Of a stretch of DNA of 64,000 nucleotides, positions 1 through 64,000 are shown piece by piece. This DNA is from Cyclobacteriaceae bacterium (lineage in GTDB: Bacteria; Bacteroidota; Bacteroidia; Cytophagales; Cyclobacteriaceae), in contig PXCO01000403.1 of NCBI GenBank assembly GCA_003565295.1, forward strand, positions 1-64,000. Reading direction: 5' to 3'. The number at the start of each line of letters is the position of its first letter. Positions within the stretch are counted from its first letter, which is position 1. A model generated the notes under the pieces. The model did no database searches and was not told where the DNA came from. It worked only from the letters and a program-made list of their open reading frames with translations. The translations under genes were made by a program, and so were the position numbers.

Positions 1-37
1 CATGTGTTTATAATTGATTTTTATTTGCCACAACTTG

Positions 38-156
38 TCCCGATCTTCGGGATAGCCTGCCCCTGCCTGCCCCGAACTTGTTTCGGGGGACTCGCTTCGG
101 GAGCCTGTCCCGAATTCACTTCGGGAGAATCTCGCAACGCCCCGTAGCTATCGGGG
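38..156. repeat. cluster of short GC-rich inverted repeats (CCCGAA..TTCGGG type)
   Basis: Within about 120 bases there are at least four small dyads with arms of the form CCCGA/TCGGG: 38-52 (TCCCGA, 3-base loop, TCGGGA), 70-88 (CCCCGAA/TTCGGGG), 108-126 (TCCCGAA/TTCGGGA) and 140-156 (CCCCG/CGGGG). The surrounding DNA is AT-rich, so the cluster stands out in composition. It lies just downstream of the minus-strand PHP gene and may help end its transcription, or be a dispersed intergenic repeat. No coding sequence is apparent in 1-197. Confidence 0.6.
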
Positions 157-197
157 CATCCCAGTGTGTGACGTGCTCGTCATCCTCGATTTCATCA

Positions 198-1295
198 TTA
201 TTTGAACTCCAAGGTAATGGGCATCCCTGTGCCAGGGGTAGTAAAGAAATTATCCACCACCAGGTTTAAGGAAATGGCGCTGACATCTCTATCACCCTCA
301 AGGTCAACTGAAAATATGCTTTCATGGCCAGGGTCTAATCTTAAATCCCTAAAAAACGCTAAATTCGGGTTTTTACCAGCTTTCTTTGTCAGGTGTAAGG
401 GTATATCAGAATTGTTCTTCACCTTTATGATAAAGGTTGTGCCTCTTCGTTCAACGCTTTTTATTTCCAGGCACTCCATGAATAAAGGTTCCAGCCACTC
501 TGCTTTACCTGCGACCTTACCTTGAAAAAAAGCTGCCGTCCTACCTGCAAAAAATGCCTCCTTTATGGCTTCTGCTGTTTTCTCTTTGGCGAAAATCAGG
601 GTTAAAGGACGGATTTGACCTCCCTTTACGTCATAATCCATACCTATAGGATTGTGTACATCGGTGTTCGACATAATAGTAAGTCCATGTTCCATGGCAA
701 ACTGATGTCCTTCATAATAATAATCCGGGCCATTCACGACTTCTATGCCGTGGAGCATATCGTTTTCGAGTAGCCATGTATGCTCTTCCCACCAAAGGGT
801 AGTATCCGGCTGTTGCCTTGCCCATCCCGGATGATCCCAGAAAATAAAGGCTCCTTGATCCCTGGCAGTTTTAAGCGCATCCTGCCAGGTCTCTACCTCA
901 AGTGCGTCTGAGTCTGTGAGAAACAAGGCATTTAAATGTCCTGGGGGCATGGACCTGGTTACTTCACTTGCCTTAATCAAAATGACCCCCAGATCTTTTG
1001 CCCGGGGTTCCGCTATTTCAAAAGACCGGTTGTGGCTCCCTGGTACATCAGCCTTATATGGTCTATACTCAATGTGATCAGTAATGGAGATAGCATCTAA
1101 GCCCTCCAACCAGGCCTCCTCTACGCGTGTGGTAGGCCAAACCTTACCGTCAGAAAAAACGGTATGCATGTGAAAATCACCCTTAAGCGTATGATATCCT
1201 GGAAGGTCTGGTAGTTGAATGACCCCCTTTTTTTGCGCGTAAGAAGTAGAATAAACAAGTATAGCGAGGAAAAAACAAATACTAATCTTTTTCAC
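198..1295 (-). CDS. secreted PHP-domain phosphodiesterase (Sb-PDE-like)
   Basis: A signal peptide (KKISICFF...TSYAQ) precedes a PHP (polymerase and histidinol phosphatase) fold. Metal-ligand motifs are visible: HMHTVFSDG near the N-terminus, then ITDHIEY, DHPGW and SNTDVHNP. This matches the family of periplasmic PHP phosphodiesterases typified by Sphingobium Sb-PDE, which hydrolyse phosphodiesters with a metal cluster. The C-terminal ~100 residues look like a beta-rich accessory domain. The frame is open back to a TTG at 1316, but a GTG at 1295 gives a textbook signal peptide start, so I prefer it. It is divergent from the PhoD-like gene at 1377 with only ~80 bp between starts, suggesting shared control. 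The natural substrate is unknown. Confidence 0.75.
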   Translation of the reverse strand: MKKISICFFLAILVYSTSYAQKKGVIQLPDLPGYHTLKGDFHMHTVFSDGKVWPTTRVEEAWLEGLDAISITDHIEYRPYKADVPGSHNRSFEIAEPRAKDLGVILIKASEVTRSMPPGHLNALFLTDSDALEVETWQDALKTARDQGAFIFWDHPGWARQQPDTTLWWEEHTWLLENDMLHGIEVVNGPDYYYEGHQFAMEHGLTIMSNTDVHNPIGMDYDVKGGQIRPLTLIFAKEKTAEAIKEAFFAGRTAAFFQGKVAGKAEWLEPLFMECLEIKSVERRGTTFIIKVKNNSDIPLHLTKKAGKNPNLAFFRDLRLDPGHESIFSVDLEGDRDVSAISLNLVVDNFFTTPGTGMPITLEFK

Positions 1296-1376
1296 TGGAG
1301 TTTGGGTTAAGTTCAATTATGGCCTTAATTTGCTAAGATTAAATTAAATTACCCAATATCCACAGGTTAACCTACT

Positions 1377-2900
1377 ATGAACTATTCTTTTCCCGTTTCC
1401 ATTTCCTTGATTTATCTTGCATTACTTTCCATTAGTTGCAACAACCCTGAAAATAGGGGTAAAGGACCCTACCTACATTATTTAATGGCGGGGGAGCCTA
1501 TGCAGGAAAGCATTATTTTTCAAGCCAGACTGGCAGAAAAGGATACGATTATCTACGAAGATGTACATGACCCGGCACTCTTTATGTCCACAGACCTAAA
1601 AGGCAAATCAGGGAAAATACAATTCGAATATGGCACCGACCCCGAATTAAAGGATGTAAGGAAGTCCCCATGGATCTCAGTTTCAGCAGAGGATGACTAT
1701 ATAGGCAAATTTATGCCAAGGAACCTAAAATCCGGCACCGTCTATCATTACCGTGTCCTATATGGAACCGATGAAAATAACTATAGCCCTAGCCCCATTC
1801 AACGTTTCCGTACCTTACCTTCAAAGGATGCAGAAGAGGAGGTCTCTTTTGTGATGGTCACCGGTTCTCACCTTGCCCGGTTTTACCTGGGAGGAGGGTT
1901 TGGAAAAGCCTCTTCACAAGGCACAGAAGCTTACCGGGGAGAGGACAAGTATGAGGGGTTCCACGGGTTTGAGAGCATATTAGCCAAGCAACCCGACTTT
2001 TTTATCGGTAATGGGGATAATGTATATTATGACCATCCGGATGATTTCCAGGTAGAGACCCTGGAGGAAATGAGGGCCATGTGGCATAGGCAGTTTTTTA
2101 TGCCCCGGATCCGAAAGATGTTTGCAGAAATCCCCATATACTGGATGAAGGATGACCATGACCACCGTTTTGACGATTCGGACACCACGGCAGTACACCC
2201 CCGATTTGGGGCTAACCCTTCCAATGAATTAGGGATAAAAACCTTTATTGAGCAAGTACCTGTCACAGATCCTGAGGAAGAAAACCCTCTTACTTACAGG
2301 ACAATAAGGGTTAATCAACACCTACAAATCTGGATGGTGGAAGGAAGGGACTACCGAAGTCCTAATGAGTGGCCGGATGGACCGGACAAAACCATTTGGG
2401 GGGAAAAACAAAAAGCATGGTTAAAGAAAACCCTAAAGGATAGCGATGCCACCTATAAAATCCTAGTCACCCCTACCCCTATGGTAGGCCCGGACGGAGC
2501 AGGGAAAAAAGACAATCACACCAACCCGGATGGTTTCCTCACTGAAGGTAACGAATTTTTCAATTGGTTATCCTCCAATGATTTTGACAGAGAATCCTTT
2601 TTCATCATTACCGGTGACAGGCATTGGCAATATCATTCCATTCATCCCACTGGCTTTCAGGAATTCAGTTGTGGGGCGATGGTGGATCAGAACTCCCGCT
2701 TAGGCGTGGATCCGGGCACCAAAAACTCCAATGATCCTGAGGGACTTATCGTACAGCCATACACAAGTACAGAACCCTCAGGTGGTTTTTTAAGGGTAAA
2801 AGTAGTCCCCCAGCAAAATGTTCCCAAAATAAGCTTCGACTTCTTCGAAGAATATGGAGAAGAGCTTTATTCGTATGGATTGGGGGGAATGGAAAATTGA
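1377..2900 (+). CDS. PhoD-like alkaline phosphatase/phosphodiesterase lipoprotein
   Basis: The N-terminus has a lipoprotein signal (LLSISC, Cys21). An Fn3-like N-terminal domain (roughly residues 60-150) precedes a metallophosphatase domain. Metal-binding signatures are GNGDNVYYD (near residue 212), KDDHDHRFDD (near 258) and GDRHWQYHS (near 412), typical of the PhoD superfamily. The expected role is hydrolysis of phosphate mono- or diesters at the cell surface or in the periplasm. At 507 residues it has normal length for the family. It diverges from a PHP-type phosphodiesterase, so the pair may process an organophosphate together. No Pho-box was identified. Confidence 0.82.
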   Translation: MNYSFPVSISLIYLALLSISCNNPENRGKGPYLHYLMAGEPMQESIIFQARLAEKDTIIYEDVHDPALFMSTDLKGKSGKIQFEYGTDPELKDVRKSPWISVSAEDDYIGKFMPRNLKSGTVYHYRVLYGTDENNYSPSPIQRFRTLPSKDAEEEVSFVMVTGSHLARFYLGGGFGKASSQGTEAYRGEDKYEGFHGFESILAKQPDFFIGNGDNVYYDHPDDFQVETLEEMRAMWHRQFFMPRIRKMFAEIPIYWMKDDHDHRFDDSDTTAVHPRFGANPSNELGIKTFIEQVPVTDPEEENPLTYRTIRVNQHLQIWMVEGRDYRSPNEWPDGPDKTIWGEKQKAWLKKTLKDSDATYKILVTPTPMVGPDGAGKKDNHTNPDGFLTEGNEFFNWLSSNDFDRESFFIITGDRHWQYHSIHPTGFQEFSCGAMVDQNSRLGVDPGTKNSNDPEGLIVQPYTSTEPSGGFLRVKVVPQQNVPKISFDFFEEYGEELYSYGLGGMEN

Positions 2901-2930
2901 ATATGGAGAATTGAAAATTGAAAATGGAAA
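2890..2930. repeat. short A-rich repeat (ATTGAAAAT units)
   Basis: Immediately downstream of the PhoD-like gene are degenerate repeats of GGAAAATTGAA / AATTGAAAATTGAAAATGG. Such A-rich repeats are common between Bacteroidota genes. The rest of 2901-3068 shows no gene. Confidence 0.45.
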
Positions 2931-3068
2931 GAATTTGGATGACGGATAATGGAAGACTGAAGCATGAATGATGAGTGATGGGAGGGATCAAAAAAAGATC
3001 TATCCAATTCTGTTTTTGAGCAATTCGTGAGCCCTAATTAATCCTTTCGTCATTCGTAATTATATTAT

Positions 3069-4064
3069 TCAGAAAGTATGGGCAAGGTTTTGTTCTTGGT
3101 CTAACTGATGATTAATGGCCCTGAGCAGGGAAGATTCCCCTTTTGCATCATCCAAAAGGGACCAAAGCATCACTCCAGCCGCTCCCACTCTTTTGGAATA
3201 ATTCACCTTTTCCATCAGGGTCTTTGGTCCATTGAAATAAAGAACTCCACCCTCAGGCAAAGTGATTTTATCCTGGTCCAGCGCATCCGGGAACTGTTCC
3301 AGGATTTCACTATAGCCCCAGTCCGGTTTGGCCCAAGGGCCAAAAGCCCTGCCAAAAAGCGGCATACCTATGAGGAGTTTGTGGGCAGGAATGTTCCGCT
3401 TCTTATGAAAATACTCATAATCCTCTTTGGCCATTTCGACGGGGGCATGCTGACCGAAACCCAGAGGGTTCCATGGCCCTGTCTTATCAAATGACATGAT
3501 ATAGATACAATCCAAAAGAGACAGGGTTTTATCGGAAATTTTATTGGAACTCCAGGCACTTAGAGCGGCTGTAATTCTTAGGTCATGGGGTTGGAATTTT
3601 TTGTGAGCCGCTTTCAGAAACTGATTGAAGTCCTCATTTACCAAGTCATGGCTCAAGGTGAAATCTATACCATCAAAGCCATATTGCAGCGTATAGGTCA
3701 GCAACTGTTCAATGAATGCTTCTCGGTTGTCTTTATGCATTAACCTTCCCAAATGTCCGGGTGCATGATTTCCACCAATGGAAAAATAGGTTCGTATACC
3801 CTTTTCCTGAAGCCGCTCCACCAGGTTGCCCAATTCCTCCCTTTGGGGCAAATTTCCTCGAGGGTCGGGATTGATGAAAGCCAGGTTAAGGTCGGTAAGC
3901 CCTTCCAAATCCATGGTGTCAGTATCAATAAGGCGGTCATGGGGCACCATCACATAGCCTACTACCATAAAATCTTCCTTTTGCTCCTGTACGGTGGTTT
4001 TGGGGCTAACTATTTGGCACCCCACTAATATAAACCAAACCAAATTAAACGTTCCTCTTCCCAT
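3069..4064 (-). CDS. GH18 (chitinase-like) lipoprotein lacking the catalytic motif
   Basis: A lipoprotein signal (FILVGC, Cys16) precedes a TIM-barrel of the glycoside hydrolase 18 family. The SxGG strand motif (SIGG, residues 95-98) and the barrel sequences IYIMSFD, GMPLFGRAFG and GVMLWSLLDD are typical. The GH18 signature DxxDxDxE reads D131-G-I-D134-F-T136-L-S138 here: both the third Asp and the catalytic Glu are gone. Family knowledge says a GH18 without this Glu cannot hydrolyse chitin by substrate-assisted catalysis, so a glycan-binding role is more likely. It lies 41 bp downstream of a sodium:solute symporter on the same strand and is probably co-transcribed. Confidence 0.75.
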   Translation of the reverse strand: MGRGTFNLVWFILVGCQIVSPKTTVQEQKEDFMVVGYVMVPHDRLIDTDTMDLEGLTDLNLAFINPDPRGNLPQREELGNLVERLQEKGIRTYFSIGGNHAPGHLGRLMHKDNREAFIEQLLTYTLQYGFDGIDFTLSHDLVNEDFNQFLKAAHKKFQPHDLRITAALSAWSSNKISDKTLSLLDCIYIMSFDKTGPWNPLGFGQHAPVEMAKEDYEYFHKKRNIPAHKLLIGMPLFGRAFGPWAKPDWGYSEILEQFPDALDQDKITLPEGGVLYFNGPKTLMEKVNYSKRVGAAGVMLWSLLDDAKGESSLLRAINHQLDQEQNLAHTF

Positions 4065-4105
4065 CTCTTCAACCGTTCAACTTCCTAAAAATTGAAAAAT
4101 ACAGC

Positions 4106-5953
4106 TTAAAGATAATTCAATTTTTTCCAAATTTTAAATAAAATCAGTGTTAAAATAATAAAAAACACAGATAAAAATATGGCTAAAACATAAAAACCAA
4201 AAATATAGTATCCAATTGCAAAAAGCCCGCTATAAACCGCTGAAGCTCCGACCGCCATTCCCACTATCCCTAAGGGCCATTCCGATTTTTGTGCATCTAA
4301 GGGAATAGCTCTTCCCTTAGATGCACAATATTGGATGACCTTTTCCCATCCTATTTTCCCAGGCCGTACCTTTCGGTAAAACCTTTCCAAGTCCTCAAAA
4401 TTATCGCTGGGGGTTAGCCAGGTAACTAGCAACCAAGATAGAGTTGTAACCCCCACGCCTATCAACAGTTGCTCATGGGTTTTGAGAATCCAAAGCTGTT
4501 CATTGGCTATTTCCAGCTCCATTCCTGATGCCAGAAAAGCCTCAAGCCTTAGCCCTTGATAATGCTCTATTCCCAAAAACACCAAAGCCATAGCAAAAGA
4601 AACCACCATGGCCGTAAGTTCACTGTAAGGGTTGATCCTGTACCAAAACCACCGGAGCAAAAACAATAGCCCGGTCCCAGCCCCAATCTGCATCAAGATA
4701 TGGAAAGCAGAAAGGGCATTTTGCAACACCAAAGCCAAAAGGGATGAGAAAATCATCAACAATAAGGTAACCAGCCTTGCTACTGTCACCAGCCTTTTTT
4801 CACTGGCCTCAGGATGTATAAACCTTTGGTAAAAGTCATGCACCATATAAGAAGAACCCAGGTTCAGGCAGGTGGAAATGGTGGACATATAGGCGGCAAC
4901 CATGGAAGCAAAGACCAAGCCCAGCACACCGGAAGGAAGAAAGGTAAGCATGGCAGAATAGGCCAGGTCATGACCTATCATCTTTCCATCTAGATGGGGA
5001 AATGCCTTTTCTAATGCCTCTAAGTCCGGGAACACCACCAATGAACACAAGGCCACAATGATCCACGGCCATGGCCTCAAGGCGTAGTGGGCCACATTGA
5101 ACAGCAAGGTGGCCCCCATGGAGTGTTGTTCGTCCTTGGCCGCCAACATACGCTGGGCAATATATCCTCCACCACCGGGTTCCGCACCTGAATACCAAAC
5201 TGCCCACCATTGTACGGTGAGTGGGATGATGAATACCACCACCGCCACCTCCCAATTGTTGAAATCAGGTAAAATGGAAAGTTTATCGGCTACGGAGGGA
5301 TGACCAAATAGCTGGGACAGCCCCCCGATCTGTGGATGATGAACAGCATAGTAGGCCGCTAGTATAGACCCTGCCATCGCTGCAAAAAAGAGGATAAAAT
5401 CCGTCAGAACGACTCCCAAAAACCCACCAAGAGAGCTGAAAAGAACGGTTATTCCTCCTGCGATAAAGATGACTTGCCATGGACTAAGCCCTAGCATTAC
5501 CCCCCCGATTTTAATCGCCGCCAAATTAACCGCGGCCATAATGGCCACATTAAATACCATGCCGAGATAAACCGCCCTAAAGCCACGCAAAAATGCCGCT
5601 GCCTTACCGCTATATCTCAATTCGTAAAATTCTATATCGGTGATCACCTCAGACCTCCTCCACAACTTGGCATATACAAACACGGTAAGCATCCCCGTAA
5701 GTAAAAAGGACCACCAAACCCAGTTCCCGGCAATTCCCCCTTGTCGTACGATGTCCGCCACCAAATTGGGGGTATCCACAGAAAAAGTGGTGGCCACCAT
5801 AGAAACTCCCAACAGGTACCAGGGCATATTTCTCCCTGATAGAAAAAAGGAAAGGGCGCTCTTGGAAGCATGCCGGGAGGCCCAGGCACCTATGCCAAGG
5901 GAAAGGATGAAAAAAACCAGTACTATGCCCCAATCCAATGCAGATAGTGTCAT
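4106..5953 (-). CDS. sodium:solute symporter (SSS family)
   Basis: A 615-residue protein with about 13 hydrophobic helices and the SSS fold order. The start (LDWGIVLVFFILSLGIGAW) and the SGRNMPWYLLG and ATTFSVDTPN segments are typical of this family, which imports sugars, amino acids or other organic solutes with Na+. A soluble C-terminal extension is followed by a final helix pair. The start ATG is clear. The next gene on the same strand, 41 bp on, is the inactive GH18-like lipoprotein, which hints that the substrate is a sugar or amino sugar. The exact substrate cannot be read from the sequence. Confidence 0.88.
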   Translation of the reverse strand: MTLSALDWGIVLVFFILSLGIGAWASRHASKSALSFFLSGRNMPWYLLGVSMVATTFSVDTPNLVADIVRQGGIAGNWVWWSFLLTGMLTVFVYAKLWRRSEVITDIEFYELRYSGKAAAFLRGFRAVYLGMVFNVAIMAAVNLAAIKIGGVMLGLSPWQVIFIAGGITVLFSSLGGFLGVVLTDFILFFAAMAGSILAAYYAVHHPQIGGLSQLFGHPSVADKLSILPDFNNWEVAVVVFIIPLTVQWWAVWYSGAEPGGGGYIAQRMLAAKDEQHSMGATLLFNVAHYALRPWPWIIVALCSLVVFPDLEALEKAFPHLDGKMIGHDLAYSAMLTFLPSGVLGLVFASMVAAYMSTISTCLNLGSSYMVHDFYQRFIHPEASEKRLVTVARLVTLLLMIFSSLLALVLQNALSAFHILMQIGAGTGLLFLLRWFWYRINPYSELTAMVVSFAMALVFLGIEHYQGLRLEAFLASGMELEIANEQLWILKTHEQLLIGVGVTTLSWLLVTWLTPSDNFEDLERFYRKVRPGKIGWEKVIQYCASKGRAIPLDAQKSEWPLGIVGMAVGASAVYSGLFAIGYYIFGFYVLAIFLSVFFIILTLILFKIWKKLNYL

Positions 5954-6236
5954 CGAAAATTCTGAAATCTTAATAGGTGCTCAAATTCTTCCCCCATGAG
6001 GGAAAAGCCAACTACAGCTGGAGTATTGCATGGTAATAAACCCATATTTGAACCGATTTCCTAATCCAAGCAATAGAAAACCACTTAGATAAATGTAGAA
6101 ACAGTTACCCATACTGGTAAGGTAACAGTTTTCATGAAGCTTTGGCTAGCTGGCCACTTTAGGGTTATTCCAGAACCTGGAAGGTCTTTCACGGAGGCTG
6201 TATATCGATCCGACAGGCCCAGGTTGGGAGCGAAAA

Positions 6237-6275
6237 AAAACCCTCCAGAGGTCTAGTAAAAGACCTCAAAGGTTT
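6237..6275. repeat. hairpin repeat copy 1 (GAGGTCT..AGACCTC)
   Basis: Perfect 7-bp stem GAGGTCT (6248-6254) / AGACCTC (6261-6267) with a 6-base loop. The flanks AAAACCC (left) and AAAGGTTT (right) extend the dyad imperfectly. A second copy lies at 6361-6399. Confidence 0.6.
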
Positions 6276-6360
6276 CGTGCACTGGACCTTTGGGGTTTTC
6301 CCAAACCCCGTATACTAAGGGAAAGCTCATCAATTAGAGACGCCCAATTTGCGTACGTTG

Positions 6361-6399
6361 AAAACCTTCCGAGGTCCAAAAAAAGACCTCAAGGGTTTT
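6361..6399. repeat. hairpin repeat copy 2 (GAGGTC..GACCTC)
   Basis: Stem GAGGTC (6371-6376) / GACCTC (6385-6390) with an A-rich loop. The flanking AAAACCTT and AAGGGTTTT extend the dyad. It matches the copy at 6237-6275 in stem, loop composition and flanks, in the same orientation. Confidence 0.6.
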
Positions 6400-6451
6400 G
6401 ATTGCCATTAAAACCAAACGGCTGGGTAAATTAAAGTCTTAATATGTTTTT

Positions 6452-6477
6452 TTCGTAATTCTACGAAATTTTCGTAG
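6452..6477. promoter_or_regulatory. putative BlaI-type operator with three phased half-sites
   Basis: CTACGAAA-T-TTTCGTAG (6461-6477) is a perfect 8-bp-arm palindrome. Another TTCGTA half-site at 6452-6457 forms a second dyad with it. The three half-sites therefore alternate at 9-10 base steps, on one face of the helix. The element ends about 30 bases before the repressor's ATG, where autoregulation by the BlaI-like protein is expected. A TACATTTG motif (6498-6505) resembling a Bacteroidota -7 element lies between, though it is very close to the start codon. Confidence 0.6.
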
Positions 6478-6508
6478 GAAGTTAGAAAAATTTAGTTTAC
6501 ATTTGGGT

Positions 6509-6883
6509 ATGGAAAGATTGACAACTACAGAAGAACAGATAATGGAGATTATGTGGAGGACGCAAAAAGCACTCATACGGGAGGTTTTAGAAAATCTGCC
6601 GAACCCTAAGCCCCCCTATACAACCCTTGCCTCGCATATTAGGCAGCTAGAGAAAAAAGGGTACCTCGATCATCATGCATTTGGGAACACGTACCAATAC
6701 TTCCCCATAGTGAGCCAGGAAGCCTATCGACAAAACAGCACAAGACGTTTAATCAATCAACATTTTGAAGGCTCCGCAAAAAATTTCCTGTCCTTTTTAG
6801 TAAAGGAGGAGAAAATGTCCGATGAGGATTTGAACGAATTAAAAACCCTGATCAATGAAGCATCAAAAAACCAGAAATCATGA
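6509..6883 (+). CDS. BlaI/MecI/CopY family transcriptional repressor
   Basis: A small winged-helix repressor of 124 residues. It begins MERLTTTEEQIMEIMW, the usual opening of Bacteroidota BlaI-like proteins, followed by the LPNPKPPYTTLASHIRQLEKKGYLDH recognition region. The frame is open to a TTG two codons upstream, but ATG 6509 fits the family start. In BlaI/MecI systems a dimer represses its own operon until it is cleaved after signalling by an M56 membrane protease. The next gene encodes such a protease and overlaps by 4 bases (ATGA), so the two form one operon. The palindrome upstream is the likely binding site. Confidence 0.9.
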   Translation: MERLTTTEEQIMEIMWRTQKALIREVLENLPNPKPPYTTLASHIRQLEKKGYLDHHAFGNTYQYFPIVSQEAYRQNSTRRLINQHFEGSAKNFLSFLVKEEKMSDEDLNELKTLINEASKNQKS

Positions 6884-8133
6884 CAGCAATCATCCAATTT
6901 CTACTTGAAGCCAGTGTGTCTTTATGTCTTCTGTACGGTCTCTATGCTTGTTTTTTTGCCAAAACCACTCAATTTTACTGGAATAGGATTTTCCTTATGG
7001 CAATACCTATCCTATCCTGTCTGATCCCTTTACTAAGCTTACCATCTCTCTGGCACAGCTCCAACTCTTCCCTCTCCAGTGTTCAAATGGTTGTAAACTT
7101 GGAAGAGGTTGTTTTTTTTCAACATGAAGTCACCTCTTCCTTACCCAAGTTGGATATTATCCTTTTATTAATGATACTCTATTCAGGCGGGGTGGCTTTT
7201 GGTCTGGCTCGGTTCCTGAGCAGCCTATTTCACTTGTATGGAATGATTCGTAAAATTGAGGCACATCACATTGGAGGCAGCAAGGTATTCATACATCCCC
7301 ATTTTAAGGCTTCCTCCTTCCTGAACTTTATATTCATGCCAAGCTATTCAACTAACCATCGGCCCTCGGGTCTTATACTGGCACATGAGCAAAGCCATGT
7401 GAAAAAACTACATAGCTTGGATTTACTTTTTATAGAGTTCTTCGGTGTTTTTTTCTGGTTTCACCCCCTTCTTAGTCAATTAAAGGACAGCGTAAAAGAA
7501 ACCCATGAATTTCAAGTTGACCGGGAAATGCTACAAAAAAGTGACATAAGGGAGTATGGGCATTTGCTCATAGAACCTGATAACATTCCAACTGGTGCAG
7601 CCTACATACATTACTTTAATCAATTACAAACCAAAAAAAGAATCATCATGATGACAAAATCCCCATCCCCCGTTTGGACCAGGTTCAGGTATGCACTAGT
7701 GCTCCCCTGTATTGCCCTTTTAGTGTTTATTTTCTCCTGTGAAAAGGAGGAAGATTTGACCCTAACAAAGTCTGAGGAGGTGCTGGCCCTATCCAGTTCG
7801 CCCTCCAAGGTAGAAGTATTTGACGTAGTGGAGGAAATGCCCACACCCGTAGGTGGCATGGAAGGCTGGAACCAATATTTGAAGGAAAACCTGGCATTCC
7901 CTTCCTCAGCTAAGGAAGAAGGCATTGAAGGCACCGTATATGCGGAGTTTATTGTGGACGAGTCCGGTAAAATCCGAGATGTTAGTTTACTAAGGGGAAT
8001 TGACGGGCGCTTAGATGCCGAGGCATTAAATGTGCTGAAAAATTCCCCCGATTGGATTCCCGGAAAGCAGGATGGCAAAGTTGTAAATGTGAAACTGCGG
8101 ATTCCCATAAGATTTAAAAGTTACCCTTCATAA
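6880..8133 (+). CDS. M56 (BlaR1-like) metallopeptidase with C-terminal TonB domain
   Basis: The N-terminal part has several membrane helices and the zinc protease motif AHEQSHVKKLHSLDLL (HExxH form HEQSH, near residue 168), as in BlaR1/MecR1 sensors. A further helix near residue 275 ends in IFSC. The last ~90 residues are a TonB C-terminal domain (PVGGMEGWNQYLKENLAFP ... GTVYAEFIVDESGKI). BlaR1 itself has a penicillin-binding sensor there, so this protein senses something else or uses the TonB-like domain to contact outer-membrane partners. It overlaps the repressor gene by 4 bases. A proteolytic-signalling role is inferred. Confidence 0.85.
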   Translation: MTAIIQFLLEASVSLCLLYGLYACFFAKTTQFYWNRIFLMAIPILSCLIPLLSLPSLWHSSNSSLSSVQMVVNLEEVVFFQHEVTSSLPKLDIILLLMILYSGGVAFGLARFLSSLFHLYGMIRKIEAHHIGGSKVFIHPHFKASSFLNFIFMPSYSTNHRPSGLILAHEQSHVKKLHSLDLLFIEFFGVFFWFHPLLSQLKDSVKETHEFQVDREMLQKSDIREYGHLLIEPDNIPTGAAYIHYFNQLQTKKRIIMMTKSPSPVWTRFRYALVLPCIALLVFIFSCEKEEDLTLTKSEEVLALSSSPSKVEVFDVVEEMPTPVGGMEGWNQYLKENLAFPSSAKEEGIEGTVYAEFIVDESGKIRDVSLLRGIDGRLDAEALNVLKNSPDWIPGKQDGKVVNVKLRIPIRFKSYPS

Positions 8134-8190
8134 AATTTAGATGTTAATTACAGAAAGATCACTAAGGCCATGGGTATCCCTCGGCCTTTT

Positions 8191-8865
8191 TTATAGTTTC
8201 ACCGTGCCGGCCACATGCTTTTCCCAGAGGAAAATCAATTCACTGAGCATCATAGCGGTGGCTCCCCATACCACCTCCCCCTGTATATCAAAATAGGGTG
8301 CTTGGATGACTTGGCCATTTGCAAGCTCTATTTCTTTTTTCTTTCTAACGGCCTTATTCACCAATCTTTTAAAATCGCATATGATCAAACGATCGACCTC
8401 TCTGGGATCCGGGGCAAATTCCGGCGTATAACTCACATAACCAAGATAGGGGTAAACGGTAAAATTAGAAGGGGGGATATAAAGCTTGGATAGTCCCCCT
8501 AAAACCAGAATATCATCAGCGTTTACCCCCAGTTCTTCCCCTGTTTCCCTAAGTGCGGTCGCCTGCAAATCAGCATCACCATTTTCAAATTTGCCCCCTG
8601 GCAGACTTATCTGGCCGCTATGTACCCCCTCATAAATTGGTCTTTTGATAAATGGCAACAGGCAATTGTCTCCATCCGGATAAAGCAAAAACAACACTGC
8701 CCCTTTTCTCGTACTGATTTGTTCTTTGATCGCAAACCTTTCCTCTTCCAATGGAAGCGGTGCCATTGGCAATTGTCCCTCCATTCCAGGAAGGCTGATA
8801 CGGAACATATCCTCCAAATGTGCCAATATCTTTTTGAATTCCTCCTGCTTTCTGGGTACCTTCAT
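8191..8865 (-). CDS. Nudix hydrolase, CoA pyrophosphatase type
   Basis: Contains a Nudix box (GGKFENGDADLQ.. followed by RETGEELG) preceded by HSGQISLPGG. The latter matches the UPF0035 motif that marks CoA pyrophosphatases (NudL/PCD1 group), which cleave CoA to phosphopantetheine and 3',5'-ADP. At 224 residues it has normal length. The ATG start at 8865 is clear. It stands alone, convergent with the M56 gene and divergent from aceK. Confidence 0.85.
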   Translation of the reverse strand: MKVPRKQEEFKKILAHLEDMFRISLPGMEGQLPMAPLPLEEERFAIKEQISTRKGAVLFLLYPDGDNCLLPFIKRPIYEGVHSGQISLPGGKFENGDADLQATALRETGEELGVNADDILVLGGLSKLYIPPSNFTVYPYLGYVSYTPEFAPDPREVDRLIICDFKRLVNKAVRKKKEIELANGQVIQAPYFDIQGEVVWGATAMMLSELIFLWEKHVAGTVKL

Positions 8866-8960
8866 TCATCCACCTATTCAATCGGTTCTGTTCCCGGGTA
8901 TGTAAAAACTATAGCTCACTACCCTATACTATACCACTATAAAGGATAAAAAGTTCTTTT

Positions 8961-8997
8961 AAAAAAAAAAAGGTCTGAACAATGCTCAAACCTTTTT
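8961..8997. terminator. terminator-like hairpin with A- and T-tracts
   Basis: AGGT.TGA / TCA.ACCT imperfect stem (8971-8993), flanked by at least ten A's on the left and five T's on the right, the form of a bidirectional terminator. Its position is odd: it lies between the divergent starts of the Nudix gene and aceK, so no known gene ends there. A promoter-like pair (TTG 9054-9056, 18 bases, CATTTTTG 9075-9082) lies downstream of it, so it probably insulates aceK rather than attenuating it. The rest of 8866-9172 shows no gene. Confidence 0.5.
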
Positions 8998-9172
8998 CAC
9001 TTATCAAACCTATTAAACCTATTGGGCTTATTCATAAAAATGAATAAACTTGGTTGAAATTTACGTAATAATTCCATTTTTGCAAAAACACTTTTATGCG
9101 ATTTGTTTTCTTGAAGTATATGCGGTAACCCAAACCGTAATAAAATGGTGTGAAAACTACAATAGAAACAAC

Positions 9173-10909
9173 ATGAATAACTCAGTTAATTCATTGATAA
9201 ATAATACCATAAGCGACATATATAAGGGGTTTTTAGCCTATATGAGCGCCTTTGAAAAATTAACCAAATTAGTTCCAAGAAATTTTAGCGAACGCAACTG
9301 GGATCAATTACAGGCCCTACACCGAAAACGGCTAAGGCTTTACAAGGATAAACTCGGGGTTACCATTGAAAAGTGCAGAACCCACCTTGGAAATCAGGCC
9401 TTCAGTAGAAAAATGTGGAGGGAGATAAAAAATGCGTTTTCGGAGCATATTTGTGATCAACCCGATCAGGAGTTGGCGGAATCGTATTACAATGCCGTTA
9501 TCCGAAAAACCTTTCCAGGCTTGGCAGTGGACGAAGAATTGATGTTCGTGTATCAGGCCTATAAAAGTTGTCATATCGAGCCATCAACAAGTCTTTTTAA
9601 TAATTACCCCCCAGGACTAGGCTTGAGAAAAATCTTTGAGCAAATCATGTTAGATTTTGACTTTGGTGCTCCCTTTTATGATAAGGAAGGAGATATAGAT
9701 TATCTGGTAAACGGGGTCAAGGAGATCATTCTCAGCAGGTATTCCACTACAAGGAACACTACAACACAGGTGTTAAAAAGTGTGTTTTACCGCAATAAAG
9801 CAGCATATTTGATTGGCCGCACCTATATTGGCAATAAATGGATGCCTTTCATCATACCGTTCGTCCACAATGAGAAAGGGGTATTTGCAGACACCCTTAT
9901 TTTTGATCCCAACATCATGAGTGGGATTTTCAGCTACACCAGGTCCTATTTTATGGCCGACATCAAAATTCCGGCTCAGGTGGTTTCCTTTCTTAATTCG
10001 GTGATCAAACACAAAAGACCTTATGAACTCTACAATGCCATAGGATTCAATAAGCATGGGAAAACAGAATTCTACAGGGATTTTTTGGAGCATCTTTCCC
10101 AAACCCATGACCAGTTTGTATTGGCACCCGGAATCAAGGGAATGGTGATGACCGTGTTCACGCTCCCCTCCTTTAACATTGTGTTCAAACTGATAAAGGA
10201 CCATTTTGATCCCCCAAAAAACATGACCCGGCAGCAAGTGAGAGAGAAATATAAGCTGGTTTCCCTACATGACCGGGTGGGAAGGATGGCGGATACACAC
10301 GAATTCGAATACTTTCATCTGCCCTTGGACAGGATTCACCCGGATTTGATGCAGGAACTCAAAAACACGGTAAACTCTTTGTTGGAGATCAAGGGAAATT
10401 ATTTAGTGATCAAACATTTATATATAGAACGTAGATTGACCCCACTTAACCTCTATTTAGAAGAGTGCAGCCTTGAGGAAGCCAAACAGATTGTAGAGGA
10501 TTATGGGGATGCCATCCTTCAATTGGCAAAGGCCAATATTTTCCCGGGAGATATGATGACAAAAAATTTTGGTGTAACCCGGCAAAAAAGGGTGATCTTT
10601 TATGATTATGATGAAATTGAGTTTTTGGTGGACATGAATTTCAGGGAAAAACCCAGGCCAAGCAGTTTTGAAGAAATTTATGCCGCTGAACCCTGGTACG
10701 ATATTGGCCCACAAGATGTGTTTCCAGAAGATTTTAAACGGTTTATGATAGGAAGACAGGATGTCAAGCAACACTTTTTTGAAGTCCACCGATCCCTATT
10801 TGACCCCTGCCATTGGAACGATATCAAACAAAAAATCCAAAAGGGGGAATTACTTCATGCATTTCCTTACCCAATGTCCATGAGGTTCAGGCCGGAAGAG
10901 GAAATCTGA
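9173..10909 (+). CDS. aceK: isocitrate dehydrogenase kinase/phosphatase
   Basis: AceK phosphorylates and dephosphorylates isocitrate dehydrogenase, setting the split of isocitrate between the TCA cycle and the glyoxylate shunt. The hallmark stretch FKLIKDHFDPPKNMTR...VREKYKLV is followed by HDRVGRMADT, very close to E. coli AceK. DYDEIEFL near residue 490 and PGDMMTKNFGV near 460 belong to the kinase-like active site. The frame is open 41 codons further upstream, but starting at ATG 9173 gives 578 residues, the same as the E. coli enzyme, and the expected N-terminus. Unlike in enteric bacteria it is not next to aceA/aceB, and no isocitrate dehydrogenase gene is in the window. Confidence 0.93.
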   Translation: MNNSVNSLINNTISDIYKGFLAYMSAFEKLTKLVPRNFSERNWDQLQALHRKRLRLYKDKLGVTIEKCRTHLGNQAFSRKMWREIKNAFSEHICDQPDQELAESYYNAVIRKTFPGLAVDEELMFVYQAYKSCHIEPSTSLFNNYPPGLGLRKIFEQIMLDFDFGAPFYDKEGDIDYLVNGVKEIILSRYSTTRNTTTQVLKSVFYRNKAAYLIGRTYIGNKWMPFIIPFVHNEKGVFADTLIFDPNIMSGIFSYTRSYFMADIKIPAQVVSFLNSVIKHKRPYELYNAIGFNKHGKTEFYRDFLEHLSQTHDQFVLAPGIKGMVMTVFTLPSFNIVFKLIKDHFDPPKNMTRQQVREKYKLVSLHDRVGRMADTHEFEYFHLPLDRIHPDLMQELKNTVNSLLEIKGNYLVIKHLYIERRLTPLNLYLEECSLEEAKQIVEDYGDAILQLAKANIFPGDMMTKNFGVTRQKRVIFYDYDEIEFLVDMNFREKPRPSSFEEIYAAEPWYDIGPQDVFPEDFKRFMIGRQDVKQHFFEVHRSLFDPCHWNDIKQKIQKGELLHAFPYPMSMRFRPEEEI

Positions 10910-10911
10910 TC

Positions 10912-11424
10912 TTAATCCTCATACCATCCTGCATACATAGGATAGTTACCTGCAATCCTTATGATCTCCGCGGTCATTTTGTCATCTGTCGTTTTCACCC
11001 TTTTAGCCGGCACCCCGGCATAGAGGCTGTTTTCTTCAATAACAGTGCCTGCCAATACCACTGCGCCTGCAGCTATTACCGAACCGCTGTGCACTACGGC
11101 CCCATCCATCACAATGGCACTCATTCCGATTAACACATTATCATAAATGGTACATCCGTGAACTATGGCACCATGTGCAATAGAAACATTGCTTCCAATA
11201 TAGGTAGCGGCTTTTTTGTAGGTGCAGTGTATAATTGCCCCATCTTGGACATTTGTTTTATCCCCTATACGGATTTCATGAACATCCCCCCGGATCACCG
11301 CATTGAACCAAACCGTGCAATCCTCTCCCAATTGGACATCGCCTGTTAGTGTGGCATTTTCTGCCAACCAGCATCCCCTGCCCCATTCCGGCATTTTTCC
11401 GTTTACTTTTTTTATCAAGGCCAT
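10912..11424 (-). CDS. gamma-carbonic anhydrase family protein (PaaY/YrdA-like)
   Basis: A left-handed beta-helix hexapeptide-repeat protein of 170 residues. The family pattern is intact: NAVIRGDVHEIRIGDKTNVQDGAIIH, then SIAHGAIVHGC, with His residues in the zinc-ligand positions, and GVPAKRVK at the end. Such trimers bind Zn or Fe and are carbonic anhydrase homologues, often of uncertain activity. The gene is convergent with aceK, with only two bases between stop codons. Confidence 0.88.
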   Translation of the reverse strand: MALIKKVNGKMPEWGRGCWLAENATLTGDVQLGEDCTVWFNAVIRGDVHEIRIGDKTNVQDGAIIHCTYKKAATYIGSNVSIAHGAIVHGCTIYDNVLIGMSAIVMDGAVVHSGSVIAAGAVVLAGTVIEENSLYAGVPAKRVKTTDDKMTAEIIRIAGNYPMYAGWYED

Positions 11425-11569
11425 AATCCCGAGGATAAAATTAAATTAATCGTTAATAAATTCCTTATTTTTATCAGCTTTTTTTAGGGTTAACATGAAC
11501 TTTTTGGCACGGCTTTAGTTTGCATGTATATTCATATAAAAACTGAACCTTAACAAAACACTATCGCAC

Positions 11570-12289
11570 ATGAAATTAATTAAATTTTCAGGATTGATGA
11601 TCGCCAGTTCACTGCTGATGTTTAGCTGTGGAGGCGGTGGAGACACTGTGGAAACTTCAGAGGCTGAAGAAGTAAAGGCCGGATCTGGTCAAACCCTGAC
11701 CATAGCGTCCGAATCCAGTAAGGTAAACTGGAGAGGCTACAAACCAAAAGGTCAGCACCATGGCATTATCCCTGTTACCGACGGTCAGTTGATGGTGGAA
11801 GGCAATTCCATTACCGGCGGCAGCTTTTCATTTGACATCACAAAGCTAGAGATACACGACCTCGAAGAAGGTTCTGAAAACCATGGTAAGCTTTTTGGAC
11901 ATTTGCAATCCGATGATTTCTTTGATGCTGCTAACCATCCTGAGGCAAGGTTTGAAATCACGGGAATTGAGCCGTTCAGCGCTGATGAAATTGAAGACAA
12001 GGATGAATACGAGACGGAAAACACCCCTAAAAGTTCTTCCGAACTTGCACCAAGTAGCCCCACCCATTGGGTAAAAGGCAATTTGACGATGAGGGGAACC
12101 ACCAAGAACATCAAATTCCCTGCACATGTGTCTATCAATGACTCTGTGGTGGAAGCCAAAGCAGGATTCAATATCGATAGAACGGAATGGGGATTGTCTT
12201 ACAATGATGAAGGAAATGTGATCGACAGGGCCAAGGACCAATTCATCTACAATTCCGTAAGTGTGGAATTTGACATCAAAGCAAACTAA
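11570..12289 (+). CDS. YceI-like lipoprotein
   Basis: A lipoprotein signal (LLMFSC) with glycines and acidic residues after the Cys leads into a YceI domain (SKVNWRGYKPKGQHHGII ... GGSFSFDITKLEI ... GNLTMRGTTKNIKFPA). YceI proteins are lipocalin-like beta-barrels that bind isoprenoid or other hydrophobic ligands. An insertion rich in Glu/Asp and Ser (about residues 140-165) is visible. A strong terminator follows directly, so it is monocistronic. Confidence 0.88.
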   Translation: MKLIKFSGLMIASSLLMFSCGGGGDTVETSEAEEVKAGSGQTLTIASESSKVNWRGYKPKGQHHGIIPVTDGQLMVEGNSITGGSFSFDITKLEIHDLEEGSENHGKLFGHLQSDDFFDAANHPEARFEITGIEPFSADEIEDKDEYETENTPKSSSELAPSSPTHWVKGNLTMRGTTKNIKFPAHVSINDSVVEAKAGFNIDRTEWGLSYNDEGNVIDRAKDQFIYNSVSVEFDIKAN

Positions 12290-12310
12290 TACTGACTTTA
12301 GCTATAATGA

Positions 12311-12341
12311 AAAGAGGGGGTTGTTTTCACCCCCTTTTTTT
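12311..12341 (+). terminator. rho-independent terminator after the YceI-like gene
   Basis: GGGGG (12316-12320) / CCCCC (12330-12334) stem with a 9-base loop followed by seven T's, 22 bases after the stop codon. Confidence 0.85.
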
Positions 12342-12361
12342 ATGTAGTTTTAGGGGTAAAT

Positions 12362-13627
12362 ATGTTTAGTTGTTCACAAAAGTTGGAATGGAGCGAAGGC
12401 TTACCTCAAAAGACCCTCAACTGGGCCTGCCAAACCTTTCCGTATGTAGCCTATTTTTGCCCTAAGGACATGGGTCACCCAGGGGGAGCTTTTGAGCACA
12501 TCTTGTTTGCCGGCTCTGAGCAGTTGACCAATTTGTTGGATCAGGCCGCTGATGGATGTTATAAGGTGGGCATAGTGGGATATGATCAAAAAAATCAATA
12601 TGAGCAATTAAAAAGCGAGAACCCAATACTGATTGATTTGCCCCAACAGTTTTTTTTTAAGCCATCATTTTGCCTTAAGTTTTTCCAAGATCAAAAATCC
12701 GCTCATTTATTTTCTGAGCATCCAGTGGATGCCGGAGAGTTACTTTCCATGTCCCCGATAAACACAAATAACTTCGCCAGTGGTATCCGTCTACGTTCCC
12801 ACCTGAAAGAATCCGATTACCTTTCCAATGTCAAGAAAATACAAGACCATATCCAACAGGGCGATGTTTATGAATTAAATTACTGCCAGGCCTTCAGCGG
12901 CACCTTTTCTCACATGAACACTTTATCCCTTTATGAGAAACTGGCTAAAAAATCACCTATGCCCTTCAGTGCCTATTTTAAAATTGGCCATCAGGTTATG
13001 GTAAGTGCATCCCCTGAACGGTTCTTAAAAAAGCAGGGTAATGTATTGACCACTCAGCCCATAAAGGGCACCAAACCAAGGGGCCAAAATCCCAAGAAAG
13101 ACGATGCCCTAGTGGCCCAACTAAGAGAAAGCGAAAAGGAAAAGGCGGAAAACCTTATGATCGTGGACCTGATGAGGAATGACCTTTCCAAGGTTTGCGA
13201 AGTGGGCAGCGTGAGGGTGGATGAACTTTTTGGCATTTATAGATTCAAACAGGTTTCGCAAATGATATCCACTGTCTCTGGTGAACTTAAGCCAAGGGTT
13301 ACCCTGGGGGAAATTTTCAAGGCCACTTTCCCTATGGGAAGTATGACAGGCGCACCTAAGATACGCGCCATGGAATTAATCGATGAATTTGAAAATTTCA
13401 GAAGAGGATGGTTTTCCGGTGCCTTTGGGTATGTGACCCCCTCCAATGATTTTGACTTTAGTGTAGTGATTCGAAGTATTTTCTTGGATTTGCTCAGCCA
13501 ATCTATGTATTTTGCGGTCGGAAGCGCCATCACCTCTGACGCCATACCCGATGAGGAGTATCGGGAATGCCTTCTAAAGGCAAAGGCCATACAAGAGGTG
13601 CTTAAGGAGTCGAAACAATACCACTAG
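12362..13627 (+). CDS. pabB: aminodeoxychorismate synthase component I
   Basis: A chorismate-utilising enzyme domain: TTQPIKGTKPRG, DLMRNDLSKVCEVGSV and GSMTGAPKIRAMELIDEFE are the family signatures. The Lys in PIKGT is the residue seen in PabB-type enzymes (TrpE has PIAGT), which argues for aminodeoxychorismate synthase, the folate branch, over anthranilate synthase. At 421 residues it is of PabB length. No glutaminase (PabA) or lyase (PabC) gene is adjacent. It is followed by gdhA, 69 bp on. Confidence 0.83.
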   Translation: MFSCSQKLEWSEGLPQKTLNWACQTFPYVAYFCPKDMGHPGGAFEHILFAGSEQLTNLLDQAADGCYKVGIVGYDQKNQYEQLKSENPILIDLPQQFFFKPSFCLKFFQDQKSAHLFSEHPVDAGELLSMSPINTNNFASGIRLRSHLKESDYLSNVKKIQDHIQQGDVYELNYCQAFSGTFSHMNTLSLYEKLAKKSPMPFSAYFKIGHQVMVSASPERFLKKQGNVLTTQPIKGTKPRGQNPKKDDALVAQLRESEKEKAENLMIVDLMRNDLSKVCEVGSVRVDELFGIYRFKQVSQMISTVSGELKPRVTLGEIFKATFPMGSMTGAPKIRAMELIDEFENFRRGWFSGAFGYVTPSNDFDFSVVIRSIFLDLLSQSMYFAVGSAITSDAIPDEEYRECLLKAKAIQEVLKESKQYH

Positions 13628-13696
13628 CCTAACCCATCTGTTTTACCTAGTCTTTCTACCACTACTTCCACTCTTTTTATTACGCTAAACTTTCTT

Positions 13697-15046
13697 ATGA
13701 AAAACTTAAAAAGCACCCTAGAGAACATCCGTAAAAAAAACCCGGGTGAAAACGAGTTCATCCAAGCTGTATCTGAAGTTTTTGAAACCATCTCCCCACT
13801 ATTAAATGATGAGGATTCTTGGTTTGAGCAACGCATCCCCGAGCGAATGGCTGAACCGGAACGTATCATCACTTTCAAGGTTACCTGGACGAACGACAAG
13901 AATCAGGTGCAGGTGAACAGGGGGTTCAGGGTGCAGATGAATTCTGCGCTTGGTCCTTACAAAGGAGGGCTCAGGTTCCATCCCAGCACCAATTTGAGCA
14001 TTTTGAAATTTCTTGCTTTTGAACAAACCTTCAAAAACTCCCTTACCGGCCTCCCTCTGGGTGCGGGCAAGGGAGGAGCGGATTTTGACCCCAAGGGAAA
14101 ATCTGAGGCAGAAGTGATGAGATTCTGCCAAGCCTGGATGCAGGAGGCCCATAAGTATTTGGGACAATTCACGGACATCCCTGCCGGGGATATTGGTGTG
14201 GGGGAAAGGGAAATCGGCTATCTTTTTGGAGCCTATAAAAAAATCACCAACCGCTTTGAAGGTACCCTCACCGGAAAAGGTATAGACTATGGCGGATCGC
14301 ACCTTAGACCTGAGGCCACCGGTTATGGCCTTATCCATTTTGCCCAAAACATGCTGGAATCCATCAATGAAATCCTGGATAAAAAAGTGTGCCTGGTTTC
14401 CGGTGCCGGAAATGTATCCCAGTTTGCCATTGAAAAACTACTGGAAGAAGGAGCCAAAGTGGTGGCATTTTCTGATTCTTCTGGATTTATCCATGATAAG
14501 GACGGGATAGATGAAGAAAAACTCGCATTTCTAAAAAACCTCAAAAATGTGAAGAGAGAAGGCATTGAATTGTACGCTAACAAATTCAAATCCGCTAAAT
14601 TCTATAAAGGTAAAAACAAGTCACTTTGGGAAATAGATGCTGATTGCGCATTTCCCTGCGCCACACAAAATGAAGTGGACAAGGAGGATGTAAAGGCAAT
14701 GGTGAAGAACAAAGTAATGCTATTGGCCGAAGGCGCCAATATGCCCTTGAACCAAGAGGCAATAGATGCTATCCAGACTTCAAAAATCCTTTATGGCCCT
14801 GGCAAGGCTTCCAATGCCGGAGGGGTGGCCATATCTGGATTGGAGATGACGCAAAACAGAATGGGAAGGCAATGGAGCAAACTGGAAATGGAGCAGGAGC
14901 TTCGCATCATGATGAGAAATATACATACCCATTGTATAGACAGTATTCGGCAATACGAGCTCAAAGAAGGGGATTACCTAACGGGTGCCAATATTTATGG
15001 CTTCAAAAAAGTGGGGAAAGCGATGATTGCCCAAGGTATTGTATAA
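13697..15046 (+). CDS. gdhA: NADP-specific glutamate dehydrogenase
   Basis: Catalyses reductive amination of 2-oxoglutarate to glutamate. The PLGAGKGGADFDPKGKS motif with the catalytic Lys region, PAGDIGVG, and the Rossmann motif VSGAGNVSQFA are all intact, as is the hexameric GDH C-terminus (ISGLEMTQN). At 449 residues it is of the expected size for the small hexameric NADP-dependent class. ATG start at 13697. Confidence 0.95.
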   Translation: MKNLKSTLENIRKKNPGENEFIQAVSEVFETISPLLNDEDSWFEQRIPERMAEPERIITFKVTWTNDKNQVQVNRGFRVQMNSALGPYKGGLRFHPSTNLSILKFLAFEQTFKNSLTGLPLGAGKGGADFDPKGKSEAEVMRFCQAWMQEAHKYLGQFTDIPAGDIGVGEREIGYLFGAYKKITNRFEGTLTGKGIDYGGSHLRPEATGYGLIHFAQNMLESINEILDKKVCLVSGAGNVSQFAIEKLLEEGAKVVAFSDSSGFIHDKDGIDEEKLAFLKNLKNVKREGIELYANKFKSAKFYKGKNKSLWEIDADCAFPCATQNEVDKEDVKAMVKNKVMLLAEGANMPLNQEAIDAIQTSKILYGPGKASNAGGVAISGLEMTQNRMGRQWSKLEMEQELRIMMRNIHTHCIDSIRQYELKEGDYLTGANIYGFKKVGKAMIAQGIV

Positions 15047-15077
15047 AAAAAGCGGCCAAAATTGGCCGCTTTTTTTA
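15044..15077. terminator. bidirectional terminator between gdhA and the NlpE-like gene
   Basis: AGCGGCCAA/TTGGCCGCT, a perfect 9-bp stem (15051-15070) with a 2-base centre, flanked by a seven-A tract and a T-tract, lies between two convergent genes. Confidence 0.92.
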
Positions 15078-15080
15078 ATT

Positions 15081-15575
15081 TTATTCATCTGCTTCTCTTA
15101 ACTCCAACGTGTAGTCGTAATCGTTATCCACTCCTTCGTCCAGGGCCTGCATATCTTCTCCAAGCATGGTAATAGACCTGTCCTCGTTCAACACGAAGTA
15201 TCGGGGTTCATTGGTCCCGGGGTTTAATTGGTATAAGGTTGCATCCCTGTCCCTCCCATGTCCGGAAATAATGGTGTAGTTACCTTCCACTTCTTCTTCG
15301 GTATCACCCGCAGGGGTGTTGTTATATTCCATTATCAACCTGTAATCAGGGGTCACTTCATTTTCATCGTGCTCCAACCATAGTTCAACGGAGATGTAAT
15401 CACAATCCAAACAAGGGATATTTCCCTCATACACCACCCAGTCAGGAGTAATATCAGACCTTAAATCTTCTACCGTTTCCTCTACCTCCTCTATGATCTC
15501 GGAACCTTCCCTTTCAGCCGGCCCACAGGCAATGGCGAAAGTCAAAATACCTGAAAATAACATTAACTTGTTCAT
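15081..15575 (-). CDS. NlpE-like lipoprotein
   Basis: A lipobox (TFAIACG) is followed by an acidic linker and a domain with GNIPCLDCDYISVELWL, the CxxC-containing opening of the NlpE N-terminal barrel. In E. coli NlpE senses surface contact and copper through Cpx; here only the domain is shared. It is 164 residues long, so the second OB-type domain of E. coli NlpE is absent. It is convergent with gdhA and shares the terminator. Confidence 0.75.
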   Translation of the reverse strand: MNKLMLFSGILTFAIACGPAEREGSEIIEEVEETVEDLRSDITPDWVVYEGNIPCLDCDYISVELWLEHDENEVTPDYRLIMEYNNTPAGDTEEEVEGNYTIISGHGRDRDATLYQLNPGTNEPRYFVLNEDRSITMLGEDMQALDEGVDNDYDYTLELREADE

Positions 15576-15855
15576 GATATAACGCTGATTTAGTTTCGTT
15601 TAATTCTAGATACTTAAATTAAAACAATATTTATGCCAAGACCAGAAAGCCCTAGCATGCGAAAAAACCTGGATTCCAGTGGATATAGATCCTTACTATT
15701 TATAAAAGGTTAACCTATTTATGCACACGCTTACATAAGGACAAGTTGAAGATGTGAAAAAACGAACCCTATTTCGGCCGGAATTGTCCAGCCCTTTCCA
15801 ACGTCTTAGGGTTAAAAATGGAATCGGGTAATTATTTTTTCAGTTATCTTCGTAA

Positions 15856-16926
15856 GTGTTGGAGAGAAAAATCATACATATTGATATGGATGCCTTTTTC
15901 GCATCTGTGGAGCAGCTTGACGACCCCTCCCTAAAAGGAAAGCCGGTGGCAGTGGGCGGAAATAAGGAGCGCGGGGTGGTGGCAGCAGCCAGCTATGAGG
16001 CCAGAAAATATGGTGTGCGCTCTGCCATGTCATCAAAAATGGCCGCACAAAAATGCCCGGAATTGCAATTCGTAAAGCCCAGGTTCTCCAGGTATAAGGA
16101 ACTTTCAGGGATAATCCGGGAGATTTTCTTCGAATATACCGATCTGATGGAACCCCTTTCCCTGGACGAAGCCTTTTTGGATGTTACGGAAAACAAGGTG
16201 GGAAACCCTAGCGCCACCTTGATTGCTAAAGAGATTCGGGCCAAAATTCAGGAAAAAACAGGGCTAACGGCCTCTGCCGGTGTCTCCTACAATAAATTTT
16301 TGGCCAAAGTGGCCTCTGACCTCAACAAGCCCAATGGACAAGCGGTAATCCCCCCTGATAAGGCACTGGAATTTTTAGAGCGATTGCCCATTGAAAAATT
16401 CTTTGGCATTGGGAAGGTAACTGCAGAGAAAATGCATAAGCTGGGAATATACACCGGCGCTCATTTAAAGGCCTTTACCTTGGAGTTTTTGGTGCAGAGA
16501 TTTGGAAAGGCAGGAAGGCATTATTACGACATAGTAAGGGGTATCCACCTCAGTGAGGTCAAACCTCACAGGATCAGGAAATCAATAAGTGTGGAGCGGA
16601 CTTTTGAAAAAGACCTGCAAGAAGAAACACTTCTAAAGAAAGCCATAAATAAACTATGTGAGGAATTGCAGGCAAGGTGTAGGCAGCAACAGCTTCGGGG
16701 GAGGACGCTTACCTTGAAAATTAAATACAAGGATTTTTCCCAGATAACCAGAAGCAAAAGTTTTGAGACCCTTATTGATATTGGGGAGGTAAATCCATTG
16801 GCCATTGAGTTATTATTGCAGCATCCCTTATCCATGCATGTCAGGTTATTGGGTATAGGCATCAGTAACCTGGAAAGCAATGATCTTGACAATGGGAAAC
16901 AACTCAGCATCCCCTATCCAGGGTAA
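15856..16926 (+). CDS. dinB: DNA polymerase IV (Y family)
   Basis: A translesion polymerase. Catalytic carboxylates lie in IDMDAFFASVEQ and SLDEAFLDVT; SAGVSYNKFLAKVASDLNKPNG and the helix-hairpin-helix region FFGIGKVTAEKM follow. At 356 residues it is normal length. The start must be GTG 15856 or TTG 15859, as no ATG precedes the conserved RKIIHIDMD. A TATCTTCG element (15845-15852), one mismatch from the -7 consensus, sits just upstream, so the mRNA may have almost no leader. No canonical beta-clamp tail was checked. Confidence 0.93.
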   Translation: MLERKIIHIDMDAFFASVEQLDDPSLKGKPVAVGGNKERGVVAAASYEARKYGVRSAMSSKMAAQKCPELQFVKPRFSRYKELSGIIREIFFEYTDLMEPLSLDEAFLDVTENKVGNPSATLIAKEIRAKIQEKTGLTASAGVSYNKFLAKVASDLNKPNGQAVIPPDKALEFLERLPIEKFFGIGKVTAEKMHKLGIYTGAHLKAFTLEFLVQRFGKAGRHYYDIVRGIHLSEVKPHRIRKSISVERTFEKDLQEETLLKKAINKLCEELQARCRQQQLRGRTLTLKIKYKDFSQITRSKSFETLIDIGEVNPLAIELLLQHPLSMHVRLLGIGISNLESNDLDNGKQLSIPYPG

Positions 16927-16989
16927 GGGTTTGGCATTATTCTGGATAGAAGTTGATCGACAATCTTTTTCCATTTAACCAACAAATCT

Positions 16990-17181
16990 ATGAAAGTTGA
17001 AAAAAAATATTTTGAATTTGGGGTGAAGTATGGTGTGCCCCTGGCAGTCATTGGTGCGACCATAGCCATGAACAAATCCAAAGGGCTTGGTAATTTGGCG
17101 ATGCTTGCCATCACTACCCCCCTATTGCTAGGCTACGTTTACAGCCTTACCAAGATCAAACAAAACAATGAGGAACTTTAG
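16990..17181 (+). CDS. small membrane protein, unknown function
   Basis: A 63-residue protein starting MKVEKKYFEFGVKYG with one or two hydrophobic stretches (PLAVIGATIAM; NLAMLAITTPLLLGYVYSL) and a charged tail. It starts with an ATG 64 bp after dinB and ends 4 bp before the convergent tamL stop. Its composition looks like a real membrane protein, but I do not recognise a family. Confidence 0.55.
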   Translation: MKVEKKYFEFGVKYGVPLAVIGATIAMNKSKGLGNLAMLAITTPLLLGYVYSLTKIKQNNEEL

Positions 17182-17184
17182 TTT

Positions 17185-19476
17185 TTAGAAGGGATAACCA
17201 ATGGCAAAGTTAAAGACCAGGTTTTCCCTTCTCCAATCTCCCTCCCCTATCCTGAAGCTTTTTTCCCAGCGTTCCCCTTCTGGCAAGTGAGGCCTTCTCA
17301 CAGGAGTGGCAAGATCAAACCTGATCACAAAAAAGTCCACATCCACGCGCAGACCAGCCCCAACACCCACCCCTAATTCTTGCATCCAATCGGATGAAAA
17401 CTGACCTCCGGGTAGTGCCTCATTTTCATTGACCAACCAAACGTTACCGGCATCTGCAAAAACCGCCCCTTTCAGGAAAGAAGTGATAGGAAACCTGTAC
17501 TCCACGTTGGCTTCAATTCTAATATCACCTGCCTGATCAAAGAACCCGGCCACATTGGCTTGATCGGGAATATAGGAACCCGGCCCAAGGGAGCGAATGC
17601 GAAAAGCCCTTACACTGTTTGGCCCTCCGGAGAAATATTGCTTCACAAAGGGAAGGGACACTGAGTTACCATAGGGCAACCCCAGACCTCCGAAAATACG
17701 GGATACCAATAGGTTGCTCTCAGTAAATCGAATATAATATCGAAAATCTAAATCCCCTTTATTGTACTGGGCATAATCAAAACCTAGGAAACGGTTGGGG
17801 TTTTGAGAATTAACGAGCTCATTGGCAAGGTTCAACCCTGCCCCGGCTATATCCAAATTCGCCCCAAAATAAATACTGTGCGTCCTGAATTTATCCATCA
17901 ATTGATTATAGGCAAAGCTATAGGTGATCCCTGCAATAAATTGCTGTTCGAAACTCAACCTTAAGAACGGATTCCTATCCAAAATCTCATCAAATTCAGG
18001 TGTAGTCCTTGACAAGTTTACAAAATTGAGGCTGATGGGATTTATTTCGTGGTACACAAAGCGGTTAGCATTCCAAAAATACCCATAAGATGATGAAACG
18101 GAATTCAACCTATACAAGCCTCTCCTATCCTGGAATTCGGTGCCCAAACTAATCTTTGTTTTAGGTACGGAGTAGGCAAATCGCTCACGAATGGGAATAG
18201 GAAAAACCACTCTGGGAAATATCAGATCCCCTTTTAACCCCAGTTCAAATGAGGTCAATCCTTCCCGTTCCCCGCTAGCGATCTGTGCTTCATAGGCAAA
18301 CTTCCCTGTCAGGCTCAAAATTTCTCCCCCATGAAAAAGGTTCCTGTTTCTATAGCTGAGCAAAAGCGCAGGGCCTGCAAAATTATTGGATTTGGAAACA
18401 CCCTGGATCTCTGCCCTCAAAGCTCGCTTATTCAGCGGTGAAAGGTAAATATGACTGTCTATAACACCCTCCCCATCCTCATTCAACTCTTCTCTTTCCC
18501 TGTATCGAATATTGACGTACCTATAATTTCCGATACCTGAAAGTCTGTTACTGGTCAGTCTTGACCTATCGGAATCAAAAAGATCACCTTCTTCCAACAA
18601 AATATAAGGTTCCAACAGATGGGGTTTGAAAACCTTTTCTCTTTGCACAAAGTCTATACCCTTTACCGTAGTAGTATCTGCTCCTTCCTCATACCCTTCT
18701 AACGCAAAATTGGGATAAACCGTGATGTCTTGAATCCTATAAGGCAGAATACCTTTTTCCGGGGCACTTTGCTTCAATCTCAAAAATAAATCAAAGGATT
18801 TATCATCATAATGGTTAGTATCTGCTTCAAATACTAGAAAATCGGGGTTAAAATTATAAAAACCTCTTCTCTTGAGGGCTTGGTCCAGCCTTTCTCTTTC
18901 AGCCCTCAACTGGTTGAGGTCAAACCTATCTCCTTCCTTCAGCTCAGTTTTGTCCAGTAGTTCCCTGATTACCCTATCGATCATCAATGAATCATGGTCA
19001 TATTCGAAATTTTTCATTTTATAGGGCACGGGAACCTCTGCCTGATAATGTACTTTTGCAGTGTAGCTGCGGTAATCCACCTCAGAAGATACAGTGCTGT
19101 AAAAAAAACCACGGTTTTCCAGCCTATTGACCAGCAATTCCTCGGTCTGGGGAATATTCACATCGCTCAAGTAAACTGGCTCCTCACCAAAACGGTTTTT
19201 GAGGAACCTATTGATAAAGCCAGGTTTCTCTTGGGACCCCTTAAAATGGGCCCAAAGGCCTATTCGCTGCCCTAAAAATTTAGAATTGGGGTTTGGCCTG
19301 AAAAGTGCATTGAGTTCATTCTCAATCTCATTCCATTTTCTAACATTCTCTTCTTTCTCCACCTTTAATTCCGGCCCATCGTACAGGTGTTTTCCTTCCG
19401 GAATAAACTGTTTCACATTGCAAGCACCTAAAGTGCATAGGGAAAAAATCAAAATATGGAAAATGCTTACCCTCAT
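17185..19476 (-). CDS. tamL: TamL: lipidated BamA/TamA-family outer-membrane assembly protein
   Basis: The N-terminus carries a lipobox (CTLGAC, Cys19), POTRA-like domains follow (about 80-330), and the C-terminal half is an Omp85 beta-barrel ending in aromatic NFAIGYPF. The barrel contains the family's GGPNSVRAFRIRSLGPG motif. A lipid-anchored TamA variant is known from Bacteroidota as TamL. It lies 39 bp downstream of tamB on the same strand, so the two should be co-transcribed and act together in inserting proteins or moving lipid to the outer membrane. 763 residues. Confidence 0.88.
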   Translation of the reverse strand: MRVSIFHILIFSLCTLGACNVKQFIPEGKHLYDGPELKVEKEENVRKWNEIENELNALFRPNPNSKFLGQRIGLWAHFKGSQEKPGFINRFLKNRFGEEPVYLSDVNIPQTEELLVNRLENRGFFYSTVSSEVDYRSYTAKVHYQAEVPVPYKMKNFEYDHDSLMIDRVIRELLDKTELKEGDRFDLNQLRAERERLDQALKRRGFYNFNPDFLVFEADTNHYDDKSFDLFLRLKQSAPEKGILPYRIQDITVYPNFALEGYEEGADTTTVKGIDFVQREKVFKPHLLEPYILLEEGDLFDSDRSRLTSNRLSGIGNYRYVNIRYREREELNEDGEGVIDSHIYLSPLNKRALRAEIQGVSKSNNFAGPALLLSYRNRNLFHGGEILSLTGKFAYEAQIASGEREGLTSFELGLKGDLIFPRVVFPIPIRERFAYSVPKTKISLGTEFQDRRGLYRLNSVSSSYGYFWNANRFVYHEINPISLNFVNLSRTTPEFDEILDRNPFLRLSFEQQFIAGITYSFAYNQLMDKFRTHSIYFGANLDIAGAGLNLANELVNSQNPNRFLGFDYAQYNKGDLDFRYYIRFTESNLLVSRIFGGLGLPYGNSVSLPFVKQYFSGGPNSVRAFRIRSLGPGSYIPDQANVAGFFDQAGDIRIEANVEYRFPITSFLKGAVFADAGNVWLVNENEALPGGQFSSDWMQELGVGVGAGLRVDVDFFVIRFDLATPVRRPHLPEGERWEKSFRIGEGDWRRENLVFNFAIGYPF

Positions 19477-19515
19477 CTAAATTTAATATTTGTGCTTTGT
19501 ATGCCCTATCTACAA

Positions 19516-22500
19516 TTATCGGTTTTCCTCTTCCGGGGATTCACTTTCTTCCTCCTTTACTTCCTCCTGCTCTTCGTCTTCTTCCTTTCTGGCAGCATTT
19601 CTAGTTCTATCATCCCTTTCCATTTCTATCCCCCTCCAGAGTTCCCTGAAATGGTTGAACTCCCGATTAAATATCAATGACATGCCGGTTACAACAAGCT
19701 GACCGTCAATGAAACTTTCAAAGGAATTTCTCCTAAAACCCCGCAGCCGGTACCTTCCGTTTTCGGTGAGCAAGTATTCTATACTCACATTTCCCAAGAG
19801 CGCGTTCCCCCTATCCATTTGTTGAGACCCACCTTCAATATCTATTTGACTACCTACCTGCACGATCAACCGGTCATCCATAAACCTAGTCCTGGCGCTA
19901 ACATTGAGCTGGGTCCTGTCCTGTGGGGCACCAGTCTGGTAATCCGTAAACGAATCCATGTCAAAATCCAGCTCTACCCCGGAATCCCCCAGCAGGCTTT
20001 CAGAAAGGGTGTTAAGTTGTCCGGAAAGTAATTGGCTTACACTAGACCTCGCAAGTGCCGCGGTTCCCCCACCTGATCCATCCCCTCCTCGATCCGGGAA
20101 AAACTGATTTAACACCAACAAGGAAAACACTTGCCGGTTGAGTTCTCCCTCCTGGTTGTTTAATTGCTGTATCCGCCCATATATATTTCCTCCAGCCGCC
20201 CCACGGCTCTCTTCGGGCATGTCCAATTCAAAGGAGATTTCAGGTCTGACCAACTCTCCATCAATGTTCAAATAGACAAGAAAGGGAAGCTCCTGCCGAA
20301 ACGCCCCTGCATCCCCTCCTCCTGCCTGTGCAGCTACCAGTTCAGTAGCGGAGGTTCTTACCCTATAAATGGCGGTCAGGTTAAGATTAGCATCCAATGG
20401 GTCACCGGCCCATTGAATTGAACTTCCTTCCTGGATTTCAAACCTTCGGCTCACCAGATTATAAAGGCTCATTTCGTAATGCCCTTTCCTAAGTTCGTAT
20501 GTACCGGAGAGGGTAATTCTCCCATTTGGGTCTAAATTTAGATTTAAGTTTCCTTCACCTGAGATCATCAGGTTATCTCCGGACCTTTCATCTACCACTA
20601 CCCTGAAGATGGCATTGGGGTCCACTTCAAGGATTGCGGCAATTTGATACCCAGTGAAACCGGCCGTGGTTTGTTCGGTTGCCCTTCGGGTAAGGATATC
20701 ATCTGGGTCCTGCCTATTCACAAACCTTACTACCCCGTCCCTCTCAATCACATCCAATTGGGATTCCGGCACGATGAAGGTAAGCTCAGTACCCGACCTC
20801 ACCCTAAGTCTACCATCTACGGTGGGTAATGCCAAGTCACCGGTAATGGCCACTTTCGCATCAATGGCCGCTTGCCCATAGAAAAGTTCATTGTCCTCTC
20901 TAGTGGAGTTCAATACCTTAAAATTGCTGGCGTTCAGGCTCAAATCAAAAGTAGGATTCCCAACATCCTCTGTCCCAATATTTCCATCCAAAACAAAGGT
21001 ATTATCGTCCTGATCGCTAATGGTAAACTTTTGGAGATAAACACCGTCATTGTCTACCCTGATCACCTCCTCTGATAATCGAAACCGGGAATTCAGTTCA
21101 GCAACGGTAAATGCAGCCTCATTAAAACGCAAGGTACCCTCATAGGAGGGATCAGAGGTAGTACCTCTTACCTGAATCTCACCGGAAATATAGCCTTCTC
21201 CTTCCCTTAGATTATCCTGAGACAAACCAGTCAAAGTTTCCATCCTCACTTCATTTAAAGCCAGGTCAAGATTTAAGAGAGCCGCCTCTTCATCTGCCTG
21301 GAACTTCCCCTCCAGGTCCAGGTCAATCCCGCCTTCTTTTAAGGCCATTGCAAAGAGGTAATCATTTTCATCAATGGATTCGGCCTCCAGACTAAGGTTC
21401 CCCAATGGCACCTCAAACACACTTAATTCCCGAATTCCCAGGTCTGCAAGTATCCCTGTGGCTCCATAGAGGTTTTCAATAATTACCTGCCCATCCATAA
21501 ATCCACTGGCCAGGGTTTCCTCCGGATTTAGGATACTTGTAAAAGTAGCCAGCCTAAAATCAGTAAACCTAATTCCTATATGTGGATCCTCAATCCCCTG
21601 AACCTGATGTGTGATTTCAAATTCCTGCGTATTTCTCGTCCAAATAAAATCATGAAATTCGAGCAATTGATCCGCAACCCGAACCTCATTGCTCTCAGGA
21701 ATTTGCCAATCCCTTCTATTAAAGACCAATTCCTCAGGCAAAATATGGAGGGTAACCGTATCCCCGGCAAAACCCACATCAAAATTAACATGCGCCAACC
21801 TTTCCTCCCCATCATAGGCGTTGAAGTCGAAATACACCCTTTCTTCCTCCAACTCACCTGTGAAAAAAGTCCGCCCTATGGATATGGGGCCACTCTCCAA
21901 ACTTACCAAACCAAAACCAAAGCGGAACCCTTCCTCGTCTGCCCTAAGCCGCATGCCCACACTGTCCAGGTTGATTCCTGCATAATCAAGAAAAGGGAGG
22001 TCCAACCTTCCTTCCACCGTACCCCCAGACTCATCAAAGTCGAAGGTAACGGAAGCTGAGTCCAGCCGGTTTAAACCTGGCAACACCACCTCGCTCAAAA
22101 ACTGAGTTTCCCTAATGGCCAACAACAAATCCACCTTGACCGGATTGGAGACAGTATCCACATTTCCGGTATCCAAGAAATAATGGTTGAAAAAACGCTC
22201 CATCCCTGCCGTTGTCTCTTCAATGGAAGCATTGGAATGTAAGTTGGCATCTACAATGGCGCTGTTTAACGAAAAGGCCGTAGAATCCTTACTCGATTTG
22301 GCTCTAAGCTTAAACTCACCTATGGAGAAGGGCCTTTCCTCAAAGACCACAAGACCATCCTGCAAATTTGCCTCTATCTCAAAATCCTCCAAATTACCTT
22401 CAAAAGCCGCATCTAAAGTAAACCTTGGTCTTAGGTCTTTTGGGCTCAAGTTTAAGGCCAATAGGTCTGCCCCCTTAAGGTCCATCCTTAGATTTACCTT

Positions 22501-24588
22501 AGTACTTAGGCTATCCAAATGAAGTTCACTGACCATTTCCACGTCTAGGTTTTCATCCTTGAACGCTAATTTCAACTGACCTTCACCGTTATGCATTTCC
22601 CCATCCAATTTCAATCCGTCATAATCATACCCATTTAACTCAAGCTGCCGGAAGTCTGAGCTTAAATACGCATCCATATCCTCCAATCCCCTGCCCTCTC
22701 CTTCAGCCTCTAACCGAAAGCCAACCACACCCAGTTGGGGATTATCCAATAACTCTCCCAGCTTAAGGTCATCCACCTCTAGTACCAGGCCAAAGGCTAT
22801 CCTTTCCTTTTGGGAGAAGCTACCACTTGCAGCAATTTTGCCTTCCGGCACCTCCAAGTCCACCTGAGCCCGTAGCTCATCCATTCCCCCCTTTGCTTTT
22901 GCGTGGAGGTGAATGGTGGCTGGGAGGTGAGCATCCACTTCTGCGGCTGCCAACAGAGGTGCCAAATCTTCTTTTCTGGACTCAAAAGTGAGCTTTTCTA
23001 TTTCTGCATATAATCTTTCGGGTTCCGTCACATGCATAAACCGGCCAGAGGTTTGCAATTCGGTGTGATTGCCCCATTTCAGAAGCAATTTTTCTACAAT
23101 CAATTCTTTGGTATTCCCCTTAGCCTTCAAGTCGCCCACCAAGGGGTGGGCAGAAAAGGCCTGGAGGTAGGGATCATCTCTTAGCTCAGGGACAAAATAG
23201 TAGGCATCATTAACATCCAGCCTAATATCAGGCAAATTCACGTTAAAATTGATCCCTTCAGGGTCAGAAAGGAATGAGGATAATGATGCATAAGAAAGTG
23301 CTATATCACCTGCCAGCCTATTATGGTTCGTTTTGATGATCAAATCCCGTAAACGGGCTTCCTCATCGGAAAGTCGAAAACCAAAAGTCAAATTATCGAG
23401 CCTGAATCCACTGCTTTCAATAAATGAGAATTCCTCTAAACGGAAACCCATTTGGTCTTCCGTTAAAAATGTATTTTTAACGGAAAAATTTACATCCTTA
23501 AATTCAATGGCTTCTGGATTAAAAAACCCTTGCCGGGGCTGTTGATCGTTGACCGAATAGGAGACCTTATTGTTTTCGAGATTTACCTCACCCACTTCCA
23601 CCTTCCAATCAGGCCAAACAAATTCCTCCTCGGTATGCTCTACCTCCGTTACCTCTAAAATTTCATCTTCCTGAATCATGTGAATACCAATGGAGGATTC
23701 AGAAAGGCTCAATGTCTTTAGCATGATCACCTGCTCCTCAAGGTTTGCTTCAGGGAGGTTAAGGAAAAATTCCCCAATGTCCACCAAAGCCTCCATTCCA
23801 TCAGGCTCAGATCGGTAATTTGCACTGATCCTTGATAGGATTAATGCATCCACTACCAGAAGGGGCAAGGGGGAAGAGGAAGTGGTGGTATCAGGATCTG
23901 AAGCGAAAGGTTTGGATTGAAGGTAAGAAACCTCTGTATCGGCCCATTCCAATCGCTCCACGTGAAAGGCCATTTTTTCCAAGTCCAGATTTCCTAAATC
24001 AACATCGAGCTTTCCCAACTTAAGTTTAGCATCCATACCCAACTGCTCGTCTAGGTAAATCAAGTGAAAATCTTTCCACCTTACCGGGCCTATACTTATT
24101 TTAGGCATGCCCCCCTGAGGCTCTTCCTGCACTGTTTCAGGTGGTGGCTCTGCCTGGGTTTCCTCCTCATCTATAAATGCCTCTAAAATAAAATCGAAAT
24201 TAAACTTACCTTCTTCATTTCTGTAGACATTTGCCCTAAGTCCTTCCCATTCCACTCGGGACACCTGTATCTCACCTGCCCTAATCAGCGGCAACAAACT
24301 CACCCCTGTTTCCAGAGATCGAGAATAAAGTAGGGTATCACCCTTTACATCTTCCAAATACAATCCTTCCAAGTAAAAGTCCCCCCTAAAAGTCAGGAAT
24401 AACCTATCAATAGAGACCATGGATCCTGTTTTACCAGATACGAAAGAGGTGGCTTTTCGAACGATGAAATCTTGCCCAACCGGACTGCGGATAAGGAGAA
24501 TCAAAACCACCAACAAGATGAAAATAGACAAAAAAAGATAGCCTAAAACCTTAAAAAGCTTTGTGAATATTTTTTGGGGTCTTGCCAA
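19516..24588 (-). CDS. tamB: translocation and assembly module protein TamB
   Basis: A 1690-residue protein with one N-terminal membrane anchor (LGYLFLSIFILLVVLILLI) and a long beta-rich, AsmA/TamB-like body. The C-terminal TamB (DUF490) domain is recognisable by GEGNLNLNLDPNGRITLSGTYELRKGHYE and by the closing YQTGAPQDRTQLNVSARTRF...DRLIVQVGSQ. TamB spans the periplasm as a groove and works with TamA/TamL. The tail is very acidic (repeated Glu). No ATG precedes the anchor, so the start appears to be TTG 24588. Confidence 0.88.
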   Translation of the reverse strand: MARPQKIFTKLFKVLGYLFLSIFILLVVLILLIRSPVGQDFIVRKATSFVSGKTGSMVSIDRLFLTFRGDFYLEGLYLEDVKGDTLLYSRSLETGVSLLPLIRAGEIQVSRVEWEGLRANVYRNEEGKFNFDFILEAFIDEEETQAEPPPETVQEEPQGGMPKISIGPVRWKDFHLIYLDEQLGMDAKLKLGKLDVDLGNLDLEKMAFHVERLEWADTEVSYLQSKPFASDPDTTTSSSPLPLLVVDALILSRISANYRSEPDGMEALVDIGEFFLNLPEANLEEQVIMLKTLSLSESSIGIHMIQEDEILEVTEVEHTEEEFVWPDWKVEVGEVNLENNKVSYSVNDQQPRQGFFNPEAIEFKDVNFSVKNTFLTEDQMGFRLEEFSFIESSGFRLDNLTFGFRLSDEEARLRDLIIKTNHNRLAGDIALSYASLSSFLSDPEGINFNVNLPDIRLDVNDAYYFVPELRDDPYLQAFSAHPLVGDLKAKGNTKELIVEKLLLKWGNHTELQTSGRFMHVTEPERLYAEIEKLTFESRKEDLAPLLAAAEVDAHLPATIHLHAKAKGGMDELRAQVDLEVPEGKIAASGSFSQKERIAFGLVLEVDDLKLGELLDNPQLGVVGFRLEAEGEGRGLEDMDAYLSSDFRQLELNGYDYDGLKLDGEMHNGEGQLKLAFKDENLDVEMVSELHLDSLSTKVNLRMDLKGADLLALNLSPKDLRPRFTLDAAFEGNLEDFEIEANLQDGLVVFEERPFSIGEFKLRAKSSKDSTAFSLNSAIVDANLHSNASIEETTAGMERFFNHYFLDTGNVDTVSNPVKVDLLLAIRETQFLSEVVLPGLNRLDSASVTFDFDESGGTVEGRLDLPFLDYAGINLDSVGMRLRADEEGFRFGFGLVSLESGPISIGRTFFTGELEEERVYFDFNAYDGEERLAHVNFDVGFAGDTVTLHILPEELVFNRRDWQIPESNEVRVADQLLEFHDFIWTRNTQEFEITHQVQGIEDPHIGIRFTDFRLATFTSILNPEETLASGFMDGQVIIENLYGATGILADLGIRELSVFEVPLGNLSLEAESIDENDYLFAMALKEGGIDLDLEGKFQADEEAALLNLDLALNEVRMETLTGLSQDNLREGEGYISGEIQVRGTTSDPSYEGTLRFNEAAFTVAELNSRFRLSEEVIRVDNDGVYLQKFTISDQDDNTFVLDGNIGTEDVGNPTFDLSLNASNFKVLNSTREDNELFYGQAAIDAKVAITGDLALPTVDGRLRVRSGTELTFIVPESQLDVIERDGVVRFVNRQDPDDILTRRATEQTTAGFTGYQIAAILEVDPNAIFRVVVDERSGDNLMISGEGNLNLNLDPNGRITLSGTYELRKGHYEMSLYNLVSRRFEIQEGSSIQWAGDPLDANLNLTAIYRVRTSATELVAAQAGGGDAGAFRQELPFLVYLNIDGELVRPEISFELDMPEESRGAAGGNIYGRIQQLNNQEGELNRQVFSLLVLNQFFPDRGGDGSGGGTAALARSSVSQLLSGQLNTLSESLLGDSGVELDFDMDSFTDYQTGAPQDRTQLNVSARTRFMDDRLIVQVGSQIDIEGGSQQMDRGNALLGNVSIEYLLTENGRYRLRGFRRNSFESFIDGQLVVTGMSLIFNREFNHFRELWRGIEMERDDRTRNAARKEEDEEQEEVKEEESESPEEENR

Positions 24589-24803
24589 AATATGTAGGGT
24601 AGTTAGTCAGTTTTTTCGGTTGAAAGGTCATCTTACTGCCTTATAACCGGCTCAAATATACATCAATTCAACTTTTCTTTTTGCATGAAAAATGATTTGA
24701 ATGAGAGTTTAAATTCGCAATTAATATGCCAATGCTACCCTAATTATCAAAAAGGCGGAAGTTTTACCTCCTCCCACCTTTTAAGATAATTTACGGTCTA
24801 CAC

Positions 24804-26315
24804 CTAATGCAGAGCATCCATGGACCCCATCACGGCGTTCACATCTATATCCAAGCCCTTAGCCACCCTGGAGCCAAATTCCTCATCCATTCTAAACCAA
24901 TGGCAAAGTTGTCTGTAGGTGATATCATTTTTCTTTGGCCCAGATATGCCTCTCATCGCACCTATGGCATTGTTGATCGTGTTGTCTTGCTCTTCTTTAC
25001 TCATCACATCCCTGAAAAGTGCGCGAGGTTGAGAATAGTGATCATTATCCCCAATTTTGCTGTTTCGGTCGTACCAGTCTGCTATGGAATCTTCCAACTC
25101 ATCCGAGGGTTCTCTGTAGGATTCGTCTATTTCAATATTGTCAAAGCTATTGGGCCAGTAGTTGGGAGCCCCCCCTCCATTATCATCCACCCTCATGGAG
25201 CCATCACGTTGGTAATTGTTTACGGCATAGGGACAAACGTTTACGGGGATTTGTTCATAATTAGTGCCTAAACGGTATCTATGGGCGTCAGGATAGGACA
25301 ATAATCTTCCTTGCAACATCTTATCGGGTGAGTAACCAATTCCATCCACCACATGTGCAGGGGCAAATGCGGACTGTTCCACATCCCTAAAATAATTACC
25401 CGGATTCTTGTTCAACTCCATCACACCAACATCGATCAATGGAAAATCGCCGTGAGGCCATACCTTTGTAAGGTCGAAAGGATTGAAATCTACTCTCTTG
25501 GCATCCTCCACGGTCATGACCTGAATCTTCAGGTTCCATTTAGGGAAATTACCTTGCTCTATATTTTCAAGCAGATCCCTTTGAGAATAGTCCATATCCT
25601 TGGATTTCATCTCCGCAGCCTCCTGATCGGTGAGGTTCTTAATCCCTTGTACGGTCTTGAAATGGAATTTCACAAAGGTTCTTTCATTTTTCGCATTAAG
25701 CATGGAAAAAGTATGGCTCCCATATCCGTTCATATGGCGGTACCCGTCAGGGGTTCCCCTATCGCTCATCAGGATAAGCACCTGATGCAGGGATTCGGGG
25801 TTAAGGGACCAATAATCCCACATCATGGTTGGGGATTTGCAGTTGGTATAGGGATCCCGTTTTTGGGTATGGATAAAGTCACCAAACTTTTTAGGGTCTT
25901 TCACAAAAAAGACAGGAGTGTTATTTCCCACCAAGTCCCAATTGCCATCTTCGGTATAGAATTTCACCGCAAAGCCCCTGGGGTCTCTTTCTGTATCCGC
26001 AGAACCTCTTTCACCTCCTACTGTGGAAAAACGCGCAAATACTTTGGTCTTTTTTCCGATTTTATCAAATAACTTGGCCCGGGTATAATTGGTAATGTCA
26101 TTAGTAACAGTAAAAGTACCGAATGCACCCGACCCCTTGGCATGAACCACCCTCTCAGGAATTCTTTCCCTATTGAAATGGGCCATTTTCTCATGAAGAA
26201 TGTAGTCCTCCAGTAATATGGGACCCCTAGGGCCAACGGTTTTAGAGTTGTCATTTTCTACATAAATCCTTCCAGATGCGGTGGTTAATTTGTTGTGCTT
26301 TTTTTCTTCTGACAT
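24804..26315 (-). CDS. katA: monofunctional heme catalase
   Basis: Disproportionates hydrogen peroxide. The catalytic His is in RVVHAKGSGAFGTF (His58), the distal Asn in VGNNTPVFFVKDP, and the heme-ligand Tyr in RLLSYPDAHRYRLG. Its 503 residues fit a small-subunit, clade 3-type catalase. The ATG start is clear. It is monocistronic, with a long upstream region in which I found no clear OxyR or PerR box. Confidence 0.95.
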   Translation of the reverse strand: MSEEKKHNKLTTASGRIYVENDNSKTVGPRGPILLEDYILHEKMAHFNRERIPERVVHAKGSGAFGTFTVTNDITNYTRAKLFDKIGKKTKVFARFSTVGGERGSADTERDPRGFAVKFYTEDGNWDLVGNNTPVFFVKDPKKFGDFIHTQKRDPYTNCKSPTMMWDYWSLNPESLHQVLILMSDRGTPDGYRHMNGYGSHTFSMLNAKNERTFVKFHFKTVQGIKNLTDQEAAEMKSKDMDYSQRDLLENIEQGNFPKWNLKIQVMTVEDAKRVDFNPFDLTKVWPHGDFPLIDVGVMELNKNPGNYFRDVEQSAFAPAHVVDGIGYSPDKMLQGRLLSYPDAHRYRLGTNYEQIPVNVCPYAVNNYQRDGSMRVDDNGGGAPNYWPNSFDNIEIDESYREPSDELEDSIADWYDRNSKIGDNDHYSQPRALFRDVMSKEEQDNTINNAIGAMRGISGPKKNDITYRQLCHWFRMDEEFGSRVAKGLDIDVNAVMGSMDALH

Positions 26316-26862
26316 GGTTTTGGGTATTATTATTTAATTCAAATTGTAATATTCTAAAGCAAGGCACATATCACTAGTTGGTTCCTTATGGAGCAAAGAT
26401 TCATCACTTGATTAGTCTGATTTAATTTTCTGCAAATCTTTTGATGATAAGTCCATTCCTTTTTTTCCTATAAAATAGGTTCTGACGGCCTTCCAGCAGT
26501 TGCCCCACTTATGCCTGTGATGAATCCTGTGTAGGAAACTTTGTTTGTGCTCAGGTTCACCTAATAAGAAACCTTCCTCCCCTTTAGGTCTCAAAGTTAC
26601 ACATTACGCTTAAACAACTACCTCTTGCCTATCAAACCCTAAATAGATTCATATATGTTGAGCATTAGCCAATCTTTGGTAGTAGGATTTACTGTTAAGA
26701 ACGTTGAGTAAAGTAGGTTCATTGATGGCTTTTTAATATTACGTAAAATCTACAAAATTCCAAAATCAATAACTGTACCCTTGCTTCCAATAATAGTTCA
26801 GCCAAAGGCTGTCATTTTGTCTGCATTTTACTAAATTTGCGATTTGAAAGTGCACAAAATCT
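26316..26862. other. 547-bp intergenic region between divergent katA and miaB
   Basis: AT-rich and probably holds both promoters. One open frame (26412-26594, minus, 60 codons, no ATG, starts at TTG) has a protein-like composition with a His/Trp-rich middle and a lysine-rich end. It has no recognised relatives and may be a remnant. Nothing else is apparent apart from the -7 element listed separately. Confidence 0.4.
26832..26839 (+). promoter_or_regulatory. Bacteroidota -7 promoter element for miaB
   Basis: TAAATTTG matches TAnnTTTG and lies 23 bases before the miaB ATG. No clear TTG -33 box is seen at the ideal 19-21 base spacing. Confidence 0.5.
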
Positions 26863-28323
26863 ATGCAAAACATTATCAAGGACATCGATATCTTGCCTTC
26901 CGGGGAGGCCCAGGCCTGTGATTTTAAGACCACAAAGGATGAATCCACCGGTAAGGCCAAAAAACTCTATATAGAAAGTTACGGTTGCCAGATGAACTTT
27001 TCCGATAGTGAAATCGTGGCTTCCATCATGAAAAAAAATGGGTTCGACACCACCTCCTCTTACGAGCAAGCTGATGTGATCTTTTTAAATACTTGTTCTA
27101 TAAGAGAAAAAGCAGAACAAACCGTTAGGAAAAGGCTTCAGCAATTTAATCACATCAAGGCTCAGCATCCCGGAATAACCATTGGTGTGCTGGGCTGTAT
27201 GGCAGAAAGGCTCAAAGAAAAATTGCTGGAAGAAGAAAAACTGGTCGACGTGGTGGTAGGTCCGGATGCTTACAGGGACCTGCCTTCACTTGTATCTGCT
27301 GCAGAGGATGGCACCAAAGGCGTAAATACCTTCTTGTCCAGGGAGGAAACCTATGCGGATATTTCTCCAGTACGTTTAAACAGTAATGGTGTAAGTGCTT
27401 TTATTTCCATAATGAGGGGATGCGACAATATGTGCTCCTTTTGTGTAGTGCCGTTCACCCGTGGGAGAGAGAGAAGCAGAGACCCCTATTCCATTAGGGA
27501 TGAAGCCAAGGAGCTATTCGAAAGTGGGTATAGGGAAGTAACCCTTTTGGGTCAAAACGTGGACAGCTATAAATGGTCTCCTGAAGAAAACAACAAGGCC
27601 AGGTTAAATAAAAAGGAATCGGTAACAGAAAAGATTGTCAATTTTGCCAACCTTCTTGAAATGGTGGCTCAAGTAAATCCTGCCTTAAGGGTGAGGTTTT
27701 CCACTTCTCACCCAAAGGATATTACAGATGAGGTACTGTATACCATGAAGAAATACGACAATATTTGCAAATACATACATCTTCCCGTACAAAGTGGAAA
27801 TTCGCGAATACTAAGCTTGATGAACAGGACCTATGATAGGGATTGGTACCTGGAAAGGGTTCAAAAGATCAGGGAAATACTGGGGGACGAATGTGGGATA
27901 TCCTCGGATATGATTGCCGGGTTTTGCACAGAAACGGAGGAAGAGCATCAGGACACGCTCAGCCTAATGGATTTGGTGGAATTTGACTTTTCCTACATGT
28001 TTTATTATTCAGAAAGACCGGGCACCCTTGCCGCCAAGAAATTTGAAGATGATATTCCTCTATCGGTGAAAAAAAGGAGGCTACAGGAGATCATTGCCAG
28101 GCAAAACCAGTGGTCGCTTTTCCGAAACCGGAAGGACGTAGGAAAAGTACAGGAAATCCTGATCGAGGGCACTTCCAAACGTTCGAAGGATGAATGGAAA
28201 GGTAGAAACAGTGCCAACAAGGTGGTAATTGTGCCGAGTGGCAATTTTAAACCTGGAGATTACGTTTGGGTGAAAATCACCGACTGTTCTTCAGCCACCT
28301 TATTTGGAGAATTAATCGCTTGA
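26863..28323 (+). CDS. miaB: tRNA-2-methylthio-N6-dimethylallyladenosine synthase
   Basis: A radical-SAM methylthiotransferase acting on A37 of tRNAs. The N-terminal UPF0004 domain carries three cluster Cys residues (SYGCQMN, NTCSIRE, LGCMAER). The radical SAM triad is CDNMCSFC (CxxxCxxC), and a TRAM domain ends the protein. 486 residues, a little longer than the E. coli enzyme because of an N-terminal extension. It heads a run of same-strand genes up to secG. Confidence 0.95.
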
Positions 28324-28328
28324 GGAGA

Positions 28329-29648
28329 ATGAACATGATCAGCGAGCCCGAAATATTGAGTGTAAAGCAGCGGTTTGGCATCATAGGCAACAGCCCCTTG
28401 CTTAATCATGCCATTCAAGTGGCCATGCAAGCTGCACCCACGGATATGACAGTATTGATTACAGGGGAAAGCGGCAGCGGTAAGGAATCCTTCTCAAAAA
28501 TTATCCATAGCCTAAGCACCAGAAAACATGGGAAATTCATTGCGGTGAATTGTGGTGCCATACCTGAAGGCACAATAGATTCAGAGTTATTTGGGCATGA
28601 AAAAGGTTCTTTTACCGGAGCACATGAGGCGAGAAAGGGGTATTTTGAGGTTACCGATGGCGGTTCCATCTTTTTAGATGAAATCGGCGAGATGCCCTTG
28701 GGCACGCAGGCACGGCTGCTGAGGGTATTAGAAAATGGTGAATTTATCAAAGTGGGCTCCTCTAAGGTGATGAAAACAGATGTACGCGTGATTACCGCCA
28801 CCAATGTGAACCTACTCAAGGCAGTGGAAAAGGGGAAATTTCGGGAGGATTTATACTATCGCTTAAACACAGTGCCTATCTACGTGCCCCCACTTCGTCA
28901 AAGAGGGGAGGATATCATTTTACTTTTCAGAAAGTTTACCACTGATTTTTCTGAAAAATACCATGTTAAGCCTATATCGCTTACCGATGAAGCCAAGGCC
29001 CTGCTGATGAAGTTTCCGTTTCCGGGAAACATCCGGCAACTCAAAAACCTGGCTGAACAAATATCATTATTGGAACAGGAAAAAGAGGTGAATGCTGAGA
29101 CCCTGTCCCATTATTTGCCAAAGGAGACATCCATACTTCCTGTTTCTTATACCGGAGGTGGAAACTTTCAGGGAGACAGTAAAGCGGATTTTAGTGAGCG
29201 TGAAATACTCTATAAGGTCCTTTTTGATATGAGGAAGGATATGACCGACTTAAAAAAACTCCTTTTGGAAACTTATCAATCGGGTGGTTTAAATCAAAGC
29301 CTTTTGAAAAAGCACCAGAACCTTTTTGATGATGTAGATGGGCAGACCTCGGCTTATGAAAGAGCGGAAAAATCCTCAACAAATTTACCCTTGGTGTTGG
29401 AAAACATCGTGGAAAAAGAAAACCAGGAACGCATACATGGTCAAAAAAGAGAGTATGAGGAAGACATCATAGAAGATATCACACATGAGGAGGATGAAAC
29501 GTCCCTATCCATTGAGAAGAAAGAGAAGGAACTGATTCTGAAAGCACTGAAAAAACATAAAAATAAAAGAAAGTATGCTGCCATGGACCTAGGAATCTCA
29601 GAACGTACGTTATATAGGAAAATCAAACAATATGATATTCAGGAGTAA
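28329..29648 (+). CDS. sigma-54-dependent activator without receiver domain
   Basis: An AAA+ domain starts about 40 residues in: Walker A GESGSGKES, the sigma-54 contact loop GSFTGA (GAFTGA variant) and Walker B GGSIFLDEIGEMP. The C-terminus is a Fis-type helix-turn-helix (NKRKYAAMDLGISERTLYRKIKQY). There is no receiver or recognisable sensor domain, only ~15 N-terminal residues before the AAA+ fold. The frame extends upstream into miaB, but ATG 28329, preceded by TGAGGAG, is the likely start, 5 bases after the miaB stop. It overlaps lptE by 17 bases. Confidence 0.9.
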   Translation: MNMISEPEILSVKQRFGIIGNSPLLNHAIQVAMQAAPTDMTVLITGESGSGKESFSKIIHSLSTRKHGKFIAVNCGAIPEGTIDSELFGHEKGSFTGAHEARKGYFEVTDGGSIFLDEIGEMPLGTQARLLRVLENGEFIKVGSSKVMKTDVRVITATNVNLLKAVEKGKFREDLYYRLNTVPIYVPPLRQRGEDIILLFRKFTTDFSEKYHVKPISLTDEAKALLMKFPFPGNIRQLKNLAEQISLLEQEKEVNAETLSHYLPKETSILPVSYTGGGNFQGDSKADFSEREILYKVLFDMRKDMTDLKKLLLETYQSGGLNQSLLKKHQNLFDDVDGQTSAYERAEKSSTNLPLVLENIVEKENQERIHGQKREYEEDIIEDITHEEDETSLSIEKKEKELILKALKKHKNKRKYAAMDLGISERTLYRKIKQYDIQE

Positions 29649-30174
29649 ATTTCTTGGGGTTATCATGCCTTTAGTCGGGACAATTGGACTCTGGGCCTGC
29701 AAGGTGGAATATAGCTTTACCGGTACTACCTTGGACTATAATGTCACCCAGACTTTTTCGGTGGAGAATTTTTACAACGATTCAGGGGGTGGCCCGGCAA
29801 ACATGGGCCAGCTTTTTACTGAAGATCTCAAAGACTATTTTCAACGAAACACCCAGCTAGAATTAATTCAGAACAACGGGGACCTCCAATTTCTTGGGGC
29901 CATCACCCGCTATGACATAAGCCCGCAGGCACCGGTATCTAGCCAAAGCCCCACACAACCCGACCGTGCAGGACAGATGAGAGTCACCATAGGGGTAGAA
30001 GTAGAGTTCATAAACCTCACCAACGAGGAGGAAAACATGAAAAGGACTTTTTCTTTTTTTCAGGATTACAATCCTAGGACCACCTCTTTGCTTCAAGTGG
30101 AAACGGAATTGGTGGAAGTCATTTTTGAAAACATCATCCAGGATGTTTTCACTGCAACAGTTGCCAATTGGTAG
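29632..30174 (+). CDS. lptE: LPS-assembly lipoprotein LptE
   Basis: A lipoprotein (IGLWAC lipobox) of 180 residues in the Bacteroidota LptE family. The opening KVEYSFTGTTLDYNVTQTFSV, the middle FLGAITRYDISPQAP and the end ENIIQDVFTATVANW are typical. LptE plugs the LptD barrel for lipopolysaccharide export. Its start lies inside the 3' end of the sigma-54 activator gene, so translation is probably coupled. Confidence 0.85.
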   Translation: MIFRSKFLGVIMPLVGTIGLWACKVEYSFTGTTLDYNVTQTFSVENFYNDSGGGPANMGQLFTEDLKDYFQRNTQLELIQNNGDLQFLGAITRYDISPQAPVSSQSPTQPDRAGQMRVTIGVEVEFINLTNEEENMKRTFSFFQDYNPRTTSLLQVETELVEVIFENIIQDVFTATVANW

Positions 30175-30223
30175 ATTGAAATTAAACCCTTAACTTTATA
30201 AGCCACCAAATGAAGATAAAGTT

Positions 30224-31090
30224 GTGAATGCCAAGGAGTTTTTGGAATTAGTTAAAAATATTGATCACTTGGATCAGGAAATGTATAGGGAGGTATTGAA
30301 ATTGACCCAAGAATACCCTTATTTTCTTCCCCCATACATCATGGCAGCTAAGTATGAAAAAAAAGCTTCCAAAGGGTATTCAAATGACAAACTGCACGAT
30401 GCGGCCTTAAGGTCTCCGGACAGAAAATGGCTGAAGACTTTGATGGAGGGGACAACAGTGCATCTGATACACCTGAAAAAGGAGAAACCCACTCCTGAAC
30501 CACAAACTGATCCAATCCTTCCTACAATAAATGAAAATACCGAAAAGGATGGACCGCAGGACAACCCGGAACCTCAAGCCTTAAAAGAGAATCCCCAAGA
30601 ATCCTCCTCAGGCACAGAACCGGAAAACCAATCGACAAATCCAAAAAAATCAGGTGGCAACCGGGAGGATATCTTAAAAAAGCTTGAGGAGAACTTAAAT
30701 CGATTTAAAAAAAAAACGGAGGATGATCATGGGGTTAACTCTTCAAACATCCTTTCAGAAGAGGAGGAGGAAACAGGATTAGACATCATAGATTCCATCA
30801 AAAAGAAGGAAAAAAAAGAAATTAAGGATCCTGAACTAATTAGGCAAAAAGACCTTATTAAAAAATTCAACAAAAAATCCGTACGAATTTCTCCTGTAGG
30901 AGAAAACGTAAAGAACGAAGACCTCTCCTTAACCAGTATCCAACCCAAGCTTGAAGTAGTGTCAGAACCAATGGCCAAATTATTGGTCCGCCAACAAAAA
31001 ATTGAAGAGGCAATTTCCATGTATCAAAAATTAATGTTGAAATTTCCAGATAAAAAGACTTACTTTGCCGAAACAATTCAAAAATTATAG
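30224..31090 (+). CDS. TPR-like protein of the lptE-secG operon, unknown function
   Basis: A 288-residue protein with no signal peptide. The N-terminal ~85 residues form a helical domain (EFLELVKNIDHLDQEMYREVLKLTQ..YPYF). A long, charged, low-complexity linker rich in Pro, Glu, Asn and Lys follows, then a single TPR-like helical pair (LLVRQQKIEEAISMYQKLMLKFPDK). The start is GTG 30224; an ATG nearby is in another frame. The same gene sits between lptE and secG in many Bacteroidota, from memory, but no function is known to me. Confidence 0.7.
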   Translation: MNAKEFLELVKNIDHLDQEMYREVLKLTQEYPYFLPPYIMAAKYEKKASKGYSNDKLHDAALRSPDRKWLKTLMEGTTVHLIHLKKEKPTPEPQTDPILPTINENTEKDGPQDNPEPQALKENPQESSSGTEPENQSTNPKKSGGNREDILKKLEENLNRFKKKTEDDHGVNSSNILSEEEEETGLDIIDSIKKKEKKEIKDPELIRQKDLIKKFNKKSVRISPVGENVKNEDLSLTSIQPKLEVVSEPMAKLLVRQQKIEEAISMYQKLMLKFPDKKTYFAETIQKL

Positions 31091-31109
31091 AAAAAATCTT
31101 AGTGCAGCT

Positions 31110-31478
31110 ATGTTTGTAGTATTTATCAGCATCATCATCATATTAGCAGTACTCTTGGTATTGGTCATATTGGGACAAAATTCCAAGGGGGGTGTGGGTG
31201 CCGCATTTGGTGGTTCTGCCTCCCAGATCATGGGAGTAACAAAAACCGGAAATATACTTGAGAAAGCTACTTGGGTATTAGCCATCTGTATCCTTGTCCT
31301 GTCACTGGCATCTTCTGCCTTTCATGAAACGGGTGGTTCTGAGTTCAGTTCTCCGAATATTGATAATGCGAGAAATCAGATCTTAACCCCTTCCTTTAAT
31401 GATGAGGACAACTTACTCCCCTTACCAGAAGAAGGTGAGGATGCAGGTACAATAGAGACACCCATTGAAGAAGAATAA
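31110..31478 (+). CDS. secG: preprotein translocase subunit SecG
   Basis: Two membrane helices surround the conserved QNSKGGVGAAFGGSASQIMGVTKTGN loop, followed by an acidic C-terminal extension usual in Bacteroidota SecG. The frame is open from 31065, but ATG 31110 directly precedes the first helix and gives the right length. SecG assists SecYE in secretion. A terminator follows. Confidence 0.9.
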   Translation: MFVVFISIIIILAVLLVLVILGQNSKGGVGAAFGGSASQIMGVTKTGNILEKATWVLAICILVLSLASSAFHETGGSEFSSPNIDNARNQILTPSFNDEDNLLPLPEEGEDAGTIETPIEEE

Positions 31479-31505
31479 CTTGCAGCTCGCATACCATATC
31501 AAATT

Positions 31506-31537
31506 AAACCTGTCATAAAATTTGGCGGGTTTTTTTT
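31506..31537 (+). terminator. terminator after secG
   Basis: AAACCTG (31506-31512) / CGGGTTT (31526-31532) stem with one G:T pair, followed by a run of T's. Confidence 0.7.
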
Positions 31538-31650
31538 ATTGTTACAACCTGCGCTAATCGCCAATTAAAAGGGATAACTTTTGAGTAATTCAAGATTAAT
31601 CCTTAAATTGGTATTATTGTTTCCCGAAAATTTAATCCAACCTTATCTTT

Positions 31651-32622
31651 ATGTTCGAAAATTATGTGACCTTAGAGGACATTGGCGCGGATCAGTGGCC
31701 AAATATTATCCTTTGGGCAGCACCTGTCATGTTTTTCTTGGTATTTGTTGAATGGGTGATCAGCCTTTACAAAAACAAAGACGCCTATGATGGAAAGGAT
31801 TTCCTGGCCGCATCCACCATAGGGTTTGTTAACGTAGGCATCAGTGCCCTGATCAAAGTGGCCATTTTTGGAATTGCCTTGTTTTTCTATAACCTTGTAC
31901 CTTGGAAAATCCCGGCTACCTGGTGGTCATTTATTCCCTGTTTCTTTGCCTTGGATTTTGCCAGGTATTGGGCACATAGGGTAGCCCATGAGCAGAGGTT
32001 TTGGTGGGCCACACATGTTACCCACCATAATTCCAAAAAATACAATTTCTCCGTTTCTTTCCGGCTTAGTTGGACACAGCACATCAAAATTATCTTCTTT
32101 ATTCCTGTGATGTGTATGGGGTTTGATCCTTTCGTTTTCTTTATATGTCATCAAATCGCAGTACTTTACCAATTTTGGATACACACAGAATTCATCAAAA
32201 AGTTACCTGCACCCATTGAGTTTTTCTTTACCACTCCCTCCCACCACAGGGTGCATCATGCAAGTGACGAACATTACCTGGACAAAAATTACGGTTCCAC
32301 CTTTATCATTTGGGACAGGATATTTGGGACTTTTATGCCCGAAGGGGAAAGGCCGAATTATGGGATTACCAAACCGGTGACGTCCTATAACCCTGTGTAC
32401 CTTGTTTTTCATGAATGGGTGGATATTGTCAGGGATCTCAAGAAGGCAGAGAGTTTTGCTGAAGGATGGAAGATCCTTTTTGCTCCTCCTGCGGAGGATG
32501 TAATCAAAGCCAGAGAAGAGGCAAAAGCAGCTGAAGGGATGAATAAAAGGGAATTAGGAAAAACAGTACCTTCGCCTGTATTGAACACTAACGAAAATTC
32601 CCTTTTGAAAAAGGAAGATTAA
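31651..32622 (+). CDS. sterol desaturase / fatty acid hydroxylase family protein
   Basis: An integral membrane di-iron enzyme. The His motifs are HRVAH (His109, His113), HVTHH (His122, 125, 126) and HRVHH near residue 200, with several helices before them. The family hydroxylates or desaturates lipids. Bacteroidota members have been linked to fatty-acid or carotenoid-type lipids, but the substrate is not evident here. The C-terminal ~60 residues are charged and probably cytoplasmic. Monocistronic, with its own terminator. Confidence 0.87.
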   Translation: MFENYVTLEDIGADQWPNIILWAAPVMFFLVFVEWVISLYKNKDAYDGKDFLAASTIGFVNVGISALIKVAIFGIALFFYNLVPWKIPATWWSFIPCFFALDFARYWAHRVAHEQRFWWATHVTHHNSKKYNFSVSFRLSWTQHIKIIFFIPVMCMGFDPFVFFICHQIAVLYQFWIHTEFIKKLPAPIEFFFTTPSHHRVHHASDEHYLDKNYGSTFIIWDRIFGTFMPEGERPNYGITKPVTSYNPVYLVFHEWVDIVRDLKKAESFAEGWKILFAPPAEDVIKAREEAKAAEGMNKRELGKTVPSPVLNTNENSLLKKED

Positions 32623-32650
32623 TTAATTGCTTGAATCAAGCAACCTAATA

Positions 32651-32705
32651 AAACCTGGCTCTTGGTGCGCTTCTGTGAATCAGCCCAAAAAGCCAGGTTT
32701 TTTTA
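32651..32705 (+). terminator. terminator after the sterol desaturase-like gene
   Basis: Perfect 10-bp stem AAACCTGGCT (32651-32660) / AGCCAGGTTT (32691-32700), 30-base loop, then T's. The A/T flanks would also serve the convergent aldo/keto reductase gene. Confidence 0.85.
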
Positions 32706-32723
32706 ATTTAATGAATCACCAAT

Positions 32724-33743
32724 TTAACGGGTAATTATTTCCCGGATTTTTTTGAGCTCTTCCTTGTCAAACGAAAGGTTTTTAAGGGTGTTCACATTAT
32801 CTTTTAATTGAGTCACCTTGCTTACTCCTACTAAAACCGTACTGATACGATCATCCTTCAAAAGCCAGGCAATGGCCATTTGAGCCAAGGATTGCCCTCT
32901 GCTTTGGGCAATGTCATTCAAGTCTTTGACTTTTTGAATTAGTTCTGGCGTTATGGCATCCTTTTTCAGGTATCTCCCATCTTTTACCGCCCTGGAATCT
33001 TCCGGGAACCCATTCAGGTATTTATCTGTCAATACCCCTTGCTCCAAAGGTGAAAATGCAATCGCCCCAATTCCTTCCTGCTCCAATACATCCAATAAAC
33101 CTCCCTCTACCCAACGGTCCAACATATTGTACCTGGGCTGATGAATTAGGCAAGGTGTACCCAAATCTTTTAATATTTTGGAAGCCTTGGCCGTTTCTTC
33201 GGCATTATATTGTGATATCCCTACATATAGAGCCTTGCCCTGCCTTACAATTTGGTCTAATGCCCCCATGGTCTCTTCCATTGGGGTCTTGGGGTCTGGC
33301 CTGTGATGATAAAATATATCCACATACTCTACTCCCATGCTTTTAAGGCTTCTGTCAAGGGAAGCTATGAGATATTTCCTGGACCCAAAGTTTCCGTAAG
33401 GGCCCGGCCACATGTCCCACCCGGCCTTTGAAGATAAGATCAATTCGTCCCTGTACGGCAAAAAATCCTTTTTCAATATTCTTCCAAAATTTTCCTCTGC
33501 CGCCCCATAAGGAGGCCCATAATTATTAGCGAGGTCAAAATGAGTAATTCCCATATCAAAGGCCGCCCTCAACAACTCCCTTTGATTCTTAAAATCATCA
33601 TTATGCCCGAAATTATGCCATAAACCCAACGAAATGAGGGGAAGGTCTATGCCACTTTTCCCACACCGACGGTATTTCATCTGTTCATATCTCTGATAAG
33701 CGGGGACATACATCGGCAATGGTTCCTGGTCTCTTATATTCAT
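32724..33743 (-). CDS. gpr: L-glyceraldehyde 3-phosphate reductase (aldo/keto reductase)
   Basis: Very close in pattern to E. coli YghZ/Gpr: MKYRRCGKSG, LGLWHNFGH, ITHFDLANNYGPPYGAAEENFGR, DMWPGPYG and VEYVDIFYHHR. The catalytic set Asp-Tyr (DLANNYG), Lys (SSKAG) and His (YHHR) is present. Such enzymes detoxify L-glyceraldehyde 3-phosphate or methylglyoxal using NADPH. 339 residues. Single gene. Confidence 0.9.
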   Translation of the reverse strand: MNIRDQEPLPMYVPAYQRYEQMKYRRCGKSGIDLPLISLGLWHNFGHNDDFKNQRELLRAAFDMGITHFDLANNYGPPYGAAEENFGRILKKDFLPYRDELILSSKAGWDMWPGPYGNFGSRKYLIASLDRSLKSMGVEYVDIFYHHRPDPKTPMEETMGALDQIVRQGKALYVGISQYNAEETAKASKILKDLGTPCLIHQPRYNMLDRWVEGGLLDVLEQEGIGAIAFSPLEQGVLTDKYLNGFPEDSRAVKDGRYLKKDAITPELIQKVKDLNDIAQSRGQSLAQMAIAWLLKDDRISTVLVGVSKVTQLKDNVNTLKNLSFDKEELKKIREIITR

Positions 33744-33793
33744 GTTTTTATTTTTATGGTTGATAATTATCCAAGCCTAAAGATACTGAGGAA

Positions 33794-35161
33794 TCAAGAG
33801 TGCAATAAGAAAACGTTGCTTTTTTTCGCTCTCTCCAGATAGGCTCGGAGCAGATACCGGGTCTCCATTACGGGTTTCACAGGTTTGAGTAGGTCACGTA
33901 TATCGCCGTCCAGCGTCCAGTCCCTTTCAACGAAACCAAAAGCTGACAACACCCCATCTTCAAAAAGCATGGCGGCATCCTCTGCCGTATCCCGACCTTT
34001 TTCCTTTATCAACACCTTTACCCCTTCCATTTTCAACTCCTCCATCATGGCCTTAACGCGCAAATTATAATCCTCAGCAAATTCGGAACCCCTACAAGCA
34101 CCTCGGCAAGGCTGCCCCTCCAAGCCATAACAAGGGCCATTAGATTTTTGAATGCCGCAAAGTTTAGGACAAAGCTCATGGATCCTTACCTTTTCTATCA
34201 AAAAATGCCAGGCCTCGGCATGGGTAGAAAAAGTGAACAGGGGAAGCTGTTTTGCATTCACCTTGGCCACGGTGAGTCTTCGAAAGCCTCTTTGATCCTC
34301 ATACCCGAAAATCCCCCATGAGTTGCTTTTCACCTTGATAGACCTGTTATATTTGGGCCATAACCTCTTGATTTCCAATGTTTCCAAAAGTAGCGCTAAA
34401 AACTCGTTTCCTGTAAGCTTATACGAGACGTCATGTATCTCTGTTTTTAGTGTGATTTTAGATTTCCCAACGAAATGACCTTTAAAGCGTTTTCGGATGT
34501 TGATGGCTTTACCCACATAAATCACTTGTCCTCTTGCATCATGAAAATAGTACACACCAGGTGCTTCGGGAAGGGACATCACCTTTTCTTTGCTGATATG
34601 GGGGGGAAGGCTCATCTCTCTTCCCTTGGTTTTAAGGGCGGCCTTAATCGCTTGTCCCCCATCCTGCTTCAATAGTTGACCAAAAAGCATGGCTGTGGCA
34701 AAAGCATCCCCCAACGCTCTATGTCTGTCCTCAATAACAATGTTCCTGGATTCACAAATTGCCCCGAGAGAATAGCTTCGGAACCCCGGGAACAATTTGC
34801 GACTGAGTCGTACTGTGCACAATTTCGGGGGATTGTAATCGTACCCCACCCTTTTAAACTCCTCTTTGACAAAATTCAGGTCAAAATTGACATTATGGGC
34901 CACAAAAACATTGTCCTTCAGTAGATCAAACAATTCCCCTGCGATATCCTTAAATACAGGTGCACCTTCCAACATCTCAGGGGTAATACCGGTTAGTCCT
35001 GTAATAAAGCCAGGAACCTGCCTTGAAGGGTTCAACAATTGCTGGTAGGATTGGACTACTCCTTTACCATCATACATCACCACAGCTATTTCAATAATGC
35101 GGTTTTGGGGGTTGAATCCTCCCGTGGTTTCTATGTCTACAATCGCATACACACTCCTCAA
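33794..35161 (-). CDS. DnaQ-like exonuclease fused to UvrC/Cho-type GIY-YIG nuclease
   Basis: Residues ~5-170 form a DEDDh 3'-5' exonuclease (DIETTGG, FVAHNVNFDLNF, HRALGDA). Residues ~200-290 are a GIY-YIG nuclease (APGVYYFHDARGQVIYVGKA). The tail has a UvrC/Cho-like Cys region (CPKLCGI ... CYG ... PCRGACRG), of the type reported to hold an iron-sulfur cluster in UvrC/Cho. The combination suggests a DNA repair nuclease that nicks and trims. The frame opens at TTG 35161; GTG 35152, giving VYAIVDIETTG, is an equally good start. Confidence 0.88.
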   Translation of the reverse strand: MRSVYAIVDIETTGGFNPQNRIIEIAVVMYDGKGVVQSYQQLLNPSRQVPGFITGLTGITPEMLEGAPVFKDIAGELFDLLKDNVFVAHNVNFDLNFVKEEFKRVGYDYNPPKLCTVRLSRKLFPGFRSYSLGAICESRNIVIEDRHRALGDAFATAMLFGQLLKQDGGQAIKAALKTKGREMSLPPHISKEKVMSLPEAPGVYYFHDARGQVIYVGKAINIRKRFKGHFVGKSKITLKTEIHDVSYKLTGNEFLALLLETLEIKRLWPKYNRSIKVKSNSWGIFGYEDQRGFRRLTVAKVNAKQLPLFTFSTHAEAWHFLIEKVRIHELCPKLCGIQKSNGPCYGLEGQPCRGACRGSEFAEDYNLRVKAMMEELKMEGVKVLIKEKGRDTAEDAAMLFEDGVLSAFGFVERDWTLDGDIRDLLKPVKPVMETRYLLRAYLERAKKSNVFLLHS

Positions 35162-35281
35162 GGTTTTTATGAAAAGATGGGCAATTTGGCAAAAGCCCTT
35201 CTCAATTTCGCAACATTATGGTTATATTTCCTGAAAATATCAATGTTTACTAAGCCAAGAAAAAATACCCCCTATTAAATT

Positions 35282-35818
35282 ATGAAAGAAAAGGCCGACA
35301 AGTGGCAGATGAACCTGGTAGAGCTGGGATATTCCTTTGAAAAGATGGTGAGATCCCTCTCTTTGGAAAAACTGAATTACAAGCCATCTGAAAATAGATG
35401 GAGTGTGGCAGAAAACATGGCTCATCTGATAGCTGTCAATACTTCCTACTTTCCAATCTTTGAAGATATTATCAATGGAAATCATAAAGACACCTGGTGG
35501 ACGAAAGTTCCCTGGATACCTAAAAAAACAGGCGACCTACTTTTAAAGGCCATGAAGGCTCCCAGAAAAACCAAGACATTTGGTTCCTGGCAACCCTCCA
35601 AAAGCCTTTACGATGAGCGAATTTTAGATGATTTTTTTGATCAGCAGCATAAGTTGTCACATTATATCCAAGAACTGGAGCCAATGTTGGAGAATAACCT
35701 TATCATTGCCTCCCCTATCAGCAAATGGGTAGTTTATCCCCTGCCCATGGCCATTGAAATCATCATTGCGCATGAAGAAAGGCACTTGGACCAGATCAAA
35801 GAATTGTTAAAAGAATAA
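35282..35818 (+). CDS. DinB-like (YfiT/DinB superfamily) protein
   Basis: A 178-residue four-helix-bundle protein. The pattern NRWSVAENMAHLIAV and the late HEERHLDQIKELL give the His residues that form the metal site of DinB-like proteins. Functions in this superfamily range from thiol transfer to unknown. It is followed by the acetyltransferase gene after 3 bases, so the two are co-transcribed. Confidence 0.83.
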   Translation: MKEKADKWQMNLVELGYSFEKMVRSLSLEKLNYKPSENRWSVAENMAHLIAVNTSYFPIFEDIINGNHKDTWWTKVPWIPKKTGDLLLKAMKAPRKTKTFGSWQPSKSLYDERILDDFFDQQHKLSHYIQELEPMLENNLIIASPISKWVVYPLPMAIEIIIAHEERHLDQIKELLKE

Positions 35819-35821
35819 CCT

Positions 35822-36385
35822 ATGCCCACTGAGAAAGAAAAAATGCTCGCAGGGGATTTGTATATGGCCTCTGATGAGTTTTTGGTAAAAGAACGTCTAA
35901 AAGCAAGGAAATCAGTGAAGATGTTCAATGATAGCGATCCGGAACAGGTAAGAATGGATCTACTGATTGAGTTGTTTGGTAAAACCGGAAAAGATTTTTT
36001 CGTTGAGCCCCCTTTTCATTGCGACTATGGTTATAATATTAGTGTTGGGGATCAGGTTTATTTTAATTTTAATTGCGTGATTTTGGATGTCACCCCTGTA
36101 AGAATCGGAAACCGGTGCCTGTTTGGACCAAATGTCCAATTATATGCTGCCACCCACCCTTTAGACGCTAAAATCAGGGGCTCCATGCTGGAAAACGGCA
36201 AACCCATCCACATTGGCGATGACGTGTGGGTTGGTGGCGGAGCCATCATATGCCCGGGAGTCACTGTGGGTGACCGCTCAGTAATTGCAGCAGGTGCCGT
36301 CGTTACCAAAGATGTCCCCTCCGACGTGGTGGTGGGAGGCAATCCAGCAAAAATCCTCAAACAAATACCACCTAATGCCTCTTGA
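35822..36385 (+). CDS. sugar O-acetyltransferase (maltose/galactoside acetyltransferase-like)
   Basis: A trimeric left-handed beta-helix acetyltransferase. The N-terminal Maa domain (EKEKMLAGDLYMASDEFL) is followed by NFNCVILDVTPVRIG, the catalytic His in YAATHPLD and the closing GDDVWVGGGAIICPGVTVGD and GNPAKIL. It transfers acetyl from acetyl-CoA to a sugar hydroxyl. 187 residues, standard length. Confidence 0.9.
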   Translation: MPTEKEKMLAGDLYMASDEFLVKERLKARKSVKMFNDSDPEQVRMDLLIELFGKTGKDFFVEPPFHCDYGYNISVGDQVYFNFNCVILDVTPVRIGNRCLFGPNVQLYAATHPLDAKIRGSMLENGKPIHIGDDVWVGGGAIICPGVTVGDRSVIAAGAVVTKDVPSDVVVGGNPAKILKQIPPNAS

Positions 36386-36499
36386 TTATGCCACATTTTT
36401 TTTCAATTTGGTAATAATGTCCATCCTCTGACGAAAAGAAAGCGTCAAATTGTGTTTTATGCGTTAAATTTGAATTACGTTATTTTATGAAATTCAAGT

Positions 36500-37171
36500 A
36501 TGGAATTAAGTACACCCCTTTCAGGTCAAGTCAATACCTATATCAACCGCCAAAAGATATCCCTGTTACTTCAAAAGGCCATTTGGTTGGAGGATGAAAG
36601 CGTGCTTATGCTTGCGGATACCCACTTGGGAAAAGCCAGACATTTTCGGAAAGGAGGCATTCCCATTCCGGAAACTATTCACGATACGGACTTTTCCATA
36701 TTATCTGAGCTTATTTCTAATTATTATGTCAAGAAAGTATTGTTTTTAGGGGATCTTTTCCATAGCCATTGGAATGTACATTGGCAAACCTTCGAGAATT
36801 TTATGCATGGATTTCCCGAGGTGGAATTTGAATTAGTGAAAGGAAATCATGATATCCTGAACGAGGAAGTATATCTAGGATCCAGGCTAAAGGTCCACGA
36901 ATCTCCACTACAGTTAGGTGGGTTGCTTTTAAGTCACGAACCCTTGGAAAGTGGAGACCTGACCAATATTTGTGGACATTTGCACCCGGGGATACGGCTA
37001 GTTGGCAAAGCCAGGCAATCCTTGAGGTTCCCCTGTTTTTACCAAACAGCGCAAAGAATTATATTGCCTGCATTCGGTAGGTTTACCGGAATCATGGAAA
37101 TCAATCATCATGGTGAAGGCACAGCATATGCCGTGGTAAACCAAAAACTTCATTCCATCAAATTGTCTTAA
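36500..37171 (+). CDS. pdeM: ligase-associated DNA damage response endonuclease PdeM
   Basis: A calcineurin-like metallophosphoesterase: LADTHLGKARHFRKGG, LGDLFHS, VKGNHD, SHEP and GHLHPG give the complete metal-ligand set. HFRKGGIPIP is typical of the PdeM subgroup (TIGR04123), usually found with an ATP-dependent DNA ligase and a helicase. Those partners are not in this window, so it is an orphan copy. A TAAATTTG -7 element (36465-36472) lies upstream. Confidence 0.87.
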   Translation: MELSTPLSGQVNTYINRQKISLLLQKAIWLEDESVLMLADTHLGKARHFRKGGIPIPETIHDTDFSILSELISNYYVKKVLFLGDLFHSHWNVHWQTFENFMHGFPEVEFELVKGNHDILNEEVYLGSRLKVHESPLQLGGLLLSHEPLESGDLTNICGHLHPGIRLVGKARQSLRFPCFYQTAQRIILPAFGRFTGIMEINHHGEGTAYAVVNQKLHSIKLS

Positions 37172-37174
37172 AGG

Positions 37175-37205
37175 TTGGTTTAGAAGTCACGGCTCATTAA
37201 TTTTG
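37175..37205 (+). promoter_or_regulatory. Bacteroidota promoter for the ftsX operon
   Basis: TTG (37175-37177), 20-base spacer, TAATTTTG (37198-37205) matches the TTG-N19-21-TAnnTTTG consensus exactly. It lies 20 bases before the ftsX ATG and just after the pdeM stop. Confidence 0.75.
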
Positions 37206-37224
37206 AAAACTATTTCAATGGAAA

Positions 37225-38115
37225 ATGGCAAAGGTACAGCGTAGAAAAACGAAATTAGGAAGTTATAAGTTTGCCAATGTGCTTTTTAGTATCACCCTGT
37301 CTTTGTTTATAACGGGGCTCTTTGGGCTTATTTTGATCCAAGCCAAATCGCTTACCTCTTTGATAAGGGAAAATATTGAGGTACAGGTATTCCTTCACAA
37401 GGACCTATCTCCCTCACAAATCCAGCAATTGGAAAATACCCTACGGAAAAAACCCTATGTGCTAAAAAAAGAGGGAGAGGCTAAATTACAGTATATTTCA
37501 AAGGAGGATGCAGCTGAGGTATTTACCCGGGAGGTAGGTGAGGATTTTACTCAATTCCTTAAGGACAACCCCTTAAGAGATTCCTTCACTTTTTCGGTGG
37601 AGGAAAACTTTCAATCTCCCTCCTTGATTGAGGAGGTGGCAGAGGAGCTTACGGCTATAGATGGAGTATTTGAGGTAACGTATATGAGTGATCTTGTAGC
37701 ATCCATTAATCAAAACCTTGTAAAGGTAAGCCTGGTTTTGGGTGCATTCATTTTGATTTTGATGGTCACTGTGATCATATTGATCAATAGTACCATTCGA
37801 TTGGCATTATTTTCACAACGTTTTCTTATACGAAGCATGCAATTGGTTGGGGCAACCAAAGGGTTTATTCGAAAACCTTTCCTATGGAGAGCTTTTTTTT
37901 ATGGAGCCTTGGGCGGTTTGATCGCCTCAGGCATGCTTTTCGCGTTAATGGAATATGGCAAGCAAATGATAGAAGGGTTCAACTTGCTCTACAATTTGGA
38001 GTGGTTACTTATCCTTTTCTCAGGATTAATTTTTCTAGGTGCAGTACTTTCATTTTTCAGCACCCTACTATCGGTAAATAGATATTTAAAAATGTCGTTG
38101 GACGAATTATACTAA
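37225..38115 (+). CDS. ftsX: cell division protein FtsX
   Basis: A permease-like subunit that, with FtsE, activates peptidoglycan hydrolases at the division site. One N-terminal helix (~20-43), a periplasmic loop (~50-165) and three C-terminal helices are visible. MQLVGATKGFIRKPFLWRAFFYGALGG is the conserved FtsX coupling region. ftsE is not adjacent. It is followed by the DUF3098 gene after 3 bases. Confidence 0.9.
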   Translation: MAKVQRRKTKLGSYKFANVLFSITLSLFITGLFGLILIQAKSLTSLIRENIEVQVFLHKDLSPSQIQQLENTLRKKPYVLKKEGEAKLQYISKEDAAEVFTREVGEDFTQFLKDNPLRDSFTFSVEENFQSPSLIEEVAEELTAIDGVFEVTYMSDLVASINQNLVKVSLVLGAFILILMVTVIILINSTIRLALFSQRFLIRSMQLVGATKGFIRKPFLWRAFFYGALGGLIASGMLFALMEYGKQMIEGFNLLYNLEWLLILFSGLIFLGAVLSFFSTLLSVNRYLKMSLDELY

Positions 38116-38118
38116 AGT

Positions 38119-38331
38119 ATGAAAAACAAATCATTTCCATTCACCAAGAGAAATTACCATTTGATGTTAATTGGCCTGGGCATAATTGTTTTGGGCTTTA
38201 CCATCATAGGGCTTGATAGCGAACCCCATGGTTTTGGGGTTATGGGTCTAACCATTGGCCCTATTGTCACATTATTTGGTTTCCTCTTTCAGTTTTTTGC
38301 CATATTTTATAGAGGAGAAACAAAATCATGA
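38119..38331 (+). CDS. DUF3098 membrane protein
   Basis: A 70-residue protein with two membrane helices and the conserved LTIGPIVTLFGFLFQFFAIFY. DUF3098 genes lie between ftsX and uppP in many Bacteroidota; function unknown. It overlaps uppP by 4 bases (ATGA). Confidence 0.85.
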   Translation: MKNKSFPFTKRNYHLMLIGLGIIVLGFTIIGLDSEPHGFGVMGLTIGPIVTLFGFLFQFFAIFYRGETKS

Positions 38332-39122
38332 CATTATTTGAAGCTATCATCCTTGGCATAGTGCAAGGATTGACTGAATTTTTGCCAGTATCATCAAGTG
38401 GACATATTGAAATCGCATCGGTAATCTTGGGAAGCCAGAGTGTTCCGGAGGAGAGCCTCATGTTCACGGTGGTGGTTCATTTTGCCACGGCGTTAAGTAC
38501 CATTGTCGTTTTCAGAAAGGATATCCTGGAAATTTTGAGGGGGCTGTTTCAATTCAAATGGAACGAGGAGGTGGCCTTTTCACTTAAAATTATTATTTCC
38601 ATGATTCCTGCGGTTATCATAGGCCTTTTTTTTGAAGAGGAATTAGAGCAATTGTTTGGAGGAAAAATTGTTTTTGTGGGCTCCATGCTCTTGATAACCG
38701 CATTGTTACTTTACTTGGCTGATAAGGCGAAAAACACTGACAAATCGGTATCCAACCTGCATGCTGTACTTGTAGGTTTAGCCCAGGCGTTTGCCATGCT
38801 ACCGGGTATTTCCAGGTCAGGGGCCACGATTTCTGCCTCAGTATTGCTTGGTATTGATAAAGGTAGAGCTGCAAGGTTTTCCTTTTTAATGGTGTTGCCT
38901 TTGATTATTGGTAAAATCGGGAAAGATCTCCTGGATGGGTCCCTTGCTTACGAAAACGAACAATTTGGTAGTTTAGCTGTAGCTTTTATAGCTGCATTTA
39001 TGGCAGGACTTTTTGCCTGCACCTGGATGATTAAACTTGTAAAACAGAGTAAATTGACGTATTTTTCAGTGTATTGTCTTATCGTTGGATTACTTGCTAT
39101 TGGTTTTGGCTTATTTACGTGA
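38328..39122 (+). CDS. uppP: undecaprenyl-diphosphate phosphatase
   Basis: The BacA-type recycling enzyme of the peptidoglycan lipid carrier. The catalytic regions FLPVSSSGH and PGISRSGATISASVLLG are intact, with about eight membrane helices and 264 residues. It is translationally coupled to the preceding gene by a 4-base overlap. truB starts 3 bases after its stop. Confidence 0.95.
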   Translation: MTLFEAIILGIVQGLTEFLPVSSSGHIEIASVILGSQSVPEESLMFTVVVHFATALSTIVVFRKDILEILRGLFQFKWNEEVAFSLKIIISMIPAVIIGLFFEEELEQLFGGKIVFVGSMLLITALLLYLADKAKNTDKSVSNLHAVLVGLAQAFAMLPGISRSGATISASVLLGIDKGRAARFSFLMVLPLIIGKIGKDLLDGSLAYENEQFGSLAVAFIAAFMAGLFACTWMIKLVKQSKLTYFSVYCLIVGLLAIGFGLFT

Positions 39123-39124
39123 TA

Positions 39125-39811
39125 ATGGATGAAGGAAGGGTATATTTGATCAACAAACCTTACAGATGGACATCCTTTGATGTGGTGAAAAAAGTGAGAA
39201 ATGCCCTGAAAATAAAAAAAGTAGGACATGCTGGAACCTTGGATCCTCTTGCCACAGGGCTTTTGATCCTTTGCGCAGGGAAGGCCACTAAACAAATAAA
39301 CACCTTTCAGGCGCAAGAAAAGGAATATACGGGAACTTTTGTTCTTGGAAAAACCACTGAATCCCATGATTTGGAAAGGGAGGTAGTGGAGGGTGCAGAC
39401 CCCTCCCACCTACAACAGGAAGATCTTCTTAAGGCCGTGAATCAGCTCACCGGAAATATATCCCAGATTCCCCCTGCACACTCGGCCATTAAGATTGACG
39501 GTAAACGAGCATATGCTTCTGCAAGAAAAGGCAAAGAAGTGATCATTGAACCCCGAATGGTAGAGGTGAGGATATTTGAAATCACGAATATTGCACTTCC
39601 TGAGGTAGATTTCAGAATAATTTGCTCTAAAGGCACTTACATCAGAAGTATTGCAAGGGACTTTGGTGAGCTCCTAGGGGTTGGAGCTTACCTTTCCCGA
39701 CTGGTGAGAACTAGAATTGGTGACTTTGAGTTAAACAATGCCTATGAATTACCTGTTTTGATTGATAAAATCAATGCTGAAAAACATGCAGATACACCAG
39801 GATCTGGATAG
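39125..39811 (+). CDS. truB: tRNA pseudouridine-55 synthase
   Basis: Makes pseudouridine 55 in the tRNA T-loop. The catalytic Asp lies in GHAGTLDPLATGLL. NKPYRWTSFDVV, SAIKIDGKRAYASAR and SKGTYIRSIARD are further TruB motifs. An upstream in-frame extension exists, but ATG 39125 gives the family start. Its 3' end overlaps ribF by 26 bases. Confidence 0.95.
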   Translation: MDEGRVYLINKPYRWTSFDVVKKVRNALKIKKVGHAGTLDPLATGLLILCAGKATKQINTFQAQEKEYTGTFVLGKTTESHDLEREVVEGADPSHLQQEDLLKAVNQLTGNISQIPPAHSAIKIDGKRAYASARKGKEVIIEPRMVEVRIFEITNIALPEVDFRIICSKGTYIRSIARDFGELLGVGAYLSRLVRTRIGDFELNNAYELPVLIDKINAEKHADTPGSG

Positions 39812-40724
39812 GATCACCCGCATACACCACCCAGTAGTAACCATCGGCACTTTTGACGGAGTTCACTTGGGTCATCAAAAAATCTTGAATAGGTTGGGTG
39901 AAATTGCCAAGGATATTGATGGAGAGACTGTCCTTGTCAGCTTTTGGCCTCATCCCAGGATGGTACTCAATCCGGACAATCACAATATTAGATTGCTCTC
40001 TACATTTGAAGAAAAAATTGACCTTTTGAATGAACAGGGCATCCATCATTTGGTAAGCATACCTTTTACCAAATCTTTTTCACAAACCTCTTCCCAGCAA
40101 TTCGTGGAAGATATATTGATCAAAAAAATTGGCACCGAAAAATTGGTCATTGGCTATGACCACCGATTCGGAAGAGGCAGAGAGGGCGGATTTGAGCATC
40201 TCAAAGCCAACCAAGACAAGTACGGATTTGAACTTGAGGAGATATCCAGACAGGACATCGATAATAACGGGGTCAGCAGTACAAAAATCAGAAATGCCTT
40301 GGAAACGGGAGATCTATCTACTGCCAAATCTTTTTTAGGTAGACCCTATGAACTGAGAGGCATTGTGGTGAAAGGGCAGCAGATAGGAAGGTCCATAGGT
40401 TTCCCTACTGCCAACATCAGTGTGCCTCACCCCTATAAGCTTATTCCCATGGATGGTGTGTATGTGGTGGAAGTGGAATGGGAGGACGTTCGAAGGGAAG
40501 GGGTTATGAATATAGGAAAGCGCCCAACCCTAAATGGACAAAACCAAACAGTGGAAGTTCACGTATTCGATTTTGAAGGGAATTTGTATGGAAAGCCGCT
40601 AAAGGTATATTTCCACCAATTTCTGAGAGGAGAAAAAAAGTTTGAAAGTCTGGAATCCTTAAAGTCCCAAATAGAAAAAGATAAATTGGCCGCAATGAGC
40701 TTTTTTAACCTTAAGCCCAAGTGA
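39786..40724 (+). CDS. ribF: bifunctional riboflavin kinase / FAD synthetase
   Basis: The N-terminal FAD synthetase is a nucleotidyltransferase ([33 protein letters not shown]). The C-terminal riboflavin kinase has [12 protein letters not shown] and [10 protein letters not shown]. It turns riboflavin into FMN and FAD. ATG 39786 inside the end of truB is the likely start; 313 residues. Confidence 0.95.
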
Positions 40725-40728
40725 AACG

Positions 40729-41427
40729 ATGATCGATAAGACCATTAAAGATGCAAAAGAAGCCGTGAAGGACATACAGAGTCACGCAGTATTGATGCTG
40801 GGAGGTTTTGGGCTATGTGGGATACCTGAAAATTGCATCGCAGCCTTACTCGATAGACCGCTTTCTAGTTTGACCTGTATTTCAAACAATGCAGGGGTCG
40901 ATGATTTTGGCATAGGACTTATGCTGAAGAAAAAAATGGTCAAGAAGATGATTTCCAGTTACGTTGGGGAAAACAAGGAATTTGAGCGCCAATTACTTTC
41001 CGGGGAACTGGAAGTTGAATTAATTCCTCAAGGAACATTGGCGGAAAGAATCAGAGCCGGAGGAGCCGGAATTCCTGCATTTTTTACCCCTGCCGGAGTG
41101 GGCACAGAGGTAGGGGGTGGCAAGGAGGTACGGGAATTTGACGGGAAGTTGTACCTACTAGAAAGATGGTTGAGGGCTGATTATTCCTTTGTCAAAGCCT
41201 GGAAAGGTGACAGTGCCGGTAACCTAATCTATAAAGGTACTGCCCGTAACTTCAACCCTATGATGGCAGCAGCAGGCAAAATTACTATCGCAGAGGTAGA
41301 GGAATTGGTTCCTGCGGGAGAATTGGATCCCAATGCCATACATACCCCTGGGATTTATGTGCAGCGAATTTTTCAGGGGAAGGATTATGAAAAGCGCATA
41401 GAGCAAAGGACCATTAGTAGTACCTGA
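40729..41427 (+). CDS. 3-oxoacid CoA-transferase subunit A
   Basis: Subunit A of a family I CoA-transferase (succinyl-CoA:3-ketoacid type). [30 protein letters not shown] and [18 protein letters not shown] are diagnostic. With subunit B it moves CoA from succinyl-CoA to acetoacetate or a similar acid. It follows ribF after 4 bases; subunit B follows after 16. Confidence 0.92.
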
Positions 41428-41443
41428 AATAACCCTAATCAAA

Positions 41444-42103
41444 ATGCTAAGCAAGGAACAAATCGCCCAACGCATCGCTAAGGAAATCAAAAATGGGCAG
41501 TACATAAATCTGGGAATAGGCATCCCTACCCTGGTGGCCAATTACATTCCCGATGAATTGGAGATAGTGCTGCAAAGTGAAAATGGTTTACTGGGTATTG
41601 GCCCTTTCCCAGTGGAGGAACAGGTAGATGCTGACCTAATCAATGCCGGAAAACAAACCATTACCATGGCCAGAGGTTCTGCACTGTTTGATTCTGCGGA
41701 GTCCTTTGGTATGATCAGAGGTGGGCATGTACACCTGACCATTCTGGGAGCCATGGAGGTTTCTGAGAACGGGGACATTGCCAATTGGAAAATACCGGGA
41801 AAAATTGTGAAAGGAATGGGAGGGGCAATGGACCTGGTTTCCGCCGCCAGGCAAATCATCGTAGCCATGCAGCATTGTAGCAAGGATGGGAGTTCTAAAC
41901 TATTGAAAGAATGTCAACTGCCCATTACTGGGGTGAGGTGTGTGAACAAAATCGTCACAGACTTGGCTGTGTTGGAAATAATGCCTCAGGGCGGGTTTAA
42001 ATTATTGGAACGGGCACCGGGAGTAGAGGTGGCTGAGATCCGCAATAAAACCGAAGGAAAATTAATTGTCCCAGGGGATATCCCCGAAATGGTGCTGCCT
42101 TGA
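41444..42103 (+). CDS. 3-oxoacid CoA-transferase subunit B
   Basis: Subunit B carries the catalytic Glu in LQSENGLLGIGP, the residue that forms the glutamyl-CoA intermediate. GLGIPTLVANYIP, GGHVHLTILGAMEV and KGMGGAMDLV complete the family pattern. 219 residues. It pairs with the upstream subunit A gene. Confidence 0.92.
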   Translation: MLSKEQIAQRIAKEIKNGQYINLGIGIPTLVANYIPDELEIVLQSENGLLGIGPFPVEEQVDADLINAGKQTITMARGSALFDSAESFGMIRGGHVHLTILGAMEVSENGDIANWKIPGKIVKGMGGAMDLVSAARQIIVAMQHCSKDGSSKLLKECQLPITGVRCVNKIVTDLAVLEIMPQGGFKLLERAPGVEVAEIRNKTEGKLIVPGDIPEMVLP

Positions 42104-42141
42104 TTTTTCTAAAGAAATGGGGGCTTTTAATGTTTGTTTAT

Positions 42142-42149
42142 TAGTTTTG
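42142..42149 (+). promoter_or_regulatory. Bacteroidota -7 promoter element for gldC
   Basis: TAGTTTTG matches TAnnTTTG, 20 bases before the gldC start. The -33 box is not clear. Confidence 0.45.
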
Positions 42150-42168
42150 CCCCTCAATTTCACCAATC

Positions 42169-42519
42169 ATGAAGAAGTCAGAAATTAAATTTACGGTAAC
42201 TCTAGACGAGAAAAATCTTCCCAAATCCATTGAGTGGGACGCCACCGACAAAGAGGATGAGGGGATGGAATCCACCAAAAGCATAAGCCTTAACGTGTGG
42301 GACAACCTTAACCATAGTACCTTGAGAATAGACCTTTGGACAGAGGAAATGTCTGTTGTGGAAATGAAAAGGTTCTATATCGATGTCCTAAGTGGGATGG
42401 CACAAACCATCCTAAACAGTACAGGAGACGAATATTATTCAGAGGAAATAAAGGAGTTGTGCGACCGGCTTGTGAAACACGTTAATGATGATAACCAGAA
42501 ATCTGGCAACCAGAAATAA
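42169..42519 (+). CDS. gldC: gliding motility protein GldC
   Basis: A 116-residue soluble protein. The opening KKSEIKFTVTLDEKNLPKSIEWDA and the middle SLNVWDNLNHSTLRIDLWT are typical of GldC. In Flavobacterium johnsoniae GldC supports gliding and is thought to stabilise other Gld proteins; in Cytophagales it occurs in both gliders and non-gliders. No other gld gene is in the window. It has its own terminator. Confidence 0.9.
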   Translation: MKKSEIKFTVTLDEKNLPKSIEWDATDKEDEGMESTKSISLNVWDNLNHSTLRIDLWTEEMSVVEMKRFYIDVLSGMAQTILNSTGDEYYSEEIKELCDRLVKHVNDDNQKSGNQK

Positions 42520-42529
42520 CGCTATTAAC

Positions 42530-42567
42530 GTCCATCCATTTTTAAAATTGGATGGACTTATTTTTTC
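42530..42567 (+). terminator. terminator after gldC
   Basis: Perfect 9-bp stem GTCCATCCA (42530-42538) / TGGATGGAC (42549-42557), then TTATTTTTT. Confidence 0.9.
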
Positions 42568-42845
42568 CTCCTTTTATTAAAAGGGGCAGAACGGGTATTA
42601 GATATTTATTTTCCCATACAAAGTCAGACATTTAATATTTAAACTTAATTTTTTTTAAAAATTGTTGTGAATTAATTCTACAAAATTACAGGATTTTCGT
42701 TTAAATTAATGCATAACAATAGCAGGAAATACCATGTGATATATTGAGATATATTGACATAAAGTAATTTGGGAAAGTAATTGGTACGAGGATTCGCTCG
42801 TTTTCTGTAGCTGAAAAATACCCGTGAAATTTAACCCAACAACCT
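42568..42845. other. upstream region of the TonB-dependent receptor gene
   Basis: Very AT-rich, with no gene. It holds a perfect tandem decamer GATATATTGA (42738-42747 and 42748-42757) and a small ACGAG/CTCGT hairpin near 42787-42802. These could be regulatory sites for the receptor operon. Confidence 0.4.
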
Positions 42846-45734
42846 ATGCCTCTACTATACCACAATTTGTCAAAATTTATTCCGGCATGTTTTGCTGTTT
42901 TCATTTTTTCCCAATATCCTATTTTGGCACAAGAACAGGTAACTATTTCTGGAATAGTGGTGGAAGCCGATACCAAAGCACCCTTGATAGGAGTCAACAT
43001 CCTGGTAAAGGGCCGGGTAATTGGCACCATCACCGATATGAGTGGGAACTTTAGCCTTCGGGTCAACCAGGCTCCTCCCCTTACCTTGGTATTTTCCATG
43101 GTTGGCTTTGCCACCCAGGAAATTGAGATAACGGATAGCAATGTAAGTAACCTTGCGGTTCGATTGGAAGAACAAACCCTATTGGGCCAAGAAGTTGTGA
43201 TTTCTGCCTCCAGGGTTGAGGAGAGTATCTTACAATCTCCAGTATCCATAGAAAAGATGGATATCCTGGACATAAGGGAAAATGCCTCCGATACCTATTA
43301 TAAGGCAATTGCTAATCTCAAAGGGGTGGATATGAACACCTCATCCATCAATTTTCAAATATTGAATGCCAGAGGCTTCAATTCCACAGGAAATACACGC
43401 TTTGTACAACTTATAGACGGCATGGATACCCAGGCTCCTGCTTTAAACTTTCCCATAGGAAATCTCAACGGGCCTTCAGAATTGGATGTGGAAAGTGTGG
43501 AGTTTATTCCCGGGGCCTCCTCTGCCTTATATGGTCCTAACGCATTCAACGGGATATTGCTGATCAACAGTAAAAGTCCTTTTGAATACCAGGGATTGAG
43601 TGCCTTTTACAAGCAGGGCTTCAATCACTTTGGGGGCAGACCTGGAGAACCTACCTCCCCCCAGCCAATGTATGAGGGTTCCTTAAGGTATGCCAAGGCC
43701 TTCAATAACAAATTCGCCTTCAAGATCAGTGCATCATTCATGCAGGCAGAGGATTGGTATGGTACCGATCAGACAGACCTCAACGAGGCGGCGCAGGGGG
43801 AATTACCCTTTAATCCGGGTCAAAATAGTGTACATGTGTTTGGGGATGAAGTATCCAACAACATAGGTCTGCTAAGGAATGTCGCAGCGGTGCAGCAACA
43901 GGCCAATGCTCTTGGATTAGGGGGCTATATTTCAAGCATTCCCGATCAGGTGGTTTCCAGAACTGGCTATGATGAACGCTATCTAGTGGATTACGGTGCC
44001 AAAAATTATAAACTGAACGGAGCTTTGCATTATCGGGTCACCGATAGGGCAGAATTGTCTTATACCCTTAATTATGGTTCCGGAACCTCAGTTTATACAG
44101 GTGCCCAACGCTATTCACTCAATAATTTTGAAATAAGCCAACACAAATTGGAACTTAGAGGGGATAACTTTTTTCTAAGAGGCTATACGACCAGGGAAAA
44201 TTCCGGAGACTCTTATATTGCTGACCTCACCGGTGTCCTTATAAATGACCGCTGGAAAAACAACCCCCAATGGTTTGGGGAATACACCCTCAACTATATG
44301 GGGGCACTGGCCCAGCAGCAAGTGGCGCCGGGTGCCATGGGCACAGCTGCCCAGCAAGCCGCAGCTCATCAATTTGCCCGCACACAGGCAGATCAAGGGA
44401 GGTACCTTCCCGGTAGTCCGGAATTCAATAATGCGGCAAGGGAAATAAGGGCTGACTTTATCCCCGGTGGATCACTATTCAATGATCAATCCCGGATGTA
44501 CATGGCGGAAGGCCAATACAACTTCAAGGAAGAAATCGAATTTATGGATTTGCAAGTGGGTGGGATGTACAGGGTGTATGACTTGAGGTCCAATGGTACC
44601 ATCTTCGCTGATGTGGAAGGAAATGATATTACGGTGACTGAATTTGGTGGATTTGCGCAGGGTTCCAAGCGGGTGTTGAGTGACAAATTAAAAATTACCG
44701 GTTCCGTTCGATACGACAAAAATGAAAATTTTGCTGGGCAGTTCAGCCCCAGGATTTCCGGTGTATTTACCGAAGGCAACAACAATTTCCGGTTATCCTA
44801 CCAAACCGGTTTCCGTATGCCTACCACACAGGCGCAGCATATTGATTTGAATGTGATTTCGGCAAGACTAATCGCTGGATTGCCCTATTACAGAGAAAAA
44901 TATAATGTTTTCGAAAATGCTTTTAGCCTTACTTCAGTACAACGGTATATAGAAGCCGTGGGTGCCGGGGAAAGCCCGGTTTCTGCCAGTGCCACAGGTC
45001 ACCTTCAAAGGGTAGAATCACTACCAGACCTAAGGCCGGAACAGGTAAGGTCCATAGAGGTGGGGTACAAGGGTTTGCTGGCAGACAATCGGCTCTTGAT
45101 TGATTTTGCCTATTACTACAATATCTTCAATGACTTTATTTCTCAGACGGCCATTAGAAGAGCGCCAGGGCCCGTTTTCCCGGGAGCCTCCCCTACCACA
45201 GATCAAGGTGCCTTAAATGCCATCAATGCACCCACATTGCTCACCCCCATCACCACACCCGGCCAAGAAAACACCTTCCAGACCTATACCAACATAGTGG
45301 ATCAGGAGGTCCGTGCCCATGGAGCTGCTTTAGGGGTAACCTATAATTTGCCTAAAAACTATTCCGTTTCTGCAAATTACAACTATAACAAATTAATTAC
45401 TGAACTGGAAGAAGGCTTTTTATCTGAATTTAATACACCAGAGCACAAGGCCAATTTCACCTTCGGCAATAGAAAACTCACACAAAATATAGGGTTTAAT
45501 GTTTCCTACAGGTATCAAACTGCTTTCCGTTGGGAGTCTTCCTTTGCTCAAGGGGATGTACCTGAGGTACATAATGTAGATGCACAGGTAAGCTACAAAG
45601 TAAGTAGCCTTAAGTCAATTGTGAAATTAGGTGGTTCCAACATCTTCAACAACAGGTATATCATGAATTTTGGAGGGCCTACCATTGGGGCAATTTACTA
45701 CTTATCCATCACCTTTGACGAATTGTTGAACTAA
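42846..45734 (+). CDS. TonB-dependent outer-membrane receptor
   Basis: A signal peptide ends at ILAQ. A carboxypeptidase-like regulatory domain (VTISGIVVEADTKAPLIGVN; ~30-110) follows, then a plug (~115-240, with LNARGFNSTGNTRFVQLIDGMD and SALYGPNAFNGILLI) and a long beta-barrel. It takes up a ligand using TonB energy. It is not paired with a SusD gene; a lipoprotein SGNH hydrolase follows after 14 bases, so the substrate may be an ester such as a lipid or acylated glycan. 962 residues. Confidence 0.88.
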   Translation: MPLLYHNLSKFIPACFAVFIFSQYPILAQEQVTISGIVVEADTKAPLIGVNILVKGRVIGTITDMSGNFSLRVNQAPPLTLVFSMVGFATQEIEITDSNVSNLAVRLEEQTLLGQEVVISASRVEESILQSPVSIEKMDILDIRENASDTYYKAIANLKGVDMNTSSINFQILNARGFNSTGNTRFVQLIDGMDTQAPALNFPIGNLNGPSELDVESVEFIPGASSALYGPNAFNGILLINSKSPFEYQGLSAFYKQGFNHFGGRPGEPTSPQPMYEGSLRYAKAFNNKFAFKISASFMQAEDWYGTDQTDLNEAAQGELPFNPGQNSVHVFGDEVSNNIGLLRNVAAVQQQANALGLGGYISSIPDQVVSRTGYDERYLVDYGAKNYKLNGALHYRVTDRAELSYTLNYGSGTSVYTGAQRYSLNNFEISQHKLELRGDNFFLRGYTTRENSGDSYIADLTGVLINDRWKNNPQWFGEYTLNYMGALAQQQVAPGAMGTAAQQAAAHQFARTQADQGRYLPGSPEFNNAAREIRADFIPGGSLFNDQSRMYMAEGQYNFKEEIEFMDLQVGGMYRVYDLRSNGTIFADVEGNDITVTEFGGFAQGSKRVLSDKLKITGSVRYDKNENFAGQFSPRISGVFTEGNNNFRLSYQTGFRMPTTQAQHIDLNVISARLIAGLPYYREKYNVFENAFSLTSVQRYIEAVGAGESPVSASATGHLQRVESLPDLRPEQVRSIEVGYKGLLADNRLLIDFAYYYNIFNDFISQTAIRRAPGPVFPGASPTTDQGALNAINAPTLLTPITTPGQENTFQTYTNIVDQEVRAHGAALGVTYNLPKNYSVSANYNYNKLITELEEGFLSEFNTPEHKANFTFGNRKLTQNIGFNVSYRYQTAFRWESSFAQGDVPEVHNVDAQVSYKVSSLKSIVKLGGSNIFNNRYIMNFGGPTIGAIYYLSITFDELLN

Positions 45735-45748
45735 ATCCCCCCAAGAAA

Positions 45749-47215
45749 ATGAAGACCTTACATAAACTCTTTTTATTAGGCCTATTCTTTCTGGCCATAT
45801 CCTGCCAATATGAGTTTCCCGAGGATTTAACCCCAGCCCCGGATTCAGGGGAGGCGGACTTTTCCAAAATGGTGAGCATAGGATCTTCTATTACCGCAGG
45901 AGTGATGGATGGTGCTTTGTATAATAGGTCTCAGCGAAACTCCTTTGCGGTGATTTTGTCCGAACAGCTAAAAGAAGTTGGCGGTGGTCCATTTAATTAT
46001 CCCAACATCAATGCAGAGGTGGGATTCTTCGGCCCTGGGCCAGAGGGCCTGGTTTTGGGAAGATTGATTTTGCGGGAGAACCCTAACACTGGTCAGATAC
46101 TCCCAAACCCCATAGTGCCGGGCAATCCATACACCCCCTATGAAGGTGACAGGGCCGCGTTAAACAATTTTGGTGTAAACCGAATCTCACTTGCAACTTC
46201 CATGATGCCAGAAGCTGGAGACATTTCGCAACCTCAGCATCCAGCTTTTAACCCTGAATATGCAAGGTTTGCCAGTAATCCCGGCAATAGTACGCTGCTG
46301 GGTGATGCGGCCAATGCATTGGCAAATGACGGTACTTTTTTCACATTTTGGTTGGGGAAAAATGATGTATTAGGGTATGCCCTTACAGGGGCGGCAAACC
46401 CTGCAATGCTGACTTCTGATGAAAACTTCACCCTTTGGTACAATTCGGCACTCAACATGATGCTGGCAGCAAATCCAGATGCCAAGGGAGCTGTTGCCAA
46501 TATTCCATCCATTAACGCGCTTCCCTATTTTAATTTAGTGCCCTGGAATGCAGTTCCATTGAGTGCCGGGCAAGCTAATATAGCCAATCAAGGATTTCAA
46601 GAATACAATCAAGGGCTTGCCCAGGCGCATGCCTCAGGTTTGATTAGTGCCGAAGAACAGGCACTAAGGACAGTGCAGTTTCAGCAGGGGCAAAATGGGT
46701 TTTTGATGGAGGATGAAACGCTTACTGACCTATCAGGTCTTGGTTTACCACCAATACGACAGAGCAACTCCGATGACAGGGCCACACTGTTATTATCCCA
46801 GGTACTTGGCCAGCAGGTGGGGGGCAGTCCTACCGCAATCTATGGGGTATCGGTTCCTGTAGAAGATGAATATGTACTGATTCCCGCAGAACAGGAAGAA
46901 ATAGCCAATAAAGTGGACAGTTTCAATGCCATAATACAAGCCGCCACCCAAAGCCAGTCCGATCGGTTGGTGCTAGTGGATATAAATGACCTCTTCAACA
47001 AGGTCTTACAGGGCTCCATTAGTGCCGGTGGCGTGCCTCTTACAGCCAGCATTGCACCTCCCAATGGAGCTCTTTCTGTGGATGGGGTCCATCCCAATGC
47101 CAGGGGAAGTGCATTTATTGCCAACCATTTCATAGATGCCATCAATCAAAAATGGAACGCAAATATTCCGAAGGCAAACCCAAACAATTTTATGGGAAAT
47201 GATTTACCGAGATAA
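45749..47215 (+). CDS. SGNH/GDSL hydrolase lipoprotein
   Basis: Lipobox LAISC (Cys19). The nucleophile block reads IGSSITAG, with Ser47 in place and Ser in the usual Asp position of GDS. Block III is LGKNDV (GxND) and the Asp-His pair is in VDGVHPN near the end. The family hydrolyses lipid or carbohydrate esters. A large insertion (~residues 270-380) separates blocks III and V. It is co-transcribed with the TonB-dependent receptor and probably faces the surface or periplasm beside it. Confidence 0.82.
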   Translation: MKTLHKLFLLGLFFLAISCQYEFPEDLTPAPDSGEADFSKMVSIGSSITAGVMDGALYNRSQRNSFAVILSEQLKEVGGGPFNYPNINAEVGFFGPGPEGLVLGRLILRENPNTGQILPNPIVPGNPYTPYEGDRAALNNFGVNRISLATSMMPEAGDISQPQHPAFNPEYARFASNPGNSTLLGDAANALANDGTFFTFWLGKNDVLGYALTGAANPAMLTSDENFTLWYNSALNMMLAANPDAKGAVANIPSINALPYFNLVPWNAVPLSAGQANIANQGFQEYNQGLAQAHASGLISAEEQALRTVQFQQGQNGFLMEDETLTDLSGLGLPPIRQSNSDDRATLLLSQVLGQQVGGSPTAIYGVSVPVEDEYVLIPAEQEEIANKVDSFNAIIQAATQSQSDRLVLVDINDLFNKVLQGSISAGGVPLTASIAPPNGALSVDGVHPNARGSAFIANHFIDAINQKWNANIPKANPNNFMGNDLPR

Positions 47216-47250
47216 GATAAACTTTGAAAATAAAAACATATCGGTAATTG

Positions 47251-48468
47251 TTAACCTATAAACTCCTGCTTTCTTTTCTCCCATACTTCCTCAATCTCCA
47301 TTTTTTCGCTGTGCTCCGTGGCCATAAAGTCACGATTGGCCCGGCGTATGTTCATAAAACCCGAAACTTGACCCCAAATAAAGAGAGGAATTTTTGGAAT
47401 AGCTGCCAGTACAGGGCCTGGAGTCCGGTTGATGAATAATATCAATATAAAACCCAATCCAAAAAGGATCATGGCTCCCATCAAAAAGAAACACAATAAG
47501 GGAGCCAAAATAAGGGTGATTAAGAATAACAATGAACTCAATGCCACTAATATGATCATAGGAGGCATAAGTATCACCACAGAGAAAAAAGCCAAGTTCC
47601 AATCCATGGTGAGGATTCCTTGAAAAAAGGCATTCAATGATTCCCTACAATGACGGAAATAACTGTTCAGCCACCGCCCCCTTTGCTTTCCAATCTGCTC
47701 AGATCGACTGATTTTTTCATCGAAAATGATGGCGGAAGCTGCATATGCAATACGTTTCCCTTTTCTTACCAATTGCAACTGCAAGGACTTATCCTCTGAT
47801 ACCACCACTCCTTTTTTCTCCAACTCCCTCATCTCCTTGGCCAGGTTTTCTTTATAGAGGGACCTTTCTATAGACATCCCCGAGCCTGCAATTGTGGAAG
47901 AGGACCCAAGGTAAAACGGGGTAGCTCTTACGGAGTAATCGTAATAATACTCTCCCAGGGCATCCAAAGCCGCGAAAGTGGAATCGATATTTTTTGCAAT
48001 CCTTTTTCCCTGTACCACTTCAAAGCCCTGCGTATGCATTTTTGCCAATCGGGAGAGAAAGTGATGGGGCACCAGGTTGTCTGGGTCAAAAACCACTATA
48101 TGTGTCACCTTTTCTTCCATGTGGCTGAGGGCATGGTGAAGTGAAGCTACCTTGCTATTGAGTGGCCTTGTAGGAAGTAATATCTTCAGATTTTCAGCCT
48201 TTACCTGTATGGGTTGGCCATCACAGGCATCTGCCACAAGATAGATCGCATAGTGGGGATAATCCTGTTTCAATAATGCCCTAACCAAAGGCCATGCTAT
48301 CTCAAGGTCTTTATAAGAGGTAACCACACAGGCAAAATATATGTCATTCCGGGAAGCAATATTTTTCCCTTTTTTTAACCTATGCATAAGTGTGGCCAAA
48401 AGAGCACTTATCAGTGGAAAAAGGAGATAAAATATGCAGGCGTACACCAATACCTTAAGAACTATCAA
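47251..48468 (-). CDS. processive-type glycosyltransferase family 2
   Basis: One N-terminal helix, a GT-A domain and a C-terminal membrane block (~275-355). The DxD-like VVFDPDN, the acceptor region VVSEDKSLQLQL and the QxxRW motif (KQRGRWL) place it with processive GT2 enzymes such as hyaluronan or cellulose-type synthases. It likely polymerises or extends a surface polysaccharide at the inner membrane. The only start in the frame is TTG 48468. It diverges from the next glycosyltransferase by ~105 bp. Confidence 0.85.
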   Translation of the reverse strand: MIVLKVLVYACIFYLLFPLISALLATLMHRLKKGKNIASRNDIYFACVVTSYKDLEIAWPLVRALLKQDYPHYAIYLVADACDGQPIQVKAENLKILLPTRPLNSKVASLHHALSHMEEKVTHIVVFDPDNLVPHHFLSRLAKMHTQGFEVVQGKRIAKNIDSTFAALDALGEYYYDYSVRATPFYLGSSSTIAGSGMSIERSLYKENLAKEMRELEKKGVVVSEDKSLQLQLVRKGKRIAYAASAIIFDEKISRSEQIGKQRGRWLNSYFRHCRESLNAFFQGILTMDWNLAFFSVVILMPPMIILVALSSLLFLITLILAPLLCFFLMGAMILFGLGFILILFINRTPGPVLAAIPKIPLFIWGQVSGFMNIRRANRDFMATEHSEKMEIEEVWEKRKQEFIG

Positions 48469-48573
48469 GGAAATAAAAATTTTAGTTGCAATAATGGGTT
48501 CAAAATAACAAAATTATACTGCTTATTCCCTATTTTTAGCTGATTTTTATTTACTTCATATACAACTTACAGC

Positions 48574-49803
48574 ATGAAGGAATTTAAGGAGCTGCCCTTG
48601 GTTATGATAAGCATGTCTCGATGGGATGGGGATTTTTCTTCTGCTTCATGGTCTTTGGCCAAGACCTTTGCAAAGGAACAACCGGTTATTTATGTGGATT
48701 ATCCCTTTACGATCCTGGACTTTTGGCGGGAAAGGCACCTACCTGGTGTAAAAGCAAGAAAGGAGGCGCTACTATACAAAAAAGGGGCCTTAAAAAGATT
48801 GTCCCAATATCCTGGTGAGCTTTATGCACTCACCCCACCTTTGATGCTACCCGTAAATTGGCTCCCACAAGGTAATATTTACAGGCTCTTTGCTTCTATC
48901 AATGACCACCGCCTTGCTCATTCCATTAATCGCTCTTTAAAGGAACTGGGGTTTGATCAATGTATATTTTTTAATTCATTCAACCCCCTATATCTTTCGC
49001 AACCATATGGGAAAATTAATTACCAGTCTTATATCTACCAATCCAGGGACAATATACGGTGGTTGGAACCTTATTTAAGAAAACATGGAGCCGAAGCGGA
49101 AATTAATGCGATCCAGCAGTCCGATATGAGCATCGCCACGTCCCGCCAACTACAGAAAGAACTCAGTCTACTTTCGGGAAAGGAGGTGGCTTTTGTACCA
49201 AATGCCGCAGACTTCGACAATTTTCAAAAAGCCTTTAGCGATGAACTCCCTGTTCCAGAAGACATTAAGAGCATTCCGTATCCTAAGATAGGCTATACAG
49301 GAAACATTTGCCATAGGTTGGATTATGAGCTGATCCAAGCCATTTGTAAGGCTCATCCTGAAAAAAACATCGTGATGGTAGGACCAAGAAATCATTGGGA
49401 TAGCACTACCATTAATTTGGATGAAATTGATAATTTGCACTTTGTTGGCCCTAAAAGTATAGAGCAACTCCCCTATTACCTCGCCCATTTTGAGGTGCTC
49501 ATTCTTCCATTTTTATGTAATGAGGTGACCAAAAGCATTTATCCCCTCAAAATCAACGAATACCTGGCCTCTGGAAAACCGGTAGTTGCCACTCCCTTTT
49601 CTGAAGACATCAAGGGCTTTAAAGAGGTTATCTTACTGGCAAGCACGAAAAAGGAGTTTATTAAGGCCATTGAAGAAAGCATTTCCCAGGATAGCCCGGA
49701 AAAAAAAGAAGAAAGATATATGACAGCCGCAAGAAACACCTGGGATCACCGGGTGCAACAAATCATAAGTTCACTTGAAAAAACCGGAATATATCAGGGT
49801 TGA
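48574..49803 (+). CDS. glycosyltransferase (GT4/GT1-like)
   Basis: A GT-B fold protein of 409 residues. The C-terminal half has IGYTGNICHRLDYELI, VMVGPRN, HFVGPKSIEQLPYYLAHFEVLILPF and KINEYLASGKPVVATPF, which form the nucleotide-sugar site. It resembles TuaH-like transferases of polysaccharide loci. It is convergent with the sugar transferase gene, with 2 bases between stop codons. Confidence 0.85.
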   Translation: MKEFKELPLVMISMSRWDGDFSSASWSLAKTFAKEQPVIYVDYPFTILDFWRERHLPGVKARKEALLYKKGALKRLSQYPGELYALTPPLMLPVNWLPQGNIYRLFASINDHRLAHSINRSLKELGFDQCIFFNSFNPLYLSQPYGKINYQSYIYQSRDNIRWLEPYLRKHGAEAEINAIQQSDMSIATSRQLQKELSLLSGKEVAFVPNAADFDNFQKAFSDELPVPEDIKSIPYPKIGYTGNICHRLDYELIQAICKAHPEKNIVMVGPRNHWDSTTINLDEIDNLHFVGPKSIEQLPYYLAHFEVLILPFLCNEVTKSIYPLKINEYLASGKPVVATPFSEDIKGFKEVILLASTKKEFIKAIEESISQDSPEKKEERYMTAARNTWDHRVQQIISSLEKTGIYQG

Positions 49804-49805
49804 GA

Positions 49806-51008
49806 TCAGACATTTTCACTTTGAAAAAGTGCGGGAATAGTCCTAAGTATAATCTTGAAATCAAACCATATGCTGAAGTTTTTCACATAATCGTTGTCCA
49901 AACTCAACCGTTGATCTTCGGACATCTCTCCCCTGCCTCTTTTTTCCACCTGCCAAAGCCCTGTAATACCGGCGGGGCCTAAGAAGCGTAAAGAATATTT
50001 ATCCGTAGTGATTTTTTCTGCTTCATATAAGGGCAACGGACGATTCCCAACTAAAGACATATCCCCTTTGAGCACGTTCCATAGTTGGGGCAACTCGTCT
50101 ATACTTGTGTTTCGTATAAACTTGCCCACCTTTGTAACCCGCGGATCATCTTGAATCTTGATAAATGCAGCATCCTTGTTGGTGGCCTTTTGGGCCTTAT
50201 AGATTTTTTCGCATACCATTTGGTTGTCATCATACAGTGGCTGGAGACATCCTCCTCCCGCTTGCTCGCACCATTCACATAACTCCCTTACTGCAATTAC
50301 TGTGGGGGTAGATTTAGAATCTGCCTCATTGCTGTATTGATTCAGGTGTTTTAATTGTTGTAACTTGGCATCGGCCCCTGTATACATGGATCTAAGTTTG
50401 TAAAACTTGAAAATGGTGTAGCCTGTCCCCACCCTGTAAGAATAATAAAATATGGGACCTTTGGATTCCAATCTTATCATTATCCCAATTACCAATAATA
50501 ATGGGGATAAAAGGATCAAAGCCAGACCAGATCCTATGATATCGATCAATCGCTTTAAAATTGGTATTTTATAGGGTTTTAACTCAAAATCAGATCCCCC
50601 CGGCTTTTTAGTAAATGCACTAGCGTGCTTCAGCGTGAAATCAATCCTTTCCCTAACAGGCTCCTTTTTGATTGGGCGAGTAAAATAATCTGTTATCCCG
50701 GCATTTAAACATTCTTTTGCGGCTTTATAATCTACATTGGAAGCAATAAGAAAGAAAGGAATATGTCCAAAACCCAATTCTGATATGGTTTTTTTCAAAG
50801 GCAGCCCATGGACATCCCTTACTGCGGCGGAACTTAGTATGAAATCAGGCTTAATCTTTTTTTTAACTAAAGCATTGTACAGTAATACCCCATTTGTGAA
50901 ATTCACCAGAACACAAATACCTTCCAAAACCTCGCTAACTTCCTGAATTAATTTAACATCCTCAGCCACCAGTACAGCAACAGGTGTTTTTGGTGAATTT
51001 TTTCCCAT
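49806..51008 (-). CDS. initiating sugar transferase with degenerate N-terminal receiver domain
   Basis: Residues ~8-128 look like a response-regulator receiver, but the phospho-acceptor Asp is replaced (PDFILSSAAV, residues 54-63) and the conserved Lys is Arg (FTRPI, Arg111). Residues ~148-395 are a bacterial sugar transferase: one helix (LIDIIGSGLALILLSPLLLV), KFYKLRSM, TKVGKFIRNTSIDELPQLWNV and SLVGNRPLP. This family links the first sugar phosphate to undecaprenyl phosphate. An insertion (~225-282) has Cys244, 247, 254 and 266 (Cx2Cx6Cx11C), a possible metal site. It follows a true response regulator gene with no gap. Confidence 0.85.
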   Translation of the reverse strand: MGKNSPKTPVAVLVAEDVKLIQEVSEVLEGICVLVNFTNGVLLYNALVKKKIKPDFILSSAAVRDVHGLPLKKTISELGFGHIPFFLIASNVDYKAAKECLNAGITDYFTRPIKKEPVRERIDFTLKHASAFTKKPGGSDFELKPYKIPILKRLIDIIGSGLALILLSPLLLVIGIMIRLESKGPIFYYSYRVGTGYTIFKFYKLRSMYTGADAKLQQLKHLNQYSNEADSKSTPTVIAVRELCEWCEQAGGGCLQPLYDDNQMVCEKIYKAQKATNKDAAFIKIQDDPRVTKVGKFIRNTSIDELPQLWNVLKGDMSLVGNRPLPLYEAEKITTDKYSLRFLGPAGITGLWQVEKRGRGEMSEDQRLSLDNDYVKNFSIWFDFKIILRTIPALFQSENV

Positions 51009-51404
51009 TTAGACGAAAGCAATTTTGCCAACTCTTCTTAAAATAGAATTAATCCTCGCTTCCAACTCTTTAGGATTAAAGGGTTTAACCATAAAATCAT
51101 CTGCACCTGCATTTAGGATCTGAATTTTTTTCTCCGACGACTCTGTAGCAGAAAGCATGATTACTGGTATGGAAGAAAAGAATCCGCTGGAATTTAAAAA
51201 CTTCACAAAACTCTCGCCGTCTATTTCTGGCATATTAAGGTCACAAATAATCACATCGGGGATATTTCCTTCCTGCATCCAGGAAATAGCGTCCTCGGGC
51301 TTATTATACACCTTAACCTCAAATTTTTCCTTAAAATAATGCTGGATGATTAGCAAAACTGAAGGTTCGTCATCGATAGCCAAAATTTTTAATTCTGGTT
51401 TCAT
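51009..51404 (-). CDS. single-domain response regulator
   Basis: A receiver domain with all phosphorylation residues: AIDDEPS, the acceptor Asp in VIICDLNMP, Thr in LSATE and Lys in MVKPF. There is no output domain in its 131 residues. Its stop codon abuts the ATG of the sugar transferase gene, so the two are made together. No histidine kinase is in the window. Confidence 0.93.
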   Translation of the reverse strand: MKPELKILAIDDEPSVLLIIQHYFKEKFEVKVYNKPEDAISWMQEGNIPDVIICDLNMPEIDGESFVKFLNSSGFFSSIPVIMLSATESSEKKIQILNAGADDFMVKPFNPKELEARINSILRRVGKIAFV

Positions 51405-51799
51405 AGCTGTTACTTCTCAGGTGACAAAACAATTATATCTTTCAAAGATAAATGAGTTTTTCCATAAATTACTCAGAAAATTAAATTTTCTCAAAATAAA
51501 TCAAAATATCTAGCCCTGAAAATAGTATAGATAGTATTTATTTTAATAAAATACAAAATATATATCATGAAACACGTTTTCACATTCATAAATCGCGGCG
51601 GGATAAAGTGTATACCCTTTTGAATTCAATTCCGAGAGTCATGCTCGATTTCATGCAACCACTTTTTTTGCCTTCAAAAATTCAAACTAAAAATGATTGC
51701 CATTGTAACATTAACCCCCCCATATCAAAAATTTGGATGGATTTATGAAATTTGATTGTACATTTAGGGATTATTAATTTATAAAACCGAAAACCACCT
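51405..51799. other. 395-bp AT-rich intergenic region with a minus-strand promoter element
   Basis: No gene seen. On the minus strand, TATCTTTG (51443-51450) matches TAnnTTTG about 39 bases before the response regulator start and is its likely promoter. The right part should hold the promoter for the NIPSNAP gene. Confidence 0.5.
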
Positions 51800-52579
51800 A
51801 TGAAAACCCAGATTTTACCAGTATTATTATTTGCATTATTGTTTTGTGTGATTCAAGTACATGCCCAATCAGGGAAAAGGGAATTGTACGAATTAAAAAC
51901 ATATCACATCAAGAATACGGAGCAAGAAAAAATGCTCGATGAATACCTGCAAAAAGCTTATATCCCTGCTGCTAACCGACAGGGCATTAAAAAAGTGGGG
52001 GTATTTAAGCCCAGGCCCACAGAAAAGGATGCAGGAAAAAAAGTATACGTTTTCACACCTTTTAAAAATCAAAAAGCGTATTTTGATTTTGAAAATAAGC
52101 TGATAAAGGATAGTAAATATCAATCCGATGGCAAGAACTATATTCATGCCGCCCATGATAACCCTCCTTTTGAGCGCATAGAAACTGCCCTTTTGTTGGC
52201 TTTTTCAGGGATGCCTACCTTTCAGGAATCCGGTGTAACCGGACCCAAAAAAGATCGGGTTTATGAACTAAGGAGCTATGAAGCAGCTACGGAAAGACTT
52301 TATCGGCAAAAAGTCAAGATGTTTAACCAGGGAGAAATCGACATCTTCGATAAGCTCAATTTTAATCATGTTTTCTATGCTGAAACCCTGGCCGGTGCAA
52401 ACATGCCCAACTTGATGTACATGACCACCTTTGAAAACATGGACAAAAGAAATGAACTGTGGAAAGCCTTCGGTGTGGATCCCGACTGGGAGGCTATGAA
52501 AAACTTGGAAGAATACAAAAACACCGTCTCAAAAAATGATACTCGCTTACTTTACCCAGAGGAATATTCTCAGTTGTAA
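51800..52579 (+). CDS. secreted NIPSNAP family protein
   Basis: A signal peptide (CVIQVHAQ) followed by two NIPSNAP-type ferredoxin-like repeats. The family openings RELYELKTYHIKNTEQEKM and RVYELRSYEAATERLYR start each repeat, and the second carries FNHVFYAETLAG and LMYMTTFENM. Function is not established for bacterial members. Monocistronic. 259 residues. Confidence 0.85.
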   Translation: MKTQILPVLLFALLFCVIQVHAQSGKRELYELKTYHIKNTEQEKMLDEYLQKAYIPAANRQGIKKVGVFKPRPTEKDAGKKVYVFTPFKNQKAYFDFENKLIKDSKYQSDGKNYIHAAHDNPPFERIETALLLAFSGMPTFQESGVTGPKKDRVYELRSYEAATERLYRQKVKMFNQGEIDIFDKLNFNHVFYAETLAGANMPNLMYMTTFENMDKRNELWKAFGVDPDWEAMKNLEEYKNTVSKNDTRLLYPEEYSQL

Positions 52580-52606
52580 GTAAGCAAGAATTCTACAAAT
52601 CAACAC

Positions 52607-52690
52607 GGAGGGTTGTCATGATGATTCCTACCCTTGCCACTTTTCAGGCATTTTTGAACCATGACAGCCCTCCTATCTAATTAAAAGTTT
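52607..52690 (+). terminator. long-stem terminator-like hairpin after the NIPSNAP gene
   Basis: GGAGGGTTGTCATG (52607-52620) pairs with CATGACAGCCCTCC (52660-52673) over 14 positions with one G:T pair. The loop of 39 bases is unusually long. A T-tract (TTTTTT) follows at about 52688. Confidence 0.6.
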
Positions 52691-52949
52691 TTTCTTTCTT
52701 AATCCATTTTTCAAACTTTAATATAGAGTGATTTCCTATGTGTGAAATAGCCAATTTTAACTTTTTCATGGAAAAGATCAATGCGTTCTCCACTACATTA
52801 AGAAAAGATAGGAACACCCAGTCGGTGATGGTAAACCCAGGTCAGTCAGCATGTTGTAAGGGGCAGTAAACGGCGGCACAGGTACCTGGTGTGTTCACCA
52901 TCAAAGCAATGGTCATGCCCCTCAACACATCCAAGGATGTACCTGTCAC
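52677..52949 (-). pseudogene. decayed N-terminal fragment of a NagX/HGSNAT-like acyltransferase gene
   Basis: Reading the minus strand in one frame gives [32 protein letters not shown], a TGA stop at 52842-52844, then PGFTITDWVFLSFLNVV and ENALIFSMKKL, ending in TAG at 52677-52679. This parallels the start of COG4299/DUF5009 proteins (typically LDVFRGMTIA..VNxPGxWxxVYAPLxHAxWHG..TDLVFPFFLFIVG). The TGA replaces the expected Trp codon and the C-terminal three-quarters are missing. It lies 46 bp beyond the GH20-like gene and differs from the intact DUF5009 protein at 54433-55653, so it is a separate, dead paralogue. The rest of 52580-52995 has no gene. Confidence 0.75.
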
Positions 52950-52995
52950 TGGGGAAAGGAACTGTTTTTGAGGCATAACCTTGTGAGACTATAGC

Positions 52996-54093
52996 CTATT
53001 TTACTTCATTGAATACCTGTAAGTAAGTGACCCAGGGCTGCTCAAGATTCTCTGATTTTGAGGGGTCAGTTCTATATTCTTCTAAACCGTCCAAAAATGT
53101 ATCCACCCCAGACCAAACCGTCACCATTACTCCCTGGAATTTTTCCTTCATCTCAGGTGTGTTGTGCATGCGGAAGGTATTCATGTCTGCCACTTGCTTC
53201 ACCCCTACTTCTGGTTTGTTCCAAGAACAAGAGATCACATCCAAGCCCTTGGCAGCAAAAATCACAGGGGTATGTAACGGCCTGTTGTAATGCCAGTCAC
53301 AGATCATCACTTCTTTGGGAATCAAATCAATCGCCTTGTGGGTATTGTTCATACTCCCTTCCCACATGCCTATACCTGTACGTTTACCGTCTAATAGCCT
53401 GTCCCCCCAGATCCAAAGCCGCCTATCCTGCATTTTTAGGTGGGTCTGAATTTTGGTAACCTCACCAGCAAATAGTTCTGCTTTATCCAATCCTCCGCAT
53501 CTGGGGCATTTGTCATCGCCTATATAAAAGACCTCGTCCATACCCGCATGAAAATCCTTTGCTTCAAAAGCCTCACATAATTCGTCCACCAAGGCAAATA
53601 CTACTTCATGTACCTCCGGGTGCAATGGACAGTAACTTTTGCAATACAAACCGTCTTCATTGGGCCATTCATAGTTTTCAGGCATTTCCACATGTGGAGT
53701 CTCATCAAACTCCGGGTAATGTACCAATAAATTCCCCAAGGTACCCGCCCAGGACTGATGGCCTAATAGGTTGATCTGGGGCACCAATTTGATGCCATGT
53801 TTATCGGCGGCTTTTTTAAGCTTTTCTATGTCCTCTATCCGCAAAGGGTTATCGTCACTTAATTCAGGATGAGACTGATAGTCAAAGTTAAAATCAACCC
53901 TCAATACCAGGGTATTTACACCTCTTGGCCCCAAATCCTCTTCCATAAATTCTACAAACCGGTCCACACTCTTCACACTCGGGGCGGCAATGGCGAAACC
54001 TTTAACTGGAAAGTCCTGCGGAAAAACTGGTTGGCTAAATGTAAATGCTGAACATAGAATTAATAATGGAACAATCAATCTTTTCATTTTCAT
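52996..54093 (-). CDS. GH20-like beta-N-acetylhexosaminidase
   Basis: A signal peptide (LLILCSAFTFSQPVFPQ) precedes a TIM barrel. The Asp-Glu pair of family 20 lies in FHAGMDEVF (about Asp186-Glu187 from this start), next to a CPRC motif (Cys196, Cys199). VPQINLLGHQSWAG and LWIWGDRLLDG are further barrel motifs. GH20 enzymes release terminal N-acetylhexosamines. There is no separate N-terminal GH20b domain, so this is a minimal barrel. The frame opens upstream to 54216; ATG 54093 or 54087 precedes the signal peptide. It lies downstream of the NagX-like gene on the same strand. Confidence 0.75.
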   Translation of the reverse strand: MKMKRLIVPLLILCSAFTFSQPVFPQDFPVKGFAIAAPSVKSVDRFVEFMEEDLGPRGVNTLVLRVDFNFDYQSHPELSDDNPLRIEDIEKLKKAADKHGIKLVPQINLLGHQSWAGTLGNLLVHYPEFDETPHVEMPENYEWPNEDGLYCKSYCPLHPEVHEVVFALVDELCEAFEAKDFHAGMDEVFYIGDDKCPRCGGLDKAELFAGEVTKIQTHLKMQDRRLWIWGDRLLDGKRTGIGMWEGSMNNTHKAIDLIPKEVMICDWHYNRPLHTPVIFAAKGLDVISCSWNKPEVGVKQVADMNTFRMHNTPEMKEKFQGVMVTVWSGVDTFLDGLEEYRTDPSKSENLEQPWVTYLQVFNEVK

Positions 54094-54432
54094 CTTGATT
54101 AGGGTTGGGTGACACTTAAGAATTATCATTGAATGTGATGAAAATTTTCGAATTTTAAAAACCTTGACTTTCTTTTTCCATGACTGGAAAAAACGAATTC
54201 CTCCTGGCCTGTTCAAGGAATCAATTAATGCCTTTTTGGATTTGCAAAAAGTTCAAATGCGTGTCTTGGGACTTGAGCTGAATTATTTCAAAAGGTGCCT
54301 CTATCTCAAACTCTCCCGTATAATTTCAAAATCATTATGATCCTGGGCATGCATGGTGATGATCGCTGAAAATTTTAAAAAATCCATGTTCAAGATTCTC
54401 CCTAACTTATATTAAATCAAAATCCGGGGAGC
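54094..54432. other. 339-bp gap inside the amino-sugar locus
   Basis: No intact gene. On the minus strand, a 33-codon open stretch (about 54319-54221) reads like a protein end (EFEIEAPFEIIQLKSQ..), and a signal-like stretch starts upstream in another frame. This may be a decayed small gene. A promoter for the GH20-like gene may also lie here. Confidence 0.35.
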
Positions 54433-55653
54433 CTATACCTTAAGCCTCACTTTCGCCTTCTCCAACAAACCCGTGAACATAATAATGAGCAAGGCATACA
54501 GGAGCGATTTTACAATACCCACGCCTCCTGTTCTTAGCCATAACGGCAAATAAATCCCTAAAAGGCTGATTAATGCATAATGAATGTAAGGTATTAAGTA
54601 ACAAGTCAAGGTACTTGTTCCCGCTGGTTTAATGATGTCAAACCAGGATTTTTTCCCTTTGAGCTCCACCAGCCAAATCAAGGCCCCATAGGTCAACATA
54701 CTGATGCCCATGCAAATCCAGACCCAAGAAGGAGAGGCACCTATCTTATGGATTCCCCAAAGAGGTCGTGTCAGCATTCCTAATAATATCATAATTAAAG
54801 CCCCCACCAACAGAAACACCCAAAACCTGGTTTTCTGGTCATCGCTAAACCATTCCCTGAAGTAAATGGAAACGATGATGCCTCCCATGCAGCTTACCGG
54901 TGTGGCGCCATTGTCAATTAGCCAAAGGTAGGGCCTCATGGGCTGCAAAAAGGTAAGTCCTCCTACTGTTTCCAGTACATGAAAAACAATTAAAACTAAA
55001 AATGCCACCCATAGCAGCGGGCCTTTTCCCTTGCATATCAGGTAAATCATACTTACCACAAAGTAGCCCCACCCTATCAAACCCAATATCCCCCACCATT
55101 TGGGTCTCATCCACTCGGGATCGTTGGTACTTCCGCCCTGATATATAGCCGCTAAGGCAATCAGCATTATTATTCCAAGACCTTGAAGATAGGGTTTTAG
55201 TTGAATTTTTTTCCACCTGGAGTAATCAAGCCAAACCAAAAAGAACCCAATGGTAATCAAAATCTGCCAAACAGGTTTTGGCAACAGGGTAAGTTCATGG
55301 TTGTACGATTCCAGGTTGACATGAAAAACGCCCATGATGATCAAAGCCAAGGAACGAATTATAATATGGGCTGCAATATTAAAATTGCTATCTCCCTTAG
55401 CCTGCCTATTGGCAATGGCATAGGGGATGGAAAGTCCCACGATAAACAAAAAAGCAGGGAAAACCACATCTGCTAGTCCAAGCCCATCCACTTTTGCAGG
55501 CACATGGTCCAGCCAACCTGGAATATGTTTAAGTGTCCAAAGGTCATTAACAAAAATCATTAACATCATGGTCAAGGCACGGAACACATCTATGGCATGT
55601 AATCGAACCTTAGCCTTTGGTGGGCTCCCAAATACTGCGGGTCTTTCCTTCAT
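54433..55653 (-). CDS. NagX/HGSNAT-like membrane acyltransferase (DUF5009)
   Basis: About eleven membrane helices in 406 residues. The start LHAIDVFRALTMMLMIFVNDLW, followed by GLGLADVVFPAFLFIVGLSIPYA, is the conserved N-terminal block of heparan-alpha-glucosaminide N-acetyltransferase relatives. In lysosomes such proteins acetylate terminal glucosamine across the membrane; bacterial NagX is a predicted component of N-acetylglucosamine use. It starts 3 bases after the cupin gene stop, so they are co-transcribed. Confidence 0.82.
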   Translation of the reverse strand: MKERPAVFGSPPKAKVRLHAIDVFRALTMMLMIFVNDLWTLKHIPGWLDHVPAKVDGLGLADVVFPAFLFIVGLSIPYAIANRQAKGDSNFNIAAHIIIRSLALIIMGVFHVNLESYNHELTLLPKPVWQILITIGFFLVWLDYSRWKKIQLKPYLQGLGIIMLIALAAIYQGGSTNDPEWMRPKWWGILGLIGWGYFVVSMIYLICKGKGPLLWVAFLVLIVFHVLETVGGLTFLQPMRPYLWLIDNGATPVSCMGGIIVSIYFREWFSDDQKTRFWVFLLVGALIMILLGMLTRPLWGIHKIGASPSWVWICMGISMLTYGALIWLVELKGKKSWFDIIKPAGTSTLTCYLIPYIHYALISLLGIYLPLWLRTGGVGIVKSLLYALLIIMFTGLLEKAKVRLKV

Positions 55654-55656
55654 TTA

Positions 55657-56172
55657 TCAACTTCTTTGAAAATCGTCCTGCACTCTAACAATATCCTCCT
55701 CATTGGAGGGTTGGGTAGGGTCAGTATGCATCCAAATTTCAGCTACCACTCCCCATTCTTCCAATCCCACTAACCTGTGGCGTTGCCCTTGACTCAGGCT
55801 CACCACCTCACCTAAATTCATCCGGTTTAGAGGCCCTTCTTCGTCAGTATCGCTGGTGATTACTCCGGCTTTTCCTCCAACGAGCTTCCAAACCTCTGCC
55901 CTTCGATAGTGATATTGCCATGACAGGCGCTTGTTCGGAGCTACCATTAATATTTTTGGGCTTAATTTATTCGCCAATTGGGATTCGCTAAACTCCACTT
56001 CAGGAAAAAATTGCTTCCTGAATTCATCAATTTGATCTTCAGAAACCACGAAAAATCCGCCCCAAGGTCTTGCGTCATCCTCCTGAGCTATTTCAAAGCC
56101 TAATGACTGCATCCATTCTCTCACTGCCGAAAAAACCGCCCCTTTACTTGCATGTTGTTTAATTTGTATCAT
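55657..56172 (-). CDS. cupin protein, phosphomannose isomerase (type II)-like
   Basis: A 171-residue single cupin domain. ARPWGGFFVV, PNKRLSWQYHYRRAEVWKLV and LSQGQRHRLVG match the C-terminal domain of type II mannose-6-phosphate isomerases, including the metal-binding His in QYHYRRAE. It lacks the nucleotidyltransferase half. Likely a sugar-phosphate isomerase or epimerase, substrate unknown. Located between a ROK kinase and the NagX-like gene. Confidence 0.75.
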   Translation of the reverse strand: MIQIKQHASKGAVFSAVREWMQSLGFEIAQEDDARPWGGFFVVSEDQIDEFRKQFFPEVEFSESQLANKLSPKILMVAPNKRLSWQYHYRRAEVWKLVGGKAGVITSDTDEEGPLNRMNLGEVVSLSQGQRHRLVGLEEWGVVAEIWMHTDPTQPSNEEDIVRVQDDFQRS

Positions 56173-56216
56173 ATCCTTTCCTTATAATTATTTTTTACCT
56201 TCAATTTGCCCAATTA

Positions 56217-57077
56217 TTATTTGGATCGTTTGGCCATATGGAAACAAACTGCCCCATAAGCAGCAGCCAACTCACCCAATTTGCTTATTTGAATGCAGGT
56301 TTCGATCCCGGAATTTTTCAATATTCCCCGCGTATAAGGTAAAAAGGCTTCTTCCGCCTTGGCTACATTTCCTCCAATAATAAGCATTTCTGATGCCTTA
56401 TTTACTAAATGTGGGACTAAAAATTCACCTAAATTTCTCCCAAATAAATAAAAGGCTTCATTGACAATAGCTTTATCCTTTACTTCTAGCAAAGTTTTCA
56501 CCCCCTTCAATTTTAGTCCATGGGAACTTAGGGCCCAGTTTTCAAACCACTGCGTACCCAAATAATCTTCAGCAATACCATCTTTGAATGGGGAGGACCA
56601 TAATTCTGCGTCCTGAGCCAATGTACCTGATTTGAAGGCCGAACCCAGACCAGTGCCCAAAGTAATACCCATGAATTTGGTTTTTTTATCCAGCCCACCA
56701 AAATCCACCTCCCCCTGAAGAAATGCAGCGGCGTCATTGGCAAAGGATATTTGTCCAGGGTTTAGGTTTAGCCCCTCGGCGAGTATCTTTTTGAGATTTC
56801 GGCCGTAAAGTGAGGTAAACTTCCCTTGAGTCTTCAAATAAGAAACCCCGGCATCATAATCAAATGGCGCTGGCATGGCAATGCCTATCCCGGAATATGC
56901 ATTTATTTGAAACCGTTTTAGCAGAGACAACCAGCCTTCTGTGATTTCATGAAATGTCCCATTGGCATTAATTTCCAGCCGTTGAAGTTTGTCCAGCTCC
57001 ATCCTCTTAGCACTTGGATTGACCGGAACGCAGGATATATGAGAACCGCCAATATCTACCCCCAGCAACCAATCCAT
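56217..57077 (-). CDS. ROK family sugar kinase
   Basis: ROK/hexokinase-type fold: GVDIGGSHISC at the N-terminus, GIAMPAPFDY, FANDAAAFLQGE with the catalytic Asp, GITLGTGLGSA and IIGGNVAKAEE. The CxCGxxGC zinc cluster typical of many ROK kinases is absent. Its likely job is to phosphorylate a hexose or N-acetylhexosamine. The ATG at 57077 overlaps the stop of the TPR gene (TGATG), so the two are coupled. Confidence 0.85.
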   Translation of the reverse strand: MDWLLGVDIGGSHISCVPVNPSAKRMELDKLQRLEINANGTFHEITEGWLSLLKRFQINAYSGIGIAMPAPFDYDAGVSYLKTQGKFTSLYGRNLKKILAEGLNLNPGQISFANDAAAFLQGEVDFGGLDKKTKFMGITLGTGLGSAFKSGTLAQDAELWSSPFKDGIAEDYLGTQWFENWALSSHGLKLKGVKTLLEVKDKAIVNEAFYLFGRNLGEFLVPHLVNKASEMLIIGGNVAKAEEAFLPYTRGILKNSGIETCIQISKLGELAAAYGAVCFHMAKRSK

Positions 57078-58609
57078 CACCTCAATGCGTTTTTAAATTC
57101 CTCAGTATCTCTATAAATCATAAATTCAAGGTCTTCAGCTGCCCTATTTTGAAGGGTCTTACTTTTTTCTGAAGCTTTGCCCAAATACTCTCCCAACTTA
57201 GCCTTTTCTCCGTTGCGCGCGGCAATCAAAGCCATTCCGTAAAATGGATAACCATTTTCCATATTCATCAATGCAGCTTCTTCAAAATTGATAAGGGAGT
57301 TTAAATAATCTTCCGCTAATAAATAGGCCAAGCCCTTATTAAAGAGGGTGATTTCACTGGGAAAAGCTTTATCTAAATGAATGATCCCCAGTCTGTAATC
57401 CCCTGTATGGATGGATACTGCACCAAGCTTGGCCTCATGCAGTCTTCTTAGGTCATCATTTTCCGTAAGGTACATACTCCTGTAAAATTCTTCATAGGCG
57501 CCCCCATAATCACCGTAAAGCATCAGGACCAAAGCCCGATTATAGCTCGCATAGGAATTCGGGAAAATGGAATTTGCCTCCTCAAAAGCCTGCATGGCCA
57601 TGCCCAAAAATTTATTTTTATCTGCGCTACTGCCTGCTCTTTCCGCTAAATTTAACAGAGTAACACCATAATTATTCCAGGAAAAGACACTGGGATAGGC
57701 CTTGACCAGGCTTTCAAAGAGCCTGTTTCTCTCATTCAACCTTGGCTCCTCCATGGCGGCATAGGCCAAGTCTGCCTCTGAAAGCGTAAGCGGTGAAGCA
57801 TTATTGTTAAGGATATGATTGGCCATCACAGAGATTTCTTGGTCAGACAGCTTTTTTTGCCCCACTCCTACTCTGAATGTAGAAACCCTGCCAAATACTT
57901 CTCTGGATATTTTGTCATATTGGGGTAGGGCTTTCAGCCTTTTCTCTTTATAGGAATAATCCCCCCGACCCTCCAGTATCCTTATGAATGCTGATTTTTC
58001 TTCAAAACCTACCCCCGAATACCTCATAATGGCATTTTTGAGCTCCTGCCAGGCTCCATGGTACATCCCAAACATTAGGTTTTGATCATGGGGAACCTCC
58101 AGCCCCCACTTTGGGATACTTCCTTCTTCGTAACGTTCCCCCAATAATGCCAGGGATTGGGTATTGATGATTCCACTGCTTACGGTTCTCTTGGAGGTGG
58201 ACTTCCTAAACCTGCCTTTTCTGTCCGTGGCCACTCCATAGGCTTTTAGCTCCCCCCTTTCCATTCCCTCTCTAAATGGTAAGGTTAGTGCTAATTTCCC
58301 CTGGGGAGACACCCCGGGGGTTTCATTTTCTCCCTTGAAGGTCAAATTCTCATCAAAAACGTATATCCGATTGTTCCCATAATGAAATTCAGGAAAGATG
58401 GTATACACGACATCCCGGGTTAATGCCTGCCTGGGCAATGTCGCAACCATTTCAAACCTGACCTCCTTTCCTTGTCTTTTTAGGAGTGGGGGATTAACAG
58501 AAATTTTTTGATTATCAGCTTTTTTTATAAATTGCCCAACAGAACAGGAAGAAAGCAAAAAGAGCAAAAAGAAAATTTTACAAGTAGTGGGTGTTTTTAA
58601 AACAATCAT
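57077..58609 (-). CDS. TPR lipoprotein, unknown function
   Basis: A lipobox (LLSSCS) precedes a ~150-residue beta-rich region and then TPR-like helical repeats (about 290-490; e.g. NKFLGMAMQAFEEANSIFP, ASYNRALVLMLYGDYGGAYEEF, LAEDYLNSLINFEEAALMN). It is the first gene of the run leading to the ROK kinase, cupin and NagX-like genes. It may scaffold a surface or periplasmic complex, but this is a guess. 510 residues. Confidence 0.7.
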   Translation of the reverse strand: MIVLKTPTTCKIFFLLFLLSSCSVGQFIKKADNQKISVNPPLLKRQGKEVRFEMVATLPRQALTRDVVYTIFPEFHYGNNRIYVFDENLTFKGENETPGVSPQGKLALTLPFREGMERGELKAYGVATDRKGRFRKSTSKRTVSSGIINTQSLALLGERYEEGSIPKWGLEVPHDQNLMFGMYHGAWQELKNAIMRYSGVGFEEKSAFIRILEGRGDYSYKEKRLKALPQYDKISREVFGRVSTFRVGVGQKKLSDQEISVMANHILNNNASPLTLSEADLAYAAMEEPRLNERNRLFESLVKAYPSVFSWNNYGVTLLNLAERAGSSADKNKFLGMAMQAFEEANSIFPNSYASYNRALVLMLYGDYGGAYEEFYRSMYLTENDDLRRLHEAKLGAVSIHTGDYRLGIIHLDKAFPSEITLFNKGLAYLLAEDYLNSLINFEEAALMNMENGYPFYGMALIAARNGEKAKLGEYLGKASEKSKTLQNRAAEDLEFMIYRDTEEFKNALR

Positions 58610-58666
58610 AGGCTTGGCAGGTTATCTTCGATATTTGGTATTTTTTTTGAGAGGACTTTGACGATT

Positions 58667-58891
58667 ATGACTATGGAAAAGATTAAACTATTCTTCCAAG
58701 AGAGCGCTTTTGGCGTATGCTCAAAATTAGGGGAAAAATTAAACTTCCCTATTGACAGTATTAGGTTGTTTTTCATTTATGCCTCATTTATTACGCTAGG
58801 CTCCCCCATTATTGTATATGTGAGCTTGGCTATGTTGATGAAGGTGAGAAAATACATGAGAAAGATGAACAACCCGGTACTGTTTGACTAA
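58667..58891 (+). CDS. PspC-domain small membrane protein
   Basis: About 75 residues: an amphipathic start (MEKIKLFFQESAFGVCSKLGEKL), then a helix (RLFFIYASFITLGSPIIVYVSLAML) and a basic end. The GVCSKLGEKLNFPIDSIRLFF pattern is the PspC domain found in envelope-stress proteins. A start at 58667 or 58673 is possible. The 3' end overlaps the convergent glycosyltransferase gene by 4 bases. Confidence 0.78.
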   Translation: MTMEKIKLFFQESAFGVCSKLGEKLNFPIDSIRLFFIYASFITLGSPIIVYVSLAMLMKVRKYMRKMNNPVLFD

Positions 58892-59892
58892 CGCATACTT
58901 GCAAAAGTTCTTTTTCCTTTTAGGTAATAACTCCATATTATCGAGAATAAAGGCTTGTCTAATACTGTTAATTTATTTTGAGGGGTTTTGACAATGTTTT
59001 TTATCCTTGTTTTACCCCTAAGAAAATGCCAGTAAGCCTTGATTACTGCCCCAGCATGTGCTTTATTTTCTGTAAGCAATAGATGCATGGCCGCAGCAGC
59101 GTCCAAAAATATCCTTATCATGATCACCTTGAAAAAAACAAAGGGCGTAAGATTTTTTCTTAGCATCATGAGGCTGTTTCTGAAATTAAGATAAGTTTTC
59201 ATAGGGTTGGATTTGGGCAGTGTCCCCCCTCCCAGATGGTAAACGGTAATATCAGGAAAGACGAATATCTTATTCCCCTTTGTCCTCAACTGTAAACAAA
59301 GGTCAATTTCCTCCATATGGGCAAAAAATGAGGGGTCAAACCCACCCAGCTCATGGAAATTTTGTGCACTCACCCCAAAACAAGCACCACTGGCCCAGTC
59401 CACTTCCACTGCATCATTATATTGCCCCATGTCCTTCTCAACGGTATGCAGAATCCTACCCCTGCAAAAAGGATAGCCCAAAAGATCTAGATACCCACCC
59501 GACGCACCGGCATAATCAAAAAAACCTTTATCCGATAAGGATAACACCTTAGGCTGGGCAGCCGTAGCGCAGTACTTCTCCATTTGGGCGATGAATGCCA
59601 CATCCCATCCCGGAGTAAGTGAGACATCGGAATTCAATAGGATATAATACTCATATTGCCCCTTCAGTTTTTCCAACCCATAGGTATATCCACCACTGTA
59701 CCCCCAATTCTGTGCTAGCGCAATGAGCTGTACTTCTGGAAAATTTTTTCGGAGATAAGTTAAGGAACCATCTGTGCTATGATTATCAATCAGCACCAGG
59801 GGATAATTGCATAATGAGACTATGGATGGTAAAAACCTCGAAAGGACCTTTTCTCCATTGAAATTTAAGATGACGATTGCCGCCTTTCTCAT
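58888..59892 (-). CDS. glycosyltransferase family 2 (rhamnosyltransferase-like)
   Basis: AAIVILNFNGEKVLSRFLPS opens the GT2 domain. LIDNHSTDGS, the DxD-like LLNSDVSLTPGWD, and WASGACFGVS..LGGFDPSFFAHMEEIDLCLQL follow, all typical of WcaA/rhamnosyltransferase-like enzymes. No C-terminal membrane block is evident beyond a short hydrophobic stretch. Its ATG overlaps the YbaB stop by one base (TAATG), so they are coupled. Confidence 0.88.
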   Translation of the reverse strand: MRKAAIVILNFNGEKVLSRFLPSIVSLCNYPLVLIDNHSTDGSLTYLRKNFPEVQLIALAQNWGYSGGYTYGLEKLKGQYEYYILLNSDVSLTPGWDVAFIAQMEKYCATAAQPKVLSLSDKGFFDYAGASGGYLDLLGYPFCRGRILHTVEKDMGQYNDAVEVDWASGACFGVSAQNFHELGGFDPSFFAHMEEIDLCLQLRTKGNKIFVFPDITVYHLGGGTLPKSNPMKTYLNFRNSLMMLRKNLTPFVFFKVIMIRIFLDAAAAMHLLLTENKAHAGAVIKAYWHFLRGKTRIKNIVKTPQNKLTVLDKPLFSIIWSYYLKGKRTFASMR

Positions 59893-60224
59893 TAAAACAT
59901 GTTTCCAAAGTCCATACCCGGTATATTAGGCATCATTCCCTCCGTAGCATTTCTCATTTTCTCCTTTATCATGACATCAATATTTTCCAAAGCCTTGTTG
60001 GATGCGGCTACTGTAAGGTCCTTCAACATGTCCTTATCCTCAGGCTTCAATAGTGAATCATCCACCTCAATATCCACTAGTCTGCGGTCCCCGTTCACGA
60101 TAACTTTTACCATCCCTGCACCGGCCTCACCCTCTGCCCTTAAATGCACCAACTGCTCCTGGGTAGCCTTAATTTTGGCCTGGGCTTCTTTGACCTTGTT
60201 CATCATTGACATGATATCTATCAT
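59892..60224 (-). CDS. YbaB/EbfC nucleoid-associated protein
   Basis: A 110-residue dimeric DNA-binding protein. MMNKVKEAQAKIKATQEQLVHLRAEGEAGAGMVKVIVNGDRRLVDIEVDDSLL matches the family closely, ending in a Gly/Pro/Met-rich tail. Usually next to dnaX or recR, but here it precedes a glycosyltransferase. Confidence 0.93.
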   Translation of the reverse strand: MIDIMSMMNKVKEAQAKIKATQEQLVHLRAEGEAGAGMVKVIVNGDRRLVDIEVDDSLLKPEDKDMLKDLTVAASNKALENIDVMIKEKMRNATEGMMPNIPGMDFGNMF

Positions 60225-60435
60225 ACTGTTCTTGTTTTTAGTTACACAAATATAAATTTTTTAACGCTATCCCCCATAAGGTTACGGACGAATATTATAC
60301 GATTATTTTTCCAATTACCGTATTAAATTCTTAATCGAAGAAAAACACAATTAGTTTGCAACATATTTTACAAATTATCGTTATAAAAGTATTGTTGACC
60401 TTCATATCTTTACCAAAAACCTAACTGTAAATGCC

Positions 60436-60732
60436 ATGAGTAACATCTTAGAAAAAGCCATTGTAAAAATCGAAAAAGAGAAAATCAATCAATTGACTTT
60501 TTCTAAACGAGAAGTATTATTGGATGAGGAGGATAGGAAATTGAGGAACCATGACCTACAAAGGGCTCAGATCCTCGGGAACTTATCACAAGGCAAGGTT
60601 TGGATAACTTTCGAATCGGCAGACAGAAATTTGTACCAGGTGTACACCACCATTTGGGCAGTGGGCTCGGCGTTCATTACCCTTAAAGGAGGTGTGGTGA
60701 TCCCCATCAACGCCATTTGGAAAGTAGAGTAA
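60436..60732 (+). CDS. conserved hypothetical protein
   Basis: A 98-residue soluble protein. The first half is charged and helical (EKAIVKIEKEKINQLTFSKREVLLDEED); the second half looks like beta strands (GKVWITFESADRNLYQVYTTIWAVG) ending NAIWKVE. It has an ATG start and stands alone. I do not recognise a named family, though similar proteins seem common in Cytophagales. Confidence 0.65.
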   Translation: MSNILEKAIVKIEKEKINQLTFSKREVLLDEEDRKLRNHDLQRAQILGNLSQGKVWITFESADRNLYQVYTTIWAVGSAFITLKGGVVIPINAIWKVE

Positions 60733-60765
60733 CCTTTTCACCGAATGCTCCCCATCCAGGAGCAT

Positions 60766-62136
60766 TTATTTTTTGCCCAATTTCACCAACAAATTCTGTA
60801 AACTCATTTTGTTTTGCTCCCCAGTATCCATTGACTTGACCGATAATAAGCCAGTATTCATCTCTTCGCTACCTATTACAATGACCAAAGGAATCCCCTT
60901 TTTATCAGCATAATTAAACTGTTTTTTGATTTTGGTGACTTCCGGAAAAATCTCCGCGGCCACATTGGCCTCTCTTAGCTTAGCCAACAGCCCCAATCCA
61001 AATTTCCTTTCCCTTTCTCCAAAGTGGGCAAGCATTACTTCTACACTGGGCTGATCGGAAAGGCCAAACAGACCCAACTCATCCATCACATCGTAAAGCC
61101 GGTCTACCCCAAAGGAAAACCCGACCCCCGAGACATCGGGAAGCCCAAAAACCCCCGTCAGATTATCATATCTCCCTCCTCCGCTTACTGCACCAATGGC
61201 CACATTGTTCACTTTTACTTCAAAGATAGCCCCTGTGTAGTAGGCCAACCCTCTTGCAAGATTGGGGTCAATTTGTACCCTATCTAGCGATGCAGACATA
61301 TCATCCAGAAACTCCAACATTGAGCCAAGCTCTTTCAGGCCTTTGATACCTTCACCACTTTCTTTCAAAAACGCTTCAAGAAAAGCAAGTGTGTCCTCAT
61401 GTCCATTAAAGGTTTTATCCACCAGGGGCGCAAGTAACTGAATGGATTCCTCCTCGAAGCCTTTTTGCCTTAATTCCTCCGTTACCTTTTCCCATCCGAT
61501 TTTGTCCAACTTATCTATGGCCACACAAAGTGCTTGCTCCTTGCCTATAGCACCAATGGCCTCAGCGATACCCGTTAGGATCTTCCGGTTGTTGATTTTA
61601 ATGGTGTAGTCAGAAATCCCCAAACCTTCAAATTCCCTGTTGATCATCAGTACAATTTCCGCCTCGCAGATCAAACTGTCTGTGCCTACCACATCGGCAT
61701 CACATTGATAAAACTCCCTGTACCTGCCTTTTTGTGGCCTGTCCGCCCTCCACACAGGCTGAATCTGGTACCTTTTAAAGGGGAAAGTAAGCTCATTGCG
61801 ATTCATGACCACAAACCGGGCAAAGGGTACCGTAAGGTCGTAGCGCAGACCTTTTTCGGAAATTTTTGGCCACATTACCTGAGCACCAGCTACATAATCA
61901 TTTGCATTTGTTTTCTTTAGGAAATCCCCTGAGTTTAGTATCTTAAACAACAATTGATCCCCTTCCTCCCCGTATTTACCGGTAAGGGTGCTCAGGTTTT
62001 CCATGGCAGGTGTCTCCAAGGGCAGAAACCCAAACTTTTGAAAGGTATCCTTAATCGTGTCAAGAATAAAATTTCTCCTACCCATTTCAAGGGGGCCAAA
62101 ATCCCTGGTTCCCTTTGGCAAAGATGGTTTTAACAT
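60766..62136 (-). CDS. hisS: histidine--tRNA ligase
   Basis: A class II synthetase: PKGTRDFGP at the start, motif 2 (QIQPVWRADRPQKGRYREFYQCDADVVG), the HisRS loops GLAYYTGAIFEVK and GGRYDNLTGVFG, and a C-terminal anticodon-binding domain. The frame is open to 62280, but ATG 62136 gives the family N-terminus and 456 residues. On the minus strand, TACCTTTG at 62161-62168 matches the -7 promoter element. Confidence 0.95.
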   Translation of the reverse strand: MLKPSLPKGTRDFGPLEMGRRNFILDTIKDTFQKFGFLPLETPAMENLSTLTGKYGEEGDQLLFKILNSGDFLKKTNANDYVAGAQVMWPKISEKGLRYDLTVPFARFVVMNRNELTFPFKRYQIQPVWRADRPQKGRYREFYQCDADVVGTDSLICEAEIVLMINREFEGLGISDYTIKINNRKILTGIAEAIGAIGKEQALCVAIDKLDKIGWEKVTEELRQKGFEEESIQLLAPLVDKTFNGHEDTLAFLEAFLKESGEGIKGLKELGSMLEFLDDMSASLDRVQIDPNLARGLAYYTGAIFEVKVNNVAIGAVSGGGRYDNLTGVFGLPDVSGVGFSFGVDRLYDVMDELGLFGLSDQPSVEVMLAHFGERERKFGLGLLAKLREANVAAEIFPEVTKIKKQFNYADKKGIPLVIVIGSEEMNTGLLSVKSMDTGEQNKMSLQNLLVKLGKK

Positions 62137-62264
62137 ACGGTGAAGGTTTGAAAATTTGCCCAAAGGTATAAAAAACATCCTTAAATTCCTGTGGGCGCAG
62201 GAATCCCCCTTCATCACTTGGATTATTTTTAAGCAGAAAAAGAGGATTTTACCCTGAAACCTAT

Positions 62265-62272
62265 TACCTTTG
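62265..62272 (+). promoter_or_regulatory. Bacteroidota -7 promoter element for the short basic gene
   Basis: TACCTTTG matches TAnnTTTG, with TSS expected about 30 bases before the ATG at 62309. Confidence 0.5.
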
Positions 62273-62308
62273 CACCTCATTTGAAGAAAATCCTAAAGCA
62301 ATAATAAA

Positions 62309-62470
62309 ATGGCTGTTACTACATTAAAGCGAAAGCTTAAAAGAAAACGAAGGGATCAAAACACCCGCATCCTTAAATTGAAGCAATTAAATGCTAAGCC
62401 AGTGATAAAAAATGTGGACGTAGAGGCGATCAAAGAAGATTTTGAAAAAGGTAAGAAGAAAAGCAAGTAA
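62309..62470 (+). CDS. short basic protein, conserved type, unknown function
   Basis: A 53-codon gene with ATG 62309 and TAA at 62468-62470. The protein is very basic (TLKRKLKRKRRDQN..RILKLKQLN) then acidic-helical (VEAIKEDFEKGKKKSK). The start lies 30-odd bases after a -7 element, and a strong terminator follows 16 bases after the stop. The size and charge resemble ribosome- or nucleic-acid-associated small proteins, but this is inference. Confidence 0.7.
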   Translation: MAVTTLKRKLKRKRRDQNTRILKLKQLNAKPVIKNVDVEAIKEDFEKGKKKSK

Positions 62471-62486
62471 TTTACCAAGGCAACAG

Positions 62487-62509
62487 AGAGCCCCTTATTC
62501 AGGGGCTCT
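62487..62509. terminator. terminator between the short basic gene and the YfcE-like gene
   Basis: AGAGCCCC (62487-62494) / GGGGCTCT (62502-62509), perfect 8-bp stem with a 7-base loop, then a T-rich stretch. It overlaps the 3' end of the convergent gene. Confidence 0.85.
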
Positions 62510-63004
62510 TCCTCTTTTCCCCAGTTCCACCACTTTTAGGTTTCCGATTTTACCCTCACCCACTTCAAAAAGCAGCAAGGTACGCATTTGATGAAACCCT
62601 TGATGGCCAATAGCCCCTGGATTCATATACAGGCACCCCAGTTCTTTGTCCTGCATCACCCTACAGATATGGGAATGACCACAGATAAAAACCTTTGCTT
62701 GGTTAGAATGGATCAACGCCTTCACTCCTTTAGCATACCTCCCAGGTCTGCCCCCGATGTGGGTCATAACTATCTTTAGCCCTTCCACATCAAAGACCAA
62801 GGTTTCCGGATACTTCTTCCTTAGGCCAGGTTCATCGATATTTCCGGTAATGGCCCTTATACGCTTTTCAGGGGGCAATGTCTCCAAAATGTCCGGCTGT
62901 CCAATGTCCCCAGCATGCCAAACCTCATCCACATTATTTAGGGTATTGAGGATGGCGTGATCAATATGACCATGAGAATCTGATATTAGCGCTATTTTTT
63001 TCAT
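62495..63004 (-). CDS. YfcE/MJ0936-type metallophosphoesterase
   Basis: A small calcineurin-like phosphodiesterase: LISDSHGH, EVWHAGDIGQP, ITGNIDEPG, VMTHIGGRPG and FICGHSHICR give all metal ligands. About 170 residues from ATG 63004 (MKKIALISD); an upstream extension in the frame is not conserved. Members hydrolyse phosphodiesters in vitro; the physiological substrate is unknown. Confidence 0.88.
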   Translation of the reverse strand: MKKIALISDSHGHIDHAILNTLNNVDEVWHAGDIGQPDILETLPPEKRIRAITGNIDEPGLRKKYPETLVFDVEGLKIVMTHIGGRPGRYAKGVKALIHSNQAKVFICGHSHICRVMQDKELGCLYMNPGAIGHQGFHQMRTLLLFEVGEGKIGNLKVVELGKRGRAPE

Positions 63005-63231
63005 TTTTTTTATGGGGTGGATGAATTTATAGCTTTTTAAAAACCTCGCAAACAACAAATTTGCCCCAATTGTCCTAGGGTAAATTAACTATTTACAAAT
63101 TTATAAAGGGTCAACTAACCTTTGAATGGGGAAATACAAATAAAAGAGATATTGGCAGCTATTACAAAAGGAGGTTTGTTAATTGGGAGATTCCTTTCTA
63201 TTTTTACGACAATAGAAAATTTTGCGAATAA

Positions 63232-64000
63232 ATGAAAGAAATACAATTCAGAGACGCTATACGCGATGCCATGTCCGAGGAAATGAGAAGGGACGAAAAT
63301 GTCTTCCTCATGGGAGAAGAAGTTGCCGAATATAACGGGGCATATAAGGCCAGCCAGGGAATGCTGGATGAGTTTGGCCCTGAACGGGTAATTGACACTC
63401 CAATTTCCGAGCTTGGATTCGCCGGTTTGGGGGTAGGTGCGGCAATGAACGGCCTCAGGCCTATCATAGAATTTATGACGTTCAACTTTTCATTGGTGGC
63501 TATGGACCAGATCGTGAACTCTGCCGCAAAAATGCGCGCCATGTCTGGTGGTCAGTATGGAGTCCCCATCGTATTCAGGGGTCCTACTGGAAATGCCGGA
63601 CAGCTAGGGGCGACCCATAGCTCGAACTTCGAAAACTGGTTCGCCAACACACCCGGACTAAAAGTGGTGGTGCCCTCCAATCCATATGACGCCAAAGGAC
63701 TTTTGAAAGCTTCCATAAGGGACGATAACCCCGTAATTTTTATGGAATCTGAACTAATGTATGGGGATAAAATGGAGGTTCCCGATAGCGAATATCTTCT
63801 TCCCTTGGGAGTGGCAGACGTAAAAAGAAAAGGGAAGGATGTGACCGTCGTTTCTTTTGGAAAGATAATTAAATCTGTCTATGAGGCCGCAGACGAGTTG
63901 GCTAAAGATGATATTGAAGTGGAAATCATCGACCTGCGTACGGTGAAACCCATAGATTATGACACAGTTATCCAATCGGTGAAAAAGACTAACCGATGCG
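63232..64000 (+). CDS. pdhB: pyruvate dehydrogenase E1 component subunit beta (partial)
   Basis: The gene runs off the right end of the window after 256 codons. EIQFRDAIRDAMSEEM, the thiamine-diphosphate Glu region FLMGEEVAEYNGAYKAS, DTPISELGFAGLGVGAAM and RGPTGNAGQLGATHS are diagnostic of the beta subunit of E1 in 2-oxoacid dehydrogenases. Pyruvate is the most likely substrate given the sequence pattern. ATG at 63232. Confidence 0.93.
   Translation, partial: MKEIQFRDAIRDAMSEEMRRDENVFLMGEEVAEYNGAYKASQGMLDEFGPERVIDTPISELGFAGLGVGAAMNGLRPIIEFMTFNFSLVAMDQIVNSAAKMRAMSGGQYGVPIVFRGPTGNAGQLGATHSSNFENWFANTPGLKVVVPSNPYDAKGLLKASIRDDNPVIFMESELMYGDKMEVPDSEYLLPLGVADVKRKGKDVTVVSFGKIIKSVYEAADELAKDDIEVEIIDLRTVKPIDYDTVIQSVKKTNRC

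Follow-up and report, generated by a model that had tools for sequence, protein, structure and literature searches.

GH18 proteins without a catalytic acid and lipoproteins of Bacteroidota

Among animal chitinase-like lectins, YKL-39, YKL-40 and BRP-39 share a GH18 barrel without the catalytic acid. In Bacteroidota, glycan capture for import is associated with SusD-type and surface glycan-binding lipoproteins, and SusD-type proteins have a fold of their own and are partnered with the outer-membrane protein SusC. The endo-chitinase of the chitin utilization locus of Flavobacterium johnsoniae, ChiB (FjChiB; 6xyz), is an active enzyme with Asp146, Asp148 and Glu150 as its motif, together with Tyr205. 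As described in PMC7426924, Tyr205 and Glu150 of ChiB hold a formate in the place expected for the N-acetyl group, and an insertion between beta-7 and alpha-7 builds one face of the cleft.

Here, a stretch of 64,000 nucleotides of a Cyclobacteriaceae contig (PXCO01000403.1, assembly GCA_003565295.1; the window) was analysed, in which the gene of a lipoprotein-like GH18 protein lies directly behind a sodium symporter gene. The window genome is compared throughout with that of its genus-mate Pleomorphovibrio marinus SW125. The features of the GH18 gene are as follows.

3069 to 4064, minus strand: coding sequence of a GH18-fold, lipoprotein-like protein, catalytically incomplete (ATG start, 331 amino acids; Pfam and fold matches)
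4017 to 4064, minus strand: signal peptide with lipobox LVG|C16, predicted from the sequence
3651 to 3674, minus strand: degenerate motif DGIDFTLS, residues 131-138, with T136 and S138 replacing Asp and Glu (sequence and alignments)
3489 to 3491, minus strand: F192, replacing the invariant Tyr of M-x-Y-D that corresponds to ChiB Tyr205 (phmmer alignment and alignment A1)
3318 to 3335, minus strand: W244 to W249, between beta-7 and alpha-7 (wider alignment)

A Pfam profile search showed that residues 50-306 match PF00704 Glyco_hydro_18 (95.8 bits, where the cut-off is 29.6; E 5.1e-27), and a (beta/alpha)8 barrel was predicted, with a mean pLDDT of 88.1 for the AlphaFold2 model; the model of the intact GH18 protein of genome G034 reached 91.7. 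A fold search with the model returned ChiB as the nearest solved fold (Z 34.1, rmsd 2.6, 31% identity over 289 residues), and ChiB was also the best sequence match among solved structures (phmmer E 4.5e-38), in agreement with the initial annotation of this reading frame as GH18. The same fold search listed human YKL-39 (4ay1, Z 29.1), which its PDB title describes as a pseudo-chitinase that retains chitooligosaccharide binding. The animal lectins are, however, secreted proteins in which catalysis was lost separately, and binding by the bacterial protein is a proposal. The comparison with SusD-type lipoproteins is likewise limited to the proposed capture of a glycan, and no SusC-sized open reading frame was found near the GH18 gene in positions 1-12000 of the window. 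Literature searches on the protein and the genus found no paper on this GH18 protein.

At the N-terminus, residues L-V-G-C16 form what we take to be a lipobox. Cys16 is followed by QIVSPKT in both Pleomorphovibrio species, and acidic residues are absent from this segment. In PMC5080379, lipoprotein export signals of Bacteroidetes are described as rich in Asp and Glu and as following a polar or basic residue. Because QIVSPKT has none of the Asp or Glu typical of these published signals, the protein probably faces the periplasm rather than lying on the surface, where it had been placed at first, under a rule not established for this family. Only from the periplasm could it serve an inner-membrane symporter directly.

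Catalytic motif and substrate cleft

The codons at 3674-3651 read GAT GGT ATA GAT TTC ACC TTG AGC and encode D131-G-I-D134-F-T136-L-S138. Measured against DxxDxDxE, the first two Asp (D131 and D134) are retained, the third Asp is T136 and the catalytic Glu is S138. The protein of P. marinus, 77% identical, has DGLDFSLG at this site. A genus search found the gene in both Pleomorphovibrio genomes searched, in each case without the third Asp and the Glu; the residues that replace them are non-acidic, and they are not conserved, because the two species differ at both positions. The absence of the two acids, as first read from the window, was confirmed in a second species. On the suggested check of whether the Thr and Ser replacements are fixed in a clade, the loss of acidity was common to both genomes (2/2) but the residues themselves were not, being Ser and Gly in P. 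marinus. A sequencing error or frameshift behind the motif was ruled out, since the second species is also non-acidic there and both frames are open. Both DGIDFTLS and DGLDFSLG lack the catalytic Glu of the DxxDxDxE motif that marks active GH18 enzymes. A GH18 fold without this Glu is one mark of a chitinase-like lectin, which the Pleomorphovibrio protein shares; the other would be binding of chitooligosaccharide or another glycan.

Outside the genus, the two residues were found wherever the motif could be read. Two alignments were used: A1, with the Pleomorphovibrio pair and 28 other rows, and a wider one with the pair and 49 other rows. In the latter, positions 136 and 138 are Asp and Glu in 48 of the 49 other rows, the remaining row starting short and being gapped there; judging from coordinates, the gapped row of both alignments is L065. 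A family search matched 23 of 390 genomes at E <= 1e-40, and all 21 outside Pleomorphovibrio retain the third Asp and the Glu. The order search (33/390 genomes at E <= 1e-25) and the phylum search (6/395 at E <= 1e-50) gave both residues in all matches with a locus whose motif was read, a set that leaves out L065, cut before the motif by the choice of start codon, and 14 weaker order matches without a locus. Three weak matches (L018, L027 and L029, at most 55.5 bits) showed no motif under the search pattern used.

No compensating acid was gained on beta-4 in either Pleomorphovibrio protein relative to the 49 other rows of the wider alignment. The acids gained in both proteins are E285 and D305, the latter in the loop after beta-8. 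Another acidic residue at the catalytic position had been named at the outset as the observation that would speak against lost catalysis; none appeared on beta-4, but D305 might fill this role.

The changes extend beyond the motif. The N-acetyl-contacting Tyr of M-x-Y-D, a second mark of active GH18 enzymes, is Phe192 here as against Tyr in 28/28 other rows of A1. Asn188 and Phe236 are equally invariant in those 28 rows. Both Pleomorphovibrio proteins have Tyr at 188, Phe at 192 and Leu at 236, and also Arg at 239, where 25/28 other rows have Tyr. Trp244 and Trp249 are present in both Pleomorphovibrio proteins and in none of the 49 other rows of the wider alignment, one of which has Tyr at 249. 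Asp131, Asp134, Asp193, Trp198 and Trp301 are retained (A1), and SxGG is preserved as SIGG at S95-G98, followed by N99 where most relatives in A1 have Gly. Residues 163-210, comprising beta-5, beta-6 and the loop of beta-6, are identical at 47 of 48 sites between the two species. The initial annotation was thus correct as to SxGG, and its preserved substrate-cleft strands were borne out in the near-identity of 163-210 but not at the positions where both species carry N188Y, Y192F, F236L and Y239R. Its 'intact cleft' is too strong, as the two residues that hold the formate in ChiB (PMC7426924), Tyr205 and Glu150, are Phe192 and Ser138 here.

Compared with Asp146, Asp148, Glu150 and Tyr205 of ChiB, as given in PMC7426924, the window protein has Asp134, Thr136, Ser138 and Phe192. 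Because Thr136, Ser138 and Phe192 stand opposite Asp148, Glu150 and Tyr205, the N-acetyl site is altered, and the known GH18 hydrolysis mechanism is not to be expected in the Pleomorphovibrio protein. That the protein is non-catalytic, as had been proposed, is near certain; the loss is common to both sampled genomes of the genus, in a protein still under selection (see below). The chitooligosaccharide ligand proposed at first is a guess, since both formate-holding residues of ChiB are replaced, and with the Tyr and the Glu that contact the N-acetyl group both gone, the site may have become unsuited to ligands of the chitin type.

Linkage with a sodium symporter

The GH18 gene is the second of a pair with the following features.

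4106 to 5953, minus strand: sodium:solute symporter (SSF, PF00474), 615 amino acids, first gene of the pair (Pfam 103.8 bits, cut-off 22.8)
4065 to 4105, no strand: gap of 41 bp between the symporter stop and the GH18 start, of the same length in P. marinus (L031:7957-7997)

The symporter is about 80% identical in P. marinus, and the solved structures closest to it are those of sodium/glucose cotransporters and of a sodium:solute symporter. The order from symporter to GH18, the common strand and the 41-bp gap were found in both species although the outer flanks differ: a PhoD gene lies near the pair in the window, whereas in P. marinus its orthologue is some 167 kb away from the pair. These results bear out the adjacency noted in the initial annotation and firmly establish the genetic linkage of the GH18 gene to the symporter. 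A sigma-70 scan of 2850-6520 gave fewer sites than in shuffles, and a Bacteroidetes-type promoter pattern matched in P. marinus only and not in the window.

An ancestral GH18-symporter pair was rejected, as no symporter was found beside GH18 at 24 other loci (about 1.5 kb on each side) or adjoining GH18 in wider contexts. A distant SSF-like reading frame (L070:5182-7020) is separated from an intact GH18 gene by about 2.1 kb; it is on the opposite strand, and another reading frame lies between. Conversely, the symporter orthologues of G019 and G034 (69% identity) are not beside GH18 but beside ThuA- or isochorismatase-type and DUF1501/DUF1553 genes; in G034, this symporter is present as well as an intact GH18, each on a contig of its own.

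Symporter paralogues (about 60% identity, 591-596 amino acids) adjoin a gene for an APH-fold kinase in 7/7 loci (L106-L112). L106 has in addition a nucleotidyltransferase gene (sugar-nucleotidyltransferase-like) and, about 5 kb further on, a GH20 hexosaminidase gene. By analogy, this neighbourhood hints at sugars such as N-acetylhexosamines as symporter cargo, and an N-acetylhexosamine is our first guess, and only that, for the GH18 ligand. NCBIfam gave no match above cut-off for the symporter or for the two APH-fold kinases scanned beside its paralogues. MurT, the MurNAc transporter of Tannerella, might be an SSF protein, although the passages of PMC7670621 consulted do not state SSF membership.

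Several further elements were observed around the pair. Upstream of the symporter, the window has two hairpin repeats (6238-6275 and 6361-6398; GAGGTC...AAAAAA...GACCTC), and in P. marinus such hairpins recur about every 126 bp in an array (L031:5349-6010) beside a reading frame resembling a REP-associated tyrosine transposase (L031:4791-5348). The core pattern was counted 16 times in the window genome, four times in P. marinus and not at all in two other family genomes or in the reversed control; as judged from these counts, the repeats are a genus-specific REP-like element. Positions 6503-8133 of the window encode a BlaI-type repressor and, after it, a BlaR1-type M56 protein with a TonB C-terminal domain at its end. 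A CehA/McbA-like PHP metallohydrolase, its tail an Ig-like DUF5001 domain, is encoded at 198-1316 (minus strand), the CehA/McbA match being below the curated cut-off. In P. marinus, a heparinase II/III-type gene (L031:9252-11297) is directly downstream of GH18, and the window genome has a weak partial match to it.

Selection, history and probable function

Between the two species, the GH18 gene shows a dN of 0.146 with saturated dS; 63/91 fourfold sites and 30/330 second codon positions differ, and the codon differences comprise 140 silent and 75 residue-changing ones. These values indicate that the gene is under strong purifying selection, and they contradict a pseudogene. In the tree, a stem of 1.57 changes per site leads to the Pleomorphovibrio pair, whose tips measure 0.089 and 0.22. 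The pair is nested in a clade with 100/99 support, the other members of which are intact enzymes of the same family and of other Bacteroidota. Intact family orthologues of this clade (L066/G034, L119/G460 and the g69 genomes) are 38-42% identical to the GH18 protein, but they keep DGVDVDLEN and MSYD, have nitrilase neighbours and have no adjoining symporter.

Identity in two segments, delimited with the alignment already in view, was compared with that in 65 intact pairs. For 163-210 it is at the top of their range (68.8-97.9%, mean 84). For the catalytic strand 130-145, 9/16 sites are identical (p 0.02 within the pair), as against 56-100% (mean 81) in the intact pairs, some of which are of lower overall identity and equally low here; relaxation of the motif only is therefore no more than suggestive. 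An earlier comparison in which 130-145 appeared uniquely variable (56% versus 94-100% in nine control pairs, all of one genus and seven involving row L041) was weakened by the 65 pairs. The symporter gene has also evolved faster, at 80.5% identity between the two species, than its paralogue elsewhere in both genomes (93.4%).

In five relatives (L066, L148, L149, L150 and L151), a carbon-nitrogen hydrolase gene follows the intact GH18, with one small gene between them in L066 and L150, and a NUDIX gene comes next in 4/5. Both Pleomorphovibrio genomes still have NUDIX, nitrilase and small gene together with no GH18 beside them, and tblastn at this nitrilase site found no GH18 remnant in either. 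Each has just one other GH18 protein, with an intact motif, DGLDIDWE. The simplest history would be that GH18 was relocated behind the symporter, or that the old copy was lost after copying, and that catalysis was lost; the order of these steps is our reconstruction.

With the chemistry gone, the protein maintained and its gene tied to the symporter, a ligand-binding lipoprotein for the symporter is the best explanation. A GH18 barrel descended from an FjChiB-like enzyme has lost the Asp and Glu for substrate-assisted hydrolysis, as read from the sequence. It would be made together with the upstream symporter, given the conserved 41-bp gap, and would be lipid-anchored and face the periplasm, as its lipobox and the missing export signal suggest; its remodelled cleft would bind a small glycan or a solute resembling a sugar, which the symporter would then import. 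We hold with middling confidence that this is a pseudo-chitinase that binds such a solute for the symporter or otherwise assists it, and the claim of binding in the symporter's service is about evenly poised. The loss of both the Tyr and the Glu that contact the N-acetyl group weighs against it, as does the sample of two genomes for the genus, and sodium symporters of this family are not known to need a binding protein. The fuller version, in which the symporter gained a dedicated periplasmic binding lipoprotein as GH18 left the nitrilase, moved behind the symporter, was disarmed and acquired a new aromatic-lined cleft, is tentative and rather doubtful; if true, a sodium symporter would here be assisted by a binding protein, with a TIM barrel as its receptor.

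The conserved linkage and the loss of the N-acetyl-contacting residues would equally suit a barrel that no longer binds sugar and attaches as a chaperone, scaffold or sensor to an envelope protein, be it the symporter or a different one, stabilising or gating it, and the near-identical 163-210 could then be a protein interface. The Trp residues gained in beta-7/alpha-7 fit ligand binding better, which is favoured over docking because the insertion that forms a cleft face of ChiB (PMC7426924) is at this very site; docking is thus considered fairly unlikely. With a sample of two genomes, and with the 69% symporter orthologues of G019 and G034 lacking a GH18 neighbour, the pairing might instead be an accident, GH18 having arrived there in an ancestor that both species share while serving something unrelated. 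However, both genes and the 41-bp gap stayed together while the outer flanks came to differ, and an accident is unlikely. The retention of D131, D134, D193 and W301 and the gain of D305 in both species leave some room for an enzyme with an altered mechanism or reaction, acting for example via D134, D193 or D305, but the acid, its partner Asp and the Tyr are lost, no acid was gained on beta-4 and the two species differ at both catalytic positions, making this very unlikely. A functionless, decaying gene, to which the long stem branch might point, is the least credible, given open frames in both species and saturated synonymous sites against 30/330 changed second codon positions.

The best-known pseudo-chitinases are animal proteins. 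The initial finding is real, and the protein described here, judged from sequence comparisons, is a bacterial pseudo-chitinase with a remodelled cleft, linked to a sodium symporter and genus-specific on the present sampling of two genomes. For this bacterial example, intact relatives can be compared, the gene neighbourhoods before and after the move can be traced, and the partner gene is defined, so that the step from an enzyme to a presumed binding protein is open to study and testing in a marine genus that can be cultivated. Should its connection with the symporter be functional, it would represent a new way to give a secondary transporter a receptor.

Follow-up and report, generated by a model that had tools for sequence, protein, structure and literature searches.

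A single-domain response regulator encoded beside a pseudo-receiver phosphoglycosyl transferase across Bacteroidota: a possible post-translational switch for polysaccharide initiation

In Myxococcus xanthus, the phosphorylated single-domain regulator EpsW is found near the initiating monotopic phosphoglycosyl transferase (PGT) EpsZ in vivo and raises EpsZ activity in Salmonella (PMC12802240). EpsW comes from a polysaccharide locus, is a substrate of DifE (PMC4671073) and exerts its control post-translationally, through an interaction that is favoured by phosphorylation. The pair demonstrates post-translational control of the initiating PGT step by a single-domain receiver, a principle already published (PMC12802240). 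The EpsW-EpsZ work spans 21 myxobacterial genomes and says nothing of Bacteroidota; its authors propose a reach beyond myxobacteria and cite receiver domains fused to small PGTs. Receivers are among the extra domains found on small monotopic PGTs by O’Toole et al. (2021, PNAS), as that study is cited in PMC12802240. Receivers that cannot be phosphorylated work by pairing with a second regulator in WhiI-BldM of Streptomyces and, by hypothesis, in CmrT-CmrR, and the activation of pseudo-receivers has been called a mystery in a review (PMC12632262). A further comparison is PleD, in which a receiver, a degenerate receiver and a GGDEF enzyme follow one another in one polypeptide.

The window analysed here is a stretch of 64,000 nucleotides from a Cyclobacteriaceae bacterium (contig PXCO01000403.1). 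It contains a response regulator gene followed by a gene that fuses a receiver-like domain to a small PGT. Judging from their sequences, the two genes probably encode one signalling unit, in which phosphorylation of the regulator would lead it to pair with the pseudo-receiver and alter the PGT. The regulator gene and its residues are as follows.

51443-51450, minus strand: TATCTTTG, resembles a Bacteroidota -7 element, 39 nt upstream of the regulator; a weak, short motif
51009-51404, minus strand: single-domain response regulator (receiver, 131 aa), PF00072 1e-25
51369-51374, minus strand: regulator D11/D12
51240-51242, minus strand: regulator phosphoacceptor D55
51150-51152, minus strand: regulator S85
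51084-51086, minus strand: regulator K107
51096-51098 and 51054-51056, minus strand: regulator alpha4-beta5-alpha5 residues D103 and R117

The original prediction described a canonical single-domain receiver with all phosphorylation residues, abutting the transferase gene without a gap, and both points stand. D11, D12, D55, S85 and K107 are all in place, making the regulator phosphorylation-competent as far as its residues can tell, and a DNA-binding domain is absent. The open reading frame coordinates are exact: the transferase ATG comes straight after the TAA stop of the regulator, with both genes in one frame. The upstream motif was compared with TAnnTTTG, the consensus of the Bacteroidota -7 element. 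Scans for sigma-70 promoters and for terminators gave results at chance level, and Rfam returned no match.

The transferase gene has the following parts.

49806-51008, minus strand: pseudo-receiver fused to a small monotopic PGT, 400 aa
50616-50987, minus strand: pseudo-receiver domain, aa 8-131, by fold model, PF00072 near cut-off
50829-50831, minus strand: acceptor position S60 (SS at 59-60)
50676-50678, minus strand: Lys position, R111
50688-50690 and 50646-50648, minus strand: dimer-face residues kept in the pseudo-receiver, D107 and R121
49809-50567, minus strand: PGT catalytic domain, aa 148-400
50166-50333, minus strand: Cys4 insert, aa 226-281 (C244, C247, C254, C266), predicted metal site
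50094-50099, minus strand: catalytic dyad D304-E305

A bacterial sugar transferase had been described as the fusion partner of the receiver-like domain, and PF02397 matches at 6.9e-60. The catalytic core is intact, with the DX12P motif of the re-entrant helix (D156/P169) and the Asp-Glu dyad, and the model of the catalytic domain has the PglC fold (8e37, Z 20.9, 39% identity over 181 residues). Such an enzyme would start a polysaccharide repeat unit by transferring a sugar-1-phosphate to undecaprenyl phosphate. EpsZ is a large PGT that has a four-helix membrane bundle and a cytoplasmic DUF and is active as a dimer, whereas the window transferase is a small PGT core with a pseudo-receiver. Its N-terminus has a receiver fold without the four-helix membrane bundle of the large type (WbaP/WcaJ/EpsZ), and the sole long helix before the PGT core in the model is the re-entrant one. 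The protein falls below the cut-offs for TIGR03025, TIGR03022, TIGR03023 and NF041877, and its NCBIfam EpsZ score is 150 bits against a cut-off of 800; the enzyme itself does not belong to the EpsZ type.

The PF02397 match is split by the Cys4 insert of about 50 aa, which lies between the K204/R206 strand and the DPRVT motif and has the spacing C244-x2-C247-x6-C254-x11-C266. Among 104 relatives with inserts longer than 30 aa, four or five cysteines occur in 78, none in 25 and a single cysteine in 1; this all-or-none pattern suggests a metal site. The insert is also present in relatives without any receiver and is thus independent of the pairing: four loci from more distant classes carry it while lacking both the fused receiver and the partner. 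One other relative has a zinc-ribbon-like CxxC...CxxC at the same place. A search of the open-licence literature for zinc or domain insertions in PGTs returned nothing relevant. If metal is bound, the Cys4 element would be a possible second input to the PGT.

The pseudo-receiver had been described as lacking the acceptor Asp, with SS instead, and as having Arg for the conserved Lys. Ser60 and Arg111 bear this out, and two changes can be added, namely Ala89 at the T/S position and an acidic pair kept in part (AED). PF00072 scores 29.2 bits on the transferase N-terminus by hmmscan and 32.4 bits in the genome search, around a cut-off of 30.2. Folded alone, in a model built from 48 relatives, the domain is a (beta-alpha)5 fold (mean pLDDT 92.6, pTM 0.85), and its structure matches are receivers, with DivK at Z 17.9 and 1.7 A over 119 residues. 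The N-terminal domain is thus predicted to be a receiver fold whose phosphotransfer residues have been lost.

The pairing of the two genes was read in 138 loci from 131 Bacteroidota genomes (26 family codes, 89 genera), a non-random sample picked by transferase score and spread across genera. A search with the transferase only, at E < 1e-40, had given matches in 158/390 genomes of the order and 51/395 of the phylum. In 117/138 relatives the transferase gene is preceded on the same strand by a receiver gene, at 30 bp or less in 95 and abutting or overlapping in 36, compared with 0/48 among other PGT genes of the same genome group (48 distinct genes in 50 rows, two having been scored twice; Fisher p 3e-28, ignoring shared ancestry). 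Because of this contrast, and because the whole 5.6-Mb genome has only 66 receiver matches, the pairing of regulator and transferase is not chance. Co-occurrence across Bacteroidota, which had been proposed as a check, is therefore conserved, and a single-domain receiver is tied genetically to an initiating PGT as in EpsW-EpsZ. In the host draft genome, six further PF02397 genes accompany this PGT, and no receiver lies close to any of them. Among named organisms in the collections searched, Pleomorphovibrio marinus (77%) and Lunatibacter salilacus (67%) come closest.

Neighbouring genes in the relatives encode mostly glycosyltransferases, OEP-type outer-membrane proteins, flippases and polymerase-like proteins, as expected for a polysaccharide locus. 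Histidine kinases make up 6/117 of the neighbouring proteins, with no regular occurrence. In the window, GT2 and GT4 genes (47251-49803) flank the pair; the GT4 gene is convergent with the transferase gene, with 2 bp between the stop codons, and four of the nearest relatives have genes in the same places and directions. One genome has two regulator/transferase pairs in tandem within about 5 kb. In eight loci, a partner receiver with a Glu phosphoacceptor (DEESK/EEESK) stands beside a degenerate-receiver PGT; neither protein is then phosphorylatable in the normal way, and perhaps these are locked, phosphomimic-like versions.

The presence of the partner gene goes with the state of the fused receiver. 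A partner was found in 99/102 relatives with a degenerate fused receiver and in 0/7 with an intact one (Fisher p 4e-9, shared ancestry uncorrected). On the transferase tree, about 5 changes account for the intact fusions, and an independent-pairs test of the exclusion, with only ~5 events, has too few to reach 0.05. A rule of one live phosphosite, either in cis or in trans, appears from these sequences to have held several times. The mean identity of the 7 intact fused receivers is 23-37% to partner receivers and 15-19% to pseudo-receivers; 5/7 are clearly partner-like (32-37% vs 17-19%), and the other two, near-identical to each other, are weakly so (23-24 vs 15). They look like cases in which the partner, or a receiver similar to it, has been fused naturally to the PGT. 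Where the fused domain is lacking, the partner is missing in 11/29 relatives, compared with 3/102 with a pseudo-receiver (Fisher 2.5e-6, ancestry uncorrected). The other 18/29 still keep the partner, so the regulator cannot always dock on the pseudo-receiver, and the partner can probably act without it. Relatives without the domain were scanned for remnants of one; none turned up, and the positive controls were detected. Two loci from another class of the phylum combine an intact partner with a fused receiver of intermediate state, in which the acceptor is Glu and the Lys is retained.

Conservation was compared in a set of 102 pseudo-receivers (Neff 97). All five phosphorylation residues occur together in 0/102, and the weighted retention is 26% for D55, 9% for Lys107 and 51% for S/T85, in regulator numbering. 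The active-site columns rank 48-122 of 122, and the first two ranks are held by an Asp at K-4 and an Arg at K+10 (D or E in 94%, R or K in 89%), which are surface-type residues with about 80-90% conservation. Partner receivers show the reverse order, with the active site at ranks 7-19 and the Asp/Arg pair at ranks 26 and 51. The top two columns coincide with the alpha4-beta5-alpha5 salt-bridge pair of OmpR/PhoB receivers, seen across the dimer as Asp103'/Arg117 in BfmR (PMC4888885), Asp97/Arg111 in VanR (PMC8329863) and Asp101/Arg115 in PhoB, where a charge swap rescues partly (PMC4511772). Since the phosphorylation residues drift and the salt-bridge pair is kept, the pseudo-receiver seems to have dropped the chemistry and retained a dimer-face signature. 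The equivalent pair in RegX3 reportedly stabilises the monomer too.

The retained pair fits a heterodimer with the partner and, being self-complementary, equally fits a homodimer of pseudo-receivers, a point that counts against the heterodimer. The pseudo-receiver might accordingly be a constitutive PGT homodimerisation module that replaces the cytoplasmic dimerising domain of large PGTs such as WbaP, while the regulator acts at another site of the enzyme, perhaps through contact with the catalytic domain or by breaking the homodimer. The 18 relatives that keep the regulator without a pseudo-receiver favour such a module, as does the modelling of EpsW on both the accessory and the catalytic domains of EpsZ; small PGTs, however, are reported as functional monomers (PMC12802240). 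A pure homodimer module would not require a partner, yet the pseudo-receiver strongly predicts one (99/102 vs 18/29). We regard this explanation as unlikely.

Physical contact was sought by joint modelling and by covariation. Because both genes share one frame, the pair could be modelled as one readthrough chain of regulator, TAA as Gln and transferase; transferase-only rows were left out of the alignment, as MAFFT placed their pseudo-receivers onto the regulator. The three domains fold well, but the chain yielded no docking that could be used (pTM 0.61, the output having neither PAE nor coordinates). Read as one chain, the pair has the order of PleD, namely receiver, adaptor receiver and enzyme, and PleD gives the first Foldseek matches; PleD, however, carries a different enzyme, and the model of the pair has no rigid superposition on it (TMq 0.25-0.26). 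Covariation between regulator and pseudo-receiver in 86 pairs showed no enrichment on the alpha4-beta5-alpha5 faces, with 3/25 top pairs against 2.2 expected. The top covarying pairs exceed shuffles and the mirror-tree correlation is 0.69, both of which are expected from shared ancestry.

This lack of a computational signal of interaction, in the joint model without PAE and in covariation, would suit operon mates that make no contact, with the regulator as a phosphate sink or directed at another target and the genes travelling together for the same polysaccharide process. Many single-domain receivers are indeed phosphate sinks, such as DifD in Myxococcus (PMC12802240). Such a reading leaves unexplained both the loss of the neighbour where the fused receiver is intact (7/7) and the retained dimer face, and the partner is tied to the PGT rather than to other pathway genes (0/48 other PGTs have one); we consider it improbable. 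That the pseudo-receiver is a decaying relic or a spacer, with any transferase control being transcriptional, is very improbable, for although its sequence diverges fast (7-52% identity to that of the window) and the domain is missing in 29/138 relatives, its fold is preserved with high confidence (pLDDT 92.6; DivK Z 17.9), its two surface-type residues are ~80-90% conserved over 102 sequences of Neff 97, and the adjoining receiver has no DNA-binding domain.

The preferred reading is thus a post-translational switch through receiver/pseudo-receiver pairing. This part of the original prediction gains strong indirect support from the conserved pairing, the tight or overlapping genes, the cis/trans exclusion and the kept salt-bridge residues, but covariation is not enriched on the predicted faces. 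An unlinked histidine kinase would phosphorylate the regulator at D55, and the phosphorylated regulator would then pair with the pseudo-receiver, most likely by the alpha4-beta5-alpha5 faces. Pairing would change the activity or the oligomeric state of the PGT, so that the initiating step of the polysaccharide would be set after translation; the intact receiver-PGT fusions of relatives would exert the same control in cis. By analogy with EpsW/EpsZ, activation is more likely than inhibition. The full proposal, that across Bacteroidota an alpha4-beta5-alpha5 heterodimer of phosphorylated regulator and pseudo-receiver switches the first polysaccharide step on a small PGT, is tentative, and we place it slightly below even.

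The window pair is apparently a member of a widespread variant that is undescribed in the open-licence literature, with a description elsewhere possible. Apparently new are a small-PGT version spread over the phylum, a pseudo-receiver as adaptor, the exchange between cis and trans, and the all-or-none four-cysteine insert. The proteins of O’Toole et al. likewise join a receiver-type domain to a small PGT. As represented in the citing paper, that account apparently does not extend to the receiver's state, a partner gene, the cis/trans pattern or the Cys4 insert, with overlap possible. WhiI-BldM and CmrT-CmrR offer the same principle of a non-phosphorylatable receiver with a partner, but they are DNA-binding transcription regulators, whereas here a membrane enzyme is the output. 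The hypothesis is directly testable, since the pseudo-receiver acts on an enzyme that can be measured, a likely partner adjoins it in well over 100 loci and the fusions serve as natural controls. If true, it would carry the EpsW/EpsZ principle beyond myxobacteria into a second phylum and into small PGTs; as these are reported to work as monomers, something other than dimer promotion would have to be at work. It would also give a general, testable answer to pseudo-receiver activation, with the one-chain versions as natural controls. Since the pairing is kept phylum-wide, surface-sugar production in these bacteria would probably be switched by protein contact and not by gene expression.
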